From Cupriavidus necator (GTDB lineage: Bacteria; Pseudomonadota; Gammaproteobacteria; Burkholderiales; Burkholderiaceae): a stretch of 64,000 nucleotides of DNA. Both the position numbers and the translations under genes were made by a program. Positions within the stretch are counted from its first letter, which is position 1. Every line of letters begins with the position of its first letter. The stretch lies in contig NZ_SROX01000023.1 of the NCBI RefSeq assembly GCF_013141915.1, forward strand, positions 1 through 64,000, written 5' to 3'. Under the pieces are notes generated by a model. The model was not told the origin of the DNA. It saw only the letters and a program-made list of their open reading frames with translations, and did not search any database. Below are positions 1-64,000 of this stretch, piece by piece.

Positions 1-1307
1 GCAGCGGCGGGCTCGGCCGTGGCCGCCGCCGGCACCGCCGCGGGCACCGGCACGGCATCGGTCATCATTGCGGGGGCGGGGGCGGCGGCAGCCGCTGCCG
101 TCGCTGCCTGGCGTGCCTCGGCCGGACGCGCCACGGCTGGCGTGCCGGCACTGCGCTGGCGCGCGGGCGCGGCGCCGCCGCCCTGCCCCGGCGCGGCGTC
201 CGGTTCCGACGACGGCCGGAACGCCAGCATGCGCAGCAGCGTCATGGTGAAGCCGGCGTACTCGTCCGGCGCCAGCGCCAGCTCGCTGCGGCCCAGGTTG
301 GCGATCTGGTAGAACAGCTGGACTTCCTGCGCGTCGAACACGCCGGCCAGGCGCCGCACCTCGTCAGCCTCGGGCCATTCGTCCTGCACCGAGGCCGGCA
401 CGGCCTGCGCCAGCGCCACCTTGTGCAGCAGCGAACCGAGATCCTGCAGCGCGCCGGCGAACGACAGGCTGCGGTCGGCCATGGCATCGGCGATCGCCAG
501 CATGGCGGCGCCATCTTCGGCGGCCAGTGCATCGAGCAGCTGCACCAGGTAGCCCTGGTCGATCGCGCCCAGCATGCCACGCACAGCGTCCTCGGACACC
601 TGCCCCGCGCTGTAGGCGATGGCCTGGTCGGTCAGCGACAGCGCATCGCGCATCGAACCATGCGCGGCCTGCGCCAGCAGCCGCAGCGCGTTGCCGTCGT
701 GGGCAATGCCTTCCTGGGCCAGGATATGGTCCAGGTGCGAGACGATATGTCCCGGCGGCATCTGTTTCAGGTTGAACTGCAGGCAGCGCGACAGCACCGT
801 GACCGGGATCTTCTGCGGGTCGGTGGTGGCCAGGATGAACTTGACGTGACCGGGCGGCTCTTCCAGCGTCTTCAGCATGGCGTTGAAGGCGTGGTTGGTC
901 AGCATGTGCACTTCGTCGATCATGTAGACCTTGAAGCGCCCGGCGGTGGGAGCGTAGACGGCCTTGTCCAGCAGCTGCGCCATCTCGTCGACGCCGCGGT
1001 TGGACGCGGCATCCATCTCGATGTAGTCGACAAAGCGACCGCTGTCGATTTCCTGGCAGGCCTTGCACTGCCCGCACGGCTGGGCGGTGATGCCGCCGCT
1101 GCCGTCAGGGCCGGTGCAGTTCAGGGCCTTGGCCAGGATCCGCGACAGCGTAGTCTTGCCGACTCCGCGCGTGCCGGTGAACAGGTAGGCATGGTGCAGC
1201 CGCTGTTGTTCCAGCGCGTGCGTGAGCGCGCGGACCACGTGCTCCTGGCCGACCAGCGTGGTGAAATCCCTGGGGCGCCATTTGCGCGCTAGAACTTGAT
1301 AACTCAT
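1..1307 (-). CDS. dnaX: DNA polymerase III subunit tau/gamma, DnaX (3' end cut by window edge)
   Basis: DnaX is the clamp-loader ATPase that ties the polymerase cores together at the replication fork. Translation from the ATG at 1307 gives 435 codons before the window ends, so the C-terminal part is missing. A Walker A motif GTRGVGKT lies at residues 45-52. Zinc-binding cysteines are at 64, 78, 81 and 84, a Walker B-type DEVH is at 131-134, and an SRC sensor motif is at about 173-175. After about residue 350 the sequence becomes Ala/Pro-rich, as expected for the linker between the gamma part and the tau-specific part. Whether a frameshift makes a short gamma form cannot be judged, because the relevant region is outside the window. 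It lies 120 bp downstream of nrdJ on the same strand, with a terminator between them. Confidence 0.96.
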   Translation of the reverse strand, partial: MSYQVLARKWRPRDFTTLVGQEHVVRALTHALEQQRLHHAYLFTGTRGVGKTTLSRILAKALNCTGPDGSGGITAQPCGQCKACQEIDSGRFVDYIEMDAASNRGVDEMAQLLDKAVYAPTAGRFKVYMIDEVHMLTNHAFNAMLKTLEEPPGHVKFILATTDPQKIPVTVLSRCLQFNLKQMPPGHIVSHLDHILAQEGIAHDGNALRLLAQAAHGSMRDALSLTDQAIAYSAGQVSEDAVRGMLGAIDQGYLVQLLDALAAEDGAAMLAIADAMADRSLSFAGALQDLGSLLHKVALAQAVPASVQDEWPEADEVRRLAGVFDAQEVQLFYQIANLGRSELALAPDEYAGFTMTLLRMLAFRPSSEPDAAPGQGGGAAPARQRSAGTPAVARPAEARQAATAAAAAAPAPAMMTDAVPVPAAVPAAATAEPAA

Positions 1308-1321
1308 GGCGGCGATTGTAG

Positions 1322-1347
1322 CAAAAGGCGGCCCCCCTCCGGCCGCC
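1322..1347 (-). terminator. Intrinsic terminator after nrdJ
   Basis: On the minus strand a 7-bp G+C stem (GGCGGCC/GGCCGCC) with an 8-nt loop is followed by TTTTGC. It lies between the nrdJ stop and the dnaX start, so it should separate the two transcripts. The T-run is short, so termination may be partial. Confidence 0.55.
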
Positions 1348-1427
1348 GCGGCACCTGCCCCGCGGTCTTTATCCGGCCCCGCCGCCAGCAGCCCTCGCCG
1401 GGGGCCGCAAGCCGCCCGCGAGCGGGC

Positions 1428-3914
1428 TCAGCCGCACTCGCCGACGTAGCCGCAATTGGCGCATTTGGCACAGCCATCGACCTTGTGCAAGGCGTGGGCG
1501 CCACACTCCGGGCAAGGCTTGCCGGTGCCCACCCCGGGCGTGCCCGGCGCCGCGCTGGCCGGGCCGGCAAGGTCAGCCCCAGCCGCCAGCCCCTGGCCAC
1601 CGCCGTCGCGCTGCGCCAGCCGCGCGGCCAGCGCCGCCACCGGCACCTGGCCGCCGTCGGCGTCCAGGAAGCCGCGCTTGATCAGGATGCGCTGCAGAGC
1701 ATAGCTCAGCGCCGCCACCTCGGAATCATGGAAGCGCGGCACCTCGGTGCCGTCCTGCCGCACCAGGGTGCCGTAGCGCACCGTGCCCTTGTCCCACACC
1801 ACGTTGCGCATGTCGGCCAGCGCCTTGGCCACCGAGCCGCCCGAGCGCGCCACCATCGACAGCAGCCGCATGGTGGAGGTGATCCATTGCTGGCCCTCGC
1901 TGCGCTGGCCCGCCGGCATGAAGAACTCCACCGGGCGCTCGATCTCCACCGGCTTGCCGTCGGCCACGCCGGCAACGCGCATGAAGTTGACGGTCAGGTA
2001 GACGGTCTTGTGGCCCTCGTAGGTCAGGTATTCGACCTTGGAGGTCACGCCCTCCAGGTCGCCCACCGGCCGGCTGCCGAACGGGCGCACCAGCGGATTG
2101 TCGTCGGCCGCGGGCGCGGGTGCCGCGGCGGGCGCCGCGACGGACAGCACCGCGCCCAGCACCGGATTCGGCCGGTAGGTGGCCAGCCCTTTCAGGCCGG
2201 CCTTCCAGGCCTCGAAGTACAGGTTGCGGAAGGCTTCGTAGGGATAGTCCTCCGGCACATTGACGGTCTTGCTGATGCTGGTGTCGATATACGGCTGCAC
2301 CGCTTCCAGCATCCGCATATGGTCCAGCGCCGACATCTGCAGCGCGGTGACGAACGCATCCGGCAACTGCGCCATGTCGGCTCCCATGTGACGGTAAAGC
2401 CGCCAGGCATGGTCCGCCACCTCGAAGCTGCGATAGCTGTTGTCCGGCATGCGCTTCTTGCGGTTGTAGGTCCACGAGAAGGCGGGCTCGATGCCATTGG
2501 ACGCATTGTCGGCAAAGGCCAGCGTGATGGTGCCGGTGGGCGCGATCGACAGCAGGTGCGAGTTGCGCAGCCCATGGCGGCCAATGGCGTCGCGCACCGG
2601 CTCCGGCAGCCGGCTGGCGAAGCCGCTCTGCAGGTAGGCGCCGGCATCGAACAAGGGGAAGGCGCCCTTTTGCGCCGCCAGCTCCGTCGACGCCAGGTAG
2701 GCGTCGTCGCGCATGCGCTCCGAGATCCGCGCCGCCAGCTGCCGCGCCGGCTCGGTGTCGTAGCGCAGGCACAGCATCACCAGCGCGCTGCCCAGCCCGA
2801 GGAAGCCCAGCCCGACGCGGCGCTTGGCGTGAGCCTCGGCCTGCTGTTCGGGCAACGGCCAGAAGGTCACGTCGAGCACGTTGTCGAGCATGCGCACCGC
2901 AACGCGCACCACCTCGGCAAAGGCTTCGAAATCGAACGCGGCCTGCGGCGAGAACGGCTGGCGCACGAAGCGGGTCAGGTTGACCGAGCCCAGGCAGCAG
3001 CAGCCATAGGGCGGCAGCGGTTGCTCGGCGCAGGGGTTGGTGGCCTCGATGCGCTCGCAGTAATAGAGGTTGTTGTCGGCGTTGATCTGCGACAGGAACA
3101 GGATGCCCGGCTCGGCATGGTCGTAGGTGGCCTGCATGACCTGGTCCCACAGGTTGCGCGCCGGCACGCGCCGGTACACCCACTGGCCATCGTCGCGGCG
3201 GTATGCGCCGGCGGCGATCATGTCAGCGCCGGGCTCGGCCTCGTGCACCAGTTCGACTTCGGCGTCGGCCTGCACCGCCTGCATGAATTCGTCCGTGACG
3301 CCGATGGAGATATTGAAGTTGCTGAGTTCGCCCTTGTCCTTGGCGTGGATAAAGCTCTCGATATCCGGATGGTCGCAGCGCAGCACGCCCATCTGCGCGC
3401 CGCGGCGCGCGCCGGCCGATTCCACCGTGGCGCACGAGGCGTCGAACACCTTCATGAACGATACCGGCCCCGAGGCGCGCGAATGCGTGGCCCGCACCAG
3501 CGCCCCCGCCGGGCGGATCGCGGAGAAGTCATAGCCCACGCCGCCGCCGCGGCGCATGGTTTCGGCGGCCTGCGCCACCGCCGCGTAGATGCTGGGGCGG
3601 CCGTCGCGCGGCTCCGACACCGAATCGCCCACCGGCTGCACGAAGCAGTTGATCAGCGTCGCCTGGATGCCGGTGCCGGCCGCCGAATTGATGCGCCCGG
3701 CCGGCACGAAGCCGTTTTCCTGCGCCCACAGGAAGCGCGCGCTCCAGGCTTCGCGCTGGTCCTCGGGCTCGGCCTGGGCCAGCGCGCGCGCCACGCGCTG
3801 CCTGACGTCAGCGATGCTGCGTTCTTCGCCCTTGGCGTATTTTTCGATCAGGACTTCGGTGGAGATTTCCTGCGGCGCCAGCGCGCCGCGAATGATCTGG
3901 TCGTTTGCGTTCAT
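1428..3914 (-). CDS. nrdJ: Adenosylcobalamin-dependent (class II) ribonucleotide reductase NrdJ
   Basis: This enzyme reduces ribonucleotides to deoxyribonucleotides using coenzyme B12, independent of oxygen. The 828-residue product shows the class II barrel features: an early redox cysteine in LINCFV (about residue 90), the glycine-rich [12 protein letters not shown] segment (120-131), the [12 protein letters not shown] active-site loop and a C-terminal TSCPD-like region. The extreme C-terminus is a Cys-rich ribbon (CPECG ... [13 protein letters not shown]) that fits the tail that re-reduces the active site. A GTG start at 3929 is also in frame. I prefer the ATG at 3914 because GGTGAG sits a suitable distance upstream. 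I see no recognisable cobalamin riboswitch in the roughly 150 bp ahead of it. Confidence 0.93.
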
Positions 3915-4067
3915 GTATTGGCTCACCACGTTTGCGGGTCGGTGAATGGTCGGGCCAGCGCGGGCCGCATTGCCTGCGCCAGATCAACCCGGCGCCATGG
4001 CGCGGACAATGACCCGCGCCTGCCAAGGGCATTCGATGCAAATCCTGCGCGCGCCCGCGCTCTGGGG

Positions 4068-4073
4068 TACAAT
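4068..4073 (+). promoter_or_regulatory. -10 element of the ffs promoter
   Basis: TACAAT lies 7 bp before the predicted first base of the SRP RNA. No good -35 match is visible in the G+C-rich sequence upstream. The position relative to the RNA 5' end is the main support. Confidence 0.5.
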
Positions 4074-4080
4074 GCGCCTC

Positions 4081-4178
4081 GGACGGGCCTCCTCGCATGG
4101 TGGCGCGGTCAACCTGGTCAGGTCGGGAACGAAGCAGCCACAGCCGTTTTCCGCCAGTGCCGAGGGTCAGGCTCGTCC
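4081..4178 (+). ncRNA. ffs: Small SRP RNA (4.5S RNA)
   Basis: This is the RNA of the signal recognition particle; it binds Ffh and targets nascent membrane proteins. The apical domain is recognised by GGTCAGGTCGGGAACGAAGC, which matches the conserved 4.5S hairpin with its asymmetric and symmetric internal loops and the GGAA-type tetraloop region (here GGGAAC). The two ends pair: GGACGGGCCT at the 5' end with AGGCTCGTCC at the 3' end, with one G-U. This gives a rod of about 98 nt. It is transcribed away from nrdJ and convergently with addA. No clear intrinsic terminator follows. Confidence 0.93.
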
Positions 4179-4333
4179 ACCTCACACCTCCCTTCCGCCG
4201 TACCCCTGCTTCAATCCCCGAGCCGCTTGCAGCGCAGTCCCTGTCACTTTAGTACAGAGCTGCCGCCATCGCGCGCGCCATGCGTCCCATTTTGCGCCGA
4301 TTCTGGCACCCTGTCCGGGGCACCATTCAACTA

Positions 4334-7300
4334 TCAGAACAGCGAACCCTGCTGCGGCACCGGCGGCGCCAGGCGCTCGGCGGGAATCCATTCGCCCTCG
4401 GCGGTGGCCACGCCCGCCTCGATGCGCTTGCCGGGAAACATCGGCGCGATTGCCGCGGCGTAGCGGCCCAGCTGCGCGCGATAGGCGGCGTGCTCCTGTG
4501 GCAGCAGCCGCAGCTTGTAGTCGACGATGACGACGCGTTCGTCGAATTCCACCAGCCGGTCAATACGCAGCAGGCGGCCACGTGCGTCATAGAGTTCGAC
4601 TTCGTTGCGCGCGCTGCACGCATCACCTGCCCCGAGCAAGGGCGCCAGCGCGGGCGCGCGCAGCATTGCCGCCACCGCCTCCAGCGCTTCTTCCACCTGC
4701 TGCCGCCACGCCTGCCGTGCCGCCTCGGTGTGCGCGCCGGTCAGAGGGAACCAGCGCAACACAGTGTCGATCGCGGGCACGCCGGCAAAGGCGTCGGGAT
4801 AGCGCGTCAGCCGTTCCAGCAGCGCATGCACCAGTTCGCCATGGCGGGCCGCGGCGGCGTTGAAGACGATGCCTTCGGACTCATCTCCGGCCTCCGCAGC
4901 GGCCTCCGCATCGGCCTCTGCAAAGGCGATCTCCCGGCGGTCATCGGCGGCGTCGCGGTAGCGCAGCCGGAAGTCGGTAAAGCGCACCGGCTCGCTCAGG
5001 CGTGCGAGCGTTGACGGCTGGTCCTGCGCCGCTGCCGCGTCGGCCAGTGCTCCCGGATAGGCCGGCACCATCTCGCCGACACCCGCGGCCTGCAGCCGCA
5101 CATACCAGCTGCCGGCGATCTCGGCATTGCCTTCGCCCGCGCCACTGCGGCTGGCGCGGCCCTTGACGCCGCTGACCAGCAGGCCCTGTTGCGCGCGCGT
5201 CATGGCCACGTACAGCAGGTTCCAGTTCTCGCGCTCGCCTAGCGCCGCCTCGGCGTCGAACAGCGGCGCCCGCGCCAGCCCGCGCTCGCTGCGCTTGCCG
5301 TACGCGGAGAAATGCCGTGGCACCGGCGACGACGGCGGCCAGTCGACCAGGATGCCGCCGCGGTCCGCGGCGGGCTCGCTGTGGTTGGCGTCGAGCAGCA
5401 CCACGAACGGTGCTTCGAGCCCCTTGGCGGCATGCACGGTCAAGATGTGGACCGCGTCGAGGCCGGCGTAGGCTGGATCCTCCCCGCCCGGCTCCGCCTC
5501 CTCGGCAAGCTCGCCCATGCCGCCTTCGTCGGGGCTTTCGCCTTCGTCGCCGCGGCGGATTTCCTGCAGTTCGTCGATAAACTTCGGCAGGCTCGGATAG
5601 CGCCCGCCGTCGAGGTCCAGCGACAGTTTCAGGAAGGCGTCGAGGTTGGCCAGCACCTGTTCGCGGATATCCGGCGGCGCGGCTTCGGCGTAGCGGCGCC
5701 GCACCTCGCCGCCATGGAAGATCTGGTCGATCAGGTCATGCACCGGCTGGTGCGGCGCGACGCGCAGCCACTGGCGCAGCCGCGGCACGCCTTCGCGCAG
5801 CGCGTCCGATACCTGCGCGGGCAAACCGTTGGCCTCCAGGCGCGCCCACCAGCCGCCCTCGCCCTCCATCTGCGCGAGGGCCAGCAGGTCATCGTCGGTC
5901 GCGCCCACCAGCGGGCTCTTCAGTACGTGCGCGAAATCGAGGTCCGACTCCGGCGTCATCAGGAACGCCAGCAGCGCCGACAGGTCCAGCGCCTCGAGCG
6001 TGGCCAGCAGGCCGCCGCGGCGCGGGCTCAGGCACGGGATGCCGGCCTCGCGCAAGGCGCGCTCGTAGTCGGCCAGATGGGTCTTGCGGCGCACCAGCAG
6101 GTGCATGTCGCTCCAGCGCGCGGGCCGCTGCGTATTGCCTTCATGCACCGGCACGGTATCGCGCACCAGCCGCAGCCACGCGGCCACGCGCCGCCCTTCC
6201 TCCAGCCGCAGCGAATCGCCGGCCTGCCGGCGCGGCTGCAGCAGCGTATCGCGATGCGCGCCGGCGGCTGCGGCCGGTTCTTCGTCGGCCGTCTCGGCCG
6301 CGCTGTCATCGGCCTCGTCGGGCTCCACCAGCGGCAACAGCCAGACCGGCCCGCCGCAGCCGCCCAGCGCCGTGGTCTGGGTCGAGTACAGCGGATAGCG
6401 GCCCTCGGCGCGCGCGCTGTCGAACACGGCGTTGACCCAGTCGAGCACTTCGGCGCGATTGCGCCGGGTGCGGTTGGTGCGCAACACAGTGGCGCCGAAC
6501 GCATCGCGCAGCATCTCGCCGGCGGCGCCGAAGAGCCGGGCATCGGCACGGCGGAAACGGTAGATCGATTGCTTGGGGTCGCCCACCAGGAACACCGTCG
6601 GCCGCTCGCCCAGCCCCGCGTAGCCGGCCAGCCAGCCCTGCAGGATGCGCCATTGCAGCGGGTTGGTGTCCTGGAACTCATCGAGCAGCAAGTGGCGGTA
6701 GCGCGCATCGAGCCGCACCTGCAGGTAGGTGGCGGTCTCTTCGTCCGACATCAGCCGCGCAGCCTGCCATTCGAGGTCGGCGAAGTCCATCGCGCGCTGT
6801 TCGTCCTTGTACCGCTGGTAGCGCGTCAGCAGCGCGTCGCCGATGCAGAACAGGGCCCGGTTGATCGCCAGCACGGCAGCTTCGCAGCAGCGCGCGCTGA
6901 TATCGTCGAGCATCGCGCAGATCGTGGCATGCTCGTCCAGCAGCGCATCGACCATGCCCTCGCCGCCGGCGGCCTTGACCAGCGCCGCGGTGCGCCGCAG
7001 CGAGCGCGGCCCGCCCGTGGTGGTGAAGAAGGCGGCGCGCAACTGCGCGAACACCCGTTCGGCAGGCTTGCCGGGCATGGCGCCGGCTTCGCGCCACGCC
7101 GTGATCGCCATCAGCGCCTCGGTGATGCGGCCGGCGTGGGTCTGCTCGCTCTTGCCCGCCGCGCCCAGCCGCGCCGCCAGCGCTTCGCAGGCATCGCGCC
7201 AGCCTTCGTCGGCCAGCGCCTGCAGCAGCACGTCGCCCTGCGCGTCCTCGCCCAGGCAGTCGGACAATGCCTGCTGCGGGTCACCACCCTCCTGCATTGC

Positions 7301-7957
7301 CCACCATTCGCTGCGGGCGTGGAACATCGCGTCAAGCAGCGCGCGCCCCTGGAAATCGCCGACGGTATCGACCAGCGTTTCCCAGGCGGCGCGCAGCTCG
7401 GCGTATACCGGCGTGGCCAGCGCGCGCCACACCGGTGCCCAGGCCTCGCGCTTCATGCGCAGCGCATCTTCGCGCAGCGCCGCGCCCGGGACGATGCCCG
7501 ACGCCAGCGGCGCGCCGCGCAGCAGCGTGCCAAACCAGCCGTGGAAGGTGTCGATGGCCATGCGCCCCGGTGCGGCCAGCACCTGCGCATGCAGCCCGCG
7601 CGCGCGCGGCAGCGCCTCGCGTGCGGCGTCGGGGGCAAGGCCACGCTGCACCAGCGCGGCGATCACGTCGTCGTCGCTGTCGCGCGACAGTTGCGCCAGC
7701 ACCTCGAGCAGGCGGTCGCGCATTTCTTCGGCGGCCTTGCGCGTGAAGGTGATCGCCAGGATCTCGTGCGGCGCCGCGCCGGCCAGCAGCAGGCGCACCA
7801 GCCGCGCCACCAGCAACCAGGTCTTGCCGCTGCCGGCGCAGGCTTCCACCACCACCGACCGCGCCGGATCGCAGGCCGCGCGCGTGAACTCGGCCTCGGA
7901 CACCGGTGCGCCGTCGCGCTGGTAAGGTTGGATCTCGTGCAGATCGTGAGGCGTCAT
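4334..7957 (-). CDS. addA: Double-strand break repair helicase-nuclease subunit AddA
   Basis: AddA is the UvrD-like helicase plus nuclease subunit of AddAB, the functional counterpart of RecBCD in end resection. The 1207-residue product has Walker A (ACAGSGKT, residues 39-46), Walker B (LLDEFQDTNPLQW), the VGDPKQSIYRFRRAD motif, helicase motif V (TVHAAKGLEAPFVVLLD) and a C-terminal RecB-family nuclease motif (VIVDYKLRL followed by the QLGRYAAA helix). The ATG at 7957 is chosen because it overlaps the addB stop by 4 nt (ATGA), the usual sign of translational coupling. An in-frame upstream start would run into addB and is less likely. Confidence 0.93.
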   Translation of the reverse strand: MTPHDLHEIQPYQRDGAPVSEAEFTRAACDPARSVVVEACAGSGKTWLLVARLVRLLLAGAAPHEILAITFTRKAAEEMRDRLLEVLAQLSRDSDDDVIAALVQRGLAPDAAREALPRARGLHAQVLAAPGRMAIDTFHGWFGTLLRGAPLASGIVPGAALREDALRMKREAWAPVWRALATPVYAELRAAWETLVDTVGDFQGRALLDAMFHARSEWWAMQEGGDPQQALSDCLGEDAQGDVLLQALADEGWRDACEALAARLGAAGKSEQTHAGRITEALMAITAWREAGAMPGKPAERVFAQLRAAFFTTTGGPRSLRRTAALVKAAGGEGMVDALLDEHATICAMLDDISARCCEAAVLAINRALFCIGDALLTRYQRYKDEQRAMDFADLEWQAARLMSDEETATYLQVRLDARYRHLLLDEFQDTNPLQWRILQGWLAGYAGLGERPTVFLVGDPKQSIYRFRRADARLFGAAGEMLRDAFGATVLRTNRTRRNRAEVLDWVNAVFDSARAEGRYPLYSTQTTALGGCGGPVWLLPLVEPDEADDSAAETADEEPAAAAGAHRDTLLQPRRQAGDSLRLEEGRRVAAWLRLVRDTVPVHEGNTQRPARWSDMHLLVRRKTHLADYERALREAGIPCLSPRRGGLLATLEALDLSALLAFLMTPESDLDFAHVLKSPLVGATDDDLLALAQMEGEGGWWARLEANGLPAQVSDALREGVPRLRQWLRVAPHQPVHDLIDQIFHGGEVRRRYAEAAPPDIREQVLANLDAFLKLSLDLDGGRYPSLPKFIDELQEIRRGDEGESPDEGGMGELAEEAEPGGEDPAYAGLDAVHILTVHAAKGLEAPFVVLLDANHSEPAADRGGILVDWPPSSPVPRHFSAYGKRSERGLARAPLFDAEAALGERENWNLLYVAMTRAQQGLLVSGVKGRASRSGAGEGNAEIAGSWYVRLQAAGVGEMVPAYPGALADAAAAQDQPSTLARLSEPVRFTDFRLRYRDAADDRREIAFAEADAEAAAEAGDESEGIVFNAAAARHGELVHALLERLTRYPDAFAGVPAIDTVLRWFPLTGAHTEAARQAWRQQVEEALEAVAAMLRAPALAPLLGAGDACSARNEVELYDARGRLLRIDRLVEFDERVVIVDYKLRLLPQEHAAYRAQLGRYAAAIAPMFPGKRIEAGVATAEGEWIPAERLAPPVPQQGSLF

Positions 7958-10818
7958 GATGTCAGCGCCGGCACGGCGGTGGAGTCCCAGAAGCCCTTGC
8001 GGCACAGGCCGCGGGCAGTGCAATACACGCAGGCCGCGGCATCGCCGAAGGCCGGCAGCTTCGCGCCCTGGCGCAGGCGCATCACGTCGTCGCGCATCTG
8101 GCGTTCGAGCCAGGTGACGGCGGCCTCGAAATCCGGCAGGCCGACCTCGCGCTGCGCCGCCGACGCGCCCTCGCGCGCGCCTTCGAGCGAGACCCAGCTG
8201 CCCGCCGCGGCATCGGCGCGCAGCAGGCCGTAGAACGGCAACTGGCAGTCTTCCCCGACCTCGGCCAGCTTGCGCTTGAGCCGGGTGGCGCTCTGGGTCT
8301 TGTAGTCGAGCACGGCATGCGCGCCGCCCGGTCCCTGGTCAAGCCGGTCGATGCGGCCGGTCAGGCGCAGCGGCTGGCCGTCCGGCATCGGCAGGTCGAT
8401 GCCGGCATCGAGCTCGCCGCCGCGCCAGAACCAGCCCTCGGCCTCGCGCGCGGACTGCCAAGCGACATACGACGGCAACACCTCGCGCCAGCGCCGGTAG
8501 TAGGCAATGGCGTTGCCGTCCTCGGCCATCAGCGCCCCGAACACTTCTTCCGATATCTCGGCAAGGCGTGCCAGGCGCGCCTCGTCGGACATGGTTTCGC
8601 CGCGCTCGCGCCGCGCCTGCAGCTCCTTGTGGTAGCTCAGCAGCACGCGGTGCAGGGTCTCGCCGATTTCGCGCTTCTCCAGCTCGTCGCTGACCGTCTC
8701 CAGCCCGGCCAGGCCCAGCATGCGGCCGGCAAAGAACTGGTAGGGGCAGCGGCGCAGCATGTTGTATGCCTGCGCGCTCCAGCGCACCGGCACCAGCGCG
8801 GGCTCGGCCGCCGGGGCCGGCATGCCGCGCACCTCGGCGAAGGTCTCGTGCGCCAGCGGTGCAACGGCGGCTTCGATGCTGACCCCGGCGCGCGCGCAGC
8901 ATGCCGCCAGCCGCTCGATCCAGCCTGACACGTGGTGCGGCTCGCCACGGCTGCCGTAGCGCTGCCAGGTCAGCACCACGTCGTCGTTGTTCAGCAGCAC
9001 CTCGGCAAGGTCGCGCGCCTGTTGCGCGAAGCGCGCCTCGCGGTCTTCGAGATCCAGTTCGCGCCGCATCTGGTTGGAAAAAAACATCAGCTCGGCGGCG
9101 CTGGACGGCAACTGCGCGTCATCGCAGCCAACGATCACCACGCCCTCGAAGCGCCGCATGCGCGCGCCGTTCAGGGGCAGGATGGTGATGCGCGCGGGCC
9201 CGCCGGCCGACGGTTCCTTGTAGGCGACCGATTCCAGCAGCGCCGACAGCATCGCGCGGAACTCGCCCTGCGACAGCGTGGCGTGGCCGCCGGTCTCGTC
9301 GCGCGGCAGGTCCTGCAGCCGCGCCAGTGCATCGAGCAGCTGGCCGCCGGCATCGTCAGCGGCCAGCGCGGCGCGCATGCCGAGGCGGTCGAGCATACCG
9401 TCGAGCCGCTCCAGCCACGTCGCCAGCGGATGCTGCGCGAGGCCGCGCGGCCAGCGTTCGGCCTCGTCGGCCAGCAAGCCAATCAGGCCATGGGCCGCGC
9501 GGCGCGGCACCTGGTCGGCCTCCTCATCGTCGGCCGCGGCCTGCTGCGCGCTTGCCGGCGTGTGTGCGAACAACTGGCGCAGCCGCGCCCAGCCGCCGGT
9601 AATGCCTTCGCGCCGCACCTGGCGTTCGAGCAGCGCGATGGCCGCGCCGCGCGCGGCGACGTCGGGCAGGCAGAACGGGCTCTTGAGCAGGTCCAGCAGC
9701 GCGGCGGTATCGCCATCGCGCACCAGCAGGTCGAACCAGCGCATCAGCGCGGCGGCGGCGCGCGTGGTGGAGAGCTTCCAGCCGGTCTCGTCGCGCACCG
9801 GCGCGCCGGCGCGCGCCAGCAGCGCGCGCGCGCGGCGTGCCACCACGCGGTCGTGCGCGACCAGCGCCACCTGGCGACGGCCCTGGTTGAGCCACTGCAC
9901 CAGCTGCGCGGCGGCGGCAGCGGCCTCGTCCTCGAAGCGCGCGCAGCCAACCACGCGCACCGACGGGCGCTGCGGGGGCAGTGCCGGCATTGCCGGCGCA
10001 GCCTCGGTATCTTCGGCGATCCTGGCTTCCGGCCACAGCGTCAGCAGCGCCTGGTACCAGCCGCCCTCGCCCTCGCCCTCGCCCTCGCCGCTCCAGTCAT
10101 AGCCAACCTGAAGCACCGGCACCAGCTCGGCGGCATCGCGCAGGAACGCCGCTTCGAGCGGCGTCGGCGGCGTCGGCGCAATCCAGACCACCGGGCCGCG
10201 CAAGTGCTGGGACAGTTCGCGCAACGCGCGGCGCTTCGCCGGCAGCGGATCGTCGGGCCCGGACAGCGCTTGCCAGAACGCCAGCACGATGCGGGCTTCC
10301 TCGCCCAGGAAGCGCTCTGACAGATGCGAATAGGTCCGCGCCAGCGCGCCCTGCAGCAGGCCGGCGCGATCGTCGCCGTCGATCTCGTCGTCGTCGCGGA
10401 TGGCGGCGTCTTCGAGCCAGCGCGCGCTGAGCTCGTCGCAGATCGTCAGCAGCGTCTGCGACAGCCCCCATGCCGCGGTTTCGTTCTGGGCGCCGAAGGC
10501 ACGGCGCAGCCAGTCTTGCCCGCGCATCGCCTGCTGCACCGCAAGCAGGCGCGCGGCCGGGCTGCGCACCGGGGCGCCGTCCGGCGGCAGGTCGAGCAGC
10601 CAGTGGCCCAGCGTCAGCACGCGCGGCAGCAGCCGCGGCCGCCCGGAGGCACGCGCCGCGGCGTCGAGCGCCTCGCGCACGCCCGGAATCTGCGCGGCGG
10701 TCGGCACCACCACGTGCGCAGCCGCCTCGGGCGCGCCGCAGCGGTCAAGGAAATACCAGGCAGCGGTGGCCGCCTGTTCAAGAAAGTCGGGGCCTGGGCG
10801 AAAACTTAGCGACGTCAT
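7954..10818 (-). CDS. addB: Double-strand break repair nuclease subunit AddB
   Basis: AddB is the second AddAB subunit, with an inactivated helicase fold and a C-terminal PD-(D/E)XK nuclease. The product has 954 residues. The nuclease core is visible as GRIDRLDQ, then HAVLDYKTQS, then the QLPFYGLL helix. Four cysteines (one in RRCPYQFF and three in CVYCTARGLC near the end) match the Fe-S cluster clamp around this nuclease domain in AddB and Cas4 proteins. The family N-terminal half is recognisable by position and by EAAFLRDAAELVPVLQVGYD-like segments rather than a canonical Walker A. A hexanucleotide repeat encodes a Gly-Glu run (see 10064). addA follows with a 4-nt overlap. Confidence 0.9.
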   Translation of the reverse strand: MTSLSFRPGPDFLEQAATAAWYFLDRCGAPEAAAHVVVPTAAQIPGVREALDAAARASGRPRLLPRVLTLGHWLLDLPPDGAPVRSPAARLLAVQQAMRGQDWLRRAFGAQNETAAWGLSQTLLTICDELSARWLEDAAIRDDDEIDGDDRAGLLQGALARTYSHLSERFLGEEARIVLAFWQALSGPDDPLPAKRRALRELSQHLRGPVVWIAPTPPTPLEAAFLRDAAELVPVLQVGYDWSGEGEGEGEGGWYQALLTLWPEARIAEDTEAAPAMPALPPQRPSVRVVGCARFEDEAAAAAAQLVQWLNQGRRQVALVAHDRVVARRARALLARAGAPVRDETGWKLSTTRAAAALMRWFDLLVRDGDTAALLDLLKSPFCLPDVAARGAAIALLERQVRREGITGGWARLRQLFAHTPASAQQAAADDEEADQVPRRAAHGLIGLLADEAERWPRGLAQHPLATWLERLDGMLDRLGMRAALAADDAGGQLLDALARLQDLPRDETGGHATLSQGEFRAMLSALLESVAYKEPSAGGPARITILPLNGARMRRFEGVVIVGCDDAQLPSSAAELMFFSNQMRRELDLEDREARFAQQARDLAEVLLNNDDVVLTWQRYGSRGEPHHVSGWIERLAACCARAGVSIEAAVAPLAHETFAEVRGMPAPAAEPALVPVRWSAQAYNMLRRCPYQFFAGRMLGLAGLETVSDELEKREIGETLHRVLLSYHKELQARRERGETMSDEARLARLAEISEEVFGALMAEDGNAIAYYRRWREVLPSYVAWQSAREAEGWFWRGGELDAGIDLPMPDGQPLRLTGRIDRLDQGPGGAHAVLDYKTQSATRLKRKLAEVGEDCQLPFYGLLRADAAAGSWVSLEGAREGASAAQREVGLPDFEAAVTWLERQMRDDVMRLRQGAKLPAFGDAAACVYCTARGLCRKGFWDSTAVPALTS
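10064..10087. repeat. Four tandem CCCTCG hexamers inside addB
   Basis: Four exact copies of CCCTCG, preceded and followed by partial copies, encode an alternating Gly-Glu stretch on the minus strand. Gain or loss of units would keep the reading frame. Confidence 0.8.
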
Positions 10819-10941
10819 GGGCCGTCATCGGGGCACGTGGGCCGCTGTATCAGGTAACAACGGAAGGCAACAAAGGCAGAGCCCCACCAGCCGGCATGGC
10901 CGCCAGCGGGACATCGCGGTACGGGGACAGACTGCGCCGCT

Positions 10942-11214
10942 TCAGTCAGATCCGCCTTCCAGGCGGGCGCGGATCTCGCGCGCGGTTTCGAGCAGGCCCT
11001 CGTAACCCGAGCGCGCATGCTCGGGCAAGTCCGGGTCGCCAACCAGGGTGCCAAGCGTTTCAATAATGCTGTAGACCAGCCCGCGGGCGGCACCGCTGGC
11101 GATGCTGTTGGTCTCGACGGCGCTGCTGATGTGGTCCAGCGCATCGCTCAGGTGGTCGACGTCCGGCGCCTGGCCGGGCTCGGGCTGCGAAGGCTTGTGG
11201 GGATCGGTGTTCAT
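10942..11214 (-). CDS. Small hypothetical protein, 90 residues
   Basis: I do not recognise a family. The product is acidic and soluble in character, with a Pro-rich N-terminus (MNTDPHKPSQPEPGQ) followed by a predicted helical body (DHLSDALDHISSAVETNSIA, then ARGLVYSIIETLGTLVG and ARSGYEGLLETAREIRARLE). There is no signal peptide, membrane segment or cysteine. The start is supported by an open frame with G+C-rich third codon positions and by lying clear of addB, 123 bp upstream of it on the same strand. It could be co-transcribed with addB and addA, but nothing shows that it acts with them. Confidence 0.6.
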   Translation of the reverse strand: MNTDPHKPSQPEPGQAPDVDHLSDALDHISSAVETNSIASGAARGLVYSIIETLGTLVGDPDLPEHARSGYEGLLETAREIRARLEGGSD

Positions 11215-11661
11215 GTCGATGACCTAGTCAGGGGCGCAGGGTGCATGGGAATGGTGCGCCGCGAGACGCCCACCGGGCGCCGTGCGAACCGCTTCTATTC
11301 TACGCGCGCGCTGTACGCATCTGGCACGGCGGCGCGCACAAGTGCATTCTATGACACCCGCTCCAACCGCCGCCGCGATTGGGTAAATCTCTCGCCGCCA
11401 TTGAAAATAAGCATTTCAATGAATTAAACCTTTGCACCAGAATAACGGCATTGCTTGCGAGCCCTGCTGGCGCGGGTGCCGGCGCCGGTCTTGAAAATCG
11501 GCAAACTGGTAACATATCGACAGCACCGGGCGCGGTAGCGGCCTCTACCGCCTGCTTCAGGCTGAAGGGGTGGCCCGACGGGTCCGCGCAATCTCGTGTA
11601 AGGTAACGGCTCGGCCGTCCAGCCTTCAACATAAACAGAGCGAAACCAGAGGTTTTCCGCC
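11215..11661. other. Intergenic region between the 90-residue gene and trxA
   Basis: About 450 bp without a credible gene. It contains an A+T-richer stretch around 11380-11450, unusual for this genome, and TTGAAA at 11491-11496. I could not fit a convincing -35/-10 pair for trxA. It must hold promoters for two divergent genes. No repeat or stable hairpin stands out. Confidence 0.5.
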
Positions 11662-11988
11662 ATGAGCGAACAAATCAAGTATGTGAGCGACGCCTCGTTC
11701 GACGCTGACGTCCTCCAGTCCGACAAGCCCGTCCTGCTCGATTTCTGGGCGGAATGGTGCGGCCCCTGCAAGATGATCGCGCCGATCCTGGATGAAGTCG
11801 CCAAGGACTACGGTGACAAGCTGCAGATCGCCAAGATCAATGTCGATGAAAACCAGCAGGTGCCGGCCAAGTTCGGCATCCGCGGCATCCCCACGCTGAT
11901 CCTGTTCAAGAACGGCGCGGTCGCGGCCCAGAAGGTCGGCGCGTTGTCCAAGTCGCAACTGACCGCCTTCCTCGACGGCAACCTGTAA
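11662..11988 (+). CDS. trxA: Thioredoxin 1
   Basis: Thioredoxin is a cytoplasmic disulfide reductase that supplies electrons to reductases such as ribonucleotide and methionine sulfoxide reductases. The product has 108 residues, the family's usual length. It carries the active site WCGPCKM in the context [18 protein letters not shown], the cis-proline in [11 protein letters not shown], and a final helix [11 protein letters not shown]. The ATG follows an AGAGG ribosome-binding site. It lies just upstream of rho, an order common in many proteobacteria. A G+C stem follows at about 11998-12020 but has only three Ts, so read-through to rho is possible. Confidence 0.97.
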
Positions 11989-12073
11989 GCTGCGCGCCGG
12001 GACCCGAACCACGGTCCCGGTTTCGTCACGATCCGACGTGCGTGCGCCACACCCTGGCGCGCCGGTCGGATTG

Positions 12074-12082
12074 TGCTAAGAT
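12074..12082 (+). promoter_or_regulatory. Extended -10 promoter of rho
   Basis: TGCTAAGAT matches the extended -10 pattern (TG, one base, TAAGAT). No good -35 is visible. It would give a leader of roughly 80 nt before the rho ATG. Confidence 0.5.
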
Positions 12083-12168
12083 GCCACCAACAACTCCCCG
12101 AGCGTTCGCTCATTTTCTCCCCCTTCCTTTAGGTCTCGCCCGTCCGGGCCCATCTGTACCCCTCGTCT

Positions 12169-13431
12169 ATGCACCTGACAGAACTCAAATCGCTTCACGT
12201 GTCTGCGCTTCTCGAAATGGCGGCTACGCTCGAGATCGACAACGCACAACGGATGCGCAAACAGGAACTGATGTTTGCGATCCTGAAGAAGCGCGCCAAG
12301 ATGGGCGAAACCATCTACGGAGACGGCACGCTGGAAGTTCTGCCTGACGGCTTCGGTTTCCTGCGCTCGCCCGAGACCTCCTACCTGGCCAGCACCGACG
12401 ACATCTACATCAGCCCGTCGCAGATCCGTCGCTTCAACCTGCACACCGGCGATTCGATCGAAGGCGAGGTGCGCACGCCCAAGGACGGCGAGCGCTATTT
12501 CGCGCTGGTCAAGGTAGACAAGGTCAACGGCCAGGCCCCTGAAGCGGTCAAGAACCGCATCATGTTCGAAAACCTGACGCCGCTGCATCCGAACCGGCCG
12601 CTCACGCTCGAACGCGACATCAAGGCCGAGGAAAACATCACCGGCCGCATCATCGACATGATCGCCCCGATCGGCCGCGGCCAGCGCGCGCTGCTGGTGG
12701 CGTCGCCCAAGTCGGGCAAGACCGTGATGCTGCAACACATTGCACACGCGATCGCCAACAATCATCCGGAAGCCGACCTGTTCGTGCTGCTGATCGACGA
12801 ACGCCCGGAAGAAGTGACCGAGATGCAGCGCTCGGTGCGCGGCGAAGTGGTCGCCTCCACCTTCGACGAACCGGCCATCCGCCACGTGCAGGTTGCCGAA
12901 ATGGTGATCGAGAAAGCCAAGCGCCTGGTCGAGCTGAAGCGCGACGTGGTGATCCTGCTGGACTCCATCACCCGCCTCGCGCGCGCCTACAACACCGTGG
13001 TGCCGGCCTCGGGCAAGGTGCTGACCGGCGGCGTCGACGCCAACGCGCTGCAGCGCCCGAAGCGCTTCTTCGGCGCCGCGCGCAACCTGGAGGAAGGCGG
13101 CTCGCTGACCATCATCGCCACCGCGCTGATCGAAACCGGCAGCCGCATGGACGACGTGATCTACGAAGAGTTCAAGGGCACCGGCAACATGGAAGTGCAC
13201 CTGGAACGCCGCCTCGCCGAAAAGCGCGTCTATCCGTCGATCAACCTGAACAAGTCGGGCACGCGCCGCGAAGAACTGCTGATCAAGCCGGACATCCTGC
13301 AAAAGATCTGGGTGCTGCGCAAGTTCATCTCCGACATGGATGAAGTGCAGGCGATGGAATTCATCATGGACAAGATGAAGGCCACCAAGAACAACGCCGA
13401 GTTTTTCGATATGATGCGCCGAGGCGGCTAA
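12169..13431 (+). CDS. rho: Transcription termination factor Rho
   Basis: Rho is the hexameric RNA helicase that terminates untranslated transcripts. The 420-residue product matches the E. coli length. The N-terminal helical domain ([18 protein letters not shown]) is followed by the RNA-binding cold-shock-like fold with GFGFLRSPE. The ATPase core shows Walker A ASPKSGKT, the acidic [11 protein letters not shown] segment and Walker [18 protein letters not shown]. The secondary RNA site (Q-loop and R-loop region) includes [14 protein letters not shown]. The gene ends with the normal Rho C-terminus and is followed by a strong terminator. Confidence 0.98.
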
Positions 13432-13464
13432 GCCTCGCTGCGGCCGTGCCGCAACGCAGACAGG

Positions 13465-13490
13465 AAGGCGTGCCGCGGCACGCCTTTTTT
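13465..13490 (+). terminator. Intrinsic terminator of rho
   Basis: A near-perfect inverted repeat (GGCGTGCC/GGCACGCC, extended by flanking A/T pairs) runs straight into TTTTTT. It lies 33 bp after the rho stop and just ahead of mtfA. Confidence 0.9.
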
Positions 13491-13506
13491 GTTGTTCGAC
13501 CATTCC

Positions 13507-14358
13507 ATGCTTGGCAAACTGACCACCTTCCTGCGTTCGCGCTCTCGCGCCCGCAAGCTCGAGCACTACGCCATCCCCGACGCGCTATGGTCGCGCACCG
13601 TGGCCGCGCTGCCGTTCGTGCAGCGCTACGGCAGCACTGACCTGGCGGCGCTGCGCGAGCTGGCCACGCTGTTCATCGCCGAGAAGGAATACTCCACCGC
13701 GCATGACCTGCCGCTGGCCGACGACATGGTGGTCAGCGTCGCGGTGCAGGCCTGCGTGCCGATCCTGAAACTGGGACTGCCGTGGTACCGCGGCTGGCAT
13801 GGCATCGTGCTGTACCCGGGCGAGTTCATCATCCGGCGAACCGTGCAGGACGAGATCGGCCTGGTCCATGGCGTGGTCGAGGAAGCCAGCGGCGAAGCCT
13901 GGGAACACGGGCCGGTGATCTTGTCCTGGCCCGACGTGCACAGCCCTGGCGCTGGCATCGACAGCGACCATGACCTGCCGGCGGACACCTACAACGTGGT
14001 CATCCACGAATTCGCCCACAAGCTCGACATGCTCGACGGCGAGCCCGACGGCGTGCCGGCGTTCTCGCGCGTGCTGCATCCGGATGTCGACGCCGAAGCG
14101 TGGGCCGAGACTTTCCTGAGTGAGTACGATCGCTTCGCCGAAGCCTGGGACGCGCGGGACGAGGCCGACTGGGAGCATCCGGAGCGCCTGCCCGCGGCCC
14201 TGCGCATCATCGACCCCTACGGCAGCGAGGCGCCGAGCGAATTCTTTGCCGTGACTTCAGAGGCATTTTTTGTCGAGCCAGGCGGACTGGCGCGGCATTG
14301 GCCCGTGGTATATCAGTCGCTGGCGGCGTTCTATCGGCAGGATCCGGCCGCGATGTGA
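13507..14358 (+). CDS. mtfA: Zinc peptidase of the MtfA (M90) family
   Basis: In E. coli, MtfA is a zinc aminopeptidase that binds the repressor Mlc and so relieves repression of glucose PTS genes. Whether that partner exists here is unknown. The 283-residue product has the metal motif HEFAH (167-171) followed by KLDMLDG, and the distal acidic helix EFFAVTSEAFF that supplies the third ligand. The VLYPGEFI segment is also typical of the family. I chose the ATG at 13507. An in-frame TTG at 13489 lies inside the T-run of the rho terminator and is unlikely. There is no clear ribosome-binding site. Confidence 0.88.
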   Translation: MLGKLTTFLRSRSRARKLEHYAIPDALWSRTVAALPFVQRYGSTDLAALRELATLFIAEKEYSTAHDLPLADDMVVSVAVQACVPILKLGLPWYRGWHGIVLYPGEFIIRRTVQDEIGLVHGVVEEASGEAWEHGPVILSWPDVHSPGAGIDSDHDLPADTYNVVIHEFAHKLDMLDGEPDGVPAFSRVLHPDVDAEAWAETFLSEYDRFAEAWDARDEADWEHPERLPAALRIIDPYGSEAPSEFFAVTSEAFFVEPGGLARHWPVVYQSLAAFYRQDPAAM

Positions 14359-14435
14359 AAAAAGCGTCTCTTCGAGGCACAACACTTTGTTGGGCCGGTG
14401 CGCTCGCACCCTTCCCCAAGTATTTGTTTTTCTGC

Positions 14436-14441
14436 CATAAT
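14436..14441 (+). promoter_or_regulatory. -10 element, probable rpmE2 promoter
   Basis: CATAAT in an A/T-rich patch, with TTCCCC 18 bp upstream as a poor -35. It is placed about 115 bp before the rpmE2 ATG. Confidence 0.4.
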
Positions 14442-14554
14442 CCCGGTTTGCCCGTATCGGCAAGTGGTTCGTTCGTCGCCGCGCCATGCCTTCTCCCACT
14501 GGCGGAGAACTGCGGATTGCAACGGACTGGCTACCTAACCAGAAAGGACTCATC

Positions 14555-14815
14555 ATGAAAGAAGGCATTCACCCGAATTACCGCGAAGTCGTGTTCCAGG
14601 ACATGTCCAGCGACTTCAGCTTCATCACCCGCTCGACCATCCAGACCAAGGACAAGATCGTGAAGGACGGCAAGGAATATCCGCTGGCCAAGATCGAAGT
14701 CTCGTCGGAATCGCACCCGTTCTACACCGGCACCCAAAAGATCATGGACACCGCCGGCCGCGTGGAAAAGTTCCGCCAGAAGTTCGGCAACAAGCTGGGC
14801 AAGGCTGCGAAGTAA
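14555..14815 (+). CDS. rpmE2: Ribosomal protein bL31, type B (zinc-free)
   Basis: L31 is a large-subunit protein at the central protuberance that bridges to the small subunit. The 86-residue product is the longer type B form: [20 protein letters not shown] at the start and [21 protein letters not shown] near the end. It has no cysteine, so it cannot hold the zinc of type A L31. Type B paralogues are commonly used under zinc limitation, but no Zur-box-like operator is obvious upstream. The start is set by AGAAAGGA ahead of the ATG. Confidence 0.95.
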
Positions 14816-14877
14816 TCGCGTTCAGCGACCCCGCTGCGCGCATCCCGCGGACCAGTTCCGGGAGCGCGCGAACCAGT

Positions 14878-14910
14878 AAAGAGGCAGCATCGGCTGCCTC
14901 TTTGCTTTTG
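14878..14910 (+). terminator. Intrinsic terminator of rpmE2
   Basis: The inverted repeat AAAGAGGCAGC/GCTGCCTCTTT is followed by GCTTTTG. It lies about 60 bp after the rpmE2 stop. Confidence 0.85.
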
Positions 14911-15057
14911 TGCCGGCGCTATCGGCCGGCACTGCTTGTCATTTGGACTTACCCCCACGTTCCGTGGGGCTTCCACGCCATGCCGCGGCCATGCGGCCGC
15001 CGCATGCGCGATACTGTGGCCTTCGCGCCATGGCGCCACGGCCCGACCTGAGCATCG

Positions 15058-16845
15058 ATGCGTCAAGCCAACACCTCACCCGTCCAGTTGACCGCGGCCG
15101 CCACCGGCGCCCTGCCGCGCGCGCTGCTGCTAGCCATCTGCATCATCTACGGCCTGGTCGGCCTGTTCGGGCGCGACCCGTGGAAGAACGAGGACGCCGC
15201 GGGCTTCGGTGTCATGTGGCAGCTCGCCACCGGCAGCATGCACGACTGGCTGATGCCGAACATCGTCGGCCGCCCCTACAGCGAGGACGGCCCGCTGGTG
15301 TTCTGGGTCGGCGCGATGATGATTCGCGGTTTCGGCGGCTGGCTGGGCGCGACTGACGCGGCGCGGCTGGCAACGGCGCTGTTCTTTTTCTCGACCTGCG
15401 CCTGCATCTGGTACACCACCTACCTGCTGGGCCGGCGCGATGAAGTCCAGCCCTTTGCCTATGCCTTCGGCGGCCAGCCCAATGCGCGCGATTACGGCCG
15501 CACGCTGGCCGACGGCGCGCTGCTGATCTTCCTCGCCTGCGTGGGCCTGGCCATGCGCGGGCACGAGACCACGCCGCAGGTCGGCCAGGTGGCGTTCATC
15601 GCTTTGGCGCTGTACGGCATGGTGCGCAGCCTCGACAAGCCCACCCAGGGCAGCCTGATCTATGGCGCCGCGCTGGGCGGCCTCTCGCTGGCCAGCGGGC
15701 CGCTGCTGGCGTTGGCGCTGGCGCTGGGCACGGCGACCTGCGCGCTGGTGTGCAAGCCGCTGCCGTGGCGGCGCCTGGCCGCAATCGGCATCCCGCTGGC
15801 GCTGCTGATCGTGTCGGCATGGCTGGCGGCTGCCTACTTCGGCGCAGCCGACCGCGACGAGGCCGTGGCATTTATCCGCGAATGGTCGCGCTATGACCGC
15901 CGCAGCTATGGCTCGCCGAATATGGCGACCTTCGGCTTCAACATGCGCAACCTGTTCCTGTACACGTGGCCGGTGTGGCCGATCGCGGGCTGGGCCTGGA
16001 TCGCCTGGACCGGCATGCGCCGCGCGCCCCACGTGGCCGCTCCGCTGGCGTTGCTGCTGCCGGTGCTGGTCCTGCTGTTCCTGCAACGCAGTGCCGGCGA
16101 CGTGCAGTTCATCCTGCTGCTGCCGCCGATGGCGGCGCTGGCGGCGTTTGCCTTGCCGACGCTGGCGCGCGGCGTGATCAATGCCATCGACTGGTTCGCG
16201 CTGCTGTTCTTCACCATCTTCGGCGGCACGGTCTGGTTCATGTGGATCGCCAAGACCACCGGCTGGCCACCGCGCATCGCGCGCAACGTGTTCCGCCAGC
16301 TGCCGGGCTACCAGCATGAGTTCACCATCGCCGCGGTGGTGTTTGCGCTGGCGGCGACGGTGGCGTGGGTATTGATCGTGCGCTGGCGGCTGTCGCGCGC
16401 GCCCAAGCAGATCTGGCGCCCGGTGGTGATCTCCGCGGCCGGCACTACCCTGATGTGGGTCATGGCGATGACGCTGTGGCTGCCCTCGATCAATTACGGC
16501 AAGACCTATCGCGACGTGGCGCAGGCGGCATCGATGGCGCTGCCGCCGGCTTACCAGTGCGTGCAGCCGATCCGAATGGGCGATGCGCAGCTGGCATCGT
16601 TCGCCTACTTCGGCCATATTCGCTTTGGCGGACCCAACGACGGCTGCGACGTGCTGCTGCGCCACGATGCGGTGGACTACGGCGAGCCGGGCAATATCTC
16701 GCACTTCGAGTGGCGGCTGATCTGGGAAGGCCGGCGCCCGGCCGACCGCGACGAGCGCTTCCGCATGTATCGCCTGGTCGATACCGCACGCGCGGTCCAC
16801 CCGCACCCCGACCTGCCGCGACGCCGACTGCCGCGCCAGCCCTGA
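15058..16845 (+). CDS. Membrane glycosyltransferase, GT-C fold (ArnT/PMT-like, family 39)
   Basis: The 595-residue product is a polytopic membrane protein with about ten hydrophobic segments and a soluble C-terminal tail. After the first segment it has FGRDPWKNEDAAGFG, an acidic first extracytoplasmic loop of the kind that carries the catalytic acid in GT-C enzymes using polyprenyl-phosphate sugars. These enzymes usually modify lipid A or glycans in the periplasm. The acceptor and the sugar are not readable from the sequence. The ATG is the first of the frame and has only a weak ribosome-binding site. A MATE exporter follows after 118 bp on the same strand, but a functional link is not evident. 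Confidence 0.7.
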   Translation: MRQANTSPVQLTAAATGALPRALLLAICIIYGLVGLFGRDPWKNEDAAGFGVMWQLATGSMHDWLMPNIVGRPYSEDGPLVFWVGAMMIRGFGGWLGATDAARLATALFFFSTCACIWYTTYLLGRRDEVQPFAYAFGGQPNARDYGRTLADGALLIFLACVGLAMRGHETTPQVGQVAFIALALYGMVRSLDKPTQGSLIYGAALGGLSLASGPLLALALALGTATCALVCKPLPWRRLAAIGIPLALLIVSAWLAAAYFGAADRDEAVAFIREWSRYDRRSYGSPNMATFGFNMRNLFLYTWPVWPIAGWAWIAWTGMRRAPHVAAPLALLLPVLVLLFLQRSAGDVQFILLLPPMAALAAFALPTLARGVINAIDWFALLFFTIFGGTVWFMWIAKTTGWPPRIARNVFRQLPGYQHEFTIAAVVFALAATVAWVLIVRWRLSRAPKQIWRPVVISAAGTTLMWVMAMTLWLPSINYGKTYRDVAQAASMALPPAYQCVQPIRMGDAQLASFAYFGHIRFGGPNDGCDVLLRHDAVDYGEPGNISHFEWRLIWEGRRPADRDERFRMYRLVDTARAVHPHPDLPRRRLPRQP

Positions 16846-16963
16846 TCCAGCCCTGTCCACCGATAGCACCCCGATACACCGCAGCGCCTGACGCGCCCAC
16901 GAACCATTCCGGCCGCAGGCGGCTGCGGGCTGGACTTCCAGCCCGCCCCCTGCAGAGCCCTGA

Positions 16964-18316
16964 ATGACACTGTTCCAAGACCTTCGCCGCATTGCCAGCC
17001 TGGCCGCCCCCGTGCTGGCCGGGCAACTCGCCGTGATCGCCTTCGGCGTGATCGATACCGTGATGGCCGGGCGCGCGTCCGCCACCGACCTCGCCGCCGT
17101 CGGGCTGGGCGGATCGATCTACGTGACTGTCTATATCAGCCTGATGGGCGTGCTGCAGGCGCTGTCGCCCATCGCCGGCCAGCTCTATGGCGCCGGCCGC
17201 CTCGAGGCCATCGGTGCGGAAGTCCGGCAGGCCGCATGGCTGGGCGCCGCGCTGGCGCTGCCGGGCGTGCTGCTGCTGGCGTTCCCCGGCCCGCTGCTGG
17301 GCTTCGCCAAAGCCCCGCCGGAACTGGTCGAGAAGGCCACCGCCTACCTGCATTTCGGCGCCTTCGGCTTGCCGGCGGCACTGGCCTTCCGCATCTATTC
17401 GGCGCTGAACAATGCGCTGTCCCGGCCGATCATGGTGACGGTGCTGCAGGTAGGCGGCCTGGCGCTCAAGGTACCGCTCAATGCCTGGTTTATCCACGGC
17501 GGCCTGGGCGTGCCGGCGATGGGCGGTCCCGGCTGCGGCCTGGCCTCGACGCTGATCAGCTGGACCTGGTGCATCGCCGCGGTGCTGATCCTGCGCCATG
17601 GCAGCGCCTATCATGCGCTGCGCATTTTCGACACCTGGAGCTGGCCCGCCGCCGCGCCGCTGCGCGCGCTGTTGCGCCTGGGCGTGCCGATGGGACTGAC
17701 CTACCTGATCGAGATCACCTCGTTCACGCTGATGTCGATCTTCATCACGCGCCTGGGCACGGTGACGCTCGCCGGGCACCAGATCATCGCCAACCTCGGG
17801 GCGGTGGCCTACATGCTGCCGCTGTCGCTTGGGATTGCCACCTCGACGCTGGTGGCACAGCATCTCGGCGCGCGCGACCGGGCGGGCGCCAGCCGCCTCG
17901 CCTGGCGCGGCATCCGCATGGCGGTGGTGCTCGCCGTACTGACCGGCGCCCTGCTGTGGCTGCTGCGCAAGCCGGTGCTGGACGCCTATGCCAGCGACCC
18001 CGCGGTGGTAGCCGCCGCGCTGCCGCTGGTGCTGTTCGTGGCGTTCTACCAGGCCTTCGACGCGGTGCAGGTCATGACGGCCTTTATCCTGCGCGCATAC
18101 AAGATCGCGCTGGTCCCGACGGTGATTTACGCGGGCTCGCTCTGGGGCATCGGCCTGGGCGGAGGGTACGTGCTGGGATTTGGATTGATCGACGGCATGC
18201 CGGCCTTCACGCATGGCGCGAGCGGCTTCTGGCTGGCCAACAGCATCAGCCTGGCCATTGCTGGGCTGCTGCTGGTGCGGTATTTCAGCCGGGTCAGCAA
18301 GGGACAGGCGAATTGA
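16964..18316 (+). CDS. MATE family multidrug/Na+ (H+) antiporter
   Basis: The 450-residue inner-membrane protein has two six-helix halves typical of MATE transporters. It begins with RRIASLAAPVLAGQLAVIAFGVIDTVMAG, the NorM-type helix 1 with its proline and the DTVMAG turn. It also has the family GQLYGAGR segment in the first half, and the related STLVAQHLGARDRAGA in the second half. MATE proteins export cationic drugs and dyes using ion gradients; the substrate here is unknown. The ATG at 16964 is the first plausible start. The gene ends 76 bp before a tRNA cluster on the opposite strand and shares a terminator hairpin with it. Confidence 0.9.
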   Translation: MTLFQDLRRIASLAAPVLAGQLAVIAFGVIDTVMAGRASATDLAAVGLGGSIYVTVYISLMGVLQALSPIAGQLYGAGRLEAIGAEVRQAAWLGAALALPGVLLLAFPGPLLGFAKAPPELVEKATAYLHFGAFGLPAALAFRIYSALNNALSRPIMVTVLQVGGLALKVPLNAWFIHGGLGVPAMGGPGCGLASTLISWTWCIAAVLILRHGSAYHALRIFDTWSWPAAAPLRALLRLGVPMGLTYLIEITSFTLMSIFITRLGTVTLAGHQIIANLGAVAYMLPLSLGIATSTLVAQHLGARDRAGASRLAWRGIRMAVVLAVLTGALLWLLRKPVLDAYASDPAVVAAALPLVLFVAFYQAFDAVQVMTAFILRAYKIALVPTVIYAGSLWGIGLGGGYVLGFGLIDGMPAFTHGASGFWLANSISLAIAGLLLVRYFSRVSKGQAN

Positions 18317-18361
18317 TCCGATGGGCCGACCACCATGGCAGGCCCGATTCGACCACTGAAA

Positions 18362-18387
18362 GAAAAAAGCCCGCTTGCGCGGGCTTT
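18362..18387 (-). terminator. Terminator of the first tRNA operon (bidirectional with the MATE gene)
   Basis: A stem AAGCCCGC/GCGGGCTT lies just after the 3' end of tRNA-Asp on the minus strand, followed by a T-run. On the plus strand four Ts follow, so it may also end the MATE transcript. Confidence 0.8.
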
Positions 18388-18392
18388 TGAAT

Positions 18393-18469
18393 TGGCGGAG
18401 TGGACGGGACTCGAACCCGCGACCCCCGGCGTGACAGGCCGGTATTCTAACCGACTGAACTACCACTCC
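18393..18469 (-). tRNA. tRNA-Asp (GTC), copy 1
   Basis: 77 nt including an encoded CCA. The anticodon stem CCGGC/GCCGG encloses CTGTCAC, giving anticodon GTC. The T-arm has GGTTCGAGTCC and the acceptor pairs GGAGTGG/CCACTCC. It is the last gene of an Ala-Glu-Asp operon and identical to copy 2. Confidence 0.97.
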
Positions 18470-18538
18470 TTAGTCGGCTGCCAACCCCGGCTGATGCCTG
18501 AGTCGACATGCTGGACGTCTGATTACGCCCTGCTGTTA

Positions 18539-18614
18539 TGGCGTCCCCTAGGGGATTCGAACCCCTGTACTCACCGTGAAAGGGTGATGTCCTAGGCCTC
18601 TAGACGAAGGGGAC
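18539..18614 (-). tRNA. tRNA-Glu (TTC), copy 1
   Basis: 76 nt with encoded CCA. The anticodon stem TCACC/GGTGA encloses CTTTCAC, giving anticodon TTC. The acceptor is GTCCCCT/AGGGGAC. It is the middle gene of the operon and identical to copy 2. Confidence 0.97.
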
Positions 18615-18721
18615 AGAAACTTGTTGTTCAACGCGTTTGCTGTCTTGCGCTGGAAAGTCCGCCATCATAGCAGTCTTTTTCGCGCTTGGGAAGCTTCTTT
18701 TCAGATGCTGCCCAAAATTCC

Positions 18722-18797
<76 letters not shown>

Positions 18798-18873
18798 GTA
18801 TCCGATACTCCGGACGGTTACTGCTGAATCATTCGACTGCCGCCACTTGCGCAGCGTTTGCAGCGAAGACAGG

Positions 18874-18903
18874 ATTATATAGCGATATTCACAACGAATG
18901 CAA
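18874..18903 (-). promoter_or_regulatory. Promoter of tRNA operon copy 1
   Basis: Minus strand -35 TTGCAT (18898-18903) and a perfect -10 TATAAT (18874-18879) are separated by 18 bp. They lie about 77 bp upstream of tRNA-Ala in an A+T-rich patch. Confidence 0.75.
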
Positions 18904-18950
18904 CACATTTTATTGCATTTACTGCGATTCGAAACATAATCCCTCACCCA

Positions 18951-18988
18951 AAAGAAAAACCCGCATGGTGGATACACCATGCGGGTTT
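18951..18988 (-). terminator. Terminator of tRNA operon copy 2
   Basis: A long perfect stem (AAACCCGCATGGTG with its complement, loop GATA) is followed on the minus strand by a run of Ts broken by one C. It directly follows tRNA-Asp copy 2, so the two operons should be separate transcripts. Confidence 0.85.
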
Positions 18989-18993
18989 AGTTT

Positions 18994-19070
18994 TGGCGGA
19001 GTGGACGGGACTCGAACCCGCGACCCCCGGCGTGACAGGCCGGTATTCTAACCGACTGAACTACCACTCC
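18994..19070 (-). tRNA. tRNA-Asp (GTC), copy 2
   Basis: 77 nt with encoded CCA and anticodon GTC. It is base-for-base the same as the copy 601 bp downstream in transcription order. Last gene of the upstream Ala-Glu-Asp operon. Confidence 0.97.
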
Positions 19071-19139
19071 TTAGTCGGCTGCCAACTCCGGCTGATGCCT
19101 GAGTCGACATGCTGGACGTCTGATTACGCCCTGCTGTTA

Positions 19140-19215
19140 TGGCGTCCCCTAGGGGATTCGAACCCCTGTACTCACCGTGAAAGGGTGATGTCCTAGGCCT
19201 CTAGACGAAGGGGAC
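19140..19215 (-). tRNA. tRNA-Glu (TTC), copy 2
   Basis: 76 nt with encoded CCA and anticodon TTC, identical to copy 1. The spacer to tRNA-Asp differs from copy 1 at a single base (T at 19087, C at 18486). Confidence 0.97.
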
Positions 19216-19282
19216 AGAAACTTGTCTTTCAACACGTTTCGGTCTGGCACCAACCGATATTGCGTGGCCGGCGCCTGAATCT

Positions 19283-19358
<76 letters not shown>

Positions 19359-19425
19359 ATGGTACTGCTATTTACTGCCACTTGCCGCAGCGCCTGAATT
19401 AACTACCGTTTCAAGCGAAGCCAAG

Positions 19426-19453
19426 ATTATATATCAATCATTAATCTTTGCAA
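19426..19453 (-). promoter_or_regulatory. Promoter of tRNA operon copy 2
   Basis: Minus strand -35 TTGCAA (19448-19453), 16-bp spacer, perfect -10 TATAAT (19426-19431). It is placed about 68 bp upstream of tRNA-Ala copy 2. Confidence 0.8.
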
Positions 19454-19571
19454 GTTCCCGTTTCAGCTTTTTTCGCCGGCTCTGCGCTTTAATAATCCGC
19501 TCAGAGAAGACGAGGATCCTTGCGGATCCGCCGGCCCGCTTGGTCGTTGACCGCGCTGCAGGGAGAAAGAG

Positions 19572-19600
19572 ATTATGCGCAAGTCCGCGCCGAAGCGCAA
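19572..19600 (-). promoter_or_regulatory. Candidate additional promoter between gltX and the tRNAs
   Basis: Minus strand TTGCGC (19595-19600), 17-bp spacer, CATAAT (19572-19577). It lies 29 bp after the gltX stop. It could be a second tRNA promoter or start a short transcript. Confidence 0.4.
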
Positions 19601-19628
19601 GCCCCGGCGCCGATTTTTTTGCGTCTTC

Positions 19629-21029
19629 TCAGGCAGCGGCGGCGAGGCGGCGCAGCACTGTGTCGCGGCCGAACAGCTCCAGTACCGCGTCGATGCTCGG
19701 CGTCTGCAGCTGGCCCGCCACCAGCAGGCGCACCGGCATGGCCAGCCTGGGCATCTTCAGCCCGAATTCGGCCAGCACGGCCTTGAAGGTGGCGCTGATG
19801 CCCTCGCGCGTCCACGCCGGCAGCGCGGCCAGCTGTGCCGACAGGGCCGCCAGCGCCGGCTGGATCTCCGGGGTCAGGTGTTCCGCCTTGAGGGCAGCGT
19901 CGGGCTGCGGCTCACCGCGGTAAAACAGCAGCGCGGCCTGCGCAACTTCCTTCAGCGTGTTGGCACGATCCTTCACCAGCGCAATCACGCCGACCAGGTC
20001 TGCCCCTTCGACCTTGCCACCAAGGGCCTCGATAAAGGGCTGCGTCAGCGTCGCCAGGCGCTGGTTGTCACCGACCTTGATGTAGTGGTTGTTGAGCCAG
20101 GCCAGCTTTTCGGGGTTGTACTGGGCGGGCGACTTGCCCAGGTGCTCCAGGTCGAACCATTCGACAAACTGCTCGCGCGTGAAGATTTCGGCATCGCCGT
20201 GGGCCCAGCCCAGGCGCGCGAGGTAGTTCAGCACGGCCTCGGGCAGATAGCCCTCGTCGCGATAGCCGGTCACGCTCATCGCGCCATGGCGCTTGCTCAT
20301 CTTCTCGCCCTGCTCGTTGAGCACGGTCGGCAGGTGAGCATAGACCGGCGGCGTGCCGCCCAGCGCGCGGATGATATTGATCTGGCGCGGCGTGTTGTTG
20401 ACGTGGTCGTCGCCGCGGATCACGTGCGTGATCTTCATGTCGAGATCGTCAACCACCACGCAAAAGTTGTAGGTGGGCGTGCCGTCGGGGCGCGCGATCA
20501 CGAGGTCGTCGAGCTCGTCGTTGGAAATCTCGATGCGGCCCTTGACCGCGTCGTCCCACACCACGCTGCCGCCGATGGGGTTTTTGAAGCGGATCACCGG
20601 ATCCACGCCGGCCGGCGGTTCGGGCAGCACCTTGCCCGGCTCCGGTCGCCAGAAGCCGTTGTAGCGCGGCTTTTCGCCGCGTTCGCGCTGGGCTTCGCGC
20701 AGCGCATCCAGCTCTGCCGTGCTCATGTAGCAACGGTAGGCCAGTCCGGCCTCGACCATCTGCGCCACCACCGCGCGATAGCGGTCCATGCGCTGCATCT
20801 GGTAGAACGGCCCTTCGTCGATATCCAGTTCCAGCCAAGCCATGCTTTCGAGGATCACGTCGACGGCTTCCTGCGACGAGCGCTCGACGTCGGTATCCTC
20901 GATGCGCAGGATGAAATCGCCCTGCATGCGGCGGGCAAAGGCCCAGGGATAGAGCGCGGAGCGGATGTTGCCGAGATGGATAAAACCGGTTGGGCTCGGC
21001 GCAAAGCGGGTGCGGACGCGTTGGGTCAT
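19629..21029 (-). CDS. gltX: Glutamyl-tRNA synthetase
   Basis: This class I synthetase charges tRNA-Glu. The 466-residue product has the HIGH-type signature [11 protein letters not shown] (residues 11-21) and the KMSKR loop in [10 protein letters not shown] (243-247), with the family RIEDTD motif at about 42-47 and the [14 protein letters not shown] segment. It shows no sign of being the truncated tRNA-modifying paralogue YadB. The ATG at 21029 gives the normal family N-terminus. The gene lies directly upstream of two operons that each encode its substrate tRNA. Its leader contains a terminator-like hairpin (see 21036). Confidence 0.97.
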
Positions 21030-21035
21030 GGTCTG

Positions 21036-21073
21036 GGGAAAAACAAGAAAGCCCGCGCGCGGCGGCGCGCAGG
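21036..21073 (-). terminator. Terminator-like hairpin in the gltX leader (candidate attenuator)
   Basis: On the minus strand CCTGCGCGC pairs with GCGCGCGGG (one G-U, loop CGCC) and is followed by CTTTCTTGTTTTT, the form of an intrinsic terminator. It lies between a good promoter and the gltX ATG. A GCCCGC at the expected 5' end of the transcript (21085-21090) could pair with the same 3' arm and compete. No other gene upstream on this strand needs a terminator. Confidence 0.55.
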
Positions 21074-21095
21074 CTGGTGTATGTGCGGGCCTTGC

Positions 21096-21104
21096 ATTAT
21101 ACCA
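21096..21104 (-). promoter_or_regulatory. Extended -10 promoter of gltX
   Basis: The minus strand reads TGGTATAAT, a perfect extended -10. It predicts a start near 21089 and a leader of about 60 nt. The -35 region is poor. Confidence 0.65.
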
Positions 21105-21285
21105 ACGCGTATTGCAACGCCCTGCCCCGTTATCCCGCTGCGCGCACCGGCTCCGCGCGGAATCATTTATGCTTGCGCCGGTCTGAGGTGTGGCCGGCGC
21201 GCGGGCCGACGACGCGAACCTTGACAGAGAAGCGTGCGCATCACATCGTCTCCGCCGGCCCCACCTTGCTACCGATTCCCGCTGC

Positions 21286-22212
21286 ATGCAACGACGTCAT
21301 TTTCTCGGCATTCCCGCCGCCGCCCTGCTGGCGGGCTGCGCCTTTGGCCCGCGCCCCGCGCCGCCGGCCACGGCCACGCCCTCGCCGGCCGTCCCGCGCC
21401 CCATCAAGATCGGCCTGGCCCTGGGTGGCGGCGCGGCGCGCGGCTTTGCCCATATCGGCGTGATCAAGGCGCTCGAGGCCCAGGGCATCCACGCCGACCT
21501 CGTCACCGGCACCAGCGCCGGCGCTGTCGTGGCGGCGCTGTACGCCAGCGGCCTCGATGGCTTCCAGCTGAACAAGCTGGCACTGACCATGGACGAAGCC
21601 GCGATCGCCGACTGGGCACTGCCGTTCGGCACCCGCTTCGGCGGCTGGCTCAAGGGCGAGGCGCTGCAGAACTACATCAACCGGCTGGTGCAGAACCGGA
21701 CCATCGAGGCCATGAAGCTGCCGTTGGGCATCGTCGCCACCGACCTCAAGAGCGGCGAAAAGATCCTGTTCCGCCGCGGCAACACGGGACAGGCCGTGCG
21801 CGCCTCGAGCAGCGTGCCGGGCGTGTTCCAGCCGGTGTCGATCCAGGGGCATGACTATGTCGACGGGGGCCTGGTCGAGCCGGTGCCGGTGGATTCGGCG
21901 CGCAGCATGGGTGCGGACTTTGTCATCGCGGTCAATATCTCGGCCGACCCGTCGGCGCAGAAGAACGCTGGACAAAGCGGCGTGCTGCTGCAGACCACGG
22001 CAATCATGGGCCAGTCCATCAACAAGATGGCACTGGCGCGCGCCGACGTGGTGATCCGGCCCGAGCTGCCCGACATGGGTGGCAGCGATTTCAACGCGCG
22101 CAACCGCGCCGTGCTGGCAGGCGAACAGGCGACCGCGGCAGTCATGGCAACGCTGCGGCAGCGTCTGGAGCAGGCCCGGCTGGCGCCGGCGGGCAAGGTC
22201 GCGGCGCAGTAG
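21286..22212 (+). CDS. Patatin-like phospholipase family lipoprotein
   Basis: The 308-residue product is a predicted serine acyl hydrolase. A lipoprotein signal ends in LLAGC with the acylated cysteine at residue 18, which places the enzyme on a membrane facing the periplasm. The catalytic parts are all present: the oxyanion loop [15 protein letters not shown] (about 44-58), nucleophile motif GTSAG with Ser77, and the DGG aspartate in [12 protein letters not shown]. The fold resembles the RssA/YchK group. The physiological lipid substrate is unknown. The ATG at 21286 is chosen because it begins the lipoprotein signal. A bidirectional terminator follows. Confidence 0.88.
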
Positions 22213-22237
22213 CCGCGCCCACGCTGCTTGGGCAAAA

Positions 22238-22267
22238 CAAAAAGGACTGCCGCAGCAGTCCTTTTTT
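22238..22267. terminator. Bidirectional terminator between the patatin and NlpC/P60 genes
   Basis: The stem AAGGACTGC/GCAGTCCTT is flanked by A-runs and T-runs on both sides. It lies between two convergent genes. Confidence 0.9.
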
Positions 22268-22287
22268 GATTACAGCGGCGCCAGTCC

Positions 22288-22968
22288 TCAGCCGCCGTAC
22301 ATCGACGCGCGGCCGGCCTTGGGGTCGTAGCGCTTGAGCGTCTCGACCATGTCGCCAAGACCCTCGGCGCTGTGCTCCTTGCCGTCATCGATGCGGCGCG
22401 CACCGTTGTAGCGGGTCACCCAATAGGCCGCGCGCATGTCGTCGACGCGAATCTTGCTGCCGGTGGACGGCGCATGCACGAACTTGTTGTCGCCGATATA
22501 GATGCCGACATGCGAGAAGGTCTGGCGCATGGTGTTGAAGAACACCAGGTCGCCCGGACGCAGGTCGCTGGTGGCCACGGTGGTGCCGACGCGGCTGATT
22601 TCGACAGAGCGGCGCGGCAACATGAAGCCGAAGGTGTCATGGAACACGTAGCGAACGAAGCCGCTGCAGTCCAGGCCGGATTCGGGCGTGTTGCCGCCGA
22701 AGCGGTAACGCACGCCGATCAGGCCCAGCGCATTCATGACCAGGTCGCCAGCCTTGCTGGCAACGTTGCTGGTGGAATTCACCATCGACGACAGCAAGCC
22801 GCGCTTGCCTTCCGGATGCGAGTCCGCGGCCTGGGCCGTGGCATCGATACGGGTGTCGGCATCCTTGAATACCGTATCCGCCAGCACTCCATTCGACACA
22901 GTCGCACCGCAGGCAATGGCAAATCCGACGGCGGCGTGCGCCAGGGAATGAAGCACCGATCGCTGCAT
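22288..22968 (-). CDS. NlpC/P60 family cell-wall peptidase
   Basis: A secreted cysteine peptidase of the type that cuts peptidoglycan peptides. The 226-residue product has a cleavable signal peptide (MQRSVLHSLAHAAVGF to about residue 30, ending GVLA). The catalytic triad of the family is visible: Cys101 in LDCSGFV, His153 in FSHVGIYIG and a third residue at His165 in FVHAP. There is no SH3 or LysM domain. The start at 22968 is fixed by an AGGAGA ribosome-binding site. A consensus promoter lies far upstream and gives a leader of about 225 nt. Confidence 0.92.
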   Translation of the reverse strand: MQRSVLHSLAHAAVGFAIACGATVSNGVLADTVFKDADTRIDATAQAADSHPEGKRGLLSSMVNSTSNVASKAGDLVMNALGLIGVRYRFGGNTPESGLDCSGFVRYVFHDTFGFMLPRRSVEISRVGTTVATSDLRPGDLVFFNTMRQTFSHVGIYIGDNKFVHAPSTGSKIRVDDMRAAYWVTRYNGARRIDDGKEHSAEGLGDMVETLKRYDPKAGRASMYGG

Positions 22969-23376
22969 TGGTTCTCCTGTTGTTCTTTCCAAAGCAAGCC
23001 CCGGCACAAGGTCCGGGGCGGCTGGGTATGGGTGGATGTCGCGCGAACGTGCTCAGTGACGTCGGACGATCATCGTGTGAACTACGGGGCGAACCCTTTG
23101 CAAGCTCCGCGCCAGCAAGGCGCATCCGCTGCCGCACCGCGAACGTGCATGAAGAGCACAGATGCGCCGGACGGACCACCCCCAAAACTAGTTCTGGCGG
23201 GATGGTAAAGGGTTGTCATTCACATGTCAAAGTTCGTTACAAATTCGCCGGATTTGGCTTCCTAATCAACGATATAGACGGGTTTTCGCACCTTCTTTAT
23301 TGGATCAATCCCATGGTTCGATGCTAGCCCCCTCCGACGCGGCAGCGTCGACGCATGCAACGGAAAGCACGCCCGA
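22969..23376. other. Intergenic region upstream of the NlpC/P60 gene
   Basis: About 400 bp without a credible gene. It holds the NlpC/P60 promoter (23202-23230) and a long leader. Near the gene end of the leader the minus strand has GCCCCGG, an 8-nt loop, CCGGGGC (22998-23019) and then TTGCTTT, which resembles a weak terminator. The A+T-richer stretch at 23210-23320 is promoter DNA. Confidence 0.55.
23202..23230 (-). promoter_or_regulatory. Sigma-70 promoter of the NlpC/P60 gene
   Basis: Minus strand consensus -35 TTGACA (23225-23230), exactly 17 bp, then -10 TACCAT (23202-23207). Confidence 0.75.
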
Positions 23377-25038
23377 TCAGGCTGCCCCGACCTGCGCCGC
23401 CGCCATCAGCTTGCGGGTGTAGGGATGTTGCGGTGCGCCCAGCACCATTTCAGTTTCGCCGGCTTCGACCACCTCGCCCGCCTTCATCACGATGACCCGA
23501 TGCGCCATGGCGCGGATCACAGCGAGGTCATGGCTGATAAACAGGTAGCTGAGGTTGTACTTGTGCTGCAACTGGGACAGCAGCGCCAGCACCTGCTGCT
23601 GGATCGACACGTCCAGCGCCGAGGTGGGCTCGTCCAGCACCAGAATCTGCGGCTTGAGGATCAGCACGCGGGCGATGGCAATGCGCTGGCGCTGCCCGCC
23701 CGAGAATTCATGCGGATAGCGGCCCAGCGCGGTACGGTCCAGGCCGACCTCGCGCAGCGCCTCGATCACGCGCTGGCGCGTCGCCTCGCGCGACAGTCCG
23801 GGCTGGTGCAGCGCCAGGCCTTCGCCGACGATCTGCTCGATGGTCATGCGCGGCGCCAGCGATCCGAACGGATCCTGGAACACCACCTGCATGCGCGCGC
23901 GCAACTGGCGGCGATCGTCGCGCGTGGCGGTGTCGAAGCTGCGGCCCAGGAAATGGATGGTGCCCGCGCTCTTGCGCTGCAGCGCCAGCACGGTGTGGGC
24001 CAGCGTGGTCTTGCCCGAGCCGGACTCGCCCACGATGCCCAGGGTCTCGCCCTCGCGCAGCAGGAAGTCAACGTCCTTGACCGCCGCGAACTGGTCCTTG
24101 CCGAACCACCCCGCCAAGCCGCGGCGCTTGCGCGCATAGCTGACGCCCAGCTTGCGCGCCTCCAGCAGCACCGGCGCCAGCGGCACCAGCGGCAGCACCT
24201 CGCGCCGCGGGCGGCTGTCGATCAGCTTGCGGGTATAGGGATGCTGAGGCGCGGCGAACACCTTGGCGGTCTCGCCGGTCTCCACCAGCACGCCCTTCTC
24301 CATCACGCCCACGCGCTGCGCGAACGCGCGCACCAGGTTGAGGTCGTGGGTGATCAGCATCACCGCCATGCCGAACTCGGCCTGCAGGTCGCGCAGCAAG
24401 TCGAGGATCTGGGCGCGGATGGTCACGTCCAGCGCCGTGGTCGGTTCATCGGCCAGCAGCAGCTTGGGCCGGCACGCCAGCGCCATGGCGATCATGGCGC
24501 GCTGGCGCTGGCCGCCCGAGAGCTGGTGTGGAAAGCTGTCGAATCGGTGCGCGGCATCGCTGATGCCGGTGCGCTCAAGCAGCGCGATGGCCCGCTCGCG
24601 CGCGGCGCGCCGGTCCAGGCCTTCGTGCAGCGCCAGGGTTTCGACGATCTGGTTGCCGATGGTGTAGAGCGGGTTGAGCGCGGTCATCGGCTCCTGGAAG
24701 ATCATCGCAATCTCGGCGCCGCGGATGCCGCGCATCTCGCGGTCGGATACCTCCAGCAGGTTCTTGCCCTCGAAGCGGATCGCGCCGTCGTAGTAGGCGT
24801 CTTCCACCAGCCGCAGCATGGCCAGCGCCGTCACGGTCTTGCCCGAGCCCGACTCGCCCACCAGCGCATAGCGCTCGCCGGCACGCAGGTCGAAGCTGAC
24901 TTCGCGCACGGCGCGGGTGGCATGCTCGCCATGGCCGAAGGTGACGGACAGCTTGTCCACGCAGATCAGCGTGGACCCGGGCGCGGGCATCGGCGCCGGC
25001 GCCACGTCTGGCACGATCACAGGAGACACCGCGGTCAT
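23377..25038 (-). CDS. yejF: Peptide ABC transporter, double ATPase subunit YejF
   Basis: YejF energises the YejABEF importer of peptides and, in E. coli, microcin C. The 553-residue product is two ABC domains in one chain. Each has a Walker A GESGSGKT (first at 61-68), a signature ([10 protein letters not shown] and [10 protein letters not shown]) and a Walker B ([12 protein letters not shown] and [12 protein letters not shown]), followed by the oligopeptide-transporter C-terminal stretch PQHPYTRKL. The ATG at 25038 overlaps the yejE stop by 4 nt. It is the last gene of the operon yejA-B-E-F. Confidence 0.93.
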
Positions 25039-26171
25039 GGCATGGCCTCCGGAGCCGCCCCGGTGGGCGCGCCCGCCGGGACCTTTGGCTCGACGCGGCC
25101 GCGCAGCGCGGCCAGCCCCAGCCGGGTATCGAAGGCATCGCGCAGCGCATCGCCCATGAACGTCAGCAGCAGCAGCGTGACCACCAGCACCGCGAAGGTC
25201 GACAGCGAGATCCACCACGCATCGAGATTGGCCTTGCCCTGCGCCAGCAGCTCGCCCAGGCTCGGCGTGGTCGGCGGCACGCCCAGGCCGAGAAAGTCCA
25301 GGCTGGTCAGCGCCAGGATCGCCGCGCTCATGCGGAACGGTAAAAAGGTAATCACCGGGGTCAGGCTGTTGGGCAGGATATGCCGCCACATGATCTGCAC
25401 GTTGGACAGTCCGAGCGCGCGCGCGGCCTTGACGTAGTCGAGCGAGCGGTTGCGGTAGAACTCGGCGCGCACGTAGTCGGACAACCCCATCCAGCCGAAT
25501 AGCGACAGCAGGATGATCAGCAGCGCCAGGCTGGGCTCGAAGATCGAGGCGAAGATGATCAGCAGGTACAGCTCGGGCATCGAGCTCCAGATCTCAATGG
25601 CGCGTTGCGAGAACAAGTCGAAGCGCCCGCCGAAAAACCCCATGAGTGCCCCGGTCAGCGTGCCGACCAGCACCCCGATCACGGTCAGCGCCAGCGCGAA
25701 CAGCACCGACACGCGGAAGCCATACAGCAGCCGCGCCAGCACGTCGCGGCCACGGTCGTCGGTGCCCAGCCAGTTCTCCGCCGAAGGCGGCGCCGGGTTG
25801 GGCTCCTTGGCGAAGTAGTTGAGCGAGTCGTACGAATACTGGTTCAGCGGAAACACCGCAAAATTGCCGTTGGTGGTGATGCGGTCGCGGATATACGGGT
25901 CCAGGTAGTCGGCAGGCGTGGCGAAATCGCCGTCGAAGGTGGTTTCGGGATAGACCTTGACGATGGGGAAATACCATTCGCCCTTGTAGTGCACCACCAG
26001 CGGCCGGTTGCTCGACAGCAGTTCGGCGCCAAGGCTCAGCACAAAGATGGCGACAAAGATCACCAGGCTCCAGTAGCCGCGCCGGTTGCGGCGGAAACGC
26101 TGCCAGGCGCGCTGGCGCGGCGAAGGCGAATGCGGCAGGCCGTCGGGCGCCGCGTGCGAGAACGTTTTCAT
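25035..26171 (-). CDS. yejE: Peptide ABC transporter permease YejE
   Basis: Inner-membrane permease, 378 residues. One N-terminal membrane helix (GYWSLVIFVAIFVLSLGAELL) is followed by a long periplasmic stretch with LGTDDRGRDVLARLLYG, the sequence typical of DppC/OppC-type permeases. Five further helices follow, including the EAA-type coupling loop YVKAARALGLSNVQIMWRHI. It overlaps yejF at its stop and yejB at its start by 4 nt each, so the three genes are translationally coupled. Confidence 0.93.
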   Translation of the reverse strand: MKTFSHAAPDGLPHSPSPRQRAWQRFRRNRRGYWSLVIFVAIFVLSLGAELLSSNRPLVVHYKGEWYFPIVKVYPETTFDGDFATPADYLDPYIRDRITTNGNFAVFPLNQYSYDSLNYFAKEPNPAPPSAENWLGTDDRGRDVLARLLYGFRVSVLFALALTVIGVLVGTLTGALMGFFGGRFDLFSQRAIEIWSSMPELYLLIIFASIFEPSLALLIILLSLFGWMGLSDYVRAEFYRNRSLDYVKAARALGLSNVQIMWRHILPNSLTPVITFLPFRMSAAILALTSLDFLGLGVPPTTPSLGELLAQGKANLDAWWISLSTFAVLVVTLLLLTFMGDALRDAFDTRLGLAALRGRVEPKVPAGAPTGAAPEAMP

Positions 26172-27217
26172 CGGTGCAGGCCCTCGAAATGGATGCGCGG
26201 ATCCACCAGCACGTAGCAGACATCGGAGATCAGGCGCGTGACCAGCCCGATCAGCGTGAACAGGTAGAGCGTGCCCAGCACCACCGGATAGTCGCGGCGC
26301 AGCACCGCCTCATACGACAACAGGCCCAGCCCGTCCAGCGAGAACAGCGTCTCGATCAGCAGCGAGCCGGTAAAGAACGCGCCGATGAAGGCCGCCGGGA
26401 AGCCGGTCACCAGCGGGATCAGGGCATTGCGGAACACATGCTTCCACAGCACGCGGCGCTCGCCCAGGCCCTTGGCGCGCGCGGTCAGCACGTACTGCTT
26501 GCGGATTTCCTCGAGGAAGGCGTTCTTGGTCAGCATGGTCACGACCGCGAAGCTGCCCACCACCGACGCCGTGATCGGCAGCACCAGGTGCCACAGGTAG
26601 TCCATCACCTTGCCCATCAGCGACAGCTGCTCCCAGTTGTCCGAGGTCAGCCCGCGCAGCGGGAACCACTGCACGAAGGTGCCGCCGCCGAACAGCACCA
26701 GCAGCAGCACACCCAGCACGAAGCCGGGAATGGCATAGCCCACCAGCACGATGATGCTGGTCACCACATCGAAGCGGCTGCCCGCACGGATCGCCTTGGA
26801 GATGCCGAGCGGCACCGATATCAGGTAGGTCAGGAAAAAGGTCCACAAGCCGAGGCTGACCGATACCGGCAGCTTGGACTTGACCAGCTCCCACACGCTG
26901 CGGTGCTGGAAATAGCTCTGTCCCAGGTCGAACTGCGCAAAGCGCTTGAGCATCAGCAAGTAGCGCTCCAGTGGCGGCTTGTCAAAGCCATAGAGGGCCT
27001 GGATCTCCTTGATCTTGTCGGGGTCGACGCCGCGCCGCCCACGGTATTCGGCGCCGCCACCGCTGGCTTCGCCAGCGCCGCCGCGCCCTTTCAGTTCCAT
27101 CATCATCTGTTCGACCGGGCCGCCCGGTACGAACTGGATCACGACGAAGGTCAGCGTGATGACGCCGACCAGCGTCGGAATCATCAGCAAAATGCGTTTA
27201 AGCAGATAGGCAAGCAT
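26168..27217 (-). CDS. yejB: Peptide ABC transporter permease YejB
   Basis: Second permease, 349 residues, of the DppB/OppB type. It begins MLAYLLKRILLMIPTLVGVI, the usual first helix. It contains FDLGQSYFQHRSVWELV and the coupling loop YVLTARAKGLGERRVLWKHV. Between helices 1 and 2 is a charged Gly-rich insert of about 35 residues that is also seen in YejB relatives. A 51-bp gap separates it from yejA upstream. Confidence 0.93.
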   Translation of the reverse strand: MLAYLLKRILLMIPTLVGVITLTFVVIQFVPGGPVEQMMMELKGRGGAGEASGGGAEYRGRRGVDPDKIKEIQALYGFDKPPLERYLLMLKRFAQFDLGQSYFQHRSVWELVKSKLPVSVSLGLWTFFLTYLISVPLGISKAIRAGSRFDVVTSIIVLVGYAIPGFVLGVLLLVLFGGGTFVQWFPLRGLTSDNWEQLSLMGKVMDYLWHLVLPITASVVGSFAVVTMLTKNAFLEEIRKQYVLTARAKGLGERRVLWKHVFRNALIPLVTGFPAAFIGAFFTGSLLIETLFSLDGLGLLSYEAVLRRDYPVVLGTLYLFTLIGLVTRLISDVCYVLVDPRIHFEGLHR

Positions 27218-27268
27218 GGGGGCCGTCTCTTTCTTTGTCGGCGCTGAACGCGTCAGCGCCCGCGCGCC

Positions 27269-29170
27269 TCAGCGGGCTTGCGCCTGCACGTCGGTGCGCC
27301 ACCAGTGGCTCAGGATCCAGCCTTCGGCGGTGTAGTAGTACGGAAGCCGCTCCGGATAGGCCAGCGTCTTGCGGTAGGCAACCCGGTGCGAAGCGCTGTA
27401 CCAGTTCGGCACGATGTAGTAACCGTGCATCAGCACCCGGTCCAGCGCGCGGCCGGCCGTGACCAGCTCCTGGCGGGTATGGGCGTGCAGCACATTGTCC
27501 ACCAGCTTGTCGACCACCGGCGACTTCAACCCGAACAGGTTATCCGAGCCCGGCGTACCGGCGGCCTCGCTGGAGAAGCGGTCGCGCAGCTCATTGCCCG
27601 GGCTTTGCGAATCGGGGAAGCGGATCGACACCATGTCGAAGTCGAAGTCTTCCAGCCGCTTCTGATACAGCGCGAAATCGGTGGTGCGCTGGTGCACCTG
27701 GATGCCAAGCTTCTCCAGATTGCGCACGTAGGTGGTGATCACCCGGCTCATGGCGCCGCCGTCATCGAGGAACTCGAACACGAGCGGCTCGCCCCTGGCG
27801 TTGCGCAGCGCGCCGTCGGTATAGGTCCAGCCGGCCTGGGCCAGCAGGCGCCGCGCCAGGCGCAGGTTGTCGCGCAGCGAGCGCGGCGCCGCGGTGCTGG
27901 GCTGGACCACGTCGGGGCCGAACACCTCCGGCGGCAGTTGTGCGCGCAGGGGCTCCAGCAGCAGCATTTCGGCAGGGCCGGGGCGGCCATCGAAGGTGGC
28001 GCTGGCGGCCAGCTCGCTGTTCGAGAACCAGCTGTCCAGCCGCTTGTAGGCGCCGTAGAACAACTGCCGGTTCAGCCATTCGAAATCCAGCGCGAGGATC
28101 AGCGCCTGGCGTACGCGCACGTCCTGGAACACCGGCTTGCGCAGGTTCATCACATAGCCCTGCATGCCGGCGCCGTTGCGGTGCGGGAACTCGGTCTTGA
28201 GCAGTTCGCCGTTGCGGAAACGCGTGCCCTGGTAGCTCTTGGCCCAGTTCTTGGCCTTGTACTCGACGATGGCGTCGAACTCGCCCGCCTTGAAGGCCTC
28301 CAGCCGCGCGGTCTCGTCCTTGTACAGCCGGTACACCACGCGCGCGAAATTAAAGGTGCCACGCCGCACCGCAAGGCCCTTGCCCCAGTATTTCGGGTCG
28401 CGCTGGAAGATAATGCCGCGGCCGGCATCGAAGCGCTCGATCAGGTAAGGGCCGCTCGCCACCGGCGGCTCGAAGGTCAGCTTCTCGAACGGAACCTTGG
28501 CTGTCCATTTGCGCGAGAACACCGGCAGCGAGCCGACGATCAGCGGCAGTTCGCGGTTGCGCTGCTTGAAATCGAAACGCACCGTGCGCTCGCCGGTCAC
28601 GACTACCGCCTTCACGTCGGTGCACATGCTGCGATAACCCGGGCTCGAAGCCTTGCTCATCAGCATGTCGTAGGAATACTTGACGTCCGAGGCCAGCACC
28701 GGATCGCCATTGGAAAAGCGCGCTTGCGGGCGGATCGTGAACGTGACCGACATCTCGTCCGGCGCCACCGTGACGTCGTCGGCAAGCAGGCCATAGGCAC
28801 TGGCGCTTTCGTCGGCGCTGGCGATCAGCAGCGACTCGAACATCAGCGCATTCAGCCCCGGGGCGGCGGTGCCCTTCAGGGTGAACGGATTGAACTTGTC
28901 GAAACTGGTGCGCCGGTCCGGATTGGCGAGCGTCAGCGTGCCGCCGACTGGCGCATTAGGATTGGCGTAGCCGAAGTGCGAAAAATCAGCCTGGTACTTG
29001 AGGTCACCATGCAGTGCAAAACCATGCGCCGCCCATGCCGGATCGGAAAAGAGCGAGACCGCCGCCGCCAGCGTCAGCGCCAGCTTCATTGCCGCCCAAC
29101 TACGCAGTACTGCATCCCGCCGGAAGCACTGCCATGCCGCCTGAAGCGGCCAACGTGCTTGAATAGGCAT
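27269..29170 (-). CDS. yejA: Peptide ABC transporter substrate-binding protein YejA
   Basis: Periplasmic binding protein of the oligopeptide family, 633 residues. The start at 29170 has GGAGGA about 9 nt upstream and gives a long, positively charged n-region before the signal peptide core (MKLALTLAAAVSLFSDPAWA). An internal Met at residue 28 would give a conventional signal peptide, so the true start is open. The mature part has the family features FALHGDLKYQADFSHFGYANP and the lobe with FSNGDPVLASDVKYSYDML. It is the first gene of the yej operon. Confidence 0.9.
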   Translation of the reverse strand: MPIQARWPLQAAWQCFRRDAVLRSWAAMKLALTLAAAVSLFSDPAWAAHGFALHGDLKYQADFSHFGYANPNAPVGGTLTLANPDRRTSFDKFNPFTLKGTAAPGLNALMFESLLIASADESASAYGLLADDVTVAPDEMSVTFTIRPQARFSNGDPVLASDVKYSYDMLMSKASSPGYRSMCTDVKAVVVTGERTVRFDFKQRNRELPLIVGSLPVFSRKWTAKVPFEKLTFEPPVASGPYLIERFDAGRGIIFQRDPKYWGKGLAVRRGTFNFARVVYRLYKDETARLEAFKAGEFDAIVEYKAKNWAKSYQGTRFRNGELLKTEFPHRNGAGMQGYVMNLRKPVFQDVRVRQALILALDFEWLNRQLFYGAYKRLDSWFSNSELAASATFDGRPGPAEMLLLEPLRAQLPPEVFGPDVVQPSTAAPRSLRDNLRLARRLLAQAGWTYTDGALRNARGEPLVFEFLDDGGAMSRVITTYVRNLEKLGIQVHQRTTDFALYQKRLEDFDFDMVSIRFPDSQSPGNELRDRFSSEAAGTPGSDNLFGLKSPVVDKLVDNVLHAHTRQELVTAGRALDRVLMHGYYIVPNWYSASHRVAYRKTLAYPERLPYYYTAEGWILSHWWRTDVQAQAR

Positions 29171-29380
29171 CCTGTTGGATTCCTCCACTGTCACCTGTGG
29201 GGGCCCGGCGTTCTGCGGCCGGGCCAAGTATGAGACAATTTTACATGCGTCCGGGGTGGCCCCAGCCATCCGGACATTCCCTCTGCGCGGCGCAATAAAA
29301 GGGCCGCAAGATAGCCCGGCACCCGCACCGCCGCATGGCGGACGCACGAAACGTGCCTGATACACCACCTTGGAGAATTT

Positions 29381-30169
29381 ATGGGATTTCTGGCAGGTAA
29401 GCGGATCCTGATCACCGGCTTGCTTTCGAACCGCTCGATCGCCTACGGCATTGCCTCGGCGTGCAAGCGCGAAGGCGCCGAACTGGCCTTCACCTACGTC
29501 GGCGAACGGTTCAAGGACCGGATCAGCGACTTTGCCAAGGAATTCGGCAGCGACCTGATATTCGAATGCGACGTCGGCAGCGACGAGCAGATCGCCGCTA
29601 CCTTCGCTGCGCTGGGCCAGCGCTGGGAAAAGTTTGATGGCCTGGTGCACTCGATCGGCTTCGCGCCGCGTGAAGCGATTGCCGGCGACTTCCTCGATGG
29701 CCTGTCGCGCGAGGGCTTCCGCATCGCCCACGACATCTCCGCCTACAGCTTCCCGGCACTGGCCAAGGCCGCCCTGCCGCTGCTGTCCGACAAGGCCTCG
29801 CTGCTGACGCTGACCTACCTGGGCGCCGAGCGCGTGGTCCCCAACTACAACACCATGGGCCTGGCCAAGGCCTCGCTCGAGGCCAGCGTGCGCTACCTGG
29901 CCTCTTCGGTCGGCCCGCGCGGCATTCGCGCCAACGGCATCTCGGCCGGCCCCATCAAGACCCTGGCCGCTTCGGGCATCAAGGGTTTTGGCAAGCTGCT
30001 CGGCCATTTCGAGCAAGCCGCGCCGCTGCGCCGCAATGTCACCATCGAAGAGGTCGGCAACGTGGCTGCCTTCCTGCTGTCGGACCTGGCCAGCGGCGTG
30101 ACGGGTGAGATCACCTATGTTGACGGCGGCTTCAACGTGGTCGGCGCCAGCGTCGCGGACGCGGAGTAA
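29381..30169 (+). CDS. fabI: Enoyl-[acyl-carrier-protein] reductase (NADH), FabI
   Basis: FabI carries out the last reduction of each fatty acid elongation cycle and is the target of triclosan. The 262-residue product has the N-terminal nucleotide-binding segment [17 protein letters not shown], the substrate loop [14 protein letters not shown] and the Tyr-6-Lys catalytic pair (YNTMGLAK preceded by the first tyrosine in TYLGAER). [20 protein letters not shown] is also typical. It is divergent from yejA and ends with a strong terminator shared with the next gene. Confidence 0.97.
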
Positions 30170-30196
30170 ATCCGGCACCGGCGACAGCCGCAACAC

Positions 30197-30231
30197 AAAA
30201 AGGGGGTGCCGACATGGCACCCCCTTTTTGC
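30197..30231. terminator. Bidirectional terminator between fabI and the MFS gene
   Basis: The stem AAGGGGGTGCC/GGCACCCCCTT with flanking A-run and T-run lies between two convergent genes. Confidence 0.92.
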
Positions 30232-30265
30232 TTCGGCGCCCCGATGAACGGTGCGCACGCGGAAA

Positions 30266-31510
30266 CTATGCCGTGGCGGGGACGCGCCGCCGGTCCATGC
30301 CCAGCATCGACCAGGCATAGATCACCAGCCCGCCGAGCGCCAGCAGCAGGCCGACCCAGCCGATCGATTCCCAGCCGTAGCCGGCCGCGATGGTGAGCCC
30401 GCCCAGCCACGCGCCCAGCGCATTGGCCAGGTTGAAGGCCGAATGGTTGAGCGCTGCCGCCAGCGTCTGGGCATCGCCCGCTACGTCCATCAGCCGGATC
30501 TGCAGTGCCGGGCCCAGCGCCACGGCGGTGCCCACCAGCAGCACGTTGAAGGCCGCCAGCCAGGCATGCGGCGCGGTAAAGGTAAACGCGCCCAGCACCA
30601 GCGCGGTCCAGACCAGCACGCCCCCTACCGTGGGCATCAATGCCTTGTCGGCCAGCCTGGCACCGGCCAGGTTGCCCGCCACCATGCCGATGCCGAATAG
30701 TGCCAGCACCACCGGGATGCCCGCCGCCGGCATATGCGCCAGCTCCAGCATGGTGGGCTTGATATAGCTGAACACCGAGAACATGCCGCCAAACCCGATC
30801 GCGCCGATACCCAGCGTCAGCCATACCTGCTTGCGCTTCAGTGCCGACAGTTCGCGCAGCGGGCTGGCACGCCGGTCAGCCGGCACGAACGGCGCCCAGC
30901 GCCATACCAGCAGCGCCGTCAGTGCACCGAGCGCACCCACGATCACGAAGGCCGAACGCCAGCCCAGCCACGTGCCGACCGATGCGGCAATGGGCACGCC
31001 GACCAGCGTGGCGGTGGTCAGGCCCAGCATCACCAGCCCCACCGCCTGCGCGCGCCGCTCGCGCGGGACCAGGCTGGCGGCCACCAGCGCCGCCACGCCG
31101 AAATAAGTGCCATGCGGAAAACCCGTGAGCAGGCGCGCCACCAACATCGACAGGTACGACGGCGCCAGCGCGCTGGCGATATTGCCGGCGGCAAACACCG
31201 CCATCAATGCGATCAGCAGGTTGCGCCGCGGCCAGCGGGCGCCCAGTACCGCCAGCAGCGGCGCGCCGACGACCACGCCGAGCGCATAGGCGCTGATCAG
31301 GTGGCCAGCTTGCGGGATCGAGATGCCGAGGTTGGTCGCGGCATCGGGCAACAAGCCCATGATGACGAACTCGCCGGTGCCGATGCCGAAGCTGCCGACG
31401 CCGAGCGCCAGCAGCGAGAGCCGGCCGGATTGATGGGGATCGCGGGAAGACGGGGAAGCAGCGGCGCCGCGGTCAGGATCCGCGGCGGATGGTGCATGTG
31501 GGGCGGCCAT
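30266..31510 (-). CDS. MFS transporter, drug:H+ antiporter-1 type
   Basis: Inner-membrane protein of 414 residues with twelve predicted helices. It shows DHA1-type features: GTGEFVIMGLLPDAATNLGIS in helix 1 and the following loop (as in AraJ/PbuE/YdhP proteins), and GARWPRRNLLIALMAVF for the conserved loop 2-3 motif. The likely role is export of small molecules such as nucleosides, sugars or drugs; the substrate is not readable. The start at 31510 is chosen because it gives a normal cytoplasmic N-terminus, although no good ribosome-binding site is visible. It lies 190 bp downstream of the channel gene on the same strand. Confidence 0.88.
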   Translation of the reverse strand: MAAPHAPSAADPDRGAAASPSSRDPHQSGRLSLLALGVGSFGIGTGEFVIMGLLPDAATNLGISIPQAGHLISAYALGVVVGAPLLAVLGARWPRRNLLIALMAVFAAGNIASALAPSYLSMLVARLLTGFPHGTYFGVAALVAASLVPRERRAQAVGLVMLGLTTATLVGVPIAASVGTWLGWRSAFVIVGALGALTALLVWRWAPFVPADRRASPLRELSALKRKQVWLTLGIGAIGFGGMFSVFSYIKPTMLELAHMPAAGIPVVLALFGIGMVAGNLAGARLADKALMPTVGGVLVWTALVLGAFTFTAPHAWLAAFNVLLVGTAVALGPALQIRLMDVAGDAQTLAAALNHSAFNLANALGAWLGGLTIAAGYGWESIGWVGLLLALGGLVIYAWSMLGMDRRRVPATA

Positions 31511-31700
31511 GTACAGGATTGCAGGATGTTCAACGAAATGCCGCCCGCTGACGGGCGAGGTAATGTCCTCGCCTCTGGTCGATCCAGCGTGCTCCTGTGC
31601 GGCGCGCAGGCCGTATTGTGCGGCAAAAACGCCAACCGTGCCGGCGCCGACGCGGCACCGCCGCAGGGCCCAACCCACCCGTACCCGATGGCCACTTCCG

Positions 31701-32153
31701 CTATGGCTCTGCGTCCGGCCCCAGCGCGGCCAGATTGTGCTTGATCACGTCCAGCACCGCCGCGGTCGTCACTGAACTGGAGACGCCGAACATCAGGATG
31801 CCGTTGGCCGCCTCCATCGGCCCCAGCAGGCGCCACGTCGGAGACATGACGATATCCCCATAGCCCAGCGTGGCAAAGTTGACGCCTGAGTGATACAGCG
31901 CAGTAGCGAAATCGGGGAACTCACCCAGCAGCATGAACAGGACGGCCCAGATCGCCATCTGGACAAAGTTGCCGAACAGGATCAGCACCATCACCACCGA
32001 CAGCAGCAAGACCTCCTGGCCCAGCTCCGCGCGGCCCTGCCACGCATGCTTGAAGCGCACGTAGTAGCGCAGGCAGACCGCCACAAAGACCGCCTGCAAC
32101 ATCAGGCAGACCAGCATCACGGGAAGGCCGACGGCCAGGTTGTGCAGCATCAT
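31701..32153 (-). CDS. Small K+-channel-like protein (ion channel 2 family pore)
   Basis: A 150-residue membrane protein. Hydrophobic segments are at about 6-30, 47-77 and 112-136. Between the second and third lies a pore helix (FATALYHSGVNFA) and the selectivity filter TLGYGD (95-100), nearly identical to the TVGYGD of potassium channels. There is no voltage sensor and no cytoplasmic RCK domain. The ATG lies 8 nt after the DUF2955 stop, which points to translation from the same message. I infer a cation channel; its gating and its role beside an efflux system are unknown. A next-codon ATG at 32150 is an equal alternative start. Confidence 0.72.
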   Translation of the reverse strand: MMLHNLAVGLPVMLVCLMLQAVFVAVCLRYYVRFKHAWQGRAELGQEVLLLSVVMVLILFGNFVQMAIWAVLFMLLGEFPDFATALYHSGVNFATLGYGDIVMSPTWRLLGPMEAANGILMFGVSSSVTTAAVLDVIKHNLAALGPDAEP

Positions 32154-32161
32154 CGCCAGGT

Positions 32162-33211
32162 TCAGCCAGACAGTTGCCGGGCCCCGCGGGGCTGTTCGAG
32201 CCATTCGACCATCAGCCAGGCATACAGCGTGACGCCGACGAACAAGGCCATGCGCACGGCGAAGGCGGTATAGACGTCCTTGCCGGCGGCGCTGTCCTGC
32301 ACCGACTGGCCCAGCAGGATGATCAGCGTCACGAGGGTATTGAGCCAGAAGCCGGGCGGGTACGACGACGGGCTGAGGCCATACAGCTTGCGCGCTACCA
32401 GCAAGCCGAACAGCAGCATCCACAGGAAGTACATCCACAAATGCACAAACAGGCTGAGCGCGGCCCAGAACAGAATGGCCAGGACACCGCCAGACAGCGT
32501 CGACCCAAGCAGTTCGCGCCCCGCGCCGCGTGCCGAGGTGGTGCAGCTTTGCCGGCCCAGCACGGCCGCTTTCATGATGATCGGCAGGTACGCCGCCGGA
32601 TCGTTCAGCGCCAGCAGGAAAGCCGGCATGACCACCAGCGCGGCGCGCAGCGCGATCCGGGCGGCCTGGCCTTCCGGCAGGGCCGCTGGCGCAGGCGGGG
32701 CGCCGGCGCCAGCAGGTTCCGGAAACAGCCAGTGTCCAAGCCCGAGCGCCATCACCGCGACGAGCAAACCCTTGACCAGCGCTTCGATGACGGTGACCGC
32801 CAGGCCGAAATCAAAGGTGCCCGCCGCCGAGATCAGGGTCAGCCCCACCACCAGGAAGGTCGACACCAGGCTGTTGCCGCCACGCATGCCATAGCGAAAC
32901 GCCAGGAACAGGCACAGGCCGACCATCAGCACGCCACTGGCGGGGTAATAGCGCAGGACCGGGATCAGCAGCAGGCCGGTGCCCGTGGTCAGCATCACGG
33001 CCAGCGCCAGGCCCAGCGCGGCCGCGGGCGACATCGGGAGATTCACGCTGGTCAGCAGGAACACCCCGAGCACCGGCGCCACCATGGGAACCGGCAGGCC
33101 CAGGCCAAAGCTGGCCGCCAGGCACAGCGCGGTCCCGCTGGCCAGGCGCAGCGAGCGCCGGGCGCGTGGATCGGGCGCGGGCAACGGCAGCGCGGGCCGG
33201 TCAGTAGACAT
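32162..33211 (-). CDS. DUF2955 inner-membrane protein (FUSC-like efflux partner)
   Basis: The 349-residue product has about ten hydrophobic segments in two halves, each starting with a charged cytoplasmic stretch (ARRSLRLASGTALCLAASFG and AARIALRAALVVMPAFLLA). This pattern and sequence fit the DUF2955 family, related to aromatic-acid exporter proteins (AaeB/FUSC). These work with a periplasmic HlyD-type adaptor encoded next to them, and that is the case here. Its ATG lies within the last codons of the HlyD gene (11-nt overlap). The transported compound is unknown. Confidence 0.78.
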   Translation of the reverse strand: MSTDRPALPLPAPDPRARRSLRLASGTALCLAASFGLGLPVPMVAPVLGVFLLTSVNLPMSPAAALGLALAVMLTTGTGLLLIPVLRYYPASGVLMVGLCLFLAFRYGMRGGNSLVSTFLVVGLTLISAAGTFDFGLAVTVIEALVKGLLVAVMALGLGHWLFPEPAGAGAPPAPAALPEGQAARIALRAALVVMPAFLLALNDPAAYLPIIMKAAVLGRQSCTTSARGAGRELLGSTLSGGVLAILFWAALSLFVHLWMYFLWMLLFGLLVARKLYGLSPSSYPPGFWLNTLVTLIILLGQSVQDSAAGKDVYTAFAVRMALFVGVTLYAWLMVEWLEQPRGARQLSG

Positions 33212-34346
33212 AGGAAAGCCAGCTCATCAGATACAGGAACAAGCGGCCAAGCGGATTGAGCGGATTGCCCTCGGTGGGAAACGCCATGACCTCGGCCTGC
33301 CCGCCCACGCGAATGCCGCGCAGCGCGGCAACTTCGTCTCGGTCAATGTCGACAATGACCGGGAAGCGTTGCGCCGGACGCAGCCAGTCACGGCTGTTCT
33401 GCACCGTCGGCAGGGTGCCTGGCGGCGTGCCCGGCCCTACGTTGACGCCGTAGCCGACGCTGCGCACGCGGCCTTTGAAGACCCTGCCGGGCAAGGCATC
33501 CAGCACCACGGCAACCGGCGTGCCAGGCTCGACGCGACCCAGGTTGTTCTCGGTCATTTCTGCGTTGACCCACACATCGTGGATGGCGATCAGCGTCATG
33601 ACCGGATTGCCGGCAGCGGCAAACTGGCCGACGTCGGTGCGCAAATCGGTGACCAGCCCGGCGGCGCGCGCCCGCACCTGCGTATTGGCCAGGTCCAGTT
33701 CGGCTTTCTCCAGGGCCGTGGCGGCGCTGCGCAGCTTGGCGTTGTCGTCCTCGCTGCCGCCCTGCTGCTCGCGCGCCCGCTGGACCTCGGCCCGGGCGGC
33801 GGCGACCTGGCTGACGGCCTGCTCGAAGGTGGCCCGTGCCACCTCCAGTCGTCGCAGCGAAATGGTGCCCGGGTCTTCCTGGTACAACCGTTCGAGGCGC
33901 TCGCTATCCTGCCGCGCCTTGACTTCGTTGGCACGGGCCGCGCGCAGCGATGCCTGCGCCGATTCGATGCCCGCGGTGCCGGCGCCAATCTGCCGGCGCG
34001 TCGATTCCAGGTCAGCGCGGGCGCGGTCTACGGCAATCCTGTAGTGCTGCGGATCCACCTCGAACAGCACCGTGCCTGCCGCGACGTCCTGGTTGTTGCG
34101 CACCTGCACCTTGATCACGCGCCCCGACACTTCCGCGGCAACCGGCACCACGAAGGCCTGCACCCGCGCCTGTTGCGTGTAGGGGGTCAGGCGGTCGGCC
34201 AGCAGATACCAGGCGAGGCTGATCATGATCAGCAGCAGGACCCAGCGCACGCCCTTTCCTGACGCGTCGGCAGCCGGCGGCGGTGCGCCGGGCGCAGGAG
34301 CCGGCGGAACCGGGGGCGCTGCGGGAGGTTGGGGGGTTTCGCTCAT
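33201..34346 (-). CDS. HlyD/EmrA family periplasmic adaptor protein
   Basis: The 381-residue product has a Pro-rich cytoplasmic N-terminus, one membrane helix at about 33-51 and then the adaptor fold. A first lipoyl half with AEVSGRVIKVQVRNNQDVAAGTVLFEVD is followed by a long coiled coil (about 105-215, rich in Ala, Arg, Glu and Gln). The second lipoyl half contains VRARAAGLVTDLRTDVGQF, and a beta-barrel domain follows. It would bridge the DUF2955 pump and the outer-membrane factor encoded on either side. It starts 10 nt after the outer-membrane gene stop. Confidence 0.88.
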   Translation of the reverse strand: MSETPQPPAAPPVPPAPAPGAPPPAADASGKGVRWVLLLIMISLAWYLLADRLTPYTQQARVQAFVVPVAAEVSGRVIKVQVRNNQDVAAGTVLFEVDPQHYRIAVDRARADLESTRRQIGAGTAGIESAQASLRAARANEVKARQDSERLERLYQEDPGTISLRRLEVARATFEQAVSQVAAARAEVQRAREQQGGSEDDNAKLRSAATALEKAELDLANTQVRARAAGLVTDLRTDVGQFAAAGNPVMTLIAIHDVWVNAEMTENNLGRVEPGTPVAVVLDALPGRVFKGRVRSVGYGVNVGPGTPPGTLPTVQNSRDWLRPAQRFPVIVDIDRDEVAALRGIRVGGQAEVMAFPTEGNPLNPLGRLFLYLMSWLSYVY

Positions 34347-34356
34347 CGACGCTCGC

Positions 34357-35898
34357 TCAGGGATTACCGTTGACTGATAGCGGAACCGGCGCCGGCGCTG
34401 GCTCATCCAGCAGGGTCCCCCAGTCGGTGCGTTGCTGCATCTGCTGGCGGGTGGCGGGGTCCAGCAGCGGCAGCTCGCTGGACCAGCCGCCCCCGAGCGC
34501 CTTGTAGACGGCGATCAGATCGCTGACCGCATTGCTGCGGTTGACCACGTAGGCGTCCTGCTGGGTCGCCAGCGCGCGCTGGGCATCGAGCACGCGTTGG
34601 AAGTCGGAGTAGCCCTCACGGTAAAGCGCGTTGGCCAGCGTCAGCGAACGCCGCGCGGCCAGCGCGCTGTCGCGCAGGATCTGCTCGCGCTCCAGCGCCT
34701 TGATCAGCGCACTGGCGGCATCGTCGGCTTCGCGCGCCGCCTGCCGTACGGCATCCTGGTAGGCGATGATCAGTTGTTGCAGGCGGGCGTCCTGCACGCG
34801 CACGGTGTTCCGGATGCGGCCATAGTCGAACACGTTCCAGCGCAGGCTGGGGCCGCCGACCAGCGCCAGGCTGTTGGGCGTGCCCGCCAGCGTGCTGGCG
34901 GACCAGACAATGCTGCCCAGCAGCGTCAGCGACGGATACAGATCGGCCTCGGCCACGCCGACCAGCGCCGATTGCGCGGCGATCTGCAGCTCGGCGGCGC
35001 GGATATCCGGACGGCGCAGCAGCAGGCTGGCGGGCACGTCCTGCAGCACGGCGCGATCGACCAGCGGAATCACGCCTTCCTGGCCGGTCAGTTCCGGCAA
35101 CTCCGGCAATGGACCCGGCGGGCGGCCGACCAGCACCGCCAGGGCATTGCGGGTGCGCGTGATCTGGCTTTCGAATTCCGGGATGGTGCTGAGGGTGCCC
35201 AGGTACTGGGTCTTCGCTTGCTGCAGGTCGAGTTCGTCGGTTTCGCCGCTCTTGAACAGGCGCTCGGTGATTTCAAAGCTGCGGCGCTGCAGCGCCGCGT
35301 TATCGCGGGCGATGCGCAGGCGCGCCTCGGCCGTGCGCAACGCAAAGTAGGTTTCCGCCACCTGGGCGCGCAGCAACACCAGGACATCGTCGCGGTTGGC
35401 GCGGGCGGCAAAGTAGGCGGCATCGGCAGATTCGATGGCGCGGCTGAAGCGCCCCCAGAAATCCACCTCCCAGCCGATGTCGAAGCCCGCACTGTATTGC
35501 CAGAAGCGGCTGTTCTGCGGATTGCGGCCGCCAGCCTGCCGGCGCTCCGTGTACAGGACATCGGCGCTGGCCTGCTGCAGTTGCGGGAAACGTCCGCTCC
35601 GGGCAATGCCCAGCTGGGCGCGCGCTTCCATCACGCGCAGGCCGGCTAGCTGCAGGCTGGCATTGTGCGCGTCGGCTTCGGCGATCAGGCGTTCGAGCAC
35701 CGGGTCGCCGAAGACCTGCCACCACGCGAGCATATCGGGCAGCGCCTGCTGCACGGTTGCCTGCTCAAGCGCCGGACTGCGCCACTGCTGGGTCCAGGGC
35801 TCCTGCTGCGGCTGGAAGTCAGGCCCCAGGCGCGCGCAGCCCCCAACGCAACAGGCGCCGGCAAGCAATGCGCGCAAGGGAGGTTTCCAGCGCGGCAT
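34357..35898 (-). CDS. Outer-membrane efflux lipoprotein, NodT/OprM family
   Basis: The 513-residue product is a TolC-like exit duct. Its signal ends in a lipobox VGGC (Cys21), so it should be acylated. The mature chain starts ARLGPDFQPQ. Two OEP repeats are seen, the first with SLQLAGLRVMEARAQLGIARSG and the second with LLLRRPDIRAAELQIAAQSALVGVAEADLYPSL, the hallmark RRPDI segment of the NodT subfamily. It starts 14 nt after the stop of the AI-2E-family gene and completes a tripartite exporter. Confidence 0.92.
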   Translation of the reverse strand: MPRWKPPLRALLAGACCVGGCARLGPDFQPQQEPWTQQWRSPALEQATVQQALPDMLAWWQVFGDPVLERLIAEADAHNASLQLAGLRVMEARAQLGIARSGRFPQLQQASADVLYTERRQAGGRNPQNSRFWQYSAGFDIGWEVDFWGRFSRAIESADAAYFAARANRDDVLVLLRAQVAETYFALRTAEARLRIARDNAALQRRSFEITERLFKSGETDELDLQQAKTQYLGTLSTIPEFESQITRTRNALAVLVGRPPGPLPELPELTGQEGVIPLVDRAVLQDVPASLLLRRPDIRAAELQIAAQSALVGVAEADLYPSLTLLGSIVWSASTLAGTPNSLALVGGPSLRWNVFDYGRIRNTVRVQDARLQQLIIAYQDAVRQAAREADDAASALIKALEREQILRDSALAARRSLTLANALYREGYSDFQRVLDAQRALATQQDAYVVNRSNAVSDLIAVYKALGGGWSSELPLLDPATRQQMQQRTDWGTLLDEPAPAPVPLSVNGNP

Positions 35899-35912
35899 GG
35901 GGGCGCGGGTGT

Positions 35913-37025
35913 TCAGGTCTGTTGCTGGTTCCCAGGCTCGGTCTGCGCGGGCGGCAGCGGCGGATCTTCCACCCATTGCCAGAACAGCTGATAGCCGACG
36001 GCCAGCATCACCGGGCCGATGAACAGGCCGATCACGCCGCCGGTCACCATCCCGCCCAGCGCCCCGATCAACACCACCGGCATCGGCACGTCGACGCCAC
36101 GCCCAAGCAACAGCGGCTTGAGCACGTTATCGGCCAGGCCCGCCACGAAGACATAGATGGCGAAGACGATGGTGGCCATGCTGGCCCCTTCGTTGGCAAA
36201 GACAAAGATGATTACCGGCACGGTGATCAGCGTGGCCGGCAACTGCGCGACGCCCAGCAGCAGCACCGCCATGGCCAGCACGCCAGCGGCCGGAACCCCC
36301 TTGATCACGAAGGCAACGCCGATCAGCAACATCTGGATAAAGGCGATGCCGACCACGCCCTGCGCCACCGCGCGAATGGTCGCCGTGCATAGCGAGGCGA
36401 CGCGCTGCCCCCGTTCCGGGCCAAAGATGCGCGCGGCAATCTGCACGGCGCTGCGATTGCCGGCCTCGCCGTACGCCATGAAGATGCCGCCGATAATCAA
36501 TGCGAAGACGAATATCAAGAGCCCTTTGCCGATGCCCGCGGCGGCGCCCAGCACGACCAGGCTGATTTCCTTGACCTCGGGCGCATGCGCCTGGATCACG
36601 CCGGTCAGGTCGGAAGCGGCGTGCAGCCAGACATCGTACAGGCGCTGGCCCACCAGCGGCCAGCTGGCGACCGACTCGGCCGGTGGCGGAATATGAATGC
36701 CCTCGTTCTTGACCATGGCCATGGCATTGCCAACCGAGTCGACCATCGCGTCGCCCAACAGGTATGCCGGCAGCGCGATGATGGCAATGGCGACCAGCAC
36801 AATCAGCGTGGCAGCACGTCCGTCCCGGTTGCCCAGCCTGCGCCGGAGCCTGACCTGCAGGGGATAAATGGTTACCGCCAGGATCACCGACCAGACAATG
36901 AGATCGAGAAAGGGCCGGAATATCTGGAAGCAGAAGATCGCGAGCACCGCGATCAGCCCGGCCCGGATCAGCACATCGAGGAGTCCGCGCGACAGCACTC
37001 TTTCTGAAGTTGGCGTGGGCATCAT
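35913..37025 (-). CDS. AI-2E family transporter (PerM/YdiK-like)
   Basis: The 370-residue inner-membrane protein has eight predicted helices. After the second helix there is a long soluble segment of about 110 residues that is typical of this family, and the C-terminal half has the conserved GNRSAVQIAARIFGPERGQRVASL and ADNVLKPLLLGRGVDVPMPVVLIGALGGM. Family members have been linked to autoinducer-2 export or Na+/H+ exchange, so the name does not fix the substrate. GGGAGA precedes the tandem ATGATG start. It is the first gene of a five-gene operon with the efflux parts. Confidence 0.85.
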   Translation of the reverse strand: MMPTPTSERVLSRGLLDVLIRAGLIAVLAIFCFQIFRPFLDLIVWSVILAVTIYPLQVRLRRRLGNRDGRAATLIVLVAIAIIALPAYLLGDAMVDSVGNAMAMVKNEGIHIPPPAESVASWPLVGQRLYDVWLHAASDLTGVIQAHAPEVKEISLVVLGAAAGIGKGLLIFVFALIIGGIFMAYGEAGNRSAVQIAARIFGPERGQRVASLCTATIRAVAQGVVGIAFIQMLLIGVAFVIKGVPAAGVLAMAVLLLGVAQLPATLITVPVIIFVFANEGASMATIVFAIYVFVAGLADNVLKPLLLGRGVDVPMPVVLIGALGGMVTGGVIGLFIGPVMLAVGYQLFWQWVEDPPLPPAQTEPGNQQQT

Positions 37026-37305
37026 CGCTTGTCTCCCTGCTGATCACCATCAAGATCCAGGACCGGCAACCTCGCCGCCGCGCATTCGCCAGGCCAGGTT
37101 AAGTACTGGCCGCATGGACGGATGAAATCCAGTCTAGGTGAGGGGTAAGGCCGGGACAACCTCAACACGTATGCTTATCGCTACATGGACCGTGGATGGC
37201 CAGTTGGCACAGCGATTGGCTTTGCACTTTGCCCGTTGAAGACCCGAAGCTGAAGGAAGGGCCGGGACATCGGCGGCGCGGATCCAGGGCCTGGCCGCGC
37301 GAGAC

Positions 37306-37382
37306 TGGCGCGTCCTAGAGGATTCGAACCTCTGACCGCTCGCTTAGAAGGCGAGTGCTCTATCCAACTGAGCTAAGGACGC
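37306..37382 (-). tRNA. tRNA-Arg (TCT)
   Basis: 77 nt with encoded CCA. The anticodon stem CTCGC/GCGAG encloses CTTCTAA, giving anticodon TCT. The acceptor is GCGTCCT/AGGACGC. It is a single gene between the AI-2E operon and the diguanylate cyclase gene, all on the minus strand. Confidence 0.97.
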
Positions 37383-37392
37383 GAAGGCGTGC

Positions 37393-37423
37393 ATTCTACC
37401 GCAGCGCCTGCCTGCGGTGACAA
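37393..37423 (-). promoter_or_regulatory. Promoter of tRNA-Arg
   Basis: Minus strand TTGTCA (37418-37423), 19-bp spacer, TAGAAT (37393-37398), 10 bp before the tRNA. It falls in the short gap after the cyclase stop codon. Confidence 0.55.
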
Positions 37424-37433
37424 GCCGTGCGCA

Positions 37434-38699
37434 TCAGGACGCGGTGCGCGGCTGGCCGCGCGTGACGTAGCGGCCAGCGCCAGCGGTCTCGGCAGCCGAG
37501 GCTGCGCTATCGCCGCCCGCCGGATGCAGCGCCACGCAGTTGCGCCCCTTCAGCTTGGCGTCATACAGGGCGCGATCGGCGCGGCGCATCAGCGCGTCCG
37601 CGCCCTCGCCGGGCTGCCGCGCCGCCACGCCGATGCTGACGGTATAGGTGATCGGATCAGGCTCGGACGGACACGGCGTGGCGCGCACCGCCGTGGCGAG
37701 CCGCAGGCAGGCCAGCCGCGCCGGCTCGAGCTCGGTGTCCGGCATCACGATGGCAAATTCTTCGCCGCCCAGGCGCCCCGCCAGGTCACCGTGGCCGAGG
37801 GTCTTGCGCAGCAGGCCGGCAAAATGCCGCAACACGCTGTCGCCCGCCAGGTGGCCATAGACATCGTTGATGGCCTTGAAGTGATCGAGGTCGACAAACG
37901 CGACCGTCATCGGCTTGCGCTGCCGCTCGGCATGCAGGCAGGCGGCCTCCAGTTCCTCCCAGAAAGCGCCGCGCAGCAGCACATCGGTCAGGTCGTCATG
38001 GCGCGCGCGACGCTCGAGCATACGACGCAGCCGGTCGTGCGCCATCAGCGCAAAGCTGACCGACACGCCGACCAGGGCAAAGACATTGAATATGGCGAGC
38101 TCGCCGTCCCAGGGCATCGGCCGCGGCCAGGCGCCGCCATGCGCCATGCCCGCCAGCGGCCGCAATACGGTCCATGCATTGACGGCCGCGGCGCCGACCA
38201 CGATCGCCGCCAGCGACCATGCCGCCAGCCGGCCGGTGCCGCGCGCAGCCGGCACCGACGGCACCACGCTGCGGGCCAGATCCAGCAGCAGCACGATGTG
38301 GCAGGCGCTCAGGAGCGGCGCCAGATCTGGCAGCGCCACGGCCGCGGCCAGGTATCGCGGCGCCAGGTCACCCCAGGCCACCGCTGCCGCGGCCGCCAGG
38401 TTCAGCCCCAGCAAGCCCGCGGCACGGCCCGGCCGCTGCGCAAAGTGACGCGCACCCACTGCCATGACCGAGAGGGCGGCAAGCAACGCCACGTCGGTCG
38501 ACTCCGGCACCAGCCACATCGGCCGCAATGCCTGCACCGCCGCCAGCACCGCGGCAAAAGCCGCCAGCACGCTGCCTAGCGCCCAGGATGTCAGGCCGCT
38601 GCGCTCCATGCCCGACGACCGGCGCAACACAACGCAAACCACCGCCATCTGCAAGGCAAACAGCCCCGCGATAAGCACAACCACGTGCGACTGAAACAT
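37434..38699 (-). CDS. Membrane diguanylate cyclase (GGDEF domain)
   Basis: The enzyme would make cyclic di-GMP from GTP. The 421-residue product has seven or so N-terminal membrane helices (residues 5 to about 220) that may sense a signal, then one GGDEF domain with DDLTDVLLRGAFWEEL, FVDLDHFKAINDVYGH and the active site GGEEF at 311-315, so it should be active. The inhibitory product-binding site RxxD, normally nine residues ahead, reads GHGD (302-305) and has lost its arginine. There is no EAL domain. The ATG at 38699 follows GGGA. An alternative ATG lies seven codons upstream. Confidence 0.92.
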   Translation of the reverse strand: MFQSHVVVLIAGLFALQMAVVCVVLRRSSGMERSGLTSWALGSVLAAFAAVLAAVQALRPMWLVPESTDVALLAALSVMAVGARHFAQRPGRAAGLLGLNLAAAAAVAWGDLAPRYLAAAVALPDLAPLLSACHIVLLLDLARSVVPSVPAARGTGRLAAWSLAAIVVGAAAVNAWTVLRPLAGMAHGGAWPRPMPWDGELAIFNVFALVGVSVSFALMAHDRLRRMLERRARHDDLTDVLLRGAFWEELEAACLHAERQRKPMTVAFVDLDHFKAINDVYGHLAGDSVLRHFAGLLRKTLGHGDLAGRLGGEEFAIVMPDTELEPARLACLRLATAVRATPCPSEPDPITYTVSIGVAARQPGEGADALMRRADRALYDAKLKGRNCVALHPAGGDSAASAAETAGAGRYVTRGQPRTAS

Positions 38700-39110
38700 C
38701 TTTATTCCCGTCCAAGGCAACCAGCGGCGCTCCGCATGCCACCGCGCTTCCCTGCTTCTTTGCCGATCCTGTGCCGGACCGTTGTTATCGAATGCCGCAT
38801 CTCCTGTTTCAGGCCGCCCGTGCGGCCATTCGGCAAACGCGGGCAGACCGAGCCGCTCGCCCTGGGCGGGAGCGCCGTTCTTGTTCTGGTGATCAGGTCA
38901 GTCCGGAAGGAAATACGCAAAACCGGGCGTTCCCAACAGCACGCCGGTCGGACTGGAGCGGTGTGCGGATTATCGCAGCGCGCAAACCCAAGTCAAGCCA
39001 GAGCGCCCCCGCCAGAAGGGGGAGCTTCGCGGCAGGTGCGGGTGCCCCGAACCTGCCTGGATCGACACAGATTGACCGTGGTGCGCCAACGCGGCTACAA
39101 TGGCCGGCTT
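38700..39110. other. Intergenic region between the cyclase gene and tRNA-Pro
   Basis: About 410 bp without a credible gene. It holds the upstream sequence of the minus-strand cyclase gene, for which I see no clear promoter, and the tRNA-Pro promoter at its right end. No repeat or stable hairpin stands out. Confidence 0.5.
39072..39101 (+). promoter_or_regulatory. Promoter of tRNA-Pro
   Basis: -35 TTGACC (39072-39077), 18-bp spacer, -10 TACAAT (39096-39101), placed about 10 bp before the tRNA. Confidence 0.8.
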
Positions 39111-39187
39111 CGGAGCGTAGCGCAGCCTGGTAGCGCATCTGATTTGGGATCAGAGGGTCGTAGGTTCGAATCCTATCGCTCCGACCA
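39111..39187 (+). tRNA. tRNA-Pro (TGG)
   Basis: 77 nt with encoded CCA. The anticodon loop in TGATTTGGGATCA gives TGG. The acceptor is CGGAGCG/CGCTCCG and the T-arm has GGTTCGAATCC. Confidence 0.97.
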
Positions 39188-39206
39188 GAAATAGCTGATG
39201 GAAACA

Positions 39207-39238
39207 ACGGCCTGGATCGCAAGATCCGGGCCGTTTTT
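39207..39238 (+). terminator. Terminator of tRNA-Pro
   Basis: The stem ACGGCCTGGATC/GATCCGGGCCGT (one G-T, loop GCAA) is followed by TTTTC and further Ts, 20 bp after the tRNA. Confidence 0.9.
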
Positions 39239-39453
39239 CTTTTATCGGCCTGAGGCGGCTGGGCCCTGCCGTGCAGCATGTGGCGTTCGCGACGCCGGCG
39301 TGAGCCCGGTGGTTTCAGTACTGACGATTGCGACCCGCACGGGCACTCCGTGTGGCTGTACGCGGACTTGGTTGGCGCCAGCCGCTATGGTCGTTTGCCT
39401 CTAGGGTAGTGCGAGCGCGTTAATCGTCATATCAACCAGATGGGCTAAACGGT

Positions 39454-39975
39454 TCAGGCAGGCTTCTGGTCCGCCACGCCGCTGCGTCGGCGTTCCAGGT
39501 TGCAGTACACATCGGCCGCGACCAGTCCGAACAGCGCATGCGCAAACAGGCTCTCCCAGCCGCGCGCTTCGTCGAACCAGTTGAGATAGCGCCCGACCAC
39601 ATAAAAGTTGACTAGGTACACCACCACGCCGAACGCGATGCCGACCACCGAGGCCAGTCCCAGGCTGGTGTCAAGCCGGAATGACGACAGGATCAGCGCC
39701 AGCACCGCCGCCAGGATGATCGACAAGGCAAAATGCACCGTCCCCGCGGCCAGCACGATAGTCCAGTTGAAGGCATCCGCCGACAGCGCCTCGCGGCCCA
39801 GGATGATGGCGGCGACCATCTTCACGGTGCCCCAGGCGCCCTGGTACAGCAGAAAGCGCGCGGTCAGCAGCTCCAGCACCATGTAGACCGCGCCGGCGAC
39901 CAGCCCCGCCAGCACCGCGGCGCGCCAGTCGGGGCGGCAGCGGACATAGCGGTGCGATTCCAGATGGAGTTCCAT
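39454..39975 (-). CDS. Conserved membrane protein of unknown function
   Basis: A 173-residue product with four hydrophobic segments: AAVLAGLVAGAVYMVLELLTARFLL, WTIVLAAGTVHFALSIILAAVLALIL, GLASVVGIAFGVVVYLVNFYVVG and the weaker FAHALFGLVAADVYC. I do not recognise a characterised family. Relatives in this bacterial group have, as I recall, been labelled as sodium:proline symporters, but the protein is far too short for that and lacks the fold. AAGGAG precedes the ATG. It stands alone, convergent with tRNA-Pro. Confidence 0.75.
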   Translation of the reverse strand: MELHLESHRYVRCRPDWRAAVLAGLVAGAVYMVLELLTARFLLYQGAWGTVKMVAAIILGREALSADAFNWTIVLAAGTVHFALSIILAAVLALILSSFRLDTSLGLASVVGIAFGVVVYLVNFYVVGRYLNWFDEARGWESLFAHALFGLVAADVYCNLERRRSGVADQKPA

Positions 39976-40563
39976 GGCAGTCTCCTTGCGAGATCCGGCG
40001 CGGCACGGCCGTACGCGTTAGTTCTAGCCCATATGGCATAAATGCCAAGCGAACCGCGATTCGAGTTGAGGCTTTATCGCCATTTTGTTGCGCGGCGGGC
40101 AGGCCGGGTGCAACCGTTGTCCCGGCAATGCTGCATCCGCGTACGTGATACAATGTCGCAGTAGCCCCCGGGGTGTCCGAGCCTCCCTGTAACCGGGCGT
40201 TCTCACCAGCGCGCTCTTGCGAGCGAACCACAGCCGCCGGCGCGGGCCATCCGCGACGACAACGAACTGGCGAACCACCGGGTACACCTGCCCGCCTGCT
40301 CCGCGAAGCACACGGCCTCTCCGGCTGTCAGCGACCAGGTTTTCGCCCAAGCAATCCGCGCCCGCAGGGCGACACCGCTGACGCCGCCGACTGCACCGGT
40401 CATGCAGGTGCCAGCTGCCGCAGGCTGCGCCCTGCCCTAACCCCTCGCGGTTGGCCGCATCGGCGCAATGTGCCGCGGTGGGTGCCGTTGCGGGCGCAAC
40501 GTAACAGGATTTTTGAAAAACGTAACCATGCAGCCTTCGCGGGCTGCCGAAAAGGAAGACAGA
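39976..40563. other. Long region upstream of infA
   Basis: About 590 bp without a convincing protein-coding gene. It contains a promoter at 40146-40154 and then about 400 nt of G+C-rich sequence before the infA start. Several short inverted repeats occur, but I could not assign the stretch to a known RNA family. Frames that stay open here have no supporting start site. Confidence 0.5.
40146..40154 (+). promoter_or_regulatory. Extended -10 promoter ahead of infA
   Basis: TGATACAAT fits the extended -10 pattern. It would give a leader of about 400 nt before infA or start an unrecognised small RNA. Confidence 0.5.
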
Positions 40564-40785
40564 TTGGCTAAGGAAGAACTCATTGAATTTGGCGGCGTGG
40601 TGTCGGAAGCCCTGCCTGACAACCGCTATCGTGTCACGCTGGAAAACGGCGTCGAAATCTGGGCATACGCTTCGGGCAAGATGCAGAAGCACCGCATCCG
40701 CATCCTGGCCGGCGACCGCGTGACCCTGGAAATGTCGCCCTACGACCTGACCAAGGGACGCATCAACTTCCGCCACAAGTCCTGA
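40564..40785 (+). CDS. infA: Translation initiation factor IF-1 (non-ribosomal-operon copy)
   Basis: IF-1 binds the ribosomal A site during initiation. The product is 73 residues, starting [19 protein letters not shown] after the initiator and ending [16 protein letters not shown], an S1-type OB fold very like E. coli IF-1. The start must be TTG at 40564. AAGGAAG lies 5 nt upstream and the reading matches the family's first residues, while the nearest in-frame ATG would add an unrelated N-terminus. It stands alone, not in a ribosomal protein operon, so a second infA probably exists elsewhere. A strong terminator follows at 40891. Confidence 0.92.
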
Positions 40786-40890
40786 GTTTCTCAACGGCGC
40801 CGATGGCAACGCGCTCGCGCTGCCGTCCGCGCCGCTGCTGCGTTGCGCCGACGCGCGGTCACGCCGCTGACCTCGCGCCCGGAGACACTT

Positions 40891-40924
40891 GCGGGCTGCC
40901 CTGACCGGCAGCCCGCATTTGTTT
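40891..40924 (+). terminator. Intrinsic terminator after infA
   Basis: A perfect 10-bp stem GCGGGCTGCC/GGCAGCCCGC with a 6-nt loop is followed by ATTTGTTT. It lies about 100 bp after the infA stop and 65 bp before sixA. Confidence 0.88.
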
Positions 40925-40989
40925 GCGCCGCGCTTGCGCCGGTCGGGCCGCTTCACCATACTCGAAGCAAGCTCATTGCCCCGTCCGAC

Positions 40990-41466
40990 ATGAACCTGAT
41001 CCTGTGGCGCCATGCCGAAGCCGAAGACCTTCCCGACGCCCTCAGCCTGAGCCGCCATGCCGATCTGCAGCGGCCGCTGACGCGCCGCGGCCGCAAGCAG
41101 GCCGAGGCTTCGGCCAAATGGCTGCGTGCCCATCTGCCCGCCGATACCCGCGTCCTGTGCAGTCCCGCCGTGCGCGCCCGTGAAACCGCGGCCGCGCTGA
41201 CCGGCGCGGCGGAAATCCTCGATGCCCTGGCGCCCGGCGCCGATGTCAGCGCCGTGCTTGCCGCGGTCGAATGGCCAGAGCGCCCCGAGCATGTGGTGGT
41301 GGTCGGCCATCAGCCCTGGATTGGACGGGTCGCGAGCCTGCTGCTGGCGGGCGCCGAAATGGACTGGAGCGTGCGCAAGGGCGGCATCTGGTGGCTGACC
41401 GGCCGTACGCGCGAAAGCGAGGCCCAGACGGTCCTGCGCGCGGTCATCAATCCCGAGTTCCTCTGA
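40990..41466 (+). CDS. sixA: Phosphohistidine phosphatase SixA
   Basis: SixA is a small RHG-family phosphatase that removes phosphate from histidine phosphotransfer proteins (ArcB, or the PTS-Ntr protein NPr in E. coli). The 158-residue product has the catalytic LWRHAEAE near the N-terminus, PLTRRGRKQAEASAKWL, the conserved CSPAVRARETA and a second histidine in VVVGHQPWIG. There is no signal peptide. No strong ribosome-binding site precedes the ATG. It lies just upstream of a PhoB-box array but reads into it, so it is not obviously controlled by it. Confidence 0.9.
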   Translation: MNLILWRHAEAEDLPDALSLSRHADLQRPLTRRGRKQAEASAKWLRAHLPADTRVLCSPAVRARETAAALTGAAEILDALAPGADVSAVLAAVEWPERPEHVVVVGHQPWIGRVASLLLAGAEMDWSVRKGGIWWLTGRTRESEAQTVLRAVINPEFL

Positions 41467-41532
41467 GTCCGGCCGGGGCGCGGCACCGTCCGGCGCGCCC
41501 CTGAAGTGTTCTCGGACGGGCCCCGGCAGTCG

Positions 41533-41588
41533 AAGTCACGCAACCGTCATCGCCGGGTCACGGCACTGTCACCGGCCCTGACTACATT
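41533..41588 (+). promoter_or_regulatory. Four phased PhoB half-sites and -10 element ahead of olsB
   Basis: Seven-base units AAGTCAC (41533), CCGTCAT (41544), GGGTCAC (41555) and CTGTCAC (41566) recur at exactly 11-bp intervals, each separated by 4 bp. This is the geometry of tandem Pho boxes (consensus CTGTCAT, 4 bp, CTGTCAT). The last unit ends 10 bp before TACATT (41583-41588), a good -10, as in PhoB-activated promoters where the box replaces the -35. Confidence 0.8.
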
Positions 41589-41624
41589 GCATCGCAACAG
41601 TTACGTCACCAAAAGGACATACTG

Positions 41625-42467
41625 ATGCGAGATCTGCCGACGCCTACCCAGCCGCTCTTCGACTCCCTGCCCAATGGCCTCGGCGGCCAGACGGCGCGGA
41701 GGCGTCTTCATCGCCCATCGGATACACCGGCACATGAGTCGCCTGTTCTCAGCGTGGCGTGGGCGCGCCACCAGGATGAAGTAGTCGAGGCCCAGCGCCT
41801 GCGCTACAAGGTCTTTGCCGAGGAAATGGGCGCGCGCCTGACGTCTTCGGTGCCCGAACTGGACATCGACATGTTCGATGCCTACTGCGACCACCTGATC
41901 GTGCGCGACCAGGCCACGCTGCGCGTGGTCGGTACCTACCGGGTGTTGCCGCCGCACCAGGCCAAGCGCCTGGGCTGCCTGTACGCCGAATCCGAATTCG
42001 ACCTGGTGCGCCTGTCGCACCTGCGCCCCAAGATGCTGGAACTGGGCCGCTCATGCGTGCACCGCGACTACCGCTCGGGCAGCGTCATCATGGCCTTGTG
42101 GGGCGGGCTGGGCGAGTACCTGCAGCGCTGGGGCATCGAGTCCATGCTGGGCTGCGCCAGCGTGCCGATGAGCGACGGCGGCCACTACGCCGCCAGCCTG
42201 CACCGGCTGTTCAGCGAGCGCTCGCTGGCGCCAATCGAGTACCACGCCTGCCCGCGCCTGCCGCTGCCGGTGGAAGACCTGAACCAGCAGCTGGCGGTCG
42301 AGCCGCCCGCGCTGATCAAGGGCTACCTGCGCCTGGGCGCGAAGATCTGCGGCCAGCCCGCCTGGGACCCGGATTTCAACGTGGCGGACTTTCTCACACT
42401 GCTGCGCGTGAATGACATGAACCCGCGCTACGCCCGCCACTTCCTGGGCCTGAACAACGCCGCCTGA
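41625..42467 (+). CDS. olsB: Ornithine N-alpha-acyltransferase OlsB (GNAT fold)
   Basis: OlsB moves a 3-hydroxyacyl chain from acyl-ACP to ornithine, the first step of ornithine lipid synthesis; OlsA would finish the lipid and is not in this window. The 280-residue product belongs to the COG3176 acyltransferase group, often mislabelled haemolysin. It has VAWARHQDEVVEAQRLRYKVF at the N-terminal side of the fold, then RVVGTYRVLPP and the CoA/ACP-loop region LELGRSCVHRDYRSGSVI. AAGGAC precedes the ATG. Four PhoB half-sites upstream suggest induction by phosphate starvation. Confidence 0.85.
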   Translation: MRDLPTPTQPLFDSLPNGLGGQTARRRLHRPSDTPAHESPVLSVAWARHQDEVVEAQRLRYKVFAEEMGARLTSSVPELDIDMFDAYCDHLIVRDQATLRVVGTYRVLPPHQAKRLGCLYAESEFDLVRLSHLRPKMLELGRSCVHRDYRSGSVIMALWGGLGEYLQRWGIESMLGCASVPMSDGGHYAASLHRLFSERSLAPIEYHACPRLPLPVEDLNQQLAVEPPALIKGYLRLGAKICGQPAWDPDFNVADFLTLLRVNDMNPRYARHFLGLNNAA

Positions 42468-42539
42468 GCGGCGCCCCACCCAAAGCCCTGCCGGTCACGG
42501 CCGCCCCCTTGGCGGCCGTTGGACCGCTTCCAGCCGCAC

Positions 42540-44072
42540 TCAGTCGTAGACCACCTTGTAGCGCTTGCCGATTCGCTGCCATTCGTCCGCTTCCTGCGCC
42601 AGGCTGTACTCGATCAACGGATTGGCGTCGATCCACGCCTTCGGCAGCCGCACGGTAAAGCCTTCGTCCAGTGCCTCGGCCAGCTGCGTGACACGGATGT
42701 CCGGCAATGCGACATCCGAGCGGCGCCGGCACAGCACGAAGGCCAGGCGCAGGCTGAACAGCATGCGCCAGTCGACGAACTTGCCGCTGCCCGACAGCTT
42801 GCCCAGCTTGCCCGCATGGCCCAGCAGCAGCGTCGCCAGCCGCGCCTGGTCGGTCTTGGAAAAGCCCGGCATGTCGGCATGCGTGGCGATGTAGGCGGAG
42901 TGCTTGTGGTAGCCGCTGTGCGAGATCGACATACCGATCTCATGCAGGCTGGCCGCCCAGCCGAGCAGCGCCAGGTTGTCCTCGCGCCGTTCATTGGCCG
43001 GCTCCGGGAACTGTGACAGCAGCGCCTGCGCGGCGCGCCGCACGCGGCTGGCCTGGGCGCGATCGACGCCGTAGCGGCGCATGAACTGGTCCACCGTGAC
43101 CGTGCGCATGTCCTCATGGTGGCTGCGTCCGAGCAGGTCGTACAGCACGCCCAGTCGCAGCGCGCCGTCGGTCACGTCCATGCGTTCGATATCGAGTTCG
43201 GCGAACACACCCAGCATGATCGACAGCCCGCCCGGCAGCACCGGGATACGGTCCGGCTTGAGGCCGGTCAGCTTGACGCGATTGGTGTTCTCGGCCTTGA
43301 TCAGCGCACGCTTCAGGCGCTCCAGCCCTTCGCGCGTGATGCCGTGCTCGGCATTGCTGTCGTTCATGCCGTTGAGTTCGATCAGCTCGGCGAGCGCGCG
43401 CGCGGTGCCCGACGAGCCGACTGCCTGCTCCCAGCCCGCGGCACGGTACTGGCGCACCAGCACCTGGATTTCCCGGCGTGCCGCCAGCTCGGCCTGCTTC
43501 ATCGCGTATTCGTCGACGTTGCCACTGGGGAAGAACTGGCGGCTGTGCGATACGCAGCCGATATACAGGCTTTCCATCAGCTTGGACTGGTAGCCGTTGC
43601 CGATGATGAACTCGGTCGAGCCGCCGCCGATATCGACCACCAGGCGGTTGCCCTGGCAGGCCGGCGCATCGTGCGAGGCCCCCAGGTAGATCAGCCGCGC
43701 CTCCTCGCGCCCGGCGATCACTTCGATCGGGAAGCCCAGCGCGCCCTCGGCCTCGATCAGGAATTCGGAGGCGTTCCTGGCGACGCGCAGCGTATTGGTG
43801 GCCACCGCGCGCACCTCGCCCGGCGCAAACTCGCGCAGGCGGTCGCCGAAGCGCCGCAGCGCATCGATGCCGCGCCGCCGCGCGGGCTGGTCCAGGTATT
43901 TGTCGGGCGTCAGGCCGGCCGCCAGCCGCACCGGCTCGCGCAGCGCATCGACCTGGAAGATCTGGCTGGCCGGGCCATTGGCCGTGGGGGTCTCGTCCAC
44001 CCGCCCGATCATCAGGCGGAAGCTGTTCGAGCCCATGTCGACGGCAGCCAGCAGGCGTGGAGTGTTGTTCAT
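42540..44072 (-). CDS. ppx: Exopolyphosphatase Ppx/GppA
   Basis: The enzyme removes terminal phosphates from polyphosphate and may also act on pppGpp. The 510-residue product has the N-terminal ASKHA fold with AAVDMGSNSFRLMIGRV, the phosphate-binding loops TLRVARNASEFL and RLVVDIGGGSTEFI and the catalytic glutamate region IAGREEARLIYLG, followed by an HD-like helical C-terminal domain (SLHEIGMSISHSGYHKHSAYI). It is divergent from ppk across a 190-bp gap that contains a candidate Pho box. No good ribosome-binding site is visible. Confidence 0.94.
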   Translation of the reverse strand: MNNTPRLLAAVDMGSNSFRLMIGRVDETPTANGPASQIFQVDALREPVRLAAGLTPDKYLDQPARRRGIDALRRFGDRLREFAPGEVRAVATNTLRVARNASEFLIEAEGALGFPIEVIAGREEARLIYLGASHDAPACQGNRLVVDIGGGSTEFIIGNGYQSKLMESLYIGCVSHSRQFFPSGNVDEYAMKQAELAARREIQVLVRQYRAAGWEQAVGSSGTARALAELIELNGMNDSNAEHGITREGLERLKRALIKAENTNRVKLTGLKPDRIPVLPGGLSIMLGVFAELDIERMDVTDGALRLGVLYDLLGRSHHEDMRTVTVDQFMRRYGVDRAQASRVRRAAQALLSQFPEPANERREDNLALLGWAASLHEIGMSISHSGYHKHSAYIATHADMPGFSKTDQARLATLLLGHAGKLGKLSGSGKFVDWRMLFSLRLAFVLCRRRSDVALPDIRVTQLAEALDEGFTVRLPKAWIDANPLIEYSLAQEADEWQRIGKRYKVVYD

Positions 44073-44172
44073 CGTTTGCTTGGAGGGCTGGTTCGCGTTG
44101 GCGTTGCGAGTCGCAGCAGGGACACGCTGTTGTCTGCGCCTGCCGGCGTTCGCGCCCGGGAAAAATATGTCG

Positions 44173-44204
44173 TTGTCATGTCCGCATCATGACAAAATTA
44201 AATT
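44173..44204 (+). promoter_or_regulatory. Candidate Pho box and -10 ahead of ppk
   Basis: TTGTCAT (44173-44179), 4 bp, GCATCAT (44184-44190), with TAAATT (44199-44204) as a possible -10. Two more TTGTCAT units lie nearby, one inverted (44189-44195) and one direct (44203-44209), so PhoB could also face ppx. The second half-site is a weaker match. Confidence 0.5.
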
Positions 44205-44265
44205 GTCATGAAAGTGACACGATTCTATGAAAAAGTCGCCACATCACCAAAAGAAGGTCATGACC

Positions 44266-46353
44266 ATGTCGACGACTCCGTCCAGTACGCTGCTCAATCG
44301 CGAACTGGGCATCCTGGAATTCAATGCCCGCGTGCTGGCGCAAGCCGCGGACCCGAAAGTCCCGTTGCTGGAGCGGCTCAAGTTCATCTGCATCGTATCC
44401 AGCAACCTGGACGAGTTCTTTGAAATCCGCATGGCGGGCCTGAAGGAACAGATGCGCGACAATGCCTCGGGCCTGACGCCGGATGGTCTCTCGTTCCAGC
44501 AGACCTACCAGCTTGTCACCGAGCGCACGCAACGGCTTGTGGCTTCGCAGTATGACATGCTGCAGAACACCATTTTTCCACTACTTGAAAAAGAAGGCGT
44601 CTTTTTCCACCTGACCACCACCTGGACCGACGCCCAGCGCGAGTGGGCGCGCCAGTTCTTCCAGCGCGAGCTGGCACCGGTGCTGACCCCCATCGCCCTG
44701 GACCCCGCGCATCCCTTCCCGCGCGTGCTCAACAAGAGCCTGAACTTCGTGGTGGAACTGTCCGGCAAGGACGCCTTCGGGCGCGATGCCGATCTCGCCA
44801 TCGTACAGGCGCCGCGCGCTCTGCCGCGCGTGGTGAAGATGCCGGAGAAGCTGTCGGGCTATCCGTACGGCTTTGTCATGCTGTCGTCGTTCATGCAGGG
44901 CTTCGTGCACGAGCTGTTCCCCGCCATCGCCGTGCATGGCTGCTACCAGTTCCGCGTGACGCGCAACTCCGACCTGTTCGTCTCGGAAGACGACATCACC
45001 GACCTGCGCGAGGCGCTGCAGGGTGAATTGCCCGCGCGCCATTTCGGCGACACGGTGCGGCTGGAGGTCTCGTCGGATACGCCGACTCCGCTGGCGCGCC
45101 GGCTGCTGCTGGAGTCCGGGCTTGCCGAACAGGACCTGTACCGCGTGTCCGGCCCGGTGAACCTGGTGCGGCTGATGCAGATCCCCGACATGGTCGATCG
45201 ACCCGCACTGAAATTTCCGCCCTACGTGCCGGCCCCGGTCAAGGTCTTTGCCGGCGGCGTGTCGATGTTCGACGTCATGCGCCAGCAGGACGTGCTGCTG
45301 CACCACCCGTACGAGAGCTTCAGTTCCGTGCTTGACCTGCTGCAGCTGGCCGCGGCCGATCCCAACGTAGTCGCGATCAAGCAGACGGTCTACCGCACCG
45401 GCAACGAATCGCTGGTGATGGAAGCGCTGATGACCGCCGCGCGCAACGGCAAGGAAGTGACGGTGGTGGTGGAACTGCTGGCGCGCTTCGACGAGGAAAC
45501 CAATATCAACTGGGCCGAGCGGCTGGAGTCCGCTGGCGCGCACGTGATCTACGGCGTGGTCGGGCACAAGTGCCACGCCAAGATGCTGCTGATCGTGCGG
45601 CGCGAGCCCACCGGGCCCAAGGCCAAGCAAGTCAAGCTGCGCCGCTACGCCCACCTGGGCACCGGCAATTACCACCCGCGCACGGCCCGGCTCTATACCG
45701 ACTTCGGCCTGCTGACCGCCGACGAGGCCATCTGCGAAGACGTGCACCATGTGTTCCAGCTGCTGACCGGCACGGCCGGCACGATCCGGCTGAACCACCT
45801 GTGGCAGTCGCCGTTCACCATGCAGACCAGCCTGGTCGACCATATCCGGGTCGAGGCCCGCAACGCGCGCGCGGGCAAGCCGGCTCACATCATCGCCAAG
45901 ATGAACGCGCTGCTGGAACCATCGATCATTGATGAGCTGTACAAGGCGTCGCGCGCGGGGGTGAAGATCGACCTGATCGTGCGCGGCGTGTGCGCGCTGA
46001 TGCCGGGCGTGCCGGGCATGTCCGAGAACATCTCGGTGCGCTCGATCATCGGGCGTTTCCTTGAACACCACCGCGTCTATTACTTCCACGCCGGCGGCGA
46101 AGAGGTGCTCTACCTTTCCAGCGCCGACTGGATGGACCGCAACCTGTTCCGCCGCGTGGAAGTCGCATTCCCGGTACTGGACAAGGCGCTCAAGGCGCGC
46201 GTGGTCAAGGAAAGCCTGCAGGTCCACCTGCGCGACAATGCGTCGGCGTGGATCATGCAATCGGATGGCAATTACGTGCGCAAGCAGACGCGTTCCAAGC
46301 ATCCGCATGTAAGCCAGAACGATCTGCTGGTGATGTTCGGCGGCACGCCCTGA
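44266..46353 (+). CDS. ppk: Polyphosphate kinase 1
   Basis: PPK1 makes polyphosphate from ATP at the membrane. The 695-residue product has the N-terminal LLNRELGILEFNARVLAQA domain, the FFEIRMAGLKEQ segment and the two phospholipase-D-like catalytic halves. GHKCHAKMLLIVRRE carries the phosphorylated-histidine region and HLGTGNYHPRTARLYTDFGLL follows. I chose the ATG at 44266 because AGAAGG is 8 nt upstream and the product then begins as other PPKs do. An ATG at 44227 would add 13 residues. It is convergent with phoR and shares a terminator with it. Confidence 0.95.
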   Translation: MSTTPSSTLLNRELGILEFNARVLAQAADPKVPLLERLKFICIVSSNLDEFFEIRMAGLKEQMRDNASGLTPDGLSFQQTYQLVTERTQRLVASQYDMLQNTIFPLLEKEGVFFHLTTTWTDAQREWARQFFQRELAPVLTPIALDPAHPFPRVLNKSLNFVVELSGKDAFGRDADLAIVQAPRALPRVVKMPEKLSGYPYGFVMLSSFMQGFVHELFPAIAVHGCYQFRVTRNSDLFVSEDDITDLREALQGELPARHFGDTVRLEVSSDTPTPLARRLLLESGLAEQDLYRVSGPVNLVRLMQIPDMVDRPALKFPPYVPAPVKVFAGGVSMFDVMRQQDVLLHHPYESFSSVLDLLQLAAADPNVVAIKQTVYRTGNESLVMEALMTAARNGKEVTVVVELLARFDEETNINWAERLESAGAHVIYGVVGHKCHAKMLLIVRREPTGPKAKQVKLRRYAHLGTGNYHPRTARLYTDFGLLTADEAICEDVHHVFQLLTGTAGTIRLNHLWQSPFTMQTSLVDHIRVEARNARAGKPAHIIAKMNALLEPSIIDELYKASRAGVKIDLIVRGVCALMPGVPGMSENISVRSIIGRFLEHHRVYYFHAGGEEVLYLSSADWMDRNLFRRVEVAFPVLDKALKARVVKESLQVHLRDNASAWIMQSDGNYVRKQTRSKHPHVSQNDLLVMFGGTP

Positions 46354-46368
46354 GCGCGCGCCGCGAGC

Positions 46369-46398
46369 AAAAAAAACCCCGCCGCGGCGGGGTTTCCT
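46369..46398. terminator. Bidirectional terminator between ppk and phoR
   Basis: The stem AACCCCGCC/GGCGGGGTT (46375-46394) is flanked by an A-run on the left and Ts on the right. It serves two convergent genes. Confidence 0.88.
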
Positions 46399-46405
46399 GT
46401 TGCGG

Positions 46406-47788
46406 TCAGGCGGCGCGCCGCGAACTGTCCGGTGATTGCGGCGCGATCGTCGGACCTGCCCCCGGCACCGGGCTGTCCGCGCTTTCGGCGGCGGAGCGCT
46501 GGCTGCGCTCCTGCGGGAACACCACGCGGAACACGCTGCCCCGGCCCTCCTCGCTGGTGACACGCAGTTCCGCATGGTGGCGCGACAGCACGTGCTTGAC
46601 GATGGCCAGGCCCAGCCCGGTCCCGCCGGTGTCGCGCGAGCGGCTGCGGTCGACGCGGTAGAAGCGCTCAGTCAGGCGGGGAATATGCTCGGGCGCGATG
46701 CCCAGGCCAGTATCGGTCACCGAAAACACCGCGTGGCCGTCTTCCCAGGCCAGCCGCATGGTGATACGGCCGCCCTCCGGGGTGTAGCGCACGGCGTTCG
46801 AGACCAGGTTGCCCAGCGCGGACATCAGTTCGGTCTCCGCGCCCCGCATGCCCACGGTCGGGTCGATCTCCGCGGCGACATGGTGCCGGCCCTGCGACAG
46901 CGCCTCGGCGTCGTGCATCAGGTGCGCCACCATGGCGCGGATCGGCACCACGTCATGGCCGGGCGGCTGCGCGTCGCTTTCCAGCCTGGCCAGCGCCAGC
47001 AAGTCTTCGACGATGCTTTGCATGCGCACCGACTGCGCCAGCATCATGTCGATGTAGCGGCGCCGGTCATCCTCCGACACCGGCAGGTCGCGCACGGTCT
47101 CGAGGAAGCCGGTCATCACCGTCAGCGGCGTCTTCAGTTCATGCGAGACATTGGCGACGAAGTCGCGCCGCATCGCCTCGGTGTTCTCCAGCTTGGTGAT
47201 GTCCTGCGTGATCACCAGCTTGCGGTTGTCGCCGTAGGGCAGGATCTGGACCGCGATCACGCTGTGCTTGTGCTCGCCCATGTCGCGCATCACCAGCGGA
47301 TCGTCGAACTGCTGCCGCGTCAGGTAGTGGACGAACTCCGGCCGGCGGATCAGGTGAGTGATGCGCTGGCGCACGTCGCGCCGCGCGTTCAGGCCGAAAT
47401 GCTGCTCGGCGACGTCGTTGCACCATTCGATCTGGTCGGCGTCATCGAGCATCAGCACGCCGTTGGGCGAGGCCTGGATCGCCTGGATAAAGCGCGTGTG
47501 CTGCTGCTCGACCTGCAGCACCTGGGTGCGCCAGCGCTTGACCAGCCGGTGCAGGCGGTAATACACCTCGCCCCACAGGCCGAGCGCGCTGGGAATCTCG
47601 CCGTAGACCGGCGCGTCCAGCACCTTCCACAGCCGGTTGATCTGGTACAGGTAGTAGAACAGCAGCCCGAGCAGCGAAACGCAGGCCAGCGCCAGCGCCG
47701 GCACCGGGCCGACGGCCAGGTAGACGCCGGCGGACAGCACCAGCAGGCTGATCAGGATGGCCACGGAACGGGCCCAGATGACATTCAT
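46406..47788 (-). CDS. phoR: Phosphate regulon sensor histidine kinase PhoR
   Basis: PhoR phosphorylates PhoB when phosphate is scarce. The 460-residue product has two membrane helices close together at the N-terminus (about 8-25 and 30-48) with almost no periplasmic loop, as usual for PhoR. A charged linker and a PAS domain (IQASPNGVLMLDDADQIEWCN) follow. The H-box is VSHELKTPL with His216, and the kinase has the N-box NLVSNAVRYTP, G1 DTGLGI and G2 GTGLGLAIV. The C-terminal 25 residues are low-complexity. It is the last gene of the pst-pho cluster, 113 bp after phoB. Confidence 0.95.
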   Translation of the reverse strand: MNVIWARSVAILISLLVLSAGVYLAVGPVPALALACVSLLGLLFYYLYQINRLWKVLDAPVYGEIPSALGLWGEVYYRLHRLVKRWRTQVLQVEQQHTRFIQAIQASPNGVLMLDDADQIEWCNDVAEQHFGLNARRDVRQRITHLIRRPEFVHYLTRQQFDDPLVMRDMGEHKHSVIAVQILPYGDNRKLVITQDITKLENTEAMRRDFVANVSHELKTPLTVMTGFLETVRDLPVSEDDRRRYIDMMLAQSVRMQSIVEDLLALARLESDAQPPGHDVVPIRAMVAHLMHDAEALSQGRHHVAAEIDPTVGMRGAETELMSALGNLVSNAVRYTPEGGRITMRLAWEDGHAVFSVTDTGLGIAPEHIPRLTERFYRVDRSRSRDTGGTGLGLAIVKHVLSRHHAELRVTSEEGRGSVFRVVFPQERSQRSAAESADSPVPGAGPTIAPQSPDSSRRAA

Positions 47789-47901
47789 GCGCAGGGTTCA
47801 GGCTCGCAGCCAGCCCGGGAATCGGCTGGCTGCAGGGTTGCGACGGAGTGTGCCACGATTTCGCCGCGCCCTGCCAGCGGCGTGGGCCCCCGCCCGGCGC
47901 C

Positions 47902-48609
47902 TCAGGCGCCCGGGGTGCGCGCGAGCCGGTAGCCGCTGCCGCGCACGGTTTCGATCATGTTGCTGTAGCCGCCGGGGGTCAGCGCCGCGCGCAGGCGCTT
48001 GATATGGACGTCGACGGTGCGTTCCTCGACAAAGACATGGTCGCCCCACACCTGGTCGAGCAATTGCGACCGGCTGTGCACCCGCTCAGGGTGCGTCATC
48101 AGGAAGTGCAGGAGGCGGAACTCGGTGGGGCCCAGGTCCAGCTTGATCGGGCCGCTGTCGTCCTGGCCGGTGACCCGGTGCGTGGCGGGATCCAGCCGCA
48201 GCCCGTTGATTGCCACCACGTCGTCGGTCAACTGCGGCGCGCGGCGGCGCAGCACGGCCTTGATCCGCGCCAGCAATTCCTTGGGCGAGAACGGCTTGGT
48301 GACATAGTCGTCGGCACCGGCTTCCAGCCCCATCACCTTGTCCTGCTCCTCGCCGCGCGCGGTCAGCATGATGATCGGAATCTGCCGGGTGCGGTCGTTG
48401 GCGCGCAACTCCTTGGCGAAGTTCGCGCCCGACTTGCCCGGGAGCATCCAGTCGAGCAGCACCAGGTCGGGCAGCACGTCGCTCATCAGCGACAGCGCCT
48501 GCTCGGCGTTATAGGCCCGGATCGGATAGTGCCCCGCGTGCTGCAGGTTCACGGCGATCAGCTCGGCGATCGCCGGTTCGTCTTCGACAACGAGAATACT
48601 GCTAGGCAT
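47902..48609 (-). CDS. phoB: Phosphate regulon response regulator PhoB
   Basis: PhoB activates phosphate-starvation genes by binding Pho boxes. The 235-residue product has a receiver domain with acidic residues at VEDEP, phosphoacceptor Asp53 in LLDWMLPGKSG and Lys in YVTKPFS, then a winged-helix domain of the OmpR type (LGPTEFRLLHFLMTHPERVHSRSQLLDQVWG and VDVHIKRLRAAL). GGAGA precedes the ATG. It lies 28 bp after phoU on the same strand. Three candidate target sites are present in this window. Confidence 0.97.
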   Translation of the reverse strand: MPSSILVVEDEPAIAELIAVNLQHAGHYPIRAYNAEQALSLMSDVLPDLVLLDWMLPGKSGANFAKELRANDRTRQIPIIMLTARGEEQDKVMGLEAGADDYVTKPFSPKELLARIKAVLRRRAPQLTDDVVAINGLRLDPATHRVTGQDDSGPIKLDLGPTEFRLLHFLMTHPERVHSRSQLLDQVWGDHVFVEERTVDVHIKRLRAALTPGGYSNMIETVRGSGYRLARTPGA

Positions 48610-48637
48610 GTGTATGGTTCTCCGTGGGCGGCTGATC

Positions 48638-49342
48638 TCAGCTCAGCGCTTCGCGCTCCATGTCCTCGCGCGAGACATGGCGGACGTCCGTCCCCTTGAC
48701 AATGTAAATAATAAATTCCGCGATGTTCTTGGCATGATCGCCGATGCGCTCGACGGCCTTGGCGATGAACAGGAAATCCAGCGCGACCGAGATCGTGCGC
48801 GGGTCCTCCATCATGTACGTGATCAGCTTGCGCACGAAGCCGCGGAATTCCTCGTCGATGGCCTTGTCGTCCTTGACGATGCGCGCCGCCGCCACCGTGT
48901 CGAGCCGGGCAAAGGCGTCCAGCGCCTGGCGCAGCAGCGAGATCGCCATCTCGCCCGACAGCTTGACCTCGGCGTAGTTGATGCTGTGCGCCGACGCATC
49001 TTCCATGATGTGCTTGGTGCGCTTGGCGATTTTTTCGGCCTCGTCGCCGGCGCGCTCCAGGTTGGTGATGGTCTTCGAGATGGCCATCACCAGGCGCAGG
49101 TCGCGCGCGGTCGGCTGGCGCCGGGCGATGATATTGCCGCAATCGGCATCGATCTCGACTTCCAGCGCGTTGAGCTCCAGCTCGCGGGCGATGACCTGGT
49201 CGGCGGCCTCGCCGTCGAAGTCGGTCAGCGCGCGCATGGCCATCTCGATCTGCGACTCGACCAGCCCGCCCATCTGCAGCAGCTTGGTATTGATGGCGTT
49301 GAGGTCGGCGTCGAACTGGGTCGACAGATGCTTGTCAGTCAT
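48638..49342 (-). CDS. phoU: Phosphate transport regulator PhoU
   Basis: PhoU links the Pst transporter to PhoR and holds the kinase off when phosphate is plentiful. The 234-residue all-helical product has two PhoU repeats, each with the metal-binding pattern. The first includes ISKTITNLERAGDEAEKIAKR and the second FIAKAVERIGDHAKNIAEFIIY. A GGAGA ribosome-binding site precedes the ATG. It lies 47 bp after pstB in the usual order. Confidence 0.97.
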   Translation of the reverse strand: MTDKHLSTQFDADLNAINTKLLQMGGLVESQIEMAMRALTDFDGEAADQVIARELELNALEVEIDADCGNIIARRQPTARDLRLVMAISKTITNLERAGDEAEKIAKRTKHIMEDASAHSINYAEVKLSGEMAISLLRQALDAFARLDTVAAARIVKDDKAIDEEFRGFVRKLITYMMEDPRTISVALDFLFIAKAVERIGDHAKNIAEFIIYIVKGTDVRHVSREDMEREALS

Positions 49343-49389
49343 GGGATTCTCCTGGCCGCTTATGGATATGCTAGTCCCTGCTTTGCCCG

Positions 49390-50178
49390 TCAGCCGAACC
49401 GGCCGGTAATGTAGTCTTCCGTTTCCTTGCGGTGCGGCTTGATGAAGATCTTCTCGGTCTCGCCGAACTCGATCAGTTCGCCCAGATACATGTAAGCGGT
49501 GTAGTCGGAGCAGCGCGCCGCCTGCTGCATGTTGTGCGTCACGATCACCACGGTGTACTCGTCCTTCAGTTCCGCGATCAGCTCTTCGATGCGGCCGGTG
49601 GAAATCGGGTCGAGCGCCGAGCATGGCTCGTCCAGCAGCAGCACCTCGGGGCGGATGGCGATGCCGCGCGCGATGCACAGCCGCTGCTGCTGGCCGCCGG
49701 ACAGGCCGTAGCCCGATTGGTGCAGCTTGTCCTTGGCCTCGTTCCACAGTGCCGCCTTGGTCAGCGCCCACTCCACGCGGTCATCCATTTCCGAGCGCGA
49801 CAGCTTCTCGAACAGGCGCACGCCGAAGGCGATGTTGTCGTAGATCGACATCGGGAACGGCGTCGGCTTCTGGAACACCATGCCGACCTTGGCGCGCAGC
49901 AGCGCGATGTCCTGCCTGGCGGTCAGCAGGTTGTCGCCGTCCATGTTGATCTCGCCCTCGGCGCGCTGCTCGGGATAAAGCGCGTACATCTTGTTGAAGG
50001 TACGCAGCAGCGTCGACTTGCCGCATCCCGACGGGCCGATGAAGGCCGTGACCTTGCGGTCCGGGATCGACATGTTGATGTCCTTCAGCGCATGGAACTG
50101 GCCGTAGTAGAAGTTCAGGTTGCGCACGTCGATCTTGGCGCGTACCGAATCGGGAATGTCGATGACGGTGGAGGTCAT
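49390..50178 (-). CDS. pstB: Phosphate ABC transporter ATP-binding protein PstB
   Basis: ATPase of the high-affinity phosphate importer, 262 residues. Walker [10 protein letters not shown] is at 48-56, the signature is [16 protein letters not shown] and Walker B is [15 protein letters not shown], with the H-loop [27 protein letters not shown]. All are standard for PstB. It starts 51 bp after pstA. Confidence 0.97.
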
Positions 50179-50229
50179 TGCGTTTTCTCGCTTGCAGTCT
50201 TGGGGCGGGGCGGATACCGGCCGCGCCGC

Positions 50230-51132
50230 TTATTTCTTGAACAGGATGCGCGCCAGGATATTCAGGGCCAGCACACCGATCGTAATCAGGAACACACCCG
50301 CCCAGGCCAGCTGCTGCCATTCGGTGAACGGGCTCATGGCAAAGCGGAAGATCGTCACCGGCAAGTTGGCCATCGGCTTGTTCAGGTCGCTGGTCCAGAA
50401 CTGGTTGGACAGCGCGGTGAACAGCAGCGGCGCGGTTTCGCCGGCGATGCGGGCCACCGCGAGCAACACGCCGGTCACAATCCCGGCGTACGATGACTTT
50501 ACCGTGATCGACAGCACCATTTTCCACTTGGGCGTGCCCAGTGCGAAGGCTGCCTCGCGCAACGCGTTGGGCACCAGGTTCAGCATGTTCTCGGTGGTGC
50601 GCACCACGATCGGCACTTGCAGCAGCGCCAGCGCGCAGATGCCCGCCCAGCCCGAAAAGTGGCCCATGCGGGTCACCACCAGCGCGTAGACAAAGAGTCC
50701 GATCACGATCGACGGCGCCGACAGCAGGATGTCGTTGATAAACCGGATCAGGCTGGCCAGCGGCGAGCTCTTGCCGTACTCAGCCAGGTAGATGCCGGCC
50801 AGGATGCCCAGCGGCGTGCCGAACAGCGTGGCCATGCCGACCATCACGAAGCTGCCGAAGATCGCGTTGGCCAGGCCACCGCCGGCGGTATTGGGGGCCG
50901 GGGTCATCTGCGTGAACAGGTCCAGCGACAGTCCGCCCACGCCCAGCGAGACGGTGGTCCACAGGATCCACGCCAGCCAGAACAGGCCGAAGCCCATGGC
51001 CACCAGCGACGCGGTCAGCGCGTACAGGTTGACGCGGCGGCGGCGGCCCTGCAGGCGCGCGCGCACCGCATCGGCATCAGGGCGCACCGCGGGAATCGAT
51101 ACAGAAGACACGGCTTGACTCGCTTGGCTCAT
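50230..51132 (-). CDS. pstA: Phosphate ABC transporter permease PstA
   Basis: Inner-membrane permease, 300 residues and six helices. It begins with a charged cytoplasmic stretch ([15 protein letters not shown]) and has [23 protein letters not shown] and the coupling loop [22 protein letters not shown] of PstA proteins. Its ATG overlaps the pstC stop by 4 nt (ATGA). Confidence 0.96.
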
Positions 51133-52097
51133 TTGGCGCCCTCATTTTTTGCCAGTCGCAGCAGCAACAGCTTGGACAGCGCCAGCACCACGAAGGTAAT
51201 GAAGAACAGGATCAGGCCCAGCTCCATCAGCGCGGCCGTATGCAAGCCGGCGCCGGCTTCGGCGAACTCGTTGGCGAGCGCCGAGGTGATGCTGTTGCCC
51301 GGCGAAAACAGCGAGGCGCTGTCCAGCAGGTTGGTATTGCCGATGACGAAGGTGACCGCCATGGTCTCGCCCAGCGCGCGGCCCAGGCCCAGCATTACGC
51401 CGCCGATGACGCCGGCGCGGGTGTAGGGCAGCACCACGTTCCACATCACTTCCCAGGTGGTGCAGCCCACACCGTAGGCGGATTCCTTGAGCAGCACCGG
51501 CGTGACCTCGAACACGTCGCGCATCACCGAGGCGATGTACGGAATGATCATGATCGCCAGGATCACCCCCGCGCACAGCAGGCCGATGCCCAGCGGCGCT
51601 CCCTGGAACAGCTTGCCGATCACCGGCAGCTGGCCCACCGTGGCGGCCAGGGGCTTCTGGAAATACTCGCCGAAGATCGGTGCGAACACCAGCAGGCCCC
51701 ACATGCCGTACACGATCGACGGCACCGCGGCCAGCAGCTCGATGGCGGTGCCGAGCGGCCGGCGCAGCCAGGCGGGCGACAGCTCGGTCAGGAACAGGGC
51801 GATGCCGAAGCTGACCGGCACCGCGATGATCAGTGCGATCAGCGAGGTCACGATAGTGCCGTAGATCGGCACCAGCGCGCCATAGACATCGGCGGGGGGA
51901 TCCCACTCCGCGGACCACAGGAAGCGCGCGCCGAAGGTCTGGATCGAGGGCCACGCGCTGATCGCCAGCGAGACGATGATGCCGCCCAGCAGCAGCAGCG
52001 TCACGATGGCGGCGCCGCGCGTGAGGCCGCCGAACAGGAGGTCGCCAAGCCGGCTTGGAGGCTGGACGCTGCGGGTGTCGGAGGGGATAGTCGCCAT
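51129..52097 (-). CDS. pstC: Phosphate ABC transporter permease PstC
   Basis: Second permease of the importer, 322 residues. It has the long first periplasmic loop ([20 protein letters not shown]), the [15 protein letters not shown] segment and the coupling loop [21 protein letters not shown] use the ATG at 52097. An in-frame ATG 16 codons upstream falls in the hairpin region after pstS and is unlikely. pstS and pstC are 70 bp apart, with a stable hairpin between them. Confidence 0.95.
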
Positions 52098-52119
52098 GTC
52101 GGAAAATTCGGGAGGGTTC

Positions 52120-52155
52120 GCCGGCCCGCGCGTGCACGCGTGCACGCGAGCCGGC
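52120..52155 (-). promoter_or_regulatory. Stable hairpin between pstS and pstC
   Basis: GCCGGC at both ends pairs, and inside a near-continuous palindrome GCGTGCACG/CGTGCACGC forms the upper stem. It starts 12 nt after the pstS stop and has no T-run, so it looks like an mRNA-stabilising or partial-stop element rather than a full terminator. Confidence 0.6.
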
Positions 52156-52167
52156 GATACCGTCAGA

Positions 52168-53199
52168 TCAGTACAGCGCCTTGCCTGCAGAGTCCTTGAC
52201 GATCGTCTTCCAGGTCGTGCGGATCTGGTTGACGACGTTTTCCGGCAGCGGCACGTAGTCCAGGTCGGCGGCCATGCCGGTGCCGTTCTTGTAGGCCCAG
52301 TCGAAGAACTTCAGCACTTCCGCGCCCTGTGCCGGCTTGTCCTGGTTCTTGTGCACCAGGATGAAGGTCGCGCCGGCGATCGGCCAGGCATCCTTGCCCG
52401 ACTGGTTGGTCAGGATCTGGTAGTAGCTCTTGCTCCAGTCCGCGCCGGCGGCAGCCGCCTTGAAGGCGTCGTCGCCCGGCTTGACCACGGCACCCGACGC
52501 GTTCTTCATGTTCAGGTGGGTCATCTTGTTCTGCTTGGCGTAGGCGTACTCGACATAGCCAATGGCGCCGTTCAGGCGCTGCACGAAGGCGGCCACGCCC
52601 TCGTTGCCCTTGCCGCCGGTACCGCCGCCCGGCCAGTTGACCGTGGTGCCCTCGCCCACCGTGCTCTTCCAGTCAGCGCTGACCTTGGACAGGTAGTTGG
52701 TGAAGATGAAGGTGGTGCCCGAGCCGTCGGCGCGACGCACCGGCAGGATGTCCTGGCTGGGCAGCTTGGCGTGGGGGTTCAGCGCCTTGATCGCGGGATC
52801 GTCCCACTTCTTGATCTTGCCCAGGTAGATGTTGGCCAGCACTTCGCCGGTGATGGTCAGTTCGCCCGGTTTCACGCCTTGCAGGTTGATCACCGGCACC
52901 ACGCCGCCGATCACCGTGGGGAACTGGACCAGGCCCTGCTTGTTCAGATCCTCGTCCTTCAGCGGCGCGTCCGAGGCACCGAAATCGACTGTCTTGGCGC
53001 CAATCTGCTTGATGCCGCCCGACGAGCCGATCGATTGATAGTTGACCTTGTTGCCCGTTGCCTTGTTATATGCGTCGGCCCACTTGGAATACACGGGCGC
53101 CGGGAAAGACGCGCCTGCACCGGTAATTTCCGCCGCGAACGCAGTACCCGCCACCACCATCGAAACGATGCCTGCCACGGCAGTCTTGACCAGCTTCAT
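52168..53199 (-). CDS. pstS: Phosphate-binding protein PstS
   Basis: Periplasmic receptor of the Pst importer, 343 residues. A signal peptide ([22 protein letters not shown]) is followed by [23 protein letters not shown], the first phosphate-binding loop. Others are [22 protein letters not shown] and [18 protein letters not shown] strong GGAGGA ribosome-binding site lies ahead of the ATG. Two Pho boxes lie upstream, so it should be the most strongly phosphate-regulated gene of the operon. It is the first gene of pstSCAB-phoUBR. Confidence 0.97.
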
Positions 53200-53226
53200 A
53201 TGTCCTCCAGAGAACATTGGTTGGGA

Positions 53227-53283
53227 ATGACAAATTTTTGACAAGACGAACTTTATGCTGGCTGTATGACAATTCCGTGACAT
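53227..53283 (-). promoter_or_regulatory. Two Pho boxes in the pstS promoter
   Basis: Read on the minus strand, the distal box is ATGTCAC, 4 bp, TTGTCAT (53283 to 53266). The proximal box is TTGTCAA, 4 bp, TTGTCAT (53244 to 53227). A possible -10, CATAAA (53252-53257), lies 8 bp after the distal box. The 11-bp spacing and the position ahead of pstS support PhoB binding. Confidence 0.82.
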
Positions 53284-53382
53284 CTTCAAATCTTCTTGAA
53301 GCAGGCCTCCAGCAAGGCATTGTCGGGATCTGGCCGTGTCGCGGCGAGGACAATATGACGGCGGTTAATTGCGAAGAGCGAT

Positions 53383-53412
53383 AAAAAAACGCCGGGACGA
53401 GCCCGGCGTTCG
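53383..53412 (-). terminator. Intrinsic terminator of glmM
   Basis: On the minus strand ACGCCGGGC/GCCCGGCGT with a short loop is followed by seven Ts. It lies 18 bp after the glmM stop and separates it from the pst promoter region. Confidence 0.9.
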
Positions 53413-53429
53413 TACCTTGGAGGGAGCCC

Positions 53430-54773
53430 TCAGGCACTTAGCGCGTCCGCCAGCTTCCTGGCTGCGCGCTCGGCCATGTCGGCCTGCTCCGCTTCGACCA
53501 TCACGCGCACCACGGGTTCAGTGCCCGAGGCACGGATCAGCACCCGGCCGCGGCCTTCCAGTTCCGGTTCCACCGCGGCCCGCGCTGCCTGCAGGCCGGC
53601 ATGGGTCTGCCAGTCGAAACCCTTCTGCACGCGCACATTGATCAGCGTCTGCGGGAACAGCTTCACGCCGTCGAGCAGTTGCGCCAGCGTCTTGCCGCTG
53701 CGACGCAGCGCGCCGAGCACCTGCAGGGCCGACACGATGCCGTCGCCGGTGCTGTGGCGGTCCAGGCACAGCAGATGGCCGGAACCCTCGCCGCCCAGCG
53801 TCCATTTGCGCTTGTTCAGCTCCTCAAGCACATAGCGGTCGCCCACCTTGGCGCGCACGAAATCCACGCCCTCGCGCTTGAGCGCCAGTTCCACCGCCAT
53901 ATTGGTCATCAGCGTGCCAACGGCACCGGGTACCGCCTGCCCGGCGGCCTGCCGGTCCCGCACGATCAGGTACAGCAGTTCGTCGCCGTTGTAGAGCCGG
54001 CCATCCGCGTCCACTACCTGCAGCCGGTCAGCGTCGCCATCGAAGGCCAGGCCCAGGTCGGCGCCGTTGGCCTTGACCGCCTCGACCAGCTTCTCCGGCG
54101 CGGTGGCGCCGTAGCCGGCGTTGATATTGCGTCCGTTCGGCTGGTTGCCGATGGCGACCACGTCCGCGCCGAGTTCATGAAACACCGGCGGCGCGATGTG
54201 ATAGGCCGCGCCATGGGCGCAGTCGACCACCAGCTTCAGGCCATGCAAGTCCTGTTCGTACGGGAAGGTGCTCTTGCAGAATTCGATATAGCGGCCGGCG
54301 GCATCGTCGATGCGGCGGGCGCGCCCCAGGTCGTCGGAGGGGGCGCACACCATGGGCTCGTCGAGGGCTGCTTCGATCGCCGCCTCGACCGCGTCGGGCA
54401 GCTTGTCGCCGCTGGCCGAGAAGAACTTGATGCCGTTGTCGTAGTAGGGGTTGTGGCTGGCCGAGATCACCACGCCTGCGGACAGCCGCAGCGCCCGCGT
54501 CAGGTAGGCAATGCCAGGGGTGGGCAGCGGCCCGGTCAGCAGCACATGCACCCCCGCCGATGTGAAGCCGGCTTCCAGCGCGGCTTCCAGCATGTAGCCA
54601 GAAATGCGCGTGTCCTTGCCGATCAGCACGGTGGGCTTGCCCTGCCCGGTCCTGGCGCCATGTGCCAGCACCTTGCCCGCGGCATGGCCCAGCCGCATCA
54701 CGAAGTCTGGCGTGATCGGCGCGTCGCCGACCTTGCCTCGCACGCCATCTGTTCCGAAATACTTGCGTGTCAT
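53430..54773 (-). CDS. glmM: Phosphoglucosamine mutase
   Basis: GlmM converts glucosamine-6-phosphate to the 1-phosphate for UDP-GlcNAc, peptidoglycan and lipopolysaccharide. The 447-residue product starts [20 protein letters not shown] and has the active serine loop [12 protein letters not shown], the metal loop [13 protein letters not shown], the sugar loop [12 protein letters not shown] and the phosphate-binding tail [16 protein letters not shown]. The ATG at 54773 is the family start. It follows folP, as in many proteobacteria. Confidence 0.97.
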
Positions 54774-54838
54774 TCCTTGTTTCCCTTCTCTTCTATGTTC
54801 TGTCTTCGTTGCGCCGTCCGGCGTCGGCGCCCGGCGGC

Positions 54839-55705
54839 TCAGTCCGCGTTGACGGATTCGTTGCGCACGGCCCACCAGGTCTTCACGGCATCGACGGTCT
54901 GCTGCACATCATGCACGCGCACGATCAACGCACCGCGCTCCACCGCACATACCGCCGCGGCGATGCTGGCGGCGATGCGCTGCTGCGGCGGCCGGCCGCC
55001 CAGGATGGCACCCAGCGTGGATTTGCGCGAGATGCCCGCCAGTACCGGCAGGCCGTCCAGGGCCAGCTTCGGCAATTGCCCGAGCAGGCGCAAATTATGA
55101 TCCGGTGTCTTGCCGAAGCCAAACCCCGGATCGAGGCAGATCCGGGCATCGTCGATTCCCGCGGCACGCAGTACGGCGACGCGCCCGGCCAGGAATTGCG
55201 CCACTTCGGCAACCACGTCGGTGTAGTGCGGATCCTCCTGCATGGTTTGCGGATCGCGCTGCATGTGCATCACGCACAGGCCCGCTTGTCCGCCCGTCAC
55301 CGCCTCGACCGCGCCTGGCATGCGCAAGCCCCAGATATCGTTGATGAGATCGGCTCCGGCCGCAAGCGCGGCGCGCATCACCTCCGGTTTATAGGTGTCG
55401 ATCGACAACGGCTTGCCGCAGTCGCGCAGCGCTTCCACCACGGGGATCACGCGCGCCAGCTCGTCCTCGAGCGGTAGCGCCGCCGAGCCGGGCCGGCTCG
55501 ATTCTCCGCCGATGTCGATGATGTCGACGCCCTCGGCGATCATCTGCTCGGCATGGCGCAACGCCCCGTCGCGGCTGGCATGCTGGCCGCCGTCGGAAAA
55601 GGAGTCGGGCGTGACGTTGAGGATGCCCATCACCAGCGGCCGCTGGTCCAGGGCAAAGCGGAAACGGCCGCACTGGAAGTGCCGGGTCTGAGTGGTCTGC
55701 TGCAA
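54839..55705 (-). CDS. folP: Dihydropteroate synthase
   Basis: FolP joins p-aminobenzoate to the pterin in folate synthesis and is the sulfonamide target. The 288-residue product has both signature segments, [15 protein letters not shown] and [13 protein letters not shown], plus the pterin-site LINDIWG and the catalytic ISRKSTLG. It lies between ftsH and glmM in the order ftsH-folP-glmM known from many proteobacteria. A terminator separates it from ftsH. Confidence 0.97.
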
Positions 55706-55743
55706 GGTAGAAGGCTATGGCGATGCGCACGGGTTCGCCGCGC

Positions 55744-55778
55744 AAAAAAGGAAAAGCCGGTGCACCAGGCACCGGCTT
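55744..55778 (-). terminator. Intrinsic terminator after ftsH
   Basis: The minus strand has AAGCCGGTGCC/GGTGCACCGGCTT-type pairing (stem 55754-55778) followed by TTCC and six Ts. It lies between the ftsH stop and the folP start. Confidence 0.75.
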
Positions 55779-55835
55779 CAGGGACAGGCACTACACAGCC
55801 ATCACGACGGCATCGTCACCAGGACGCGCGCCGGC

Positions 55836-57719
<1,884 letters not shown>

Positions 57720-57755
57720 GGCCGAACTCCTTTGCAATTGCCTTGCCAACGGATA

Positions 57756-57773
57756 GCTGCATTGTAATGCAGC
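57756..57773 (-). promoter_or_regulatory. Perfect palindrome over the likely ftsH -10
   Basis: GCTGCATT, 2 bp, AATGCAGC is a perfect 8-bp dyad. On the minus strand it encloses TACAAT (57761-57766), a plausible -10 about 42 bp before the ftsH start. No good -35 is seen. Confidence 0.5.
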
Positions 57774-57876
57774 CCCCGCCCTCGAGGGGAAACAGAGAAA
57801 CTATGATGCCGATAGCACCGGGTGAGGGTATTTCCCTCTACATTTCTTATTCCGCCCTGGCTTGTATCGAGATCGG

Positions 57877-58542
57877 TCAATCCACTGCCTTGAGGTAGCG
57901 CCCAAGGATAAAGGTTTCGGAAGACTTGTCGCGCGACGCCTTGGGCTTGCGCTTCGCGACCACTTTGAACTGCCGTTTGAACTTTTCCACGATCTGGCTG
58001 TAGCCGCTCCCGTGGAAACACTTTACCAGCAATGCCCCCTCCGGCTTAAGGTGGGCCTGCGCGAATTCCAGCGCCAGATCGCACAGGTACTCGATCCGGG
58101 CAGCATCGGCGGAGGCCACACCGGACAAGTTGGGGGCCATGTCGGACAAAACAAGGTCGATCTTGTTGCCGCCGGAGGCGTCCAGTACCACACTTTCGAG
58201 TTCGCGGAAAACCGTCTCCTCGCGGAAATCGCCCTGGATGAAAGTGACGTCCGCGACAGCCTCCATGGGCAGCAGGTCGATCGCCACGACGGCGCCGTCA
58301 ATTTTGCCGTCCTTGGCCCGGGGCGAGTCCGCCAGCTTGTTGCGCGCGTACTGGCTCCAGCTGCCGGGCGCCGCGCCCAGGTCGACAATGACCTGGCCAG
58401 GGCGGATCAACTTGTCCTGCTCGTCGATTTCCTTCAGCTTGTAAGCAGCGCGGGCGCGGTAGCCCTCGCGCTGCGCCATCTTGACGTAAGGGTCGTTGAT
58501 GTGGTCGTGCAGCCACGAATGGTTGAACTTGTTCTTTGCCAT
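57877..58542 (-). CDS. rlmE: 23S rRNA 2'-O-methyltransferase RlmE (FtsJ/RrmJ)
   Basis: RlmE methylates U2552 in the ribosomal A loop; it is a heat-shock gene in E. coli. The 221-residue product has the SAM motif [16 protein letters not shown] and the catalytic K-D-K-E residues: Lys in AAYKLKEID, Asp in [12 protein letters not shown], Lys in LLVKCFHG and Glu in [12 protein letters not shown]. The ATG at 58542 gives the family start [11 protein letters not shown]. It is upstream of ftsH, as in E. coli, and divergent from yhbY. Confidence 0.96.
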
Positions 58543-58807
58543 GCCAGATACCAGCCTGTTTCCTGCCCCGCGCCCGCCGGCCCATGCCAGTGGTGAAGGT
58601 TTTCTACTGTTTTGATGTTTTTGCTGCCCGTCAGTGCCGGATTGACGGATAATACGCGCCAATCCGCATCTCGGCTTGCCGCTCCACGGCGGCTGTCGGC
58701 AGCCTGTTTTGCCCGCCCGCCGTGTCACGACCGGCACGGGCTGCAGCGCCGATGACCAGCGCCCCGCGCTCTATCACTATTTCAAGCGCCTTATTCAGCG
58801 CCAACCT

Positions 58808-59311
58808 ATGCCTGCTCTACAACTAGTCCCCGCCCAGCGCTCCGACCTGCGCTCCCGAGCCCATGCCCTGAACCCGGTCGTGATGGTCGGCGCCGAAGGC
58901 CTGACCCGCAACGTGCTGGCCGAGATCGACCGCAGCCTCGCCGCGCACGACCTGATCAAGATCCGCGTGTTCGGCGATGACCGCGAAGCCCGCATTGCCA
59001 TCTACGAAGAAATTTGCGACAAACTTAGCGCCGCGCCGATCCAGCATATCGGCAAGCTGCTGGTGGTATGGCGTCCGGGCGAAGCGCGCCTGAAGGAAAA
59101 CCAGGCCGAAGACCTGGGCCGCCATACGCCCGCCCGCCGCGGCGGCGCCGCCCCGCGCACGGTAACCGTAAAGAAACCCAGCGCCGCGCCGAACCGCCGT
59201 CCGACCCGCAAGGAAGTCACCGTGCTTGGCAACGAGCGCGTCACCGCTGGCGGCAATGTGAAGCGTTCGCGCGTACGCCCGACCAGCCAGAAGAAGAAGT
59301 CGCTGGGCTGA
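58808..59311 (+). CDS. yhbY: YhbY-type RNA-binding protein (CRM domain) with basic tail
   Basis: YhbY binds 50S ribosomal precursors. The 167-residue product has one CRM domain (about 4-95): LRSRAHALNPVVMVGAEGLT includes the family's GxxG-like loop, and IKIRVFGDDREARIAIYEEI and HIGKLLVVWRPG follow. E. coli YhbY ends here at about 97 residues. This one continues for about 70 residues rich in Arg, Lys and Pro, ending KRSRVRPTSQKKKSLG, likely disordered and RNA-binding. The ATG at 58808 is the one next to the domain. Confidence 0.9.
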   Translation: MPALQLVPAQRSDLRSRAHALNPVVMVGAEGLTRNVLAEIDRSLAAHDLIKIRVFGDDREARIAIYEEICDKLSAAPIQHIGKLLVVWRPGEARLKENQAEDLGRHTPARRGGAAPRTVTVKKPSAAPNRRPTRKEVTVLGNERVTAGGNVKRSRVRPTSQKKKSLG

Positions 59312-59397
59312 ACGCTACCCGCTGACCGCACCTCCGGGTCGCCGCCAGGCGCCCCGCTGCCGGCGCGCCACGCCTGTGGCCGGGCCGGCGGCCAGCC

Positions 59398-59901
59398 TCA
59401 CTCCCCCGCCGAGCGCGGCGCCGAAGCGCGCCACACCAGCCCCAGCGCCAGCAGGCTTTGCAGCAGGTAGAAGGCGCTCGACACGCCGTGCAGCATGCCG
59501 AATTGCGCCTTGTACGGCGACTCCGAAACGCCCACGCCCAGCGCCAGCGCCTTGTCCTTCAGGCTGCCCATGAACGGCTGGATCCCGAAGTAGCCGACCA
59601 GCACGCAGCACAACATGCCCAGCACCAGCCAGCGCAGGGCGCGGTAGCGCTGGGCGCCGCGCCGGATCATCACGTTGCACAGCACCAGCTGCAGCACGCC
59701 GATGGTCGTGCCGACGATGGCTTCGGTATAAAACAAGTGGCCGGCGATCATGCCCGCCATCTCGCGGCTGGGCAGTACCGAAAACAGCGTCGGCGCCACC
59801 ATGTAGCCGACGGTCCAGAGGCTGCCCGCCCACACCACCGTCAGCAGCAGGAAGATGCGGTGCGGCAGCGGCGGCAGGTTGTTATAGGAACTGGAGAACA
59901 C
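59398..59901 (-). CDS. DUF4149 membrane protein
   Basis: A 167-residue inner-membrane protein with four hydrophobic segments (IFLLLTVVWAGSLWTVGYMVAP, AIVGTTIGVLQLVLCNVMI, ALRWLVLGMLCCVLVGYFGI and SAFYLLQSLLALGLVW). The pattern, including APTLFSVLPSREMAGMIAGHLF between the first two, fits DUF4149. Its function is unknown. It lies 54 bp after greA, a common neighbourhood in this group. Confidence 0.82.
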   Translation of the reverse strand: MFSSSYNNLPPLPHRIFLLLTVVWAGSLWTVGYMVAPTLFSVLPSREMAGMIAGHLFYTEAIVGTTIGVLQLVLCNVMIRRGAQRYRALRWLVLGMLCCVLVGYFGIQPFMGSLKDKALALGVGVSESPYKAQFGMLHGVSSAFYLLQSLLALGLVWRASAPRSAGE

Positions 59902-59955
59902 AAGCCGGCCTTTCCGGTGGCCGGCGCAGGCGCAAGCCCGCCGGCCGGGCCGGCA

Positions 59956-60432
59956 TCAGATGTAGCGTACGGTAATGACTTCGTATTCGCGCTCGCCGCC
60001 CGGGGCCAGCACGGTTGCGACGTCGCCTTCGAACTTGCCGATCAGCGCGCGCGCGATGGGCGAGCTGACCGAGATCTTGCCGGCGTCGAGGTCGGCCTCG
60101 TCATCGCCGACGATCTGGTAGCTGACCGGGCTGCCGGACTCCAGGTCCTCGAGGTCGACGGTCGCACCGAAGACGATGCGGCCGTCGGTATCCAGCTGGG
60201 TCGGGTCGATGATCTGCGCCGCCGACAGCTTGGCCTCCACTTCCAGGATGCGGCCTTCGATAAAGGCTTGCTTTTCCTTGGCGGCGTCGTACTCGGCGTT
60301 TTCAGACAGATCGCCCTGGGCGCGCGCTTCCGAGATGGCATTGATCACCGCCGGACGCTCGACAGCCTTCAGGCGCTGCAACTCCTCCTTCAGGAGTTCT
60401 GCGCCACGCTTGGTAATCGGAATGGTGCTCAT
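59956..60432 (-). CDS. greA: Transcription elongation factor GreA
   Basis: GreA enters the RNA polymerase secondary channel and triggers cleavage of backtracked RNA. The 158-residue product has the N-terminal coiled coil with the acidic tip [16 protein letters not shown] and a C-terminal globular domain ending in [19 protein letters not shown]. The ATG at 60432 gives the family start [15 protein letters not shown]. It follows carB by 247 bp on the same strand. Confidence 0.97.
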
Positions 60433-60679
60433 GTCTTCGTTCAACAAAAAAATGAGCCGCAGCGGAGCTGGAGCCATCCCCGGCAAACCCCGCCAGGGCA
60501 CTTCCGCTCAACCGCGGCTTTCAGACAGGATCGAACGCGGGCACGCCGGTTCGATCGACGAATTTGACGTAGTTTAGGCCAGGAAGCCCGCCGGCAGCAA
60601 CTGCGGCGGACTTCCCAGGCGGTGCCGCCGCAATGCGGCCGGCCCTTCTACGATGTGTTGCTGGCTTACCTTGACGGCA

Positions 60680-63928
<3,249 letters not shown>

Positions 63929-64000
63929 TGCACGCTCTCTTTATGGGCCGGCCCGCCTTGCCTGCGGACCGCGCCGGTAATCAGGGAATCCGTCCGGATT

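Follow-up and report, generated by a model that had tools for sequence, protein, structure and literature searches.

The olsB-like gene of Cupriavidus necator is preceded by four predicted PhoB half-sites in exact 11-bp phase. The explanation that we consider best, and highly probable, is that they form a double Pho box through which PhoB would drive olsB and a switch to ornithine lipid, in one module with a likely plcP-agt-dgkA operon elsewhere in the genome. The direct basis for this is the array itself, its spacing and conservation, the PhoB/PhoR orthologues, and a geometry in common with pstS of E. coli; on these sequence features, PhoB control of olsB is very likely. Pho boxes at olsB have already been published (Burkholderia sensu lato, Acinetobacter), and it is the two-pathway module that is the fresh part.

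Table 1. Positions of the olsB promoter elements, the neighbouring phosphate genes and the likely glycolipid operon. Positions are those of the window, i.e. the whole 64,000-nt stretch of DNA that was analysed, unless a contig is named.
Feature	Position	Strand	Remarks
Predicted PhoB half-site 1, AAGTCAC	41533..41539	+	GTCAY in 57/59, NTCAY in 59/59 Cupriavidus promoters
Predicted PhoB half-site 2, CCGTCAT	41544..41550	+	GTCAY in 59/59 Cupriavidus promoters
Predicted PhoB half-site 3, GGGTCAC	41555..41561	+	Weakest unit; GTCAY in 26/59, NTCAY in 56/59
Predicted PhoB half-site 4, CTGTCAC	41566..41572	+	At the -35 place; GTCAY in 59/59 Cupriavidus promoters
-10 element, TACATT	41583..41588	+	10 bp past half-site 4; invariant, 59/59
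GTCAC in olsB leader	41605..41609	+	37 bp past unit 4, out of phase
olsB, ornithine N-acyltransferase-like gene	41625..42467	+	ATG at 41625; PF13444 over cut-off
phoR	46406..47788	-	TIGR02966, 452 bits (cut-off 334.2)
phoB	47902..48609	-	TIGR02154, 347.6 bits (cut-off 296.2)
pstS	52168..53199	-	NF008171, 530.8 bits (cut-off 339)
Pho box of pst operon, ATGTCACGGAATTGTCAT	53266..53283	-	Natural positive control
Likely plcP-agt-dgkA operon	L068:2181-4827 = contig C12 19180-21826	-	Behind the second exact four-unit array

The array in front of olsB and the neighbouring phosphate genes

The GTCAY cores of the array start at 41535, 41546, 41557 and 41568, an exact 11-bp step throughout, and ten bases (41573-41582) lie between half-site 4 and TACATT; the coordinates thus bear out both the exact phase and the 10-bp gap claimed in an earlier, sequence-only reading of this DNA. 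A search of the window for four-unit GTCAY with up to three mismatches returned the olsB array as its single match, with 0 mismatches, at a chance expectation of 0.03 (a match in 3 of 100 dinucleotide shuffles at the same tolerance). Scanned with a simple half-site score, the window had its top four-unit score at the same place, 39.0 against maxima of 28.5-31.5 in 20 first-order Markov windows, and the best two-unit scores, 20.0 each, fell on the pstS box and on units 3-4 of the olsB array. Direct repeats of approximately CTGTCAY in 11-bp steps, standing in the -35 place and about 10 bp from the -10, are the marks of a double Pho box, and the sequence supports the one that had been claimed here, E. 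coli pstS sharing its unit, step and -10 distance. The leader between promoter and gene also holds a GTCAC (Table 1), and a GTCAY falls within its last 30 nt in 59/59 Cupriavidus promoters; the strong conservation of the leader may reflect a ribosome site or the leader itself, not PhoB.

The gene behind the array encodes a protein whose PF13444 acyltransferase domain scores 129 bits (cut-off 22.4), and the best named NCBIfam models for it are two OlsB equivalogs, both below cut-off (169.7 of 320 and 166.7 of 350 bits). Because neither curated cut-off is reached, we call the gene OlsB-like, by homology only; the OlsB proteins of C. neocaledonicus, C. alkaliphilus and C. necator UYPR2.512 are 98-99% identical to it. 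The product of OlsB is lyso-ornithine lipid. The name 'ornithine lipid synthase' given in the earlier reading needs a small correction: by its family, OlsB is the first enzyme, the ornithine N-acyltransferase, and not the whole synthase. A likely OlsA is encoded elsewhere in the genome, beside a gene that by eye looks like pyrC (OlsA model 132.8 bits, cut-off 300), and the 300 bp upstream of it hold no array (best four-unit score 21.0).

The claimed nearness to phoBR, pst and ppk also holds: phoR, phoB, phoU, pstB, pstA, pstC and pstS succeed one another on the minus strand (46406-53199), ppx and ppk are located between olsB and this run, and each of the nine genes scores over at least one curated NCBIfam cut-off, with phoB and phoR 4-7 kb from the olsB array. 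The DNA-binding domain of PhoB aligns end to end with that of the E. coli PhoB in the PhoB-DNA structure 1gxp, and the recognition-helix stretch, presumed to hold the DNA-touching residues, reads RTVDVHIKRLR here and RTVDVHIRRLR in E. coli. The pst operon provides a positive control from the same window (Table 1), and the pstS promoter has GTCACGGAATTGTCAT. GTCAY-N6-GTCAY is present in 30/30 Cupriavidus pstS promoters examined (40 genomes searched), and the core of the olsB half-site is the core of this conserved box.

Two further observations concern the phosphate genes themselves. A second 11-bp pair, TTGTCAAAAATTTGTCAT (53227-53244, minus strand), follows the pstS -10, close to where transcription probably starts; as GTCAA-N6-G[TA]CAT it is kept in 30/30 Cupriavidus pstS leaders, and it perhaps serves autoregulation. 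Weak two-unit Pho-like pairs occur on both strands (44178-44220) in the stretch from which ppx and ppk diverge.

Conservation of the olsB promoter

OlsB was found in 60/60 Cupriavidus genomes searched, and 60 olsB loci from 59 of these were examined, one genome (G032) being left out because its match starts at a contig end. With the divergent second olsB copy of G049 set aside (locus L065, 66% identity, with neither array nor TACATT), the phased array and TACATT are kept in 59/59 promoters, and the conservation across Cupriavidus that the sequence-only reading had predicted is found. The pattern is exact, as TCAY x4, at 56 of the 60 loci. Across the 59 promoters the TCA cores carry 1.7-2.0 bits, whereas the 12 positions preceding the array have 0.06-0.61 bits and are nearly random. 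A plasmid collection searched with the olsB promoter gave no match.

Family-wide, OlsB matches were obtained in 132 of 150 genomes. Outside Cupriavidus 118 genomes had a match, and in 96 of them the 250 bp before it were scored, with the 99% shuffle level as threshold. The 11-bp four-unit array precedes olsB at 75/96 of these loci, and periods of 8-10 and 12-14 bp gave no signal there comparable to 11 bp. All loci pass in eleven of the genus groups: g4 (1/1), g9 (13/13), g10 (8/8), g11 (10/10), g13 (3/3), g15 (2/2), g16 (3/3), g17 (1/1), g20 (11/11), g24 (13/13) and g25 (8/8). An array directly before olsB is absent from g7 (0/4), g18 (0/3), g21 (0/4), g22 (0/3) and g23 (0/1), which together with six loci of g12, where 2/8 pass, make up the 21/96 loci lacking it; among these an explanation, given below, can be offered for g12 alone. 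Of more distant beta-proteobacterial olsB loci (L248, L250-L268), 12/20 pass.

The distance to the -10 is conserved along with the phase. When arrays scoring at least 31 were considered, the -10 match peaked at a spacing of 10 in all genus groups except g24, spacing 8 being tied with it at the one locus of g12. The hexamer at this spacing is TACATT in g1 (59/59), g9 (13/13), g11 (10/10), g13 (3/3), g16 (3/3), g20 (9/11) and g25 (7/8); g10 has TACATT in 2/8 and TAAAGT in the remaining six. The forecast that Ralstonia too would keep the four units is upheld only in modified form by g24, which is likely that genus: all four phased units are retained (13/13), but they are positioned farther upstream, and the -10 is a different one. 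By eye, some three units in a shifted run are followed there by 10 bp and then TAGAAT (12/13), the other locus being a close variant (L123, CACTAGAAT context, also TAGAAT).

A second array and the likely glycolipid genes

The genome (6.97 Mb in 48 contigs) holds two exact matches to TCAY x4 at 11 bp, against 0 for the reversed-pattern control, and two further matches appear when one mismatch is allowed. One exact array is that of olsB; the other is on the minus strand of contig C12 (21790-21826), its end 43 bp short of the ATG at which a 325-aa metallophosphoesterase probably starts, after which come a GT4 glycosyltransferase and a prokaryotic diacylglycerol kinase. Among named NCBIfam models the glycosyltransferase fits two for lipid glycosyltransferases best, though it stays under the cut-offs. 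The phosphoesterase was also considered as LpxH and rejected, with 29.7 bits for that model, the genome's LpxH being found elsewhere at 242.8 bits, over cut-off. A metallophosphoesterase distinct from LpxH and then a GT4 glycosyltransferase is the order of a PlcP-Agt operon, and by this gene order the operon is likely to encode a PlcP-Agt-like glycolipid route. That both exact arrays stand at what look like lipid genes suggests that this soil bacterium would turn its membrane over to phosphorus-free lipids via one shared type of switch.

The plcP-like gene is present in 39/40 Cupriavidus genomes and, with Cupriavidus counted, in 94/120 genomes of the family. Its exact array is found at 26 of the 30 Cupriavidus loci examined (absent as exact in L284-L287), and in all 26 the hexamer starting 10 bp on ends in AAT. 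Outside Cupriavidus, 35/40 plcP promoters beat all 200 shuffles, those failing being two of g9 and three of g10. Over 60 Cupriavidus genomes TCAY x4 had 212 matches, tandem-repeat overlaps included, vs 55 for the reversed control; 40 genomes had no control match, and 27 had exactly two TCAY x4 matches. In at least 17 genomes the two matches are, by eye, one per operon (olsB and plcP), and G028 has a single tandem repeat in addition to its plcP site.

Sites of this kind were also seen apart from the two lipid operons. Three related Cupriavidus genomes have a further four-unit TCAY array (G023 C1:2375762, G039 C1:2086588, G047 C351:52205). In the genome studied here, exact three-unit GTCAY occurs at three places besides olsB, on contigs C2, C11 and C12, of which the last is the plcP site. 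The C2 occurrence appears by eye to be a local tandem repeat; the C11 occurrence (L067:4561-4587, contig positions 553560-553586) consists of three exact phased GTCAT units before a gene for an EAL/GGDEF/CBS protein, and possibly links phosphate to c-di-GMP.

Genus g12 (genomes of 1.7-2.2 Mb, likely Polynucleobacter) has the two pathways in one cluster. The four-unit array precedes plcP in 9/9 intact clusters, and ORFs for plcP, the glycosyltransferase and olsB stand in series on one strand in the same nine, with some 2.5 kb separating the match to plcP from that to olsB; a dgkA-like ORF is found between plcP and olsB in 7/9, and Pfam confirms both of those scanned. Most olsB genes of g12 thus lack an array of their own because they are part of a cluster behind the plcP array, and this clustering behind one array ties olsB independently to the glycolipid genes.

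Probable phosphate control of lipid replacement, alternatives and known systems

At the E. coli pstS promoter, tandem dimers of phosphorylated PhoB bind with the last half-site in place of the -35 and recruit sigma-70 polymerase. In Cupriavidus, PhoR would phosphorylate PhoB at low phosphate, two head-to-tail PhoB dimers would bind the four half-sites, half-site 4 would replace the -35, and PhoB would recruit sigma-70 polymerase to TACATT; olsB would then be induced and ornithine lipid would take over from phospholipid. The binding of PhoB, the induction of olsB and the lipid change are steps that we infer. Since a like promoter stands before plcP-agt-dgkA, aminolipid (olsB) and glycolipid synthesis are probably induced jointly, as one phosphorus-sparing module.

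Further regulators of the OmpR/PhoB family are surely present in the genome, and 11-bp direct repeats are common in that family. That one of these binds the array through a similar repeat, with olsB serving some other stress, is nevertheless very improbable, given that the core of the array is that of the conserved pstS box and that its layout, unit and -10 distance are those of E. coli pstS; ornithine lipid has, however, been tied to other stresses as well (PMC12186959). That the array arose by chance or is a minisatellite of GTCAY units has next to no probability. Tandem repeats do match the pattern in other Cupriavidus, and the reversed control had 55 matches vs 212 in 60 genomes, but the spacers between the olsB units differ, the reversed control is 0 in the genome itself, and 59/59 promoters, like the wider family, retain position, phase and -10, a conservation that refutes such an origin.

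It could also be that PhoB binds, yet olsB is expressed constitutively as well and the site only modulates ornithine lipid, as Burkholderia sensu stricto is reported to have constitutive ornithine lipid despite its predicted Pho boxes (PMC7814305). We judge this unlikely for Cupriavidus: by eye there is no good -35 before TACATT, its place being occupied by the array, and according to the same paper Paraburkholderia, Caballeronia and others are without constitutive ornithine lipid (PMC7814305). Weaker units as the cause of constitutive ornithine lipid in Burkholderia sensu stricto were considered and dropped, such weak units being common to several genus groups (g11, g13, g25).

To the PhoB-driven double Pho box we would add, tentatively and with more doubt than conviction, a broader reading, in which the four-half-site PhoB promoter of the Burkholderiaceae is largely reserved for phospholipid replacement (olsB, plcP-agt-dgkA) and has a threshold role; with two tandem dimers, the response could need a high threshold or be late and strong. 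If so, phospholipids would be surrendered only in severe starvation, after uptake, with its two-unit pstS box, is on. Two operons with one type of array make it testable whether array size orders the phosphate-starvation response. Phosphate control of ornithine lipids would also be extended to Cupriavidus, which as a workhorse for bioplastics is grown with nutrients limiting. Among open-licence full texts we found nothing combining ornithine, olsB and Cupriavidus, no paper that by its title is on ornithine lipid in Cupriavidus, and, for combinations of plcP, olsB and Pho box, none naming Polynucleobacter. Likewise, among the best 20 of 2,061 matches in open-licence papers, none was by title on plcP or lipid remodelling in Cupriavidus or Ralstonia, and no description of a Cupriavidus glycolipid route was found.

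The olsB array most resembles the pstS promoter of E. coli K-12, where CTGTCAT, CTGTCAT, CTTACAT and CTGTCAC follow at 11-bp steps, 10 bp from TATTTT (strain MG1655): both have four units, a weak third unit and a 10-bp gap to the -10, but the E. coli box governs phosphate uptake rather than lipid synthesis, and its spacers are AT-rich. The olsB Pho boxes of Burkholderia sensu lato share both gene family and bacterial family with the array described here. A first matrix predicted them in 21/43 genomes and a new one in 43/43, and P. xenovorans is said ('data not shown') to swap PE for ornithine lipids when phosphate is low; however, the boxes are modelled there as single 18-bp sites, with no four-unit phase found in the passages on them, and Cupriavidus and Ralstonia occur 0 times in the main text (PMC7814305). 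Acinetobacter baumannii is likewise reported to have a Pho box at olsB though not at olsA, and a phoR deletion was tested in that study, but the organism belongs to another class and its olsB box is single, CTGTCATNNNNCTGTCAT (PMC11828411). For the glycolipid genes, putative Pho boxes are described at plcP clusters of marine bacteria (PMC4796936). The PlcP-Agt operon of Pseudomonas aeruginosa, described as one of lipid renovation, has the same phosphoesterase gene, then glycosyltransferase gene, and a Pho box, whereas in the bacteria considered here dgkA is added, the array has four units and, in g12, olsB has joined the cluster (PMC8528852).
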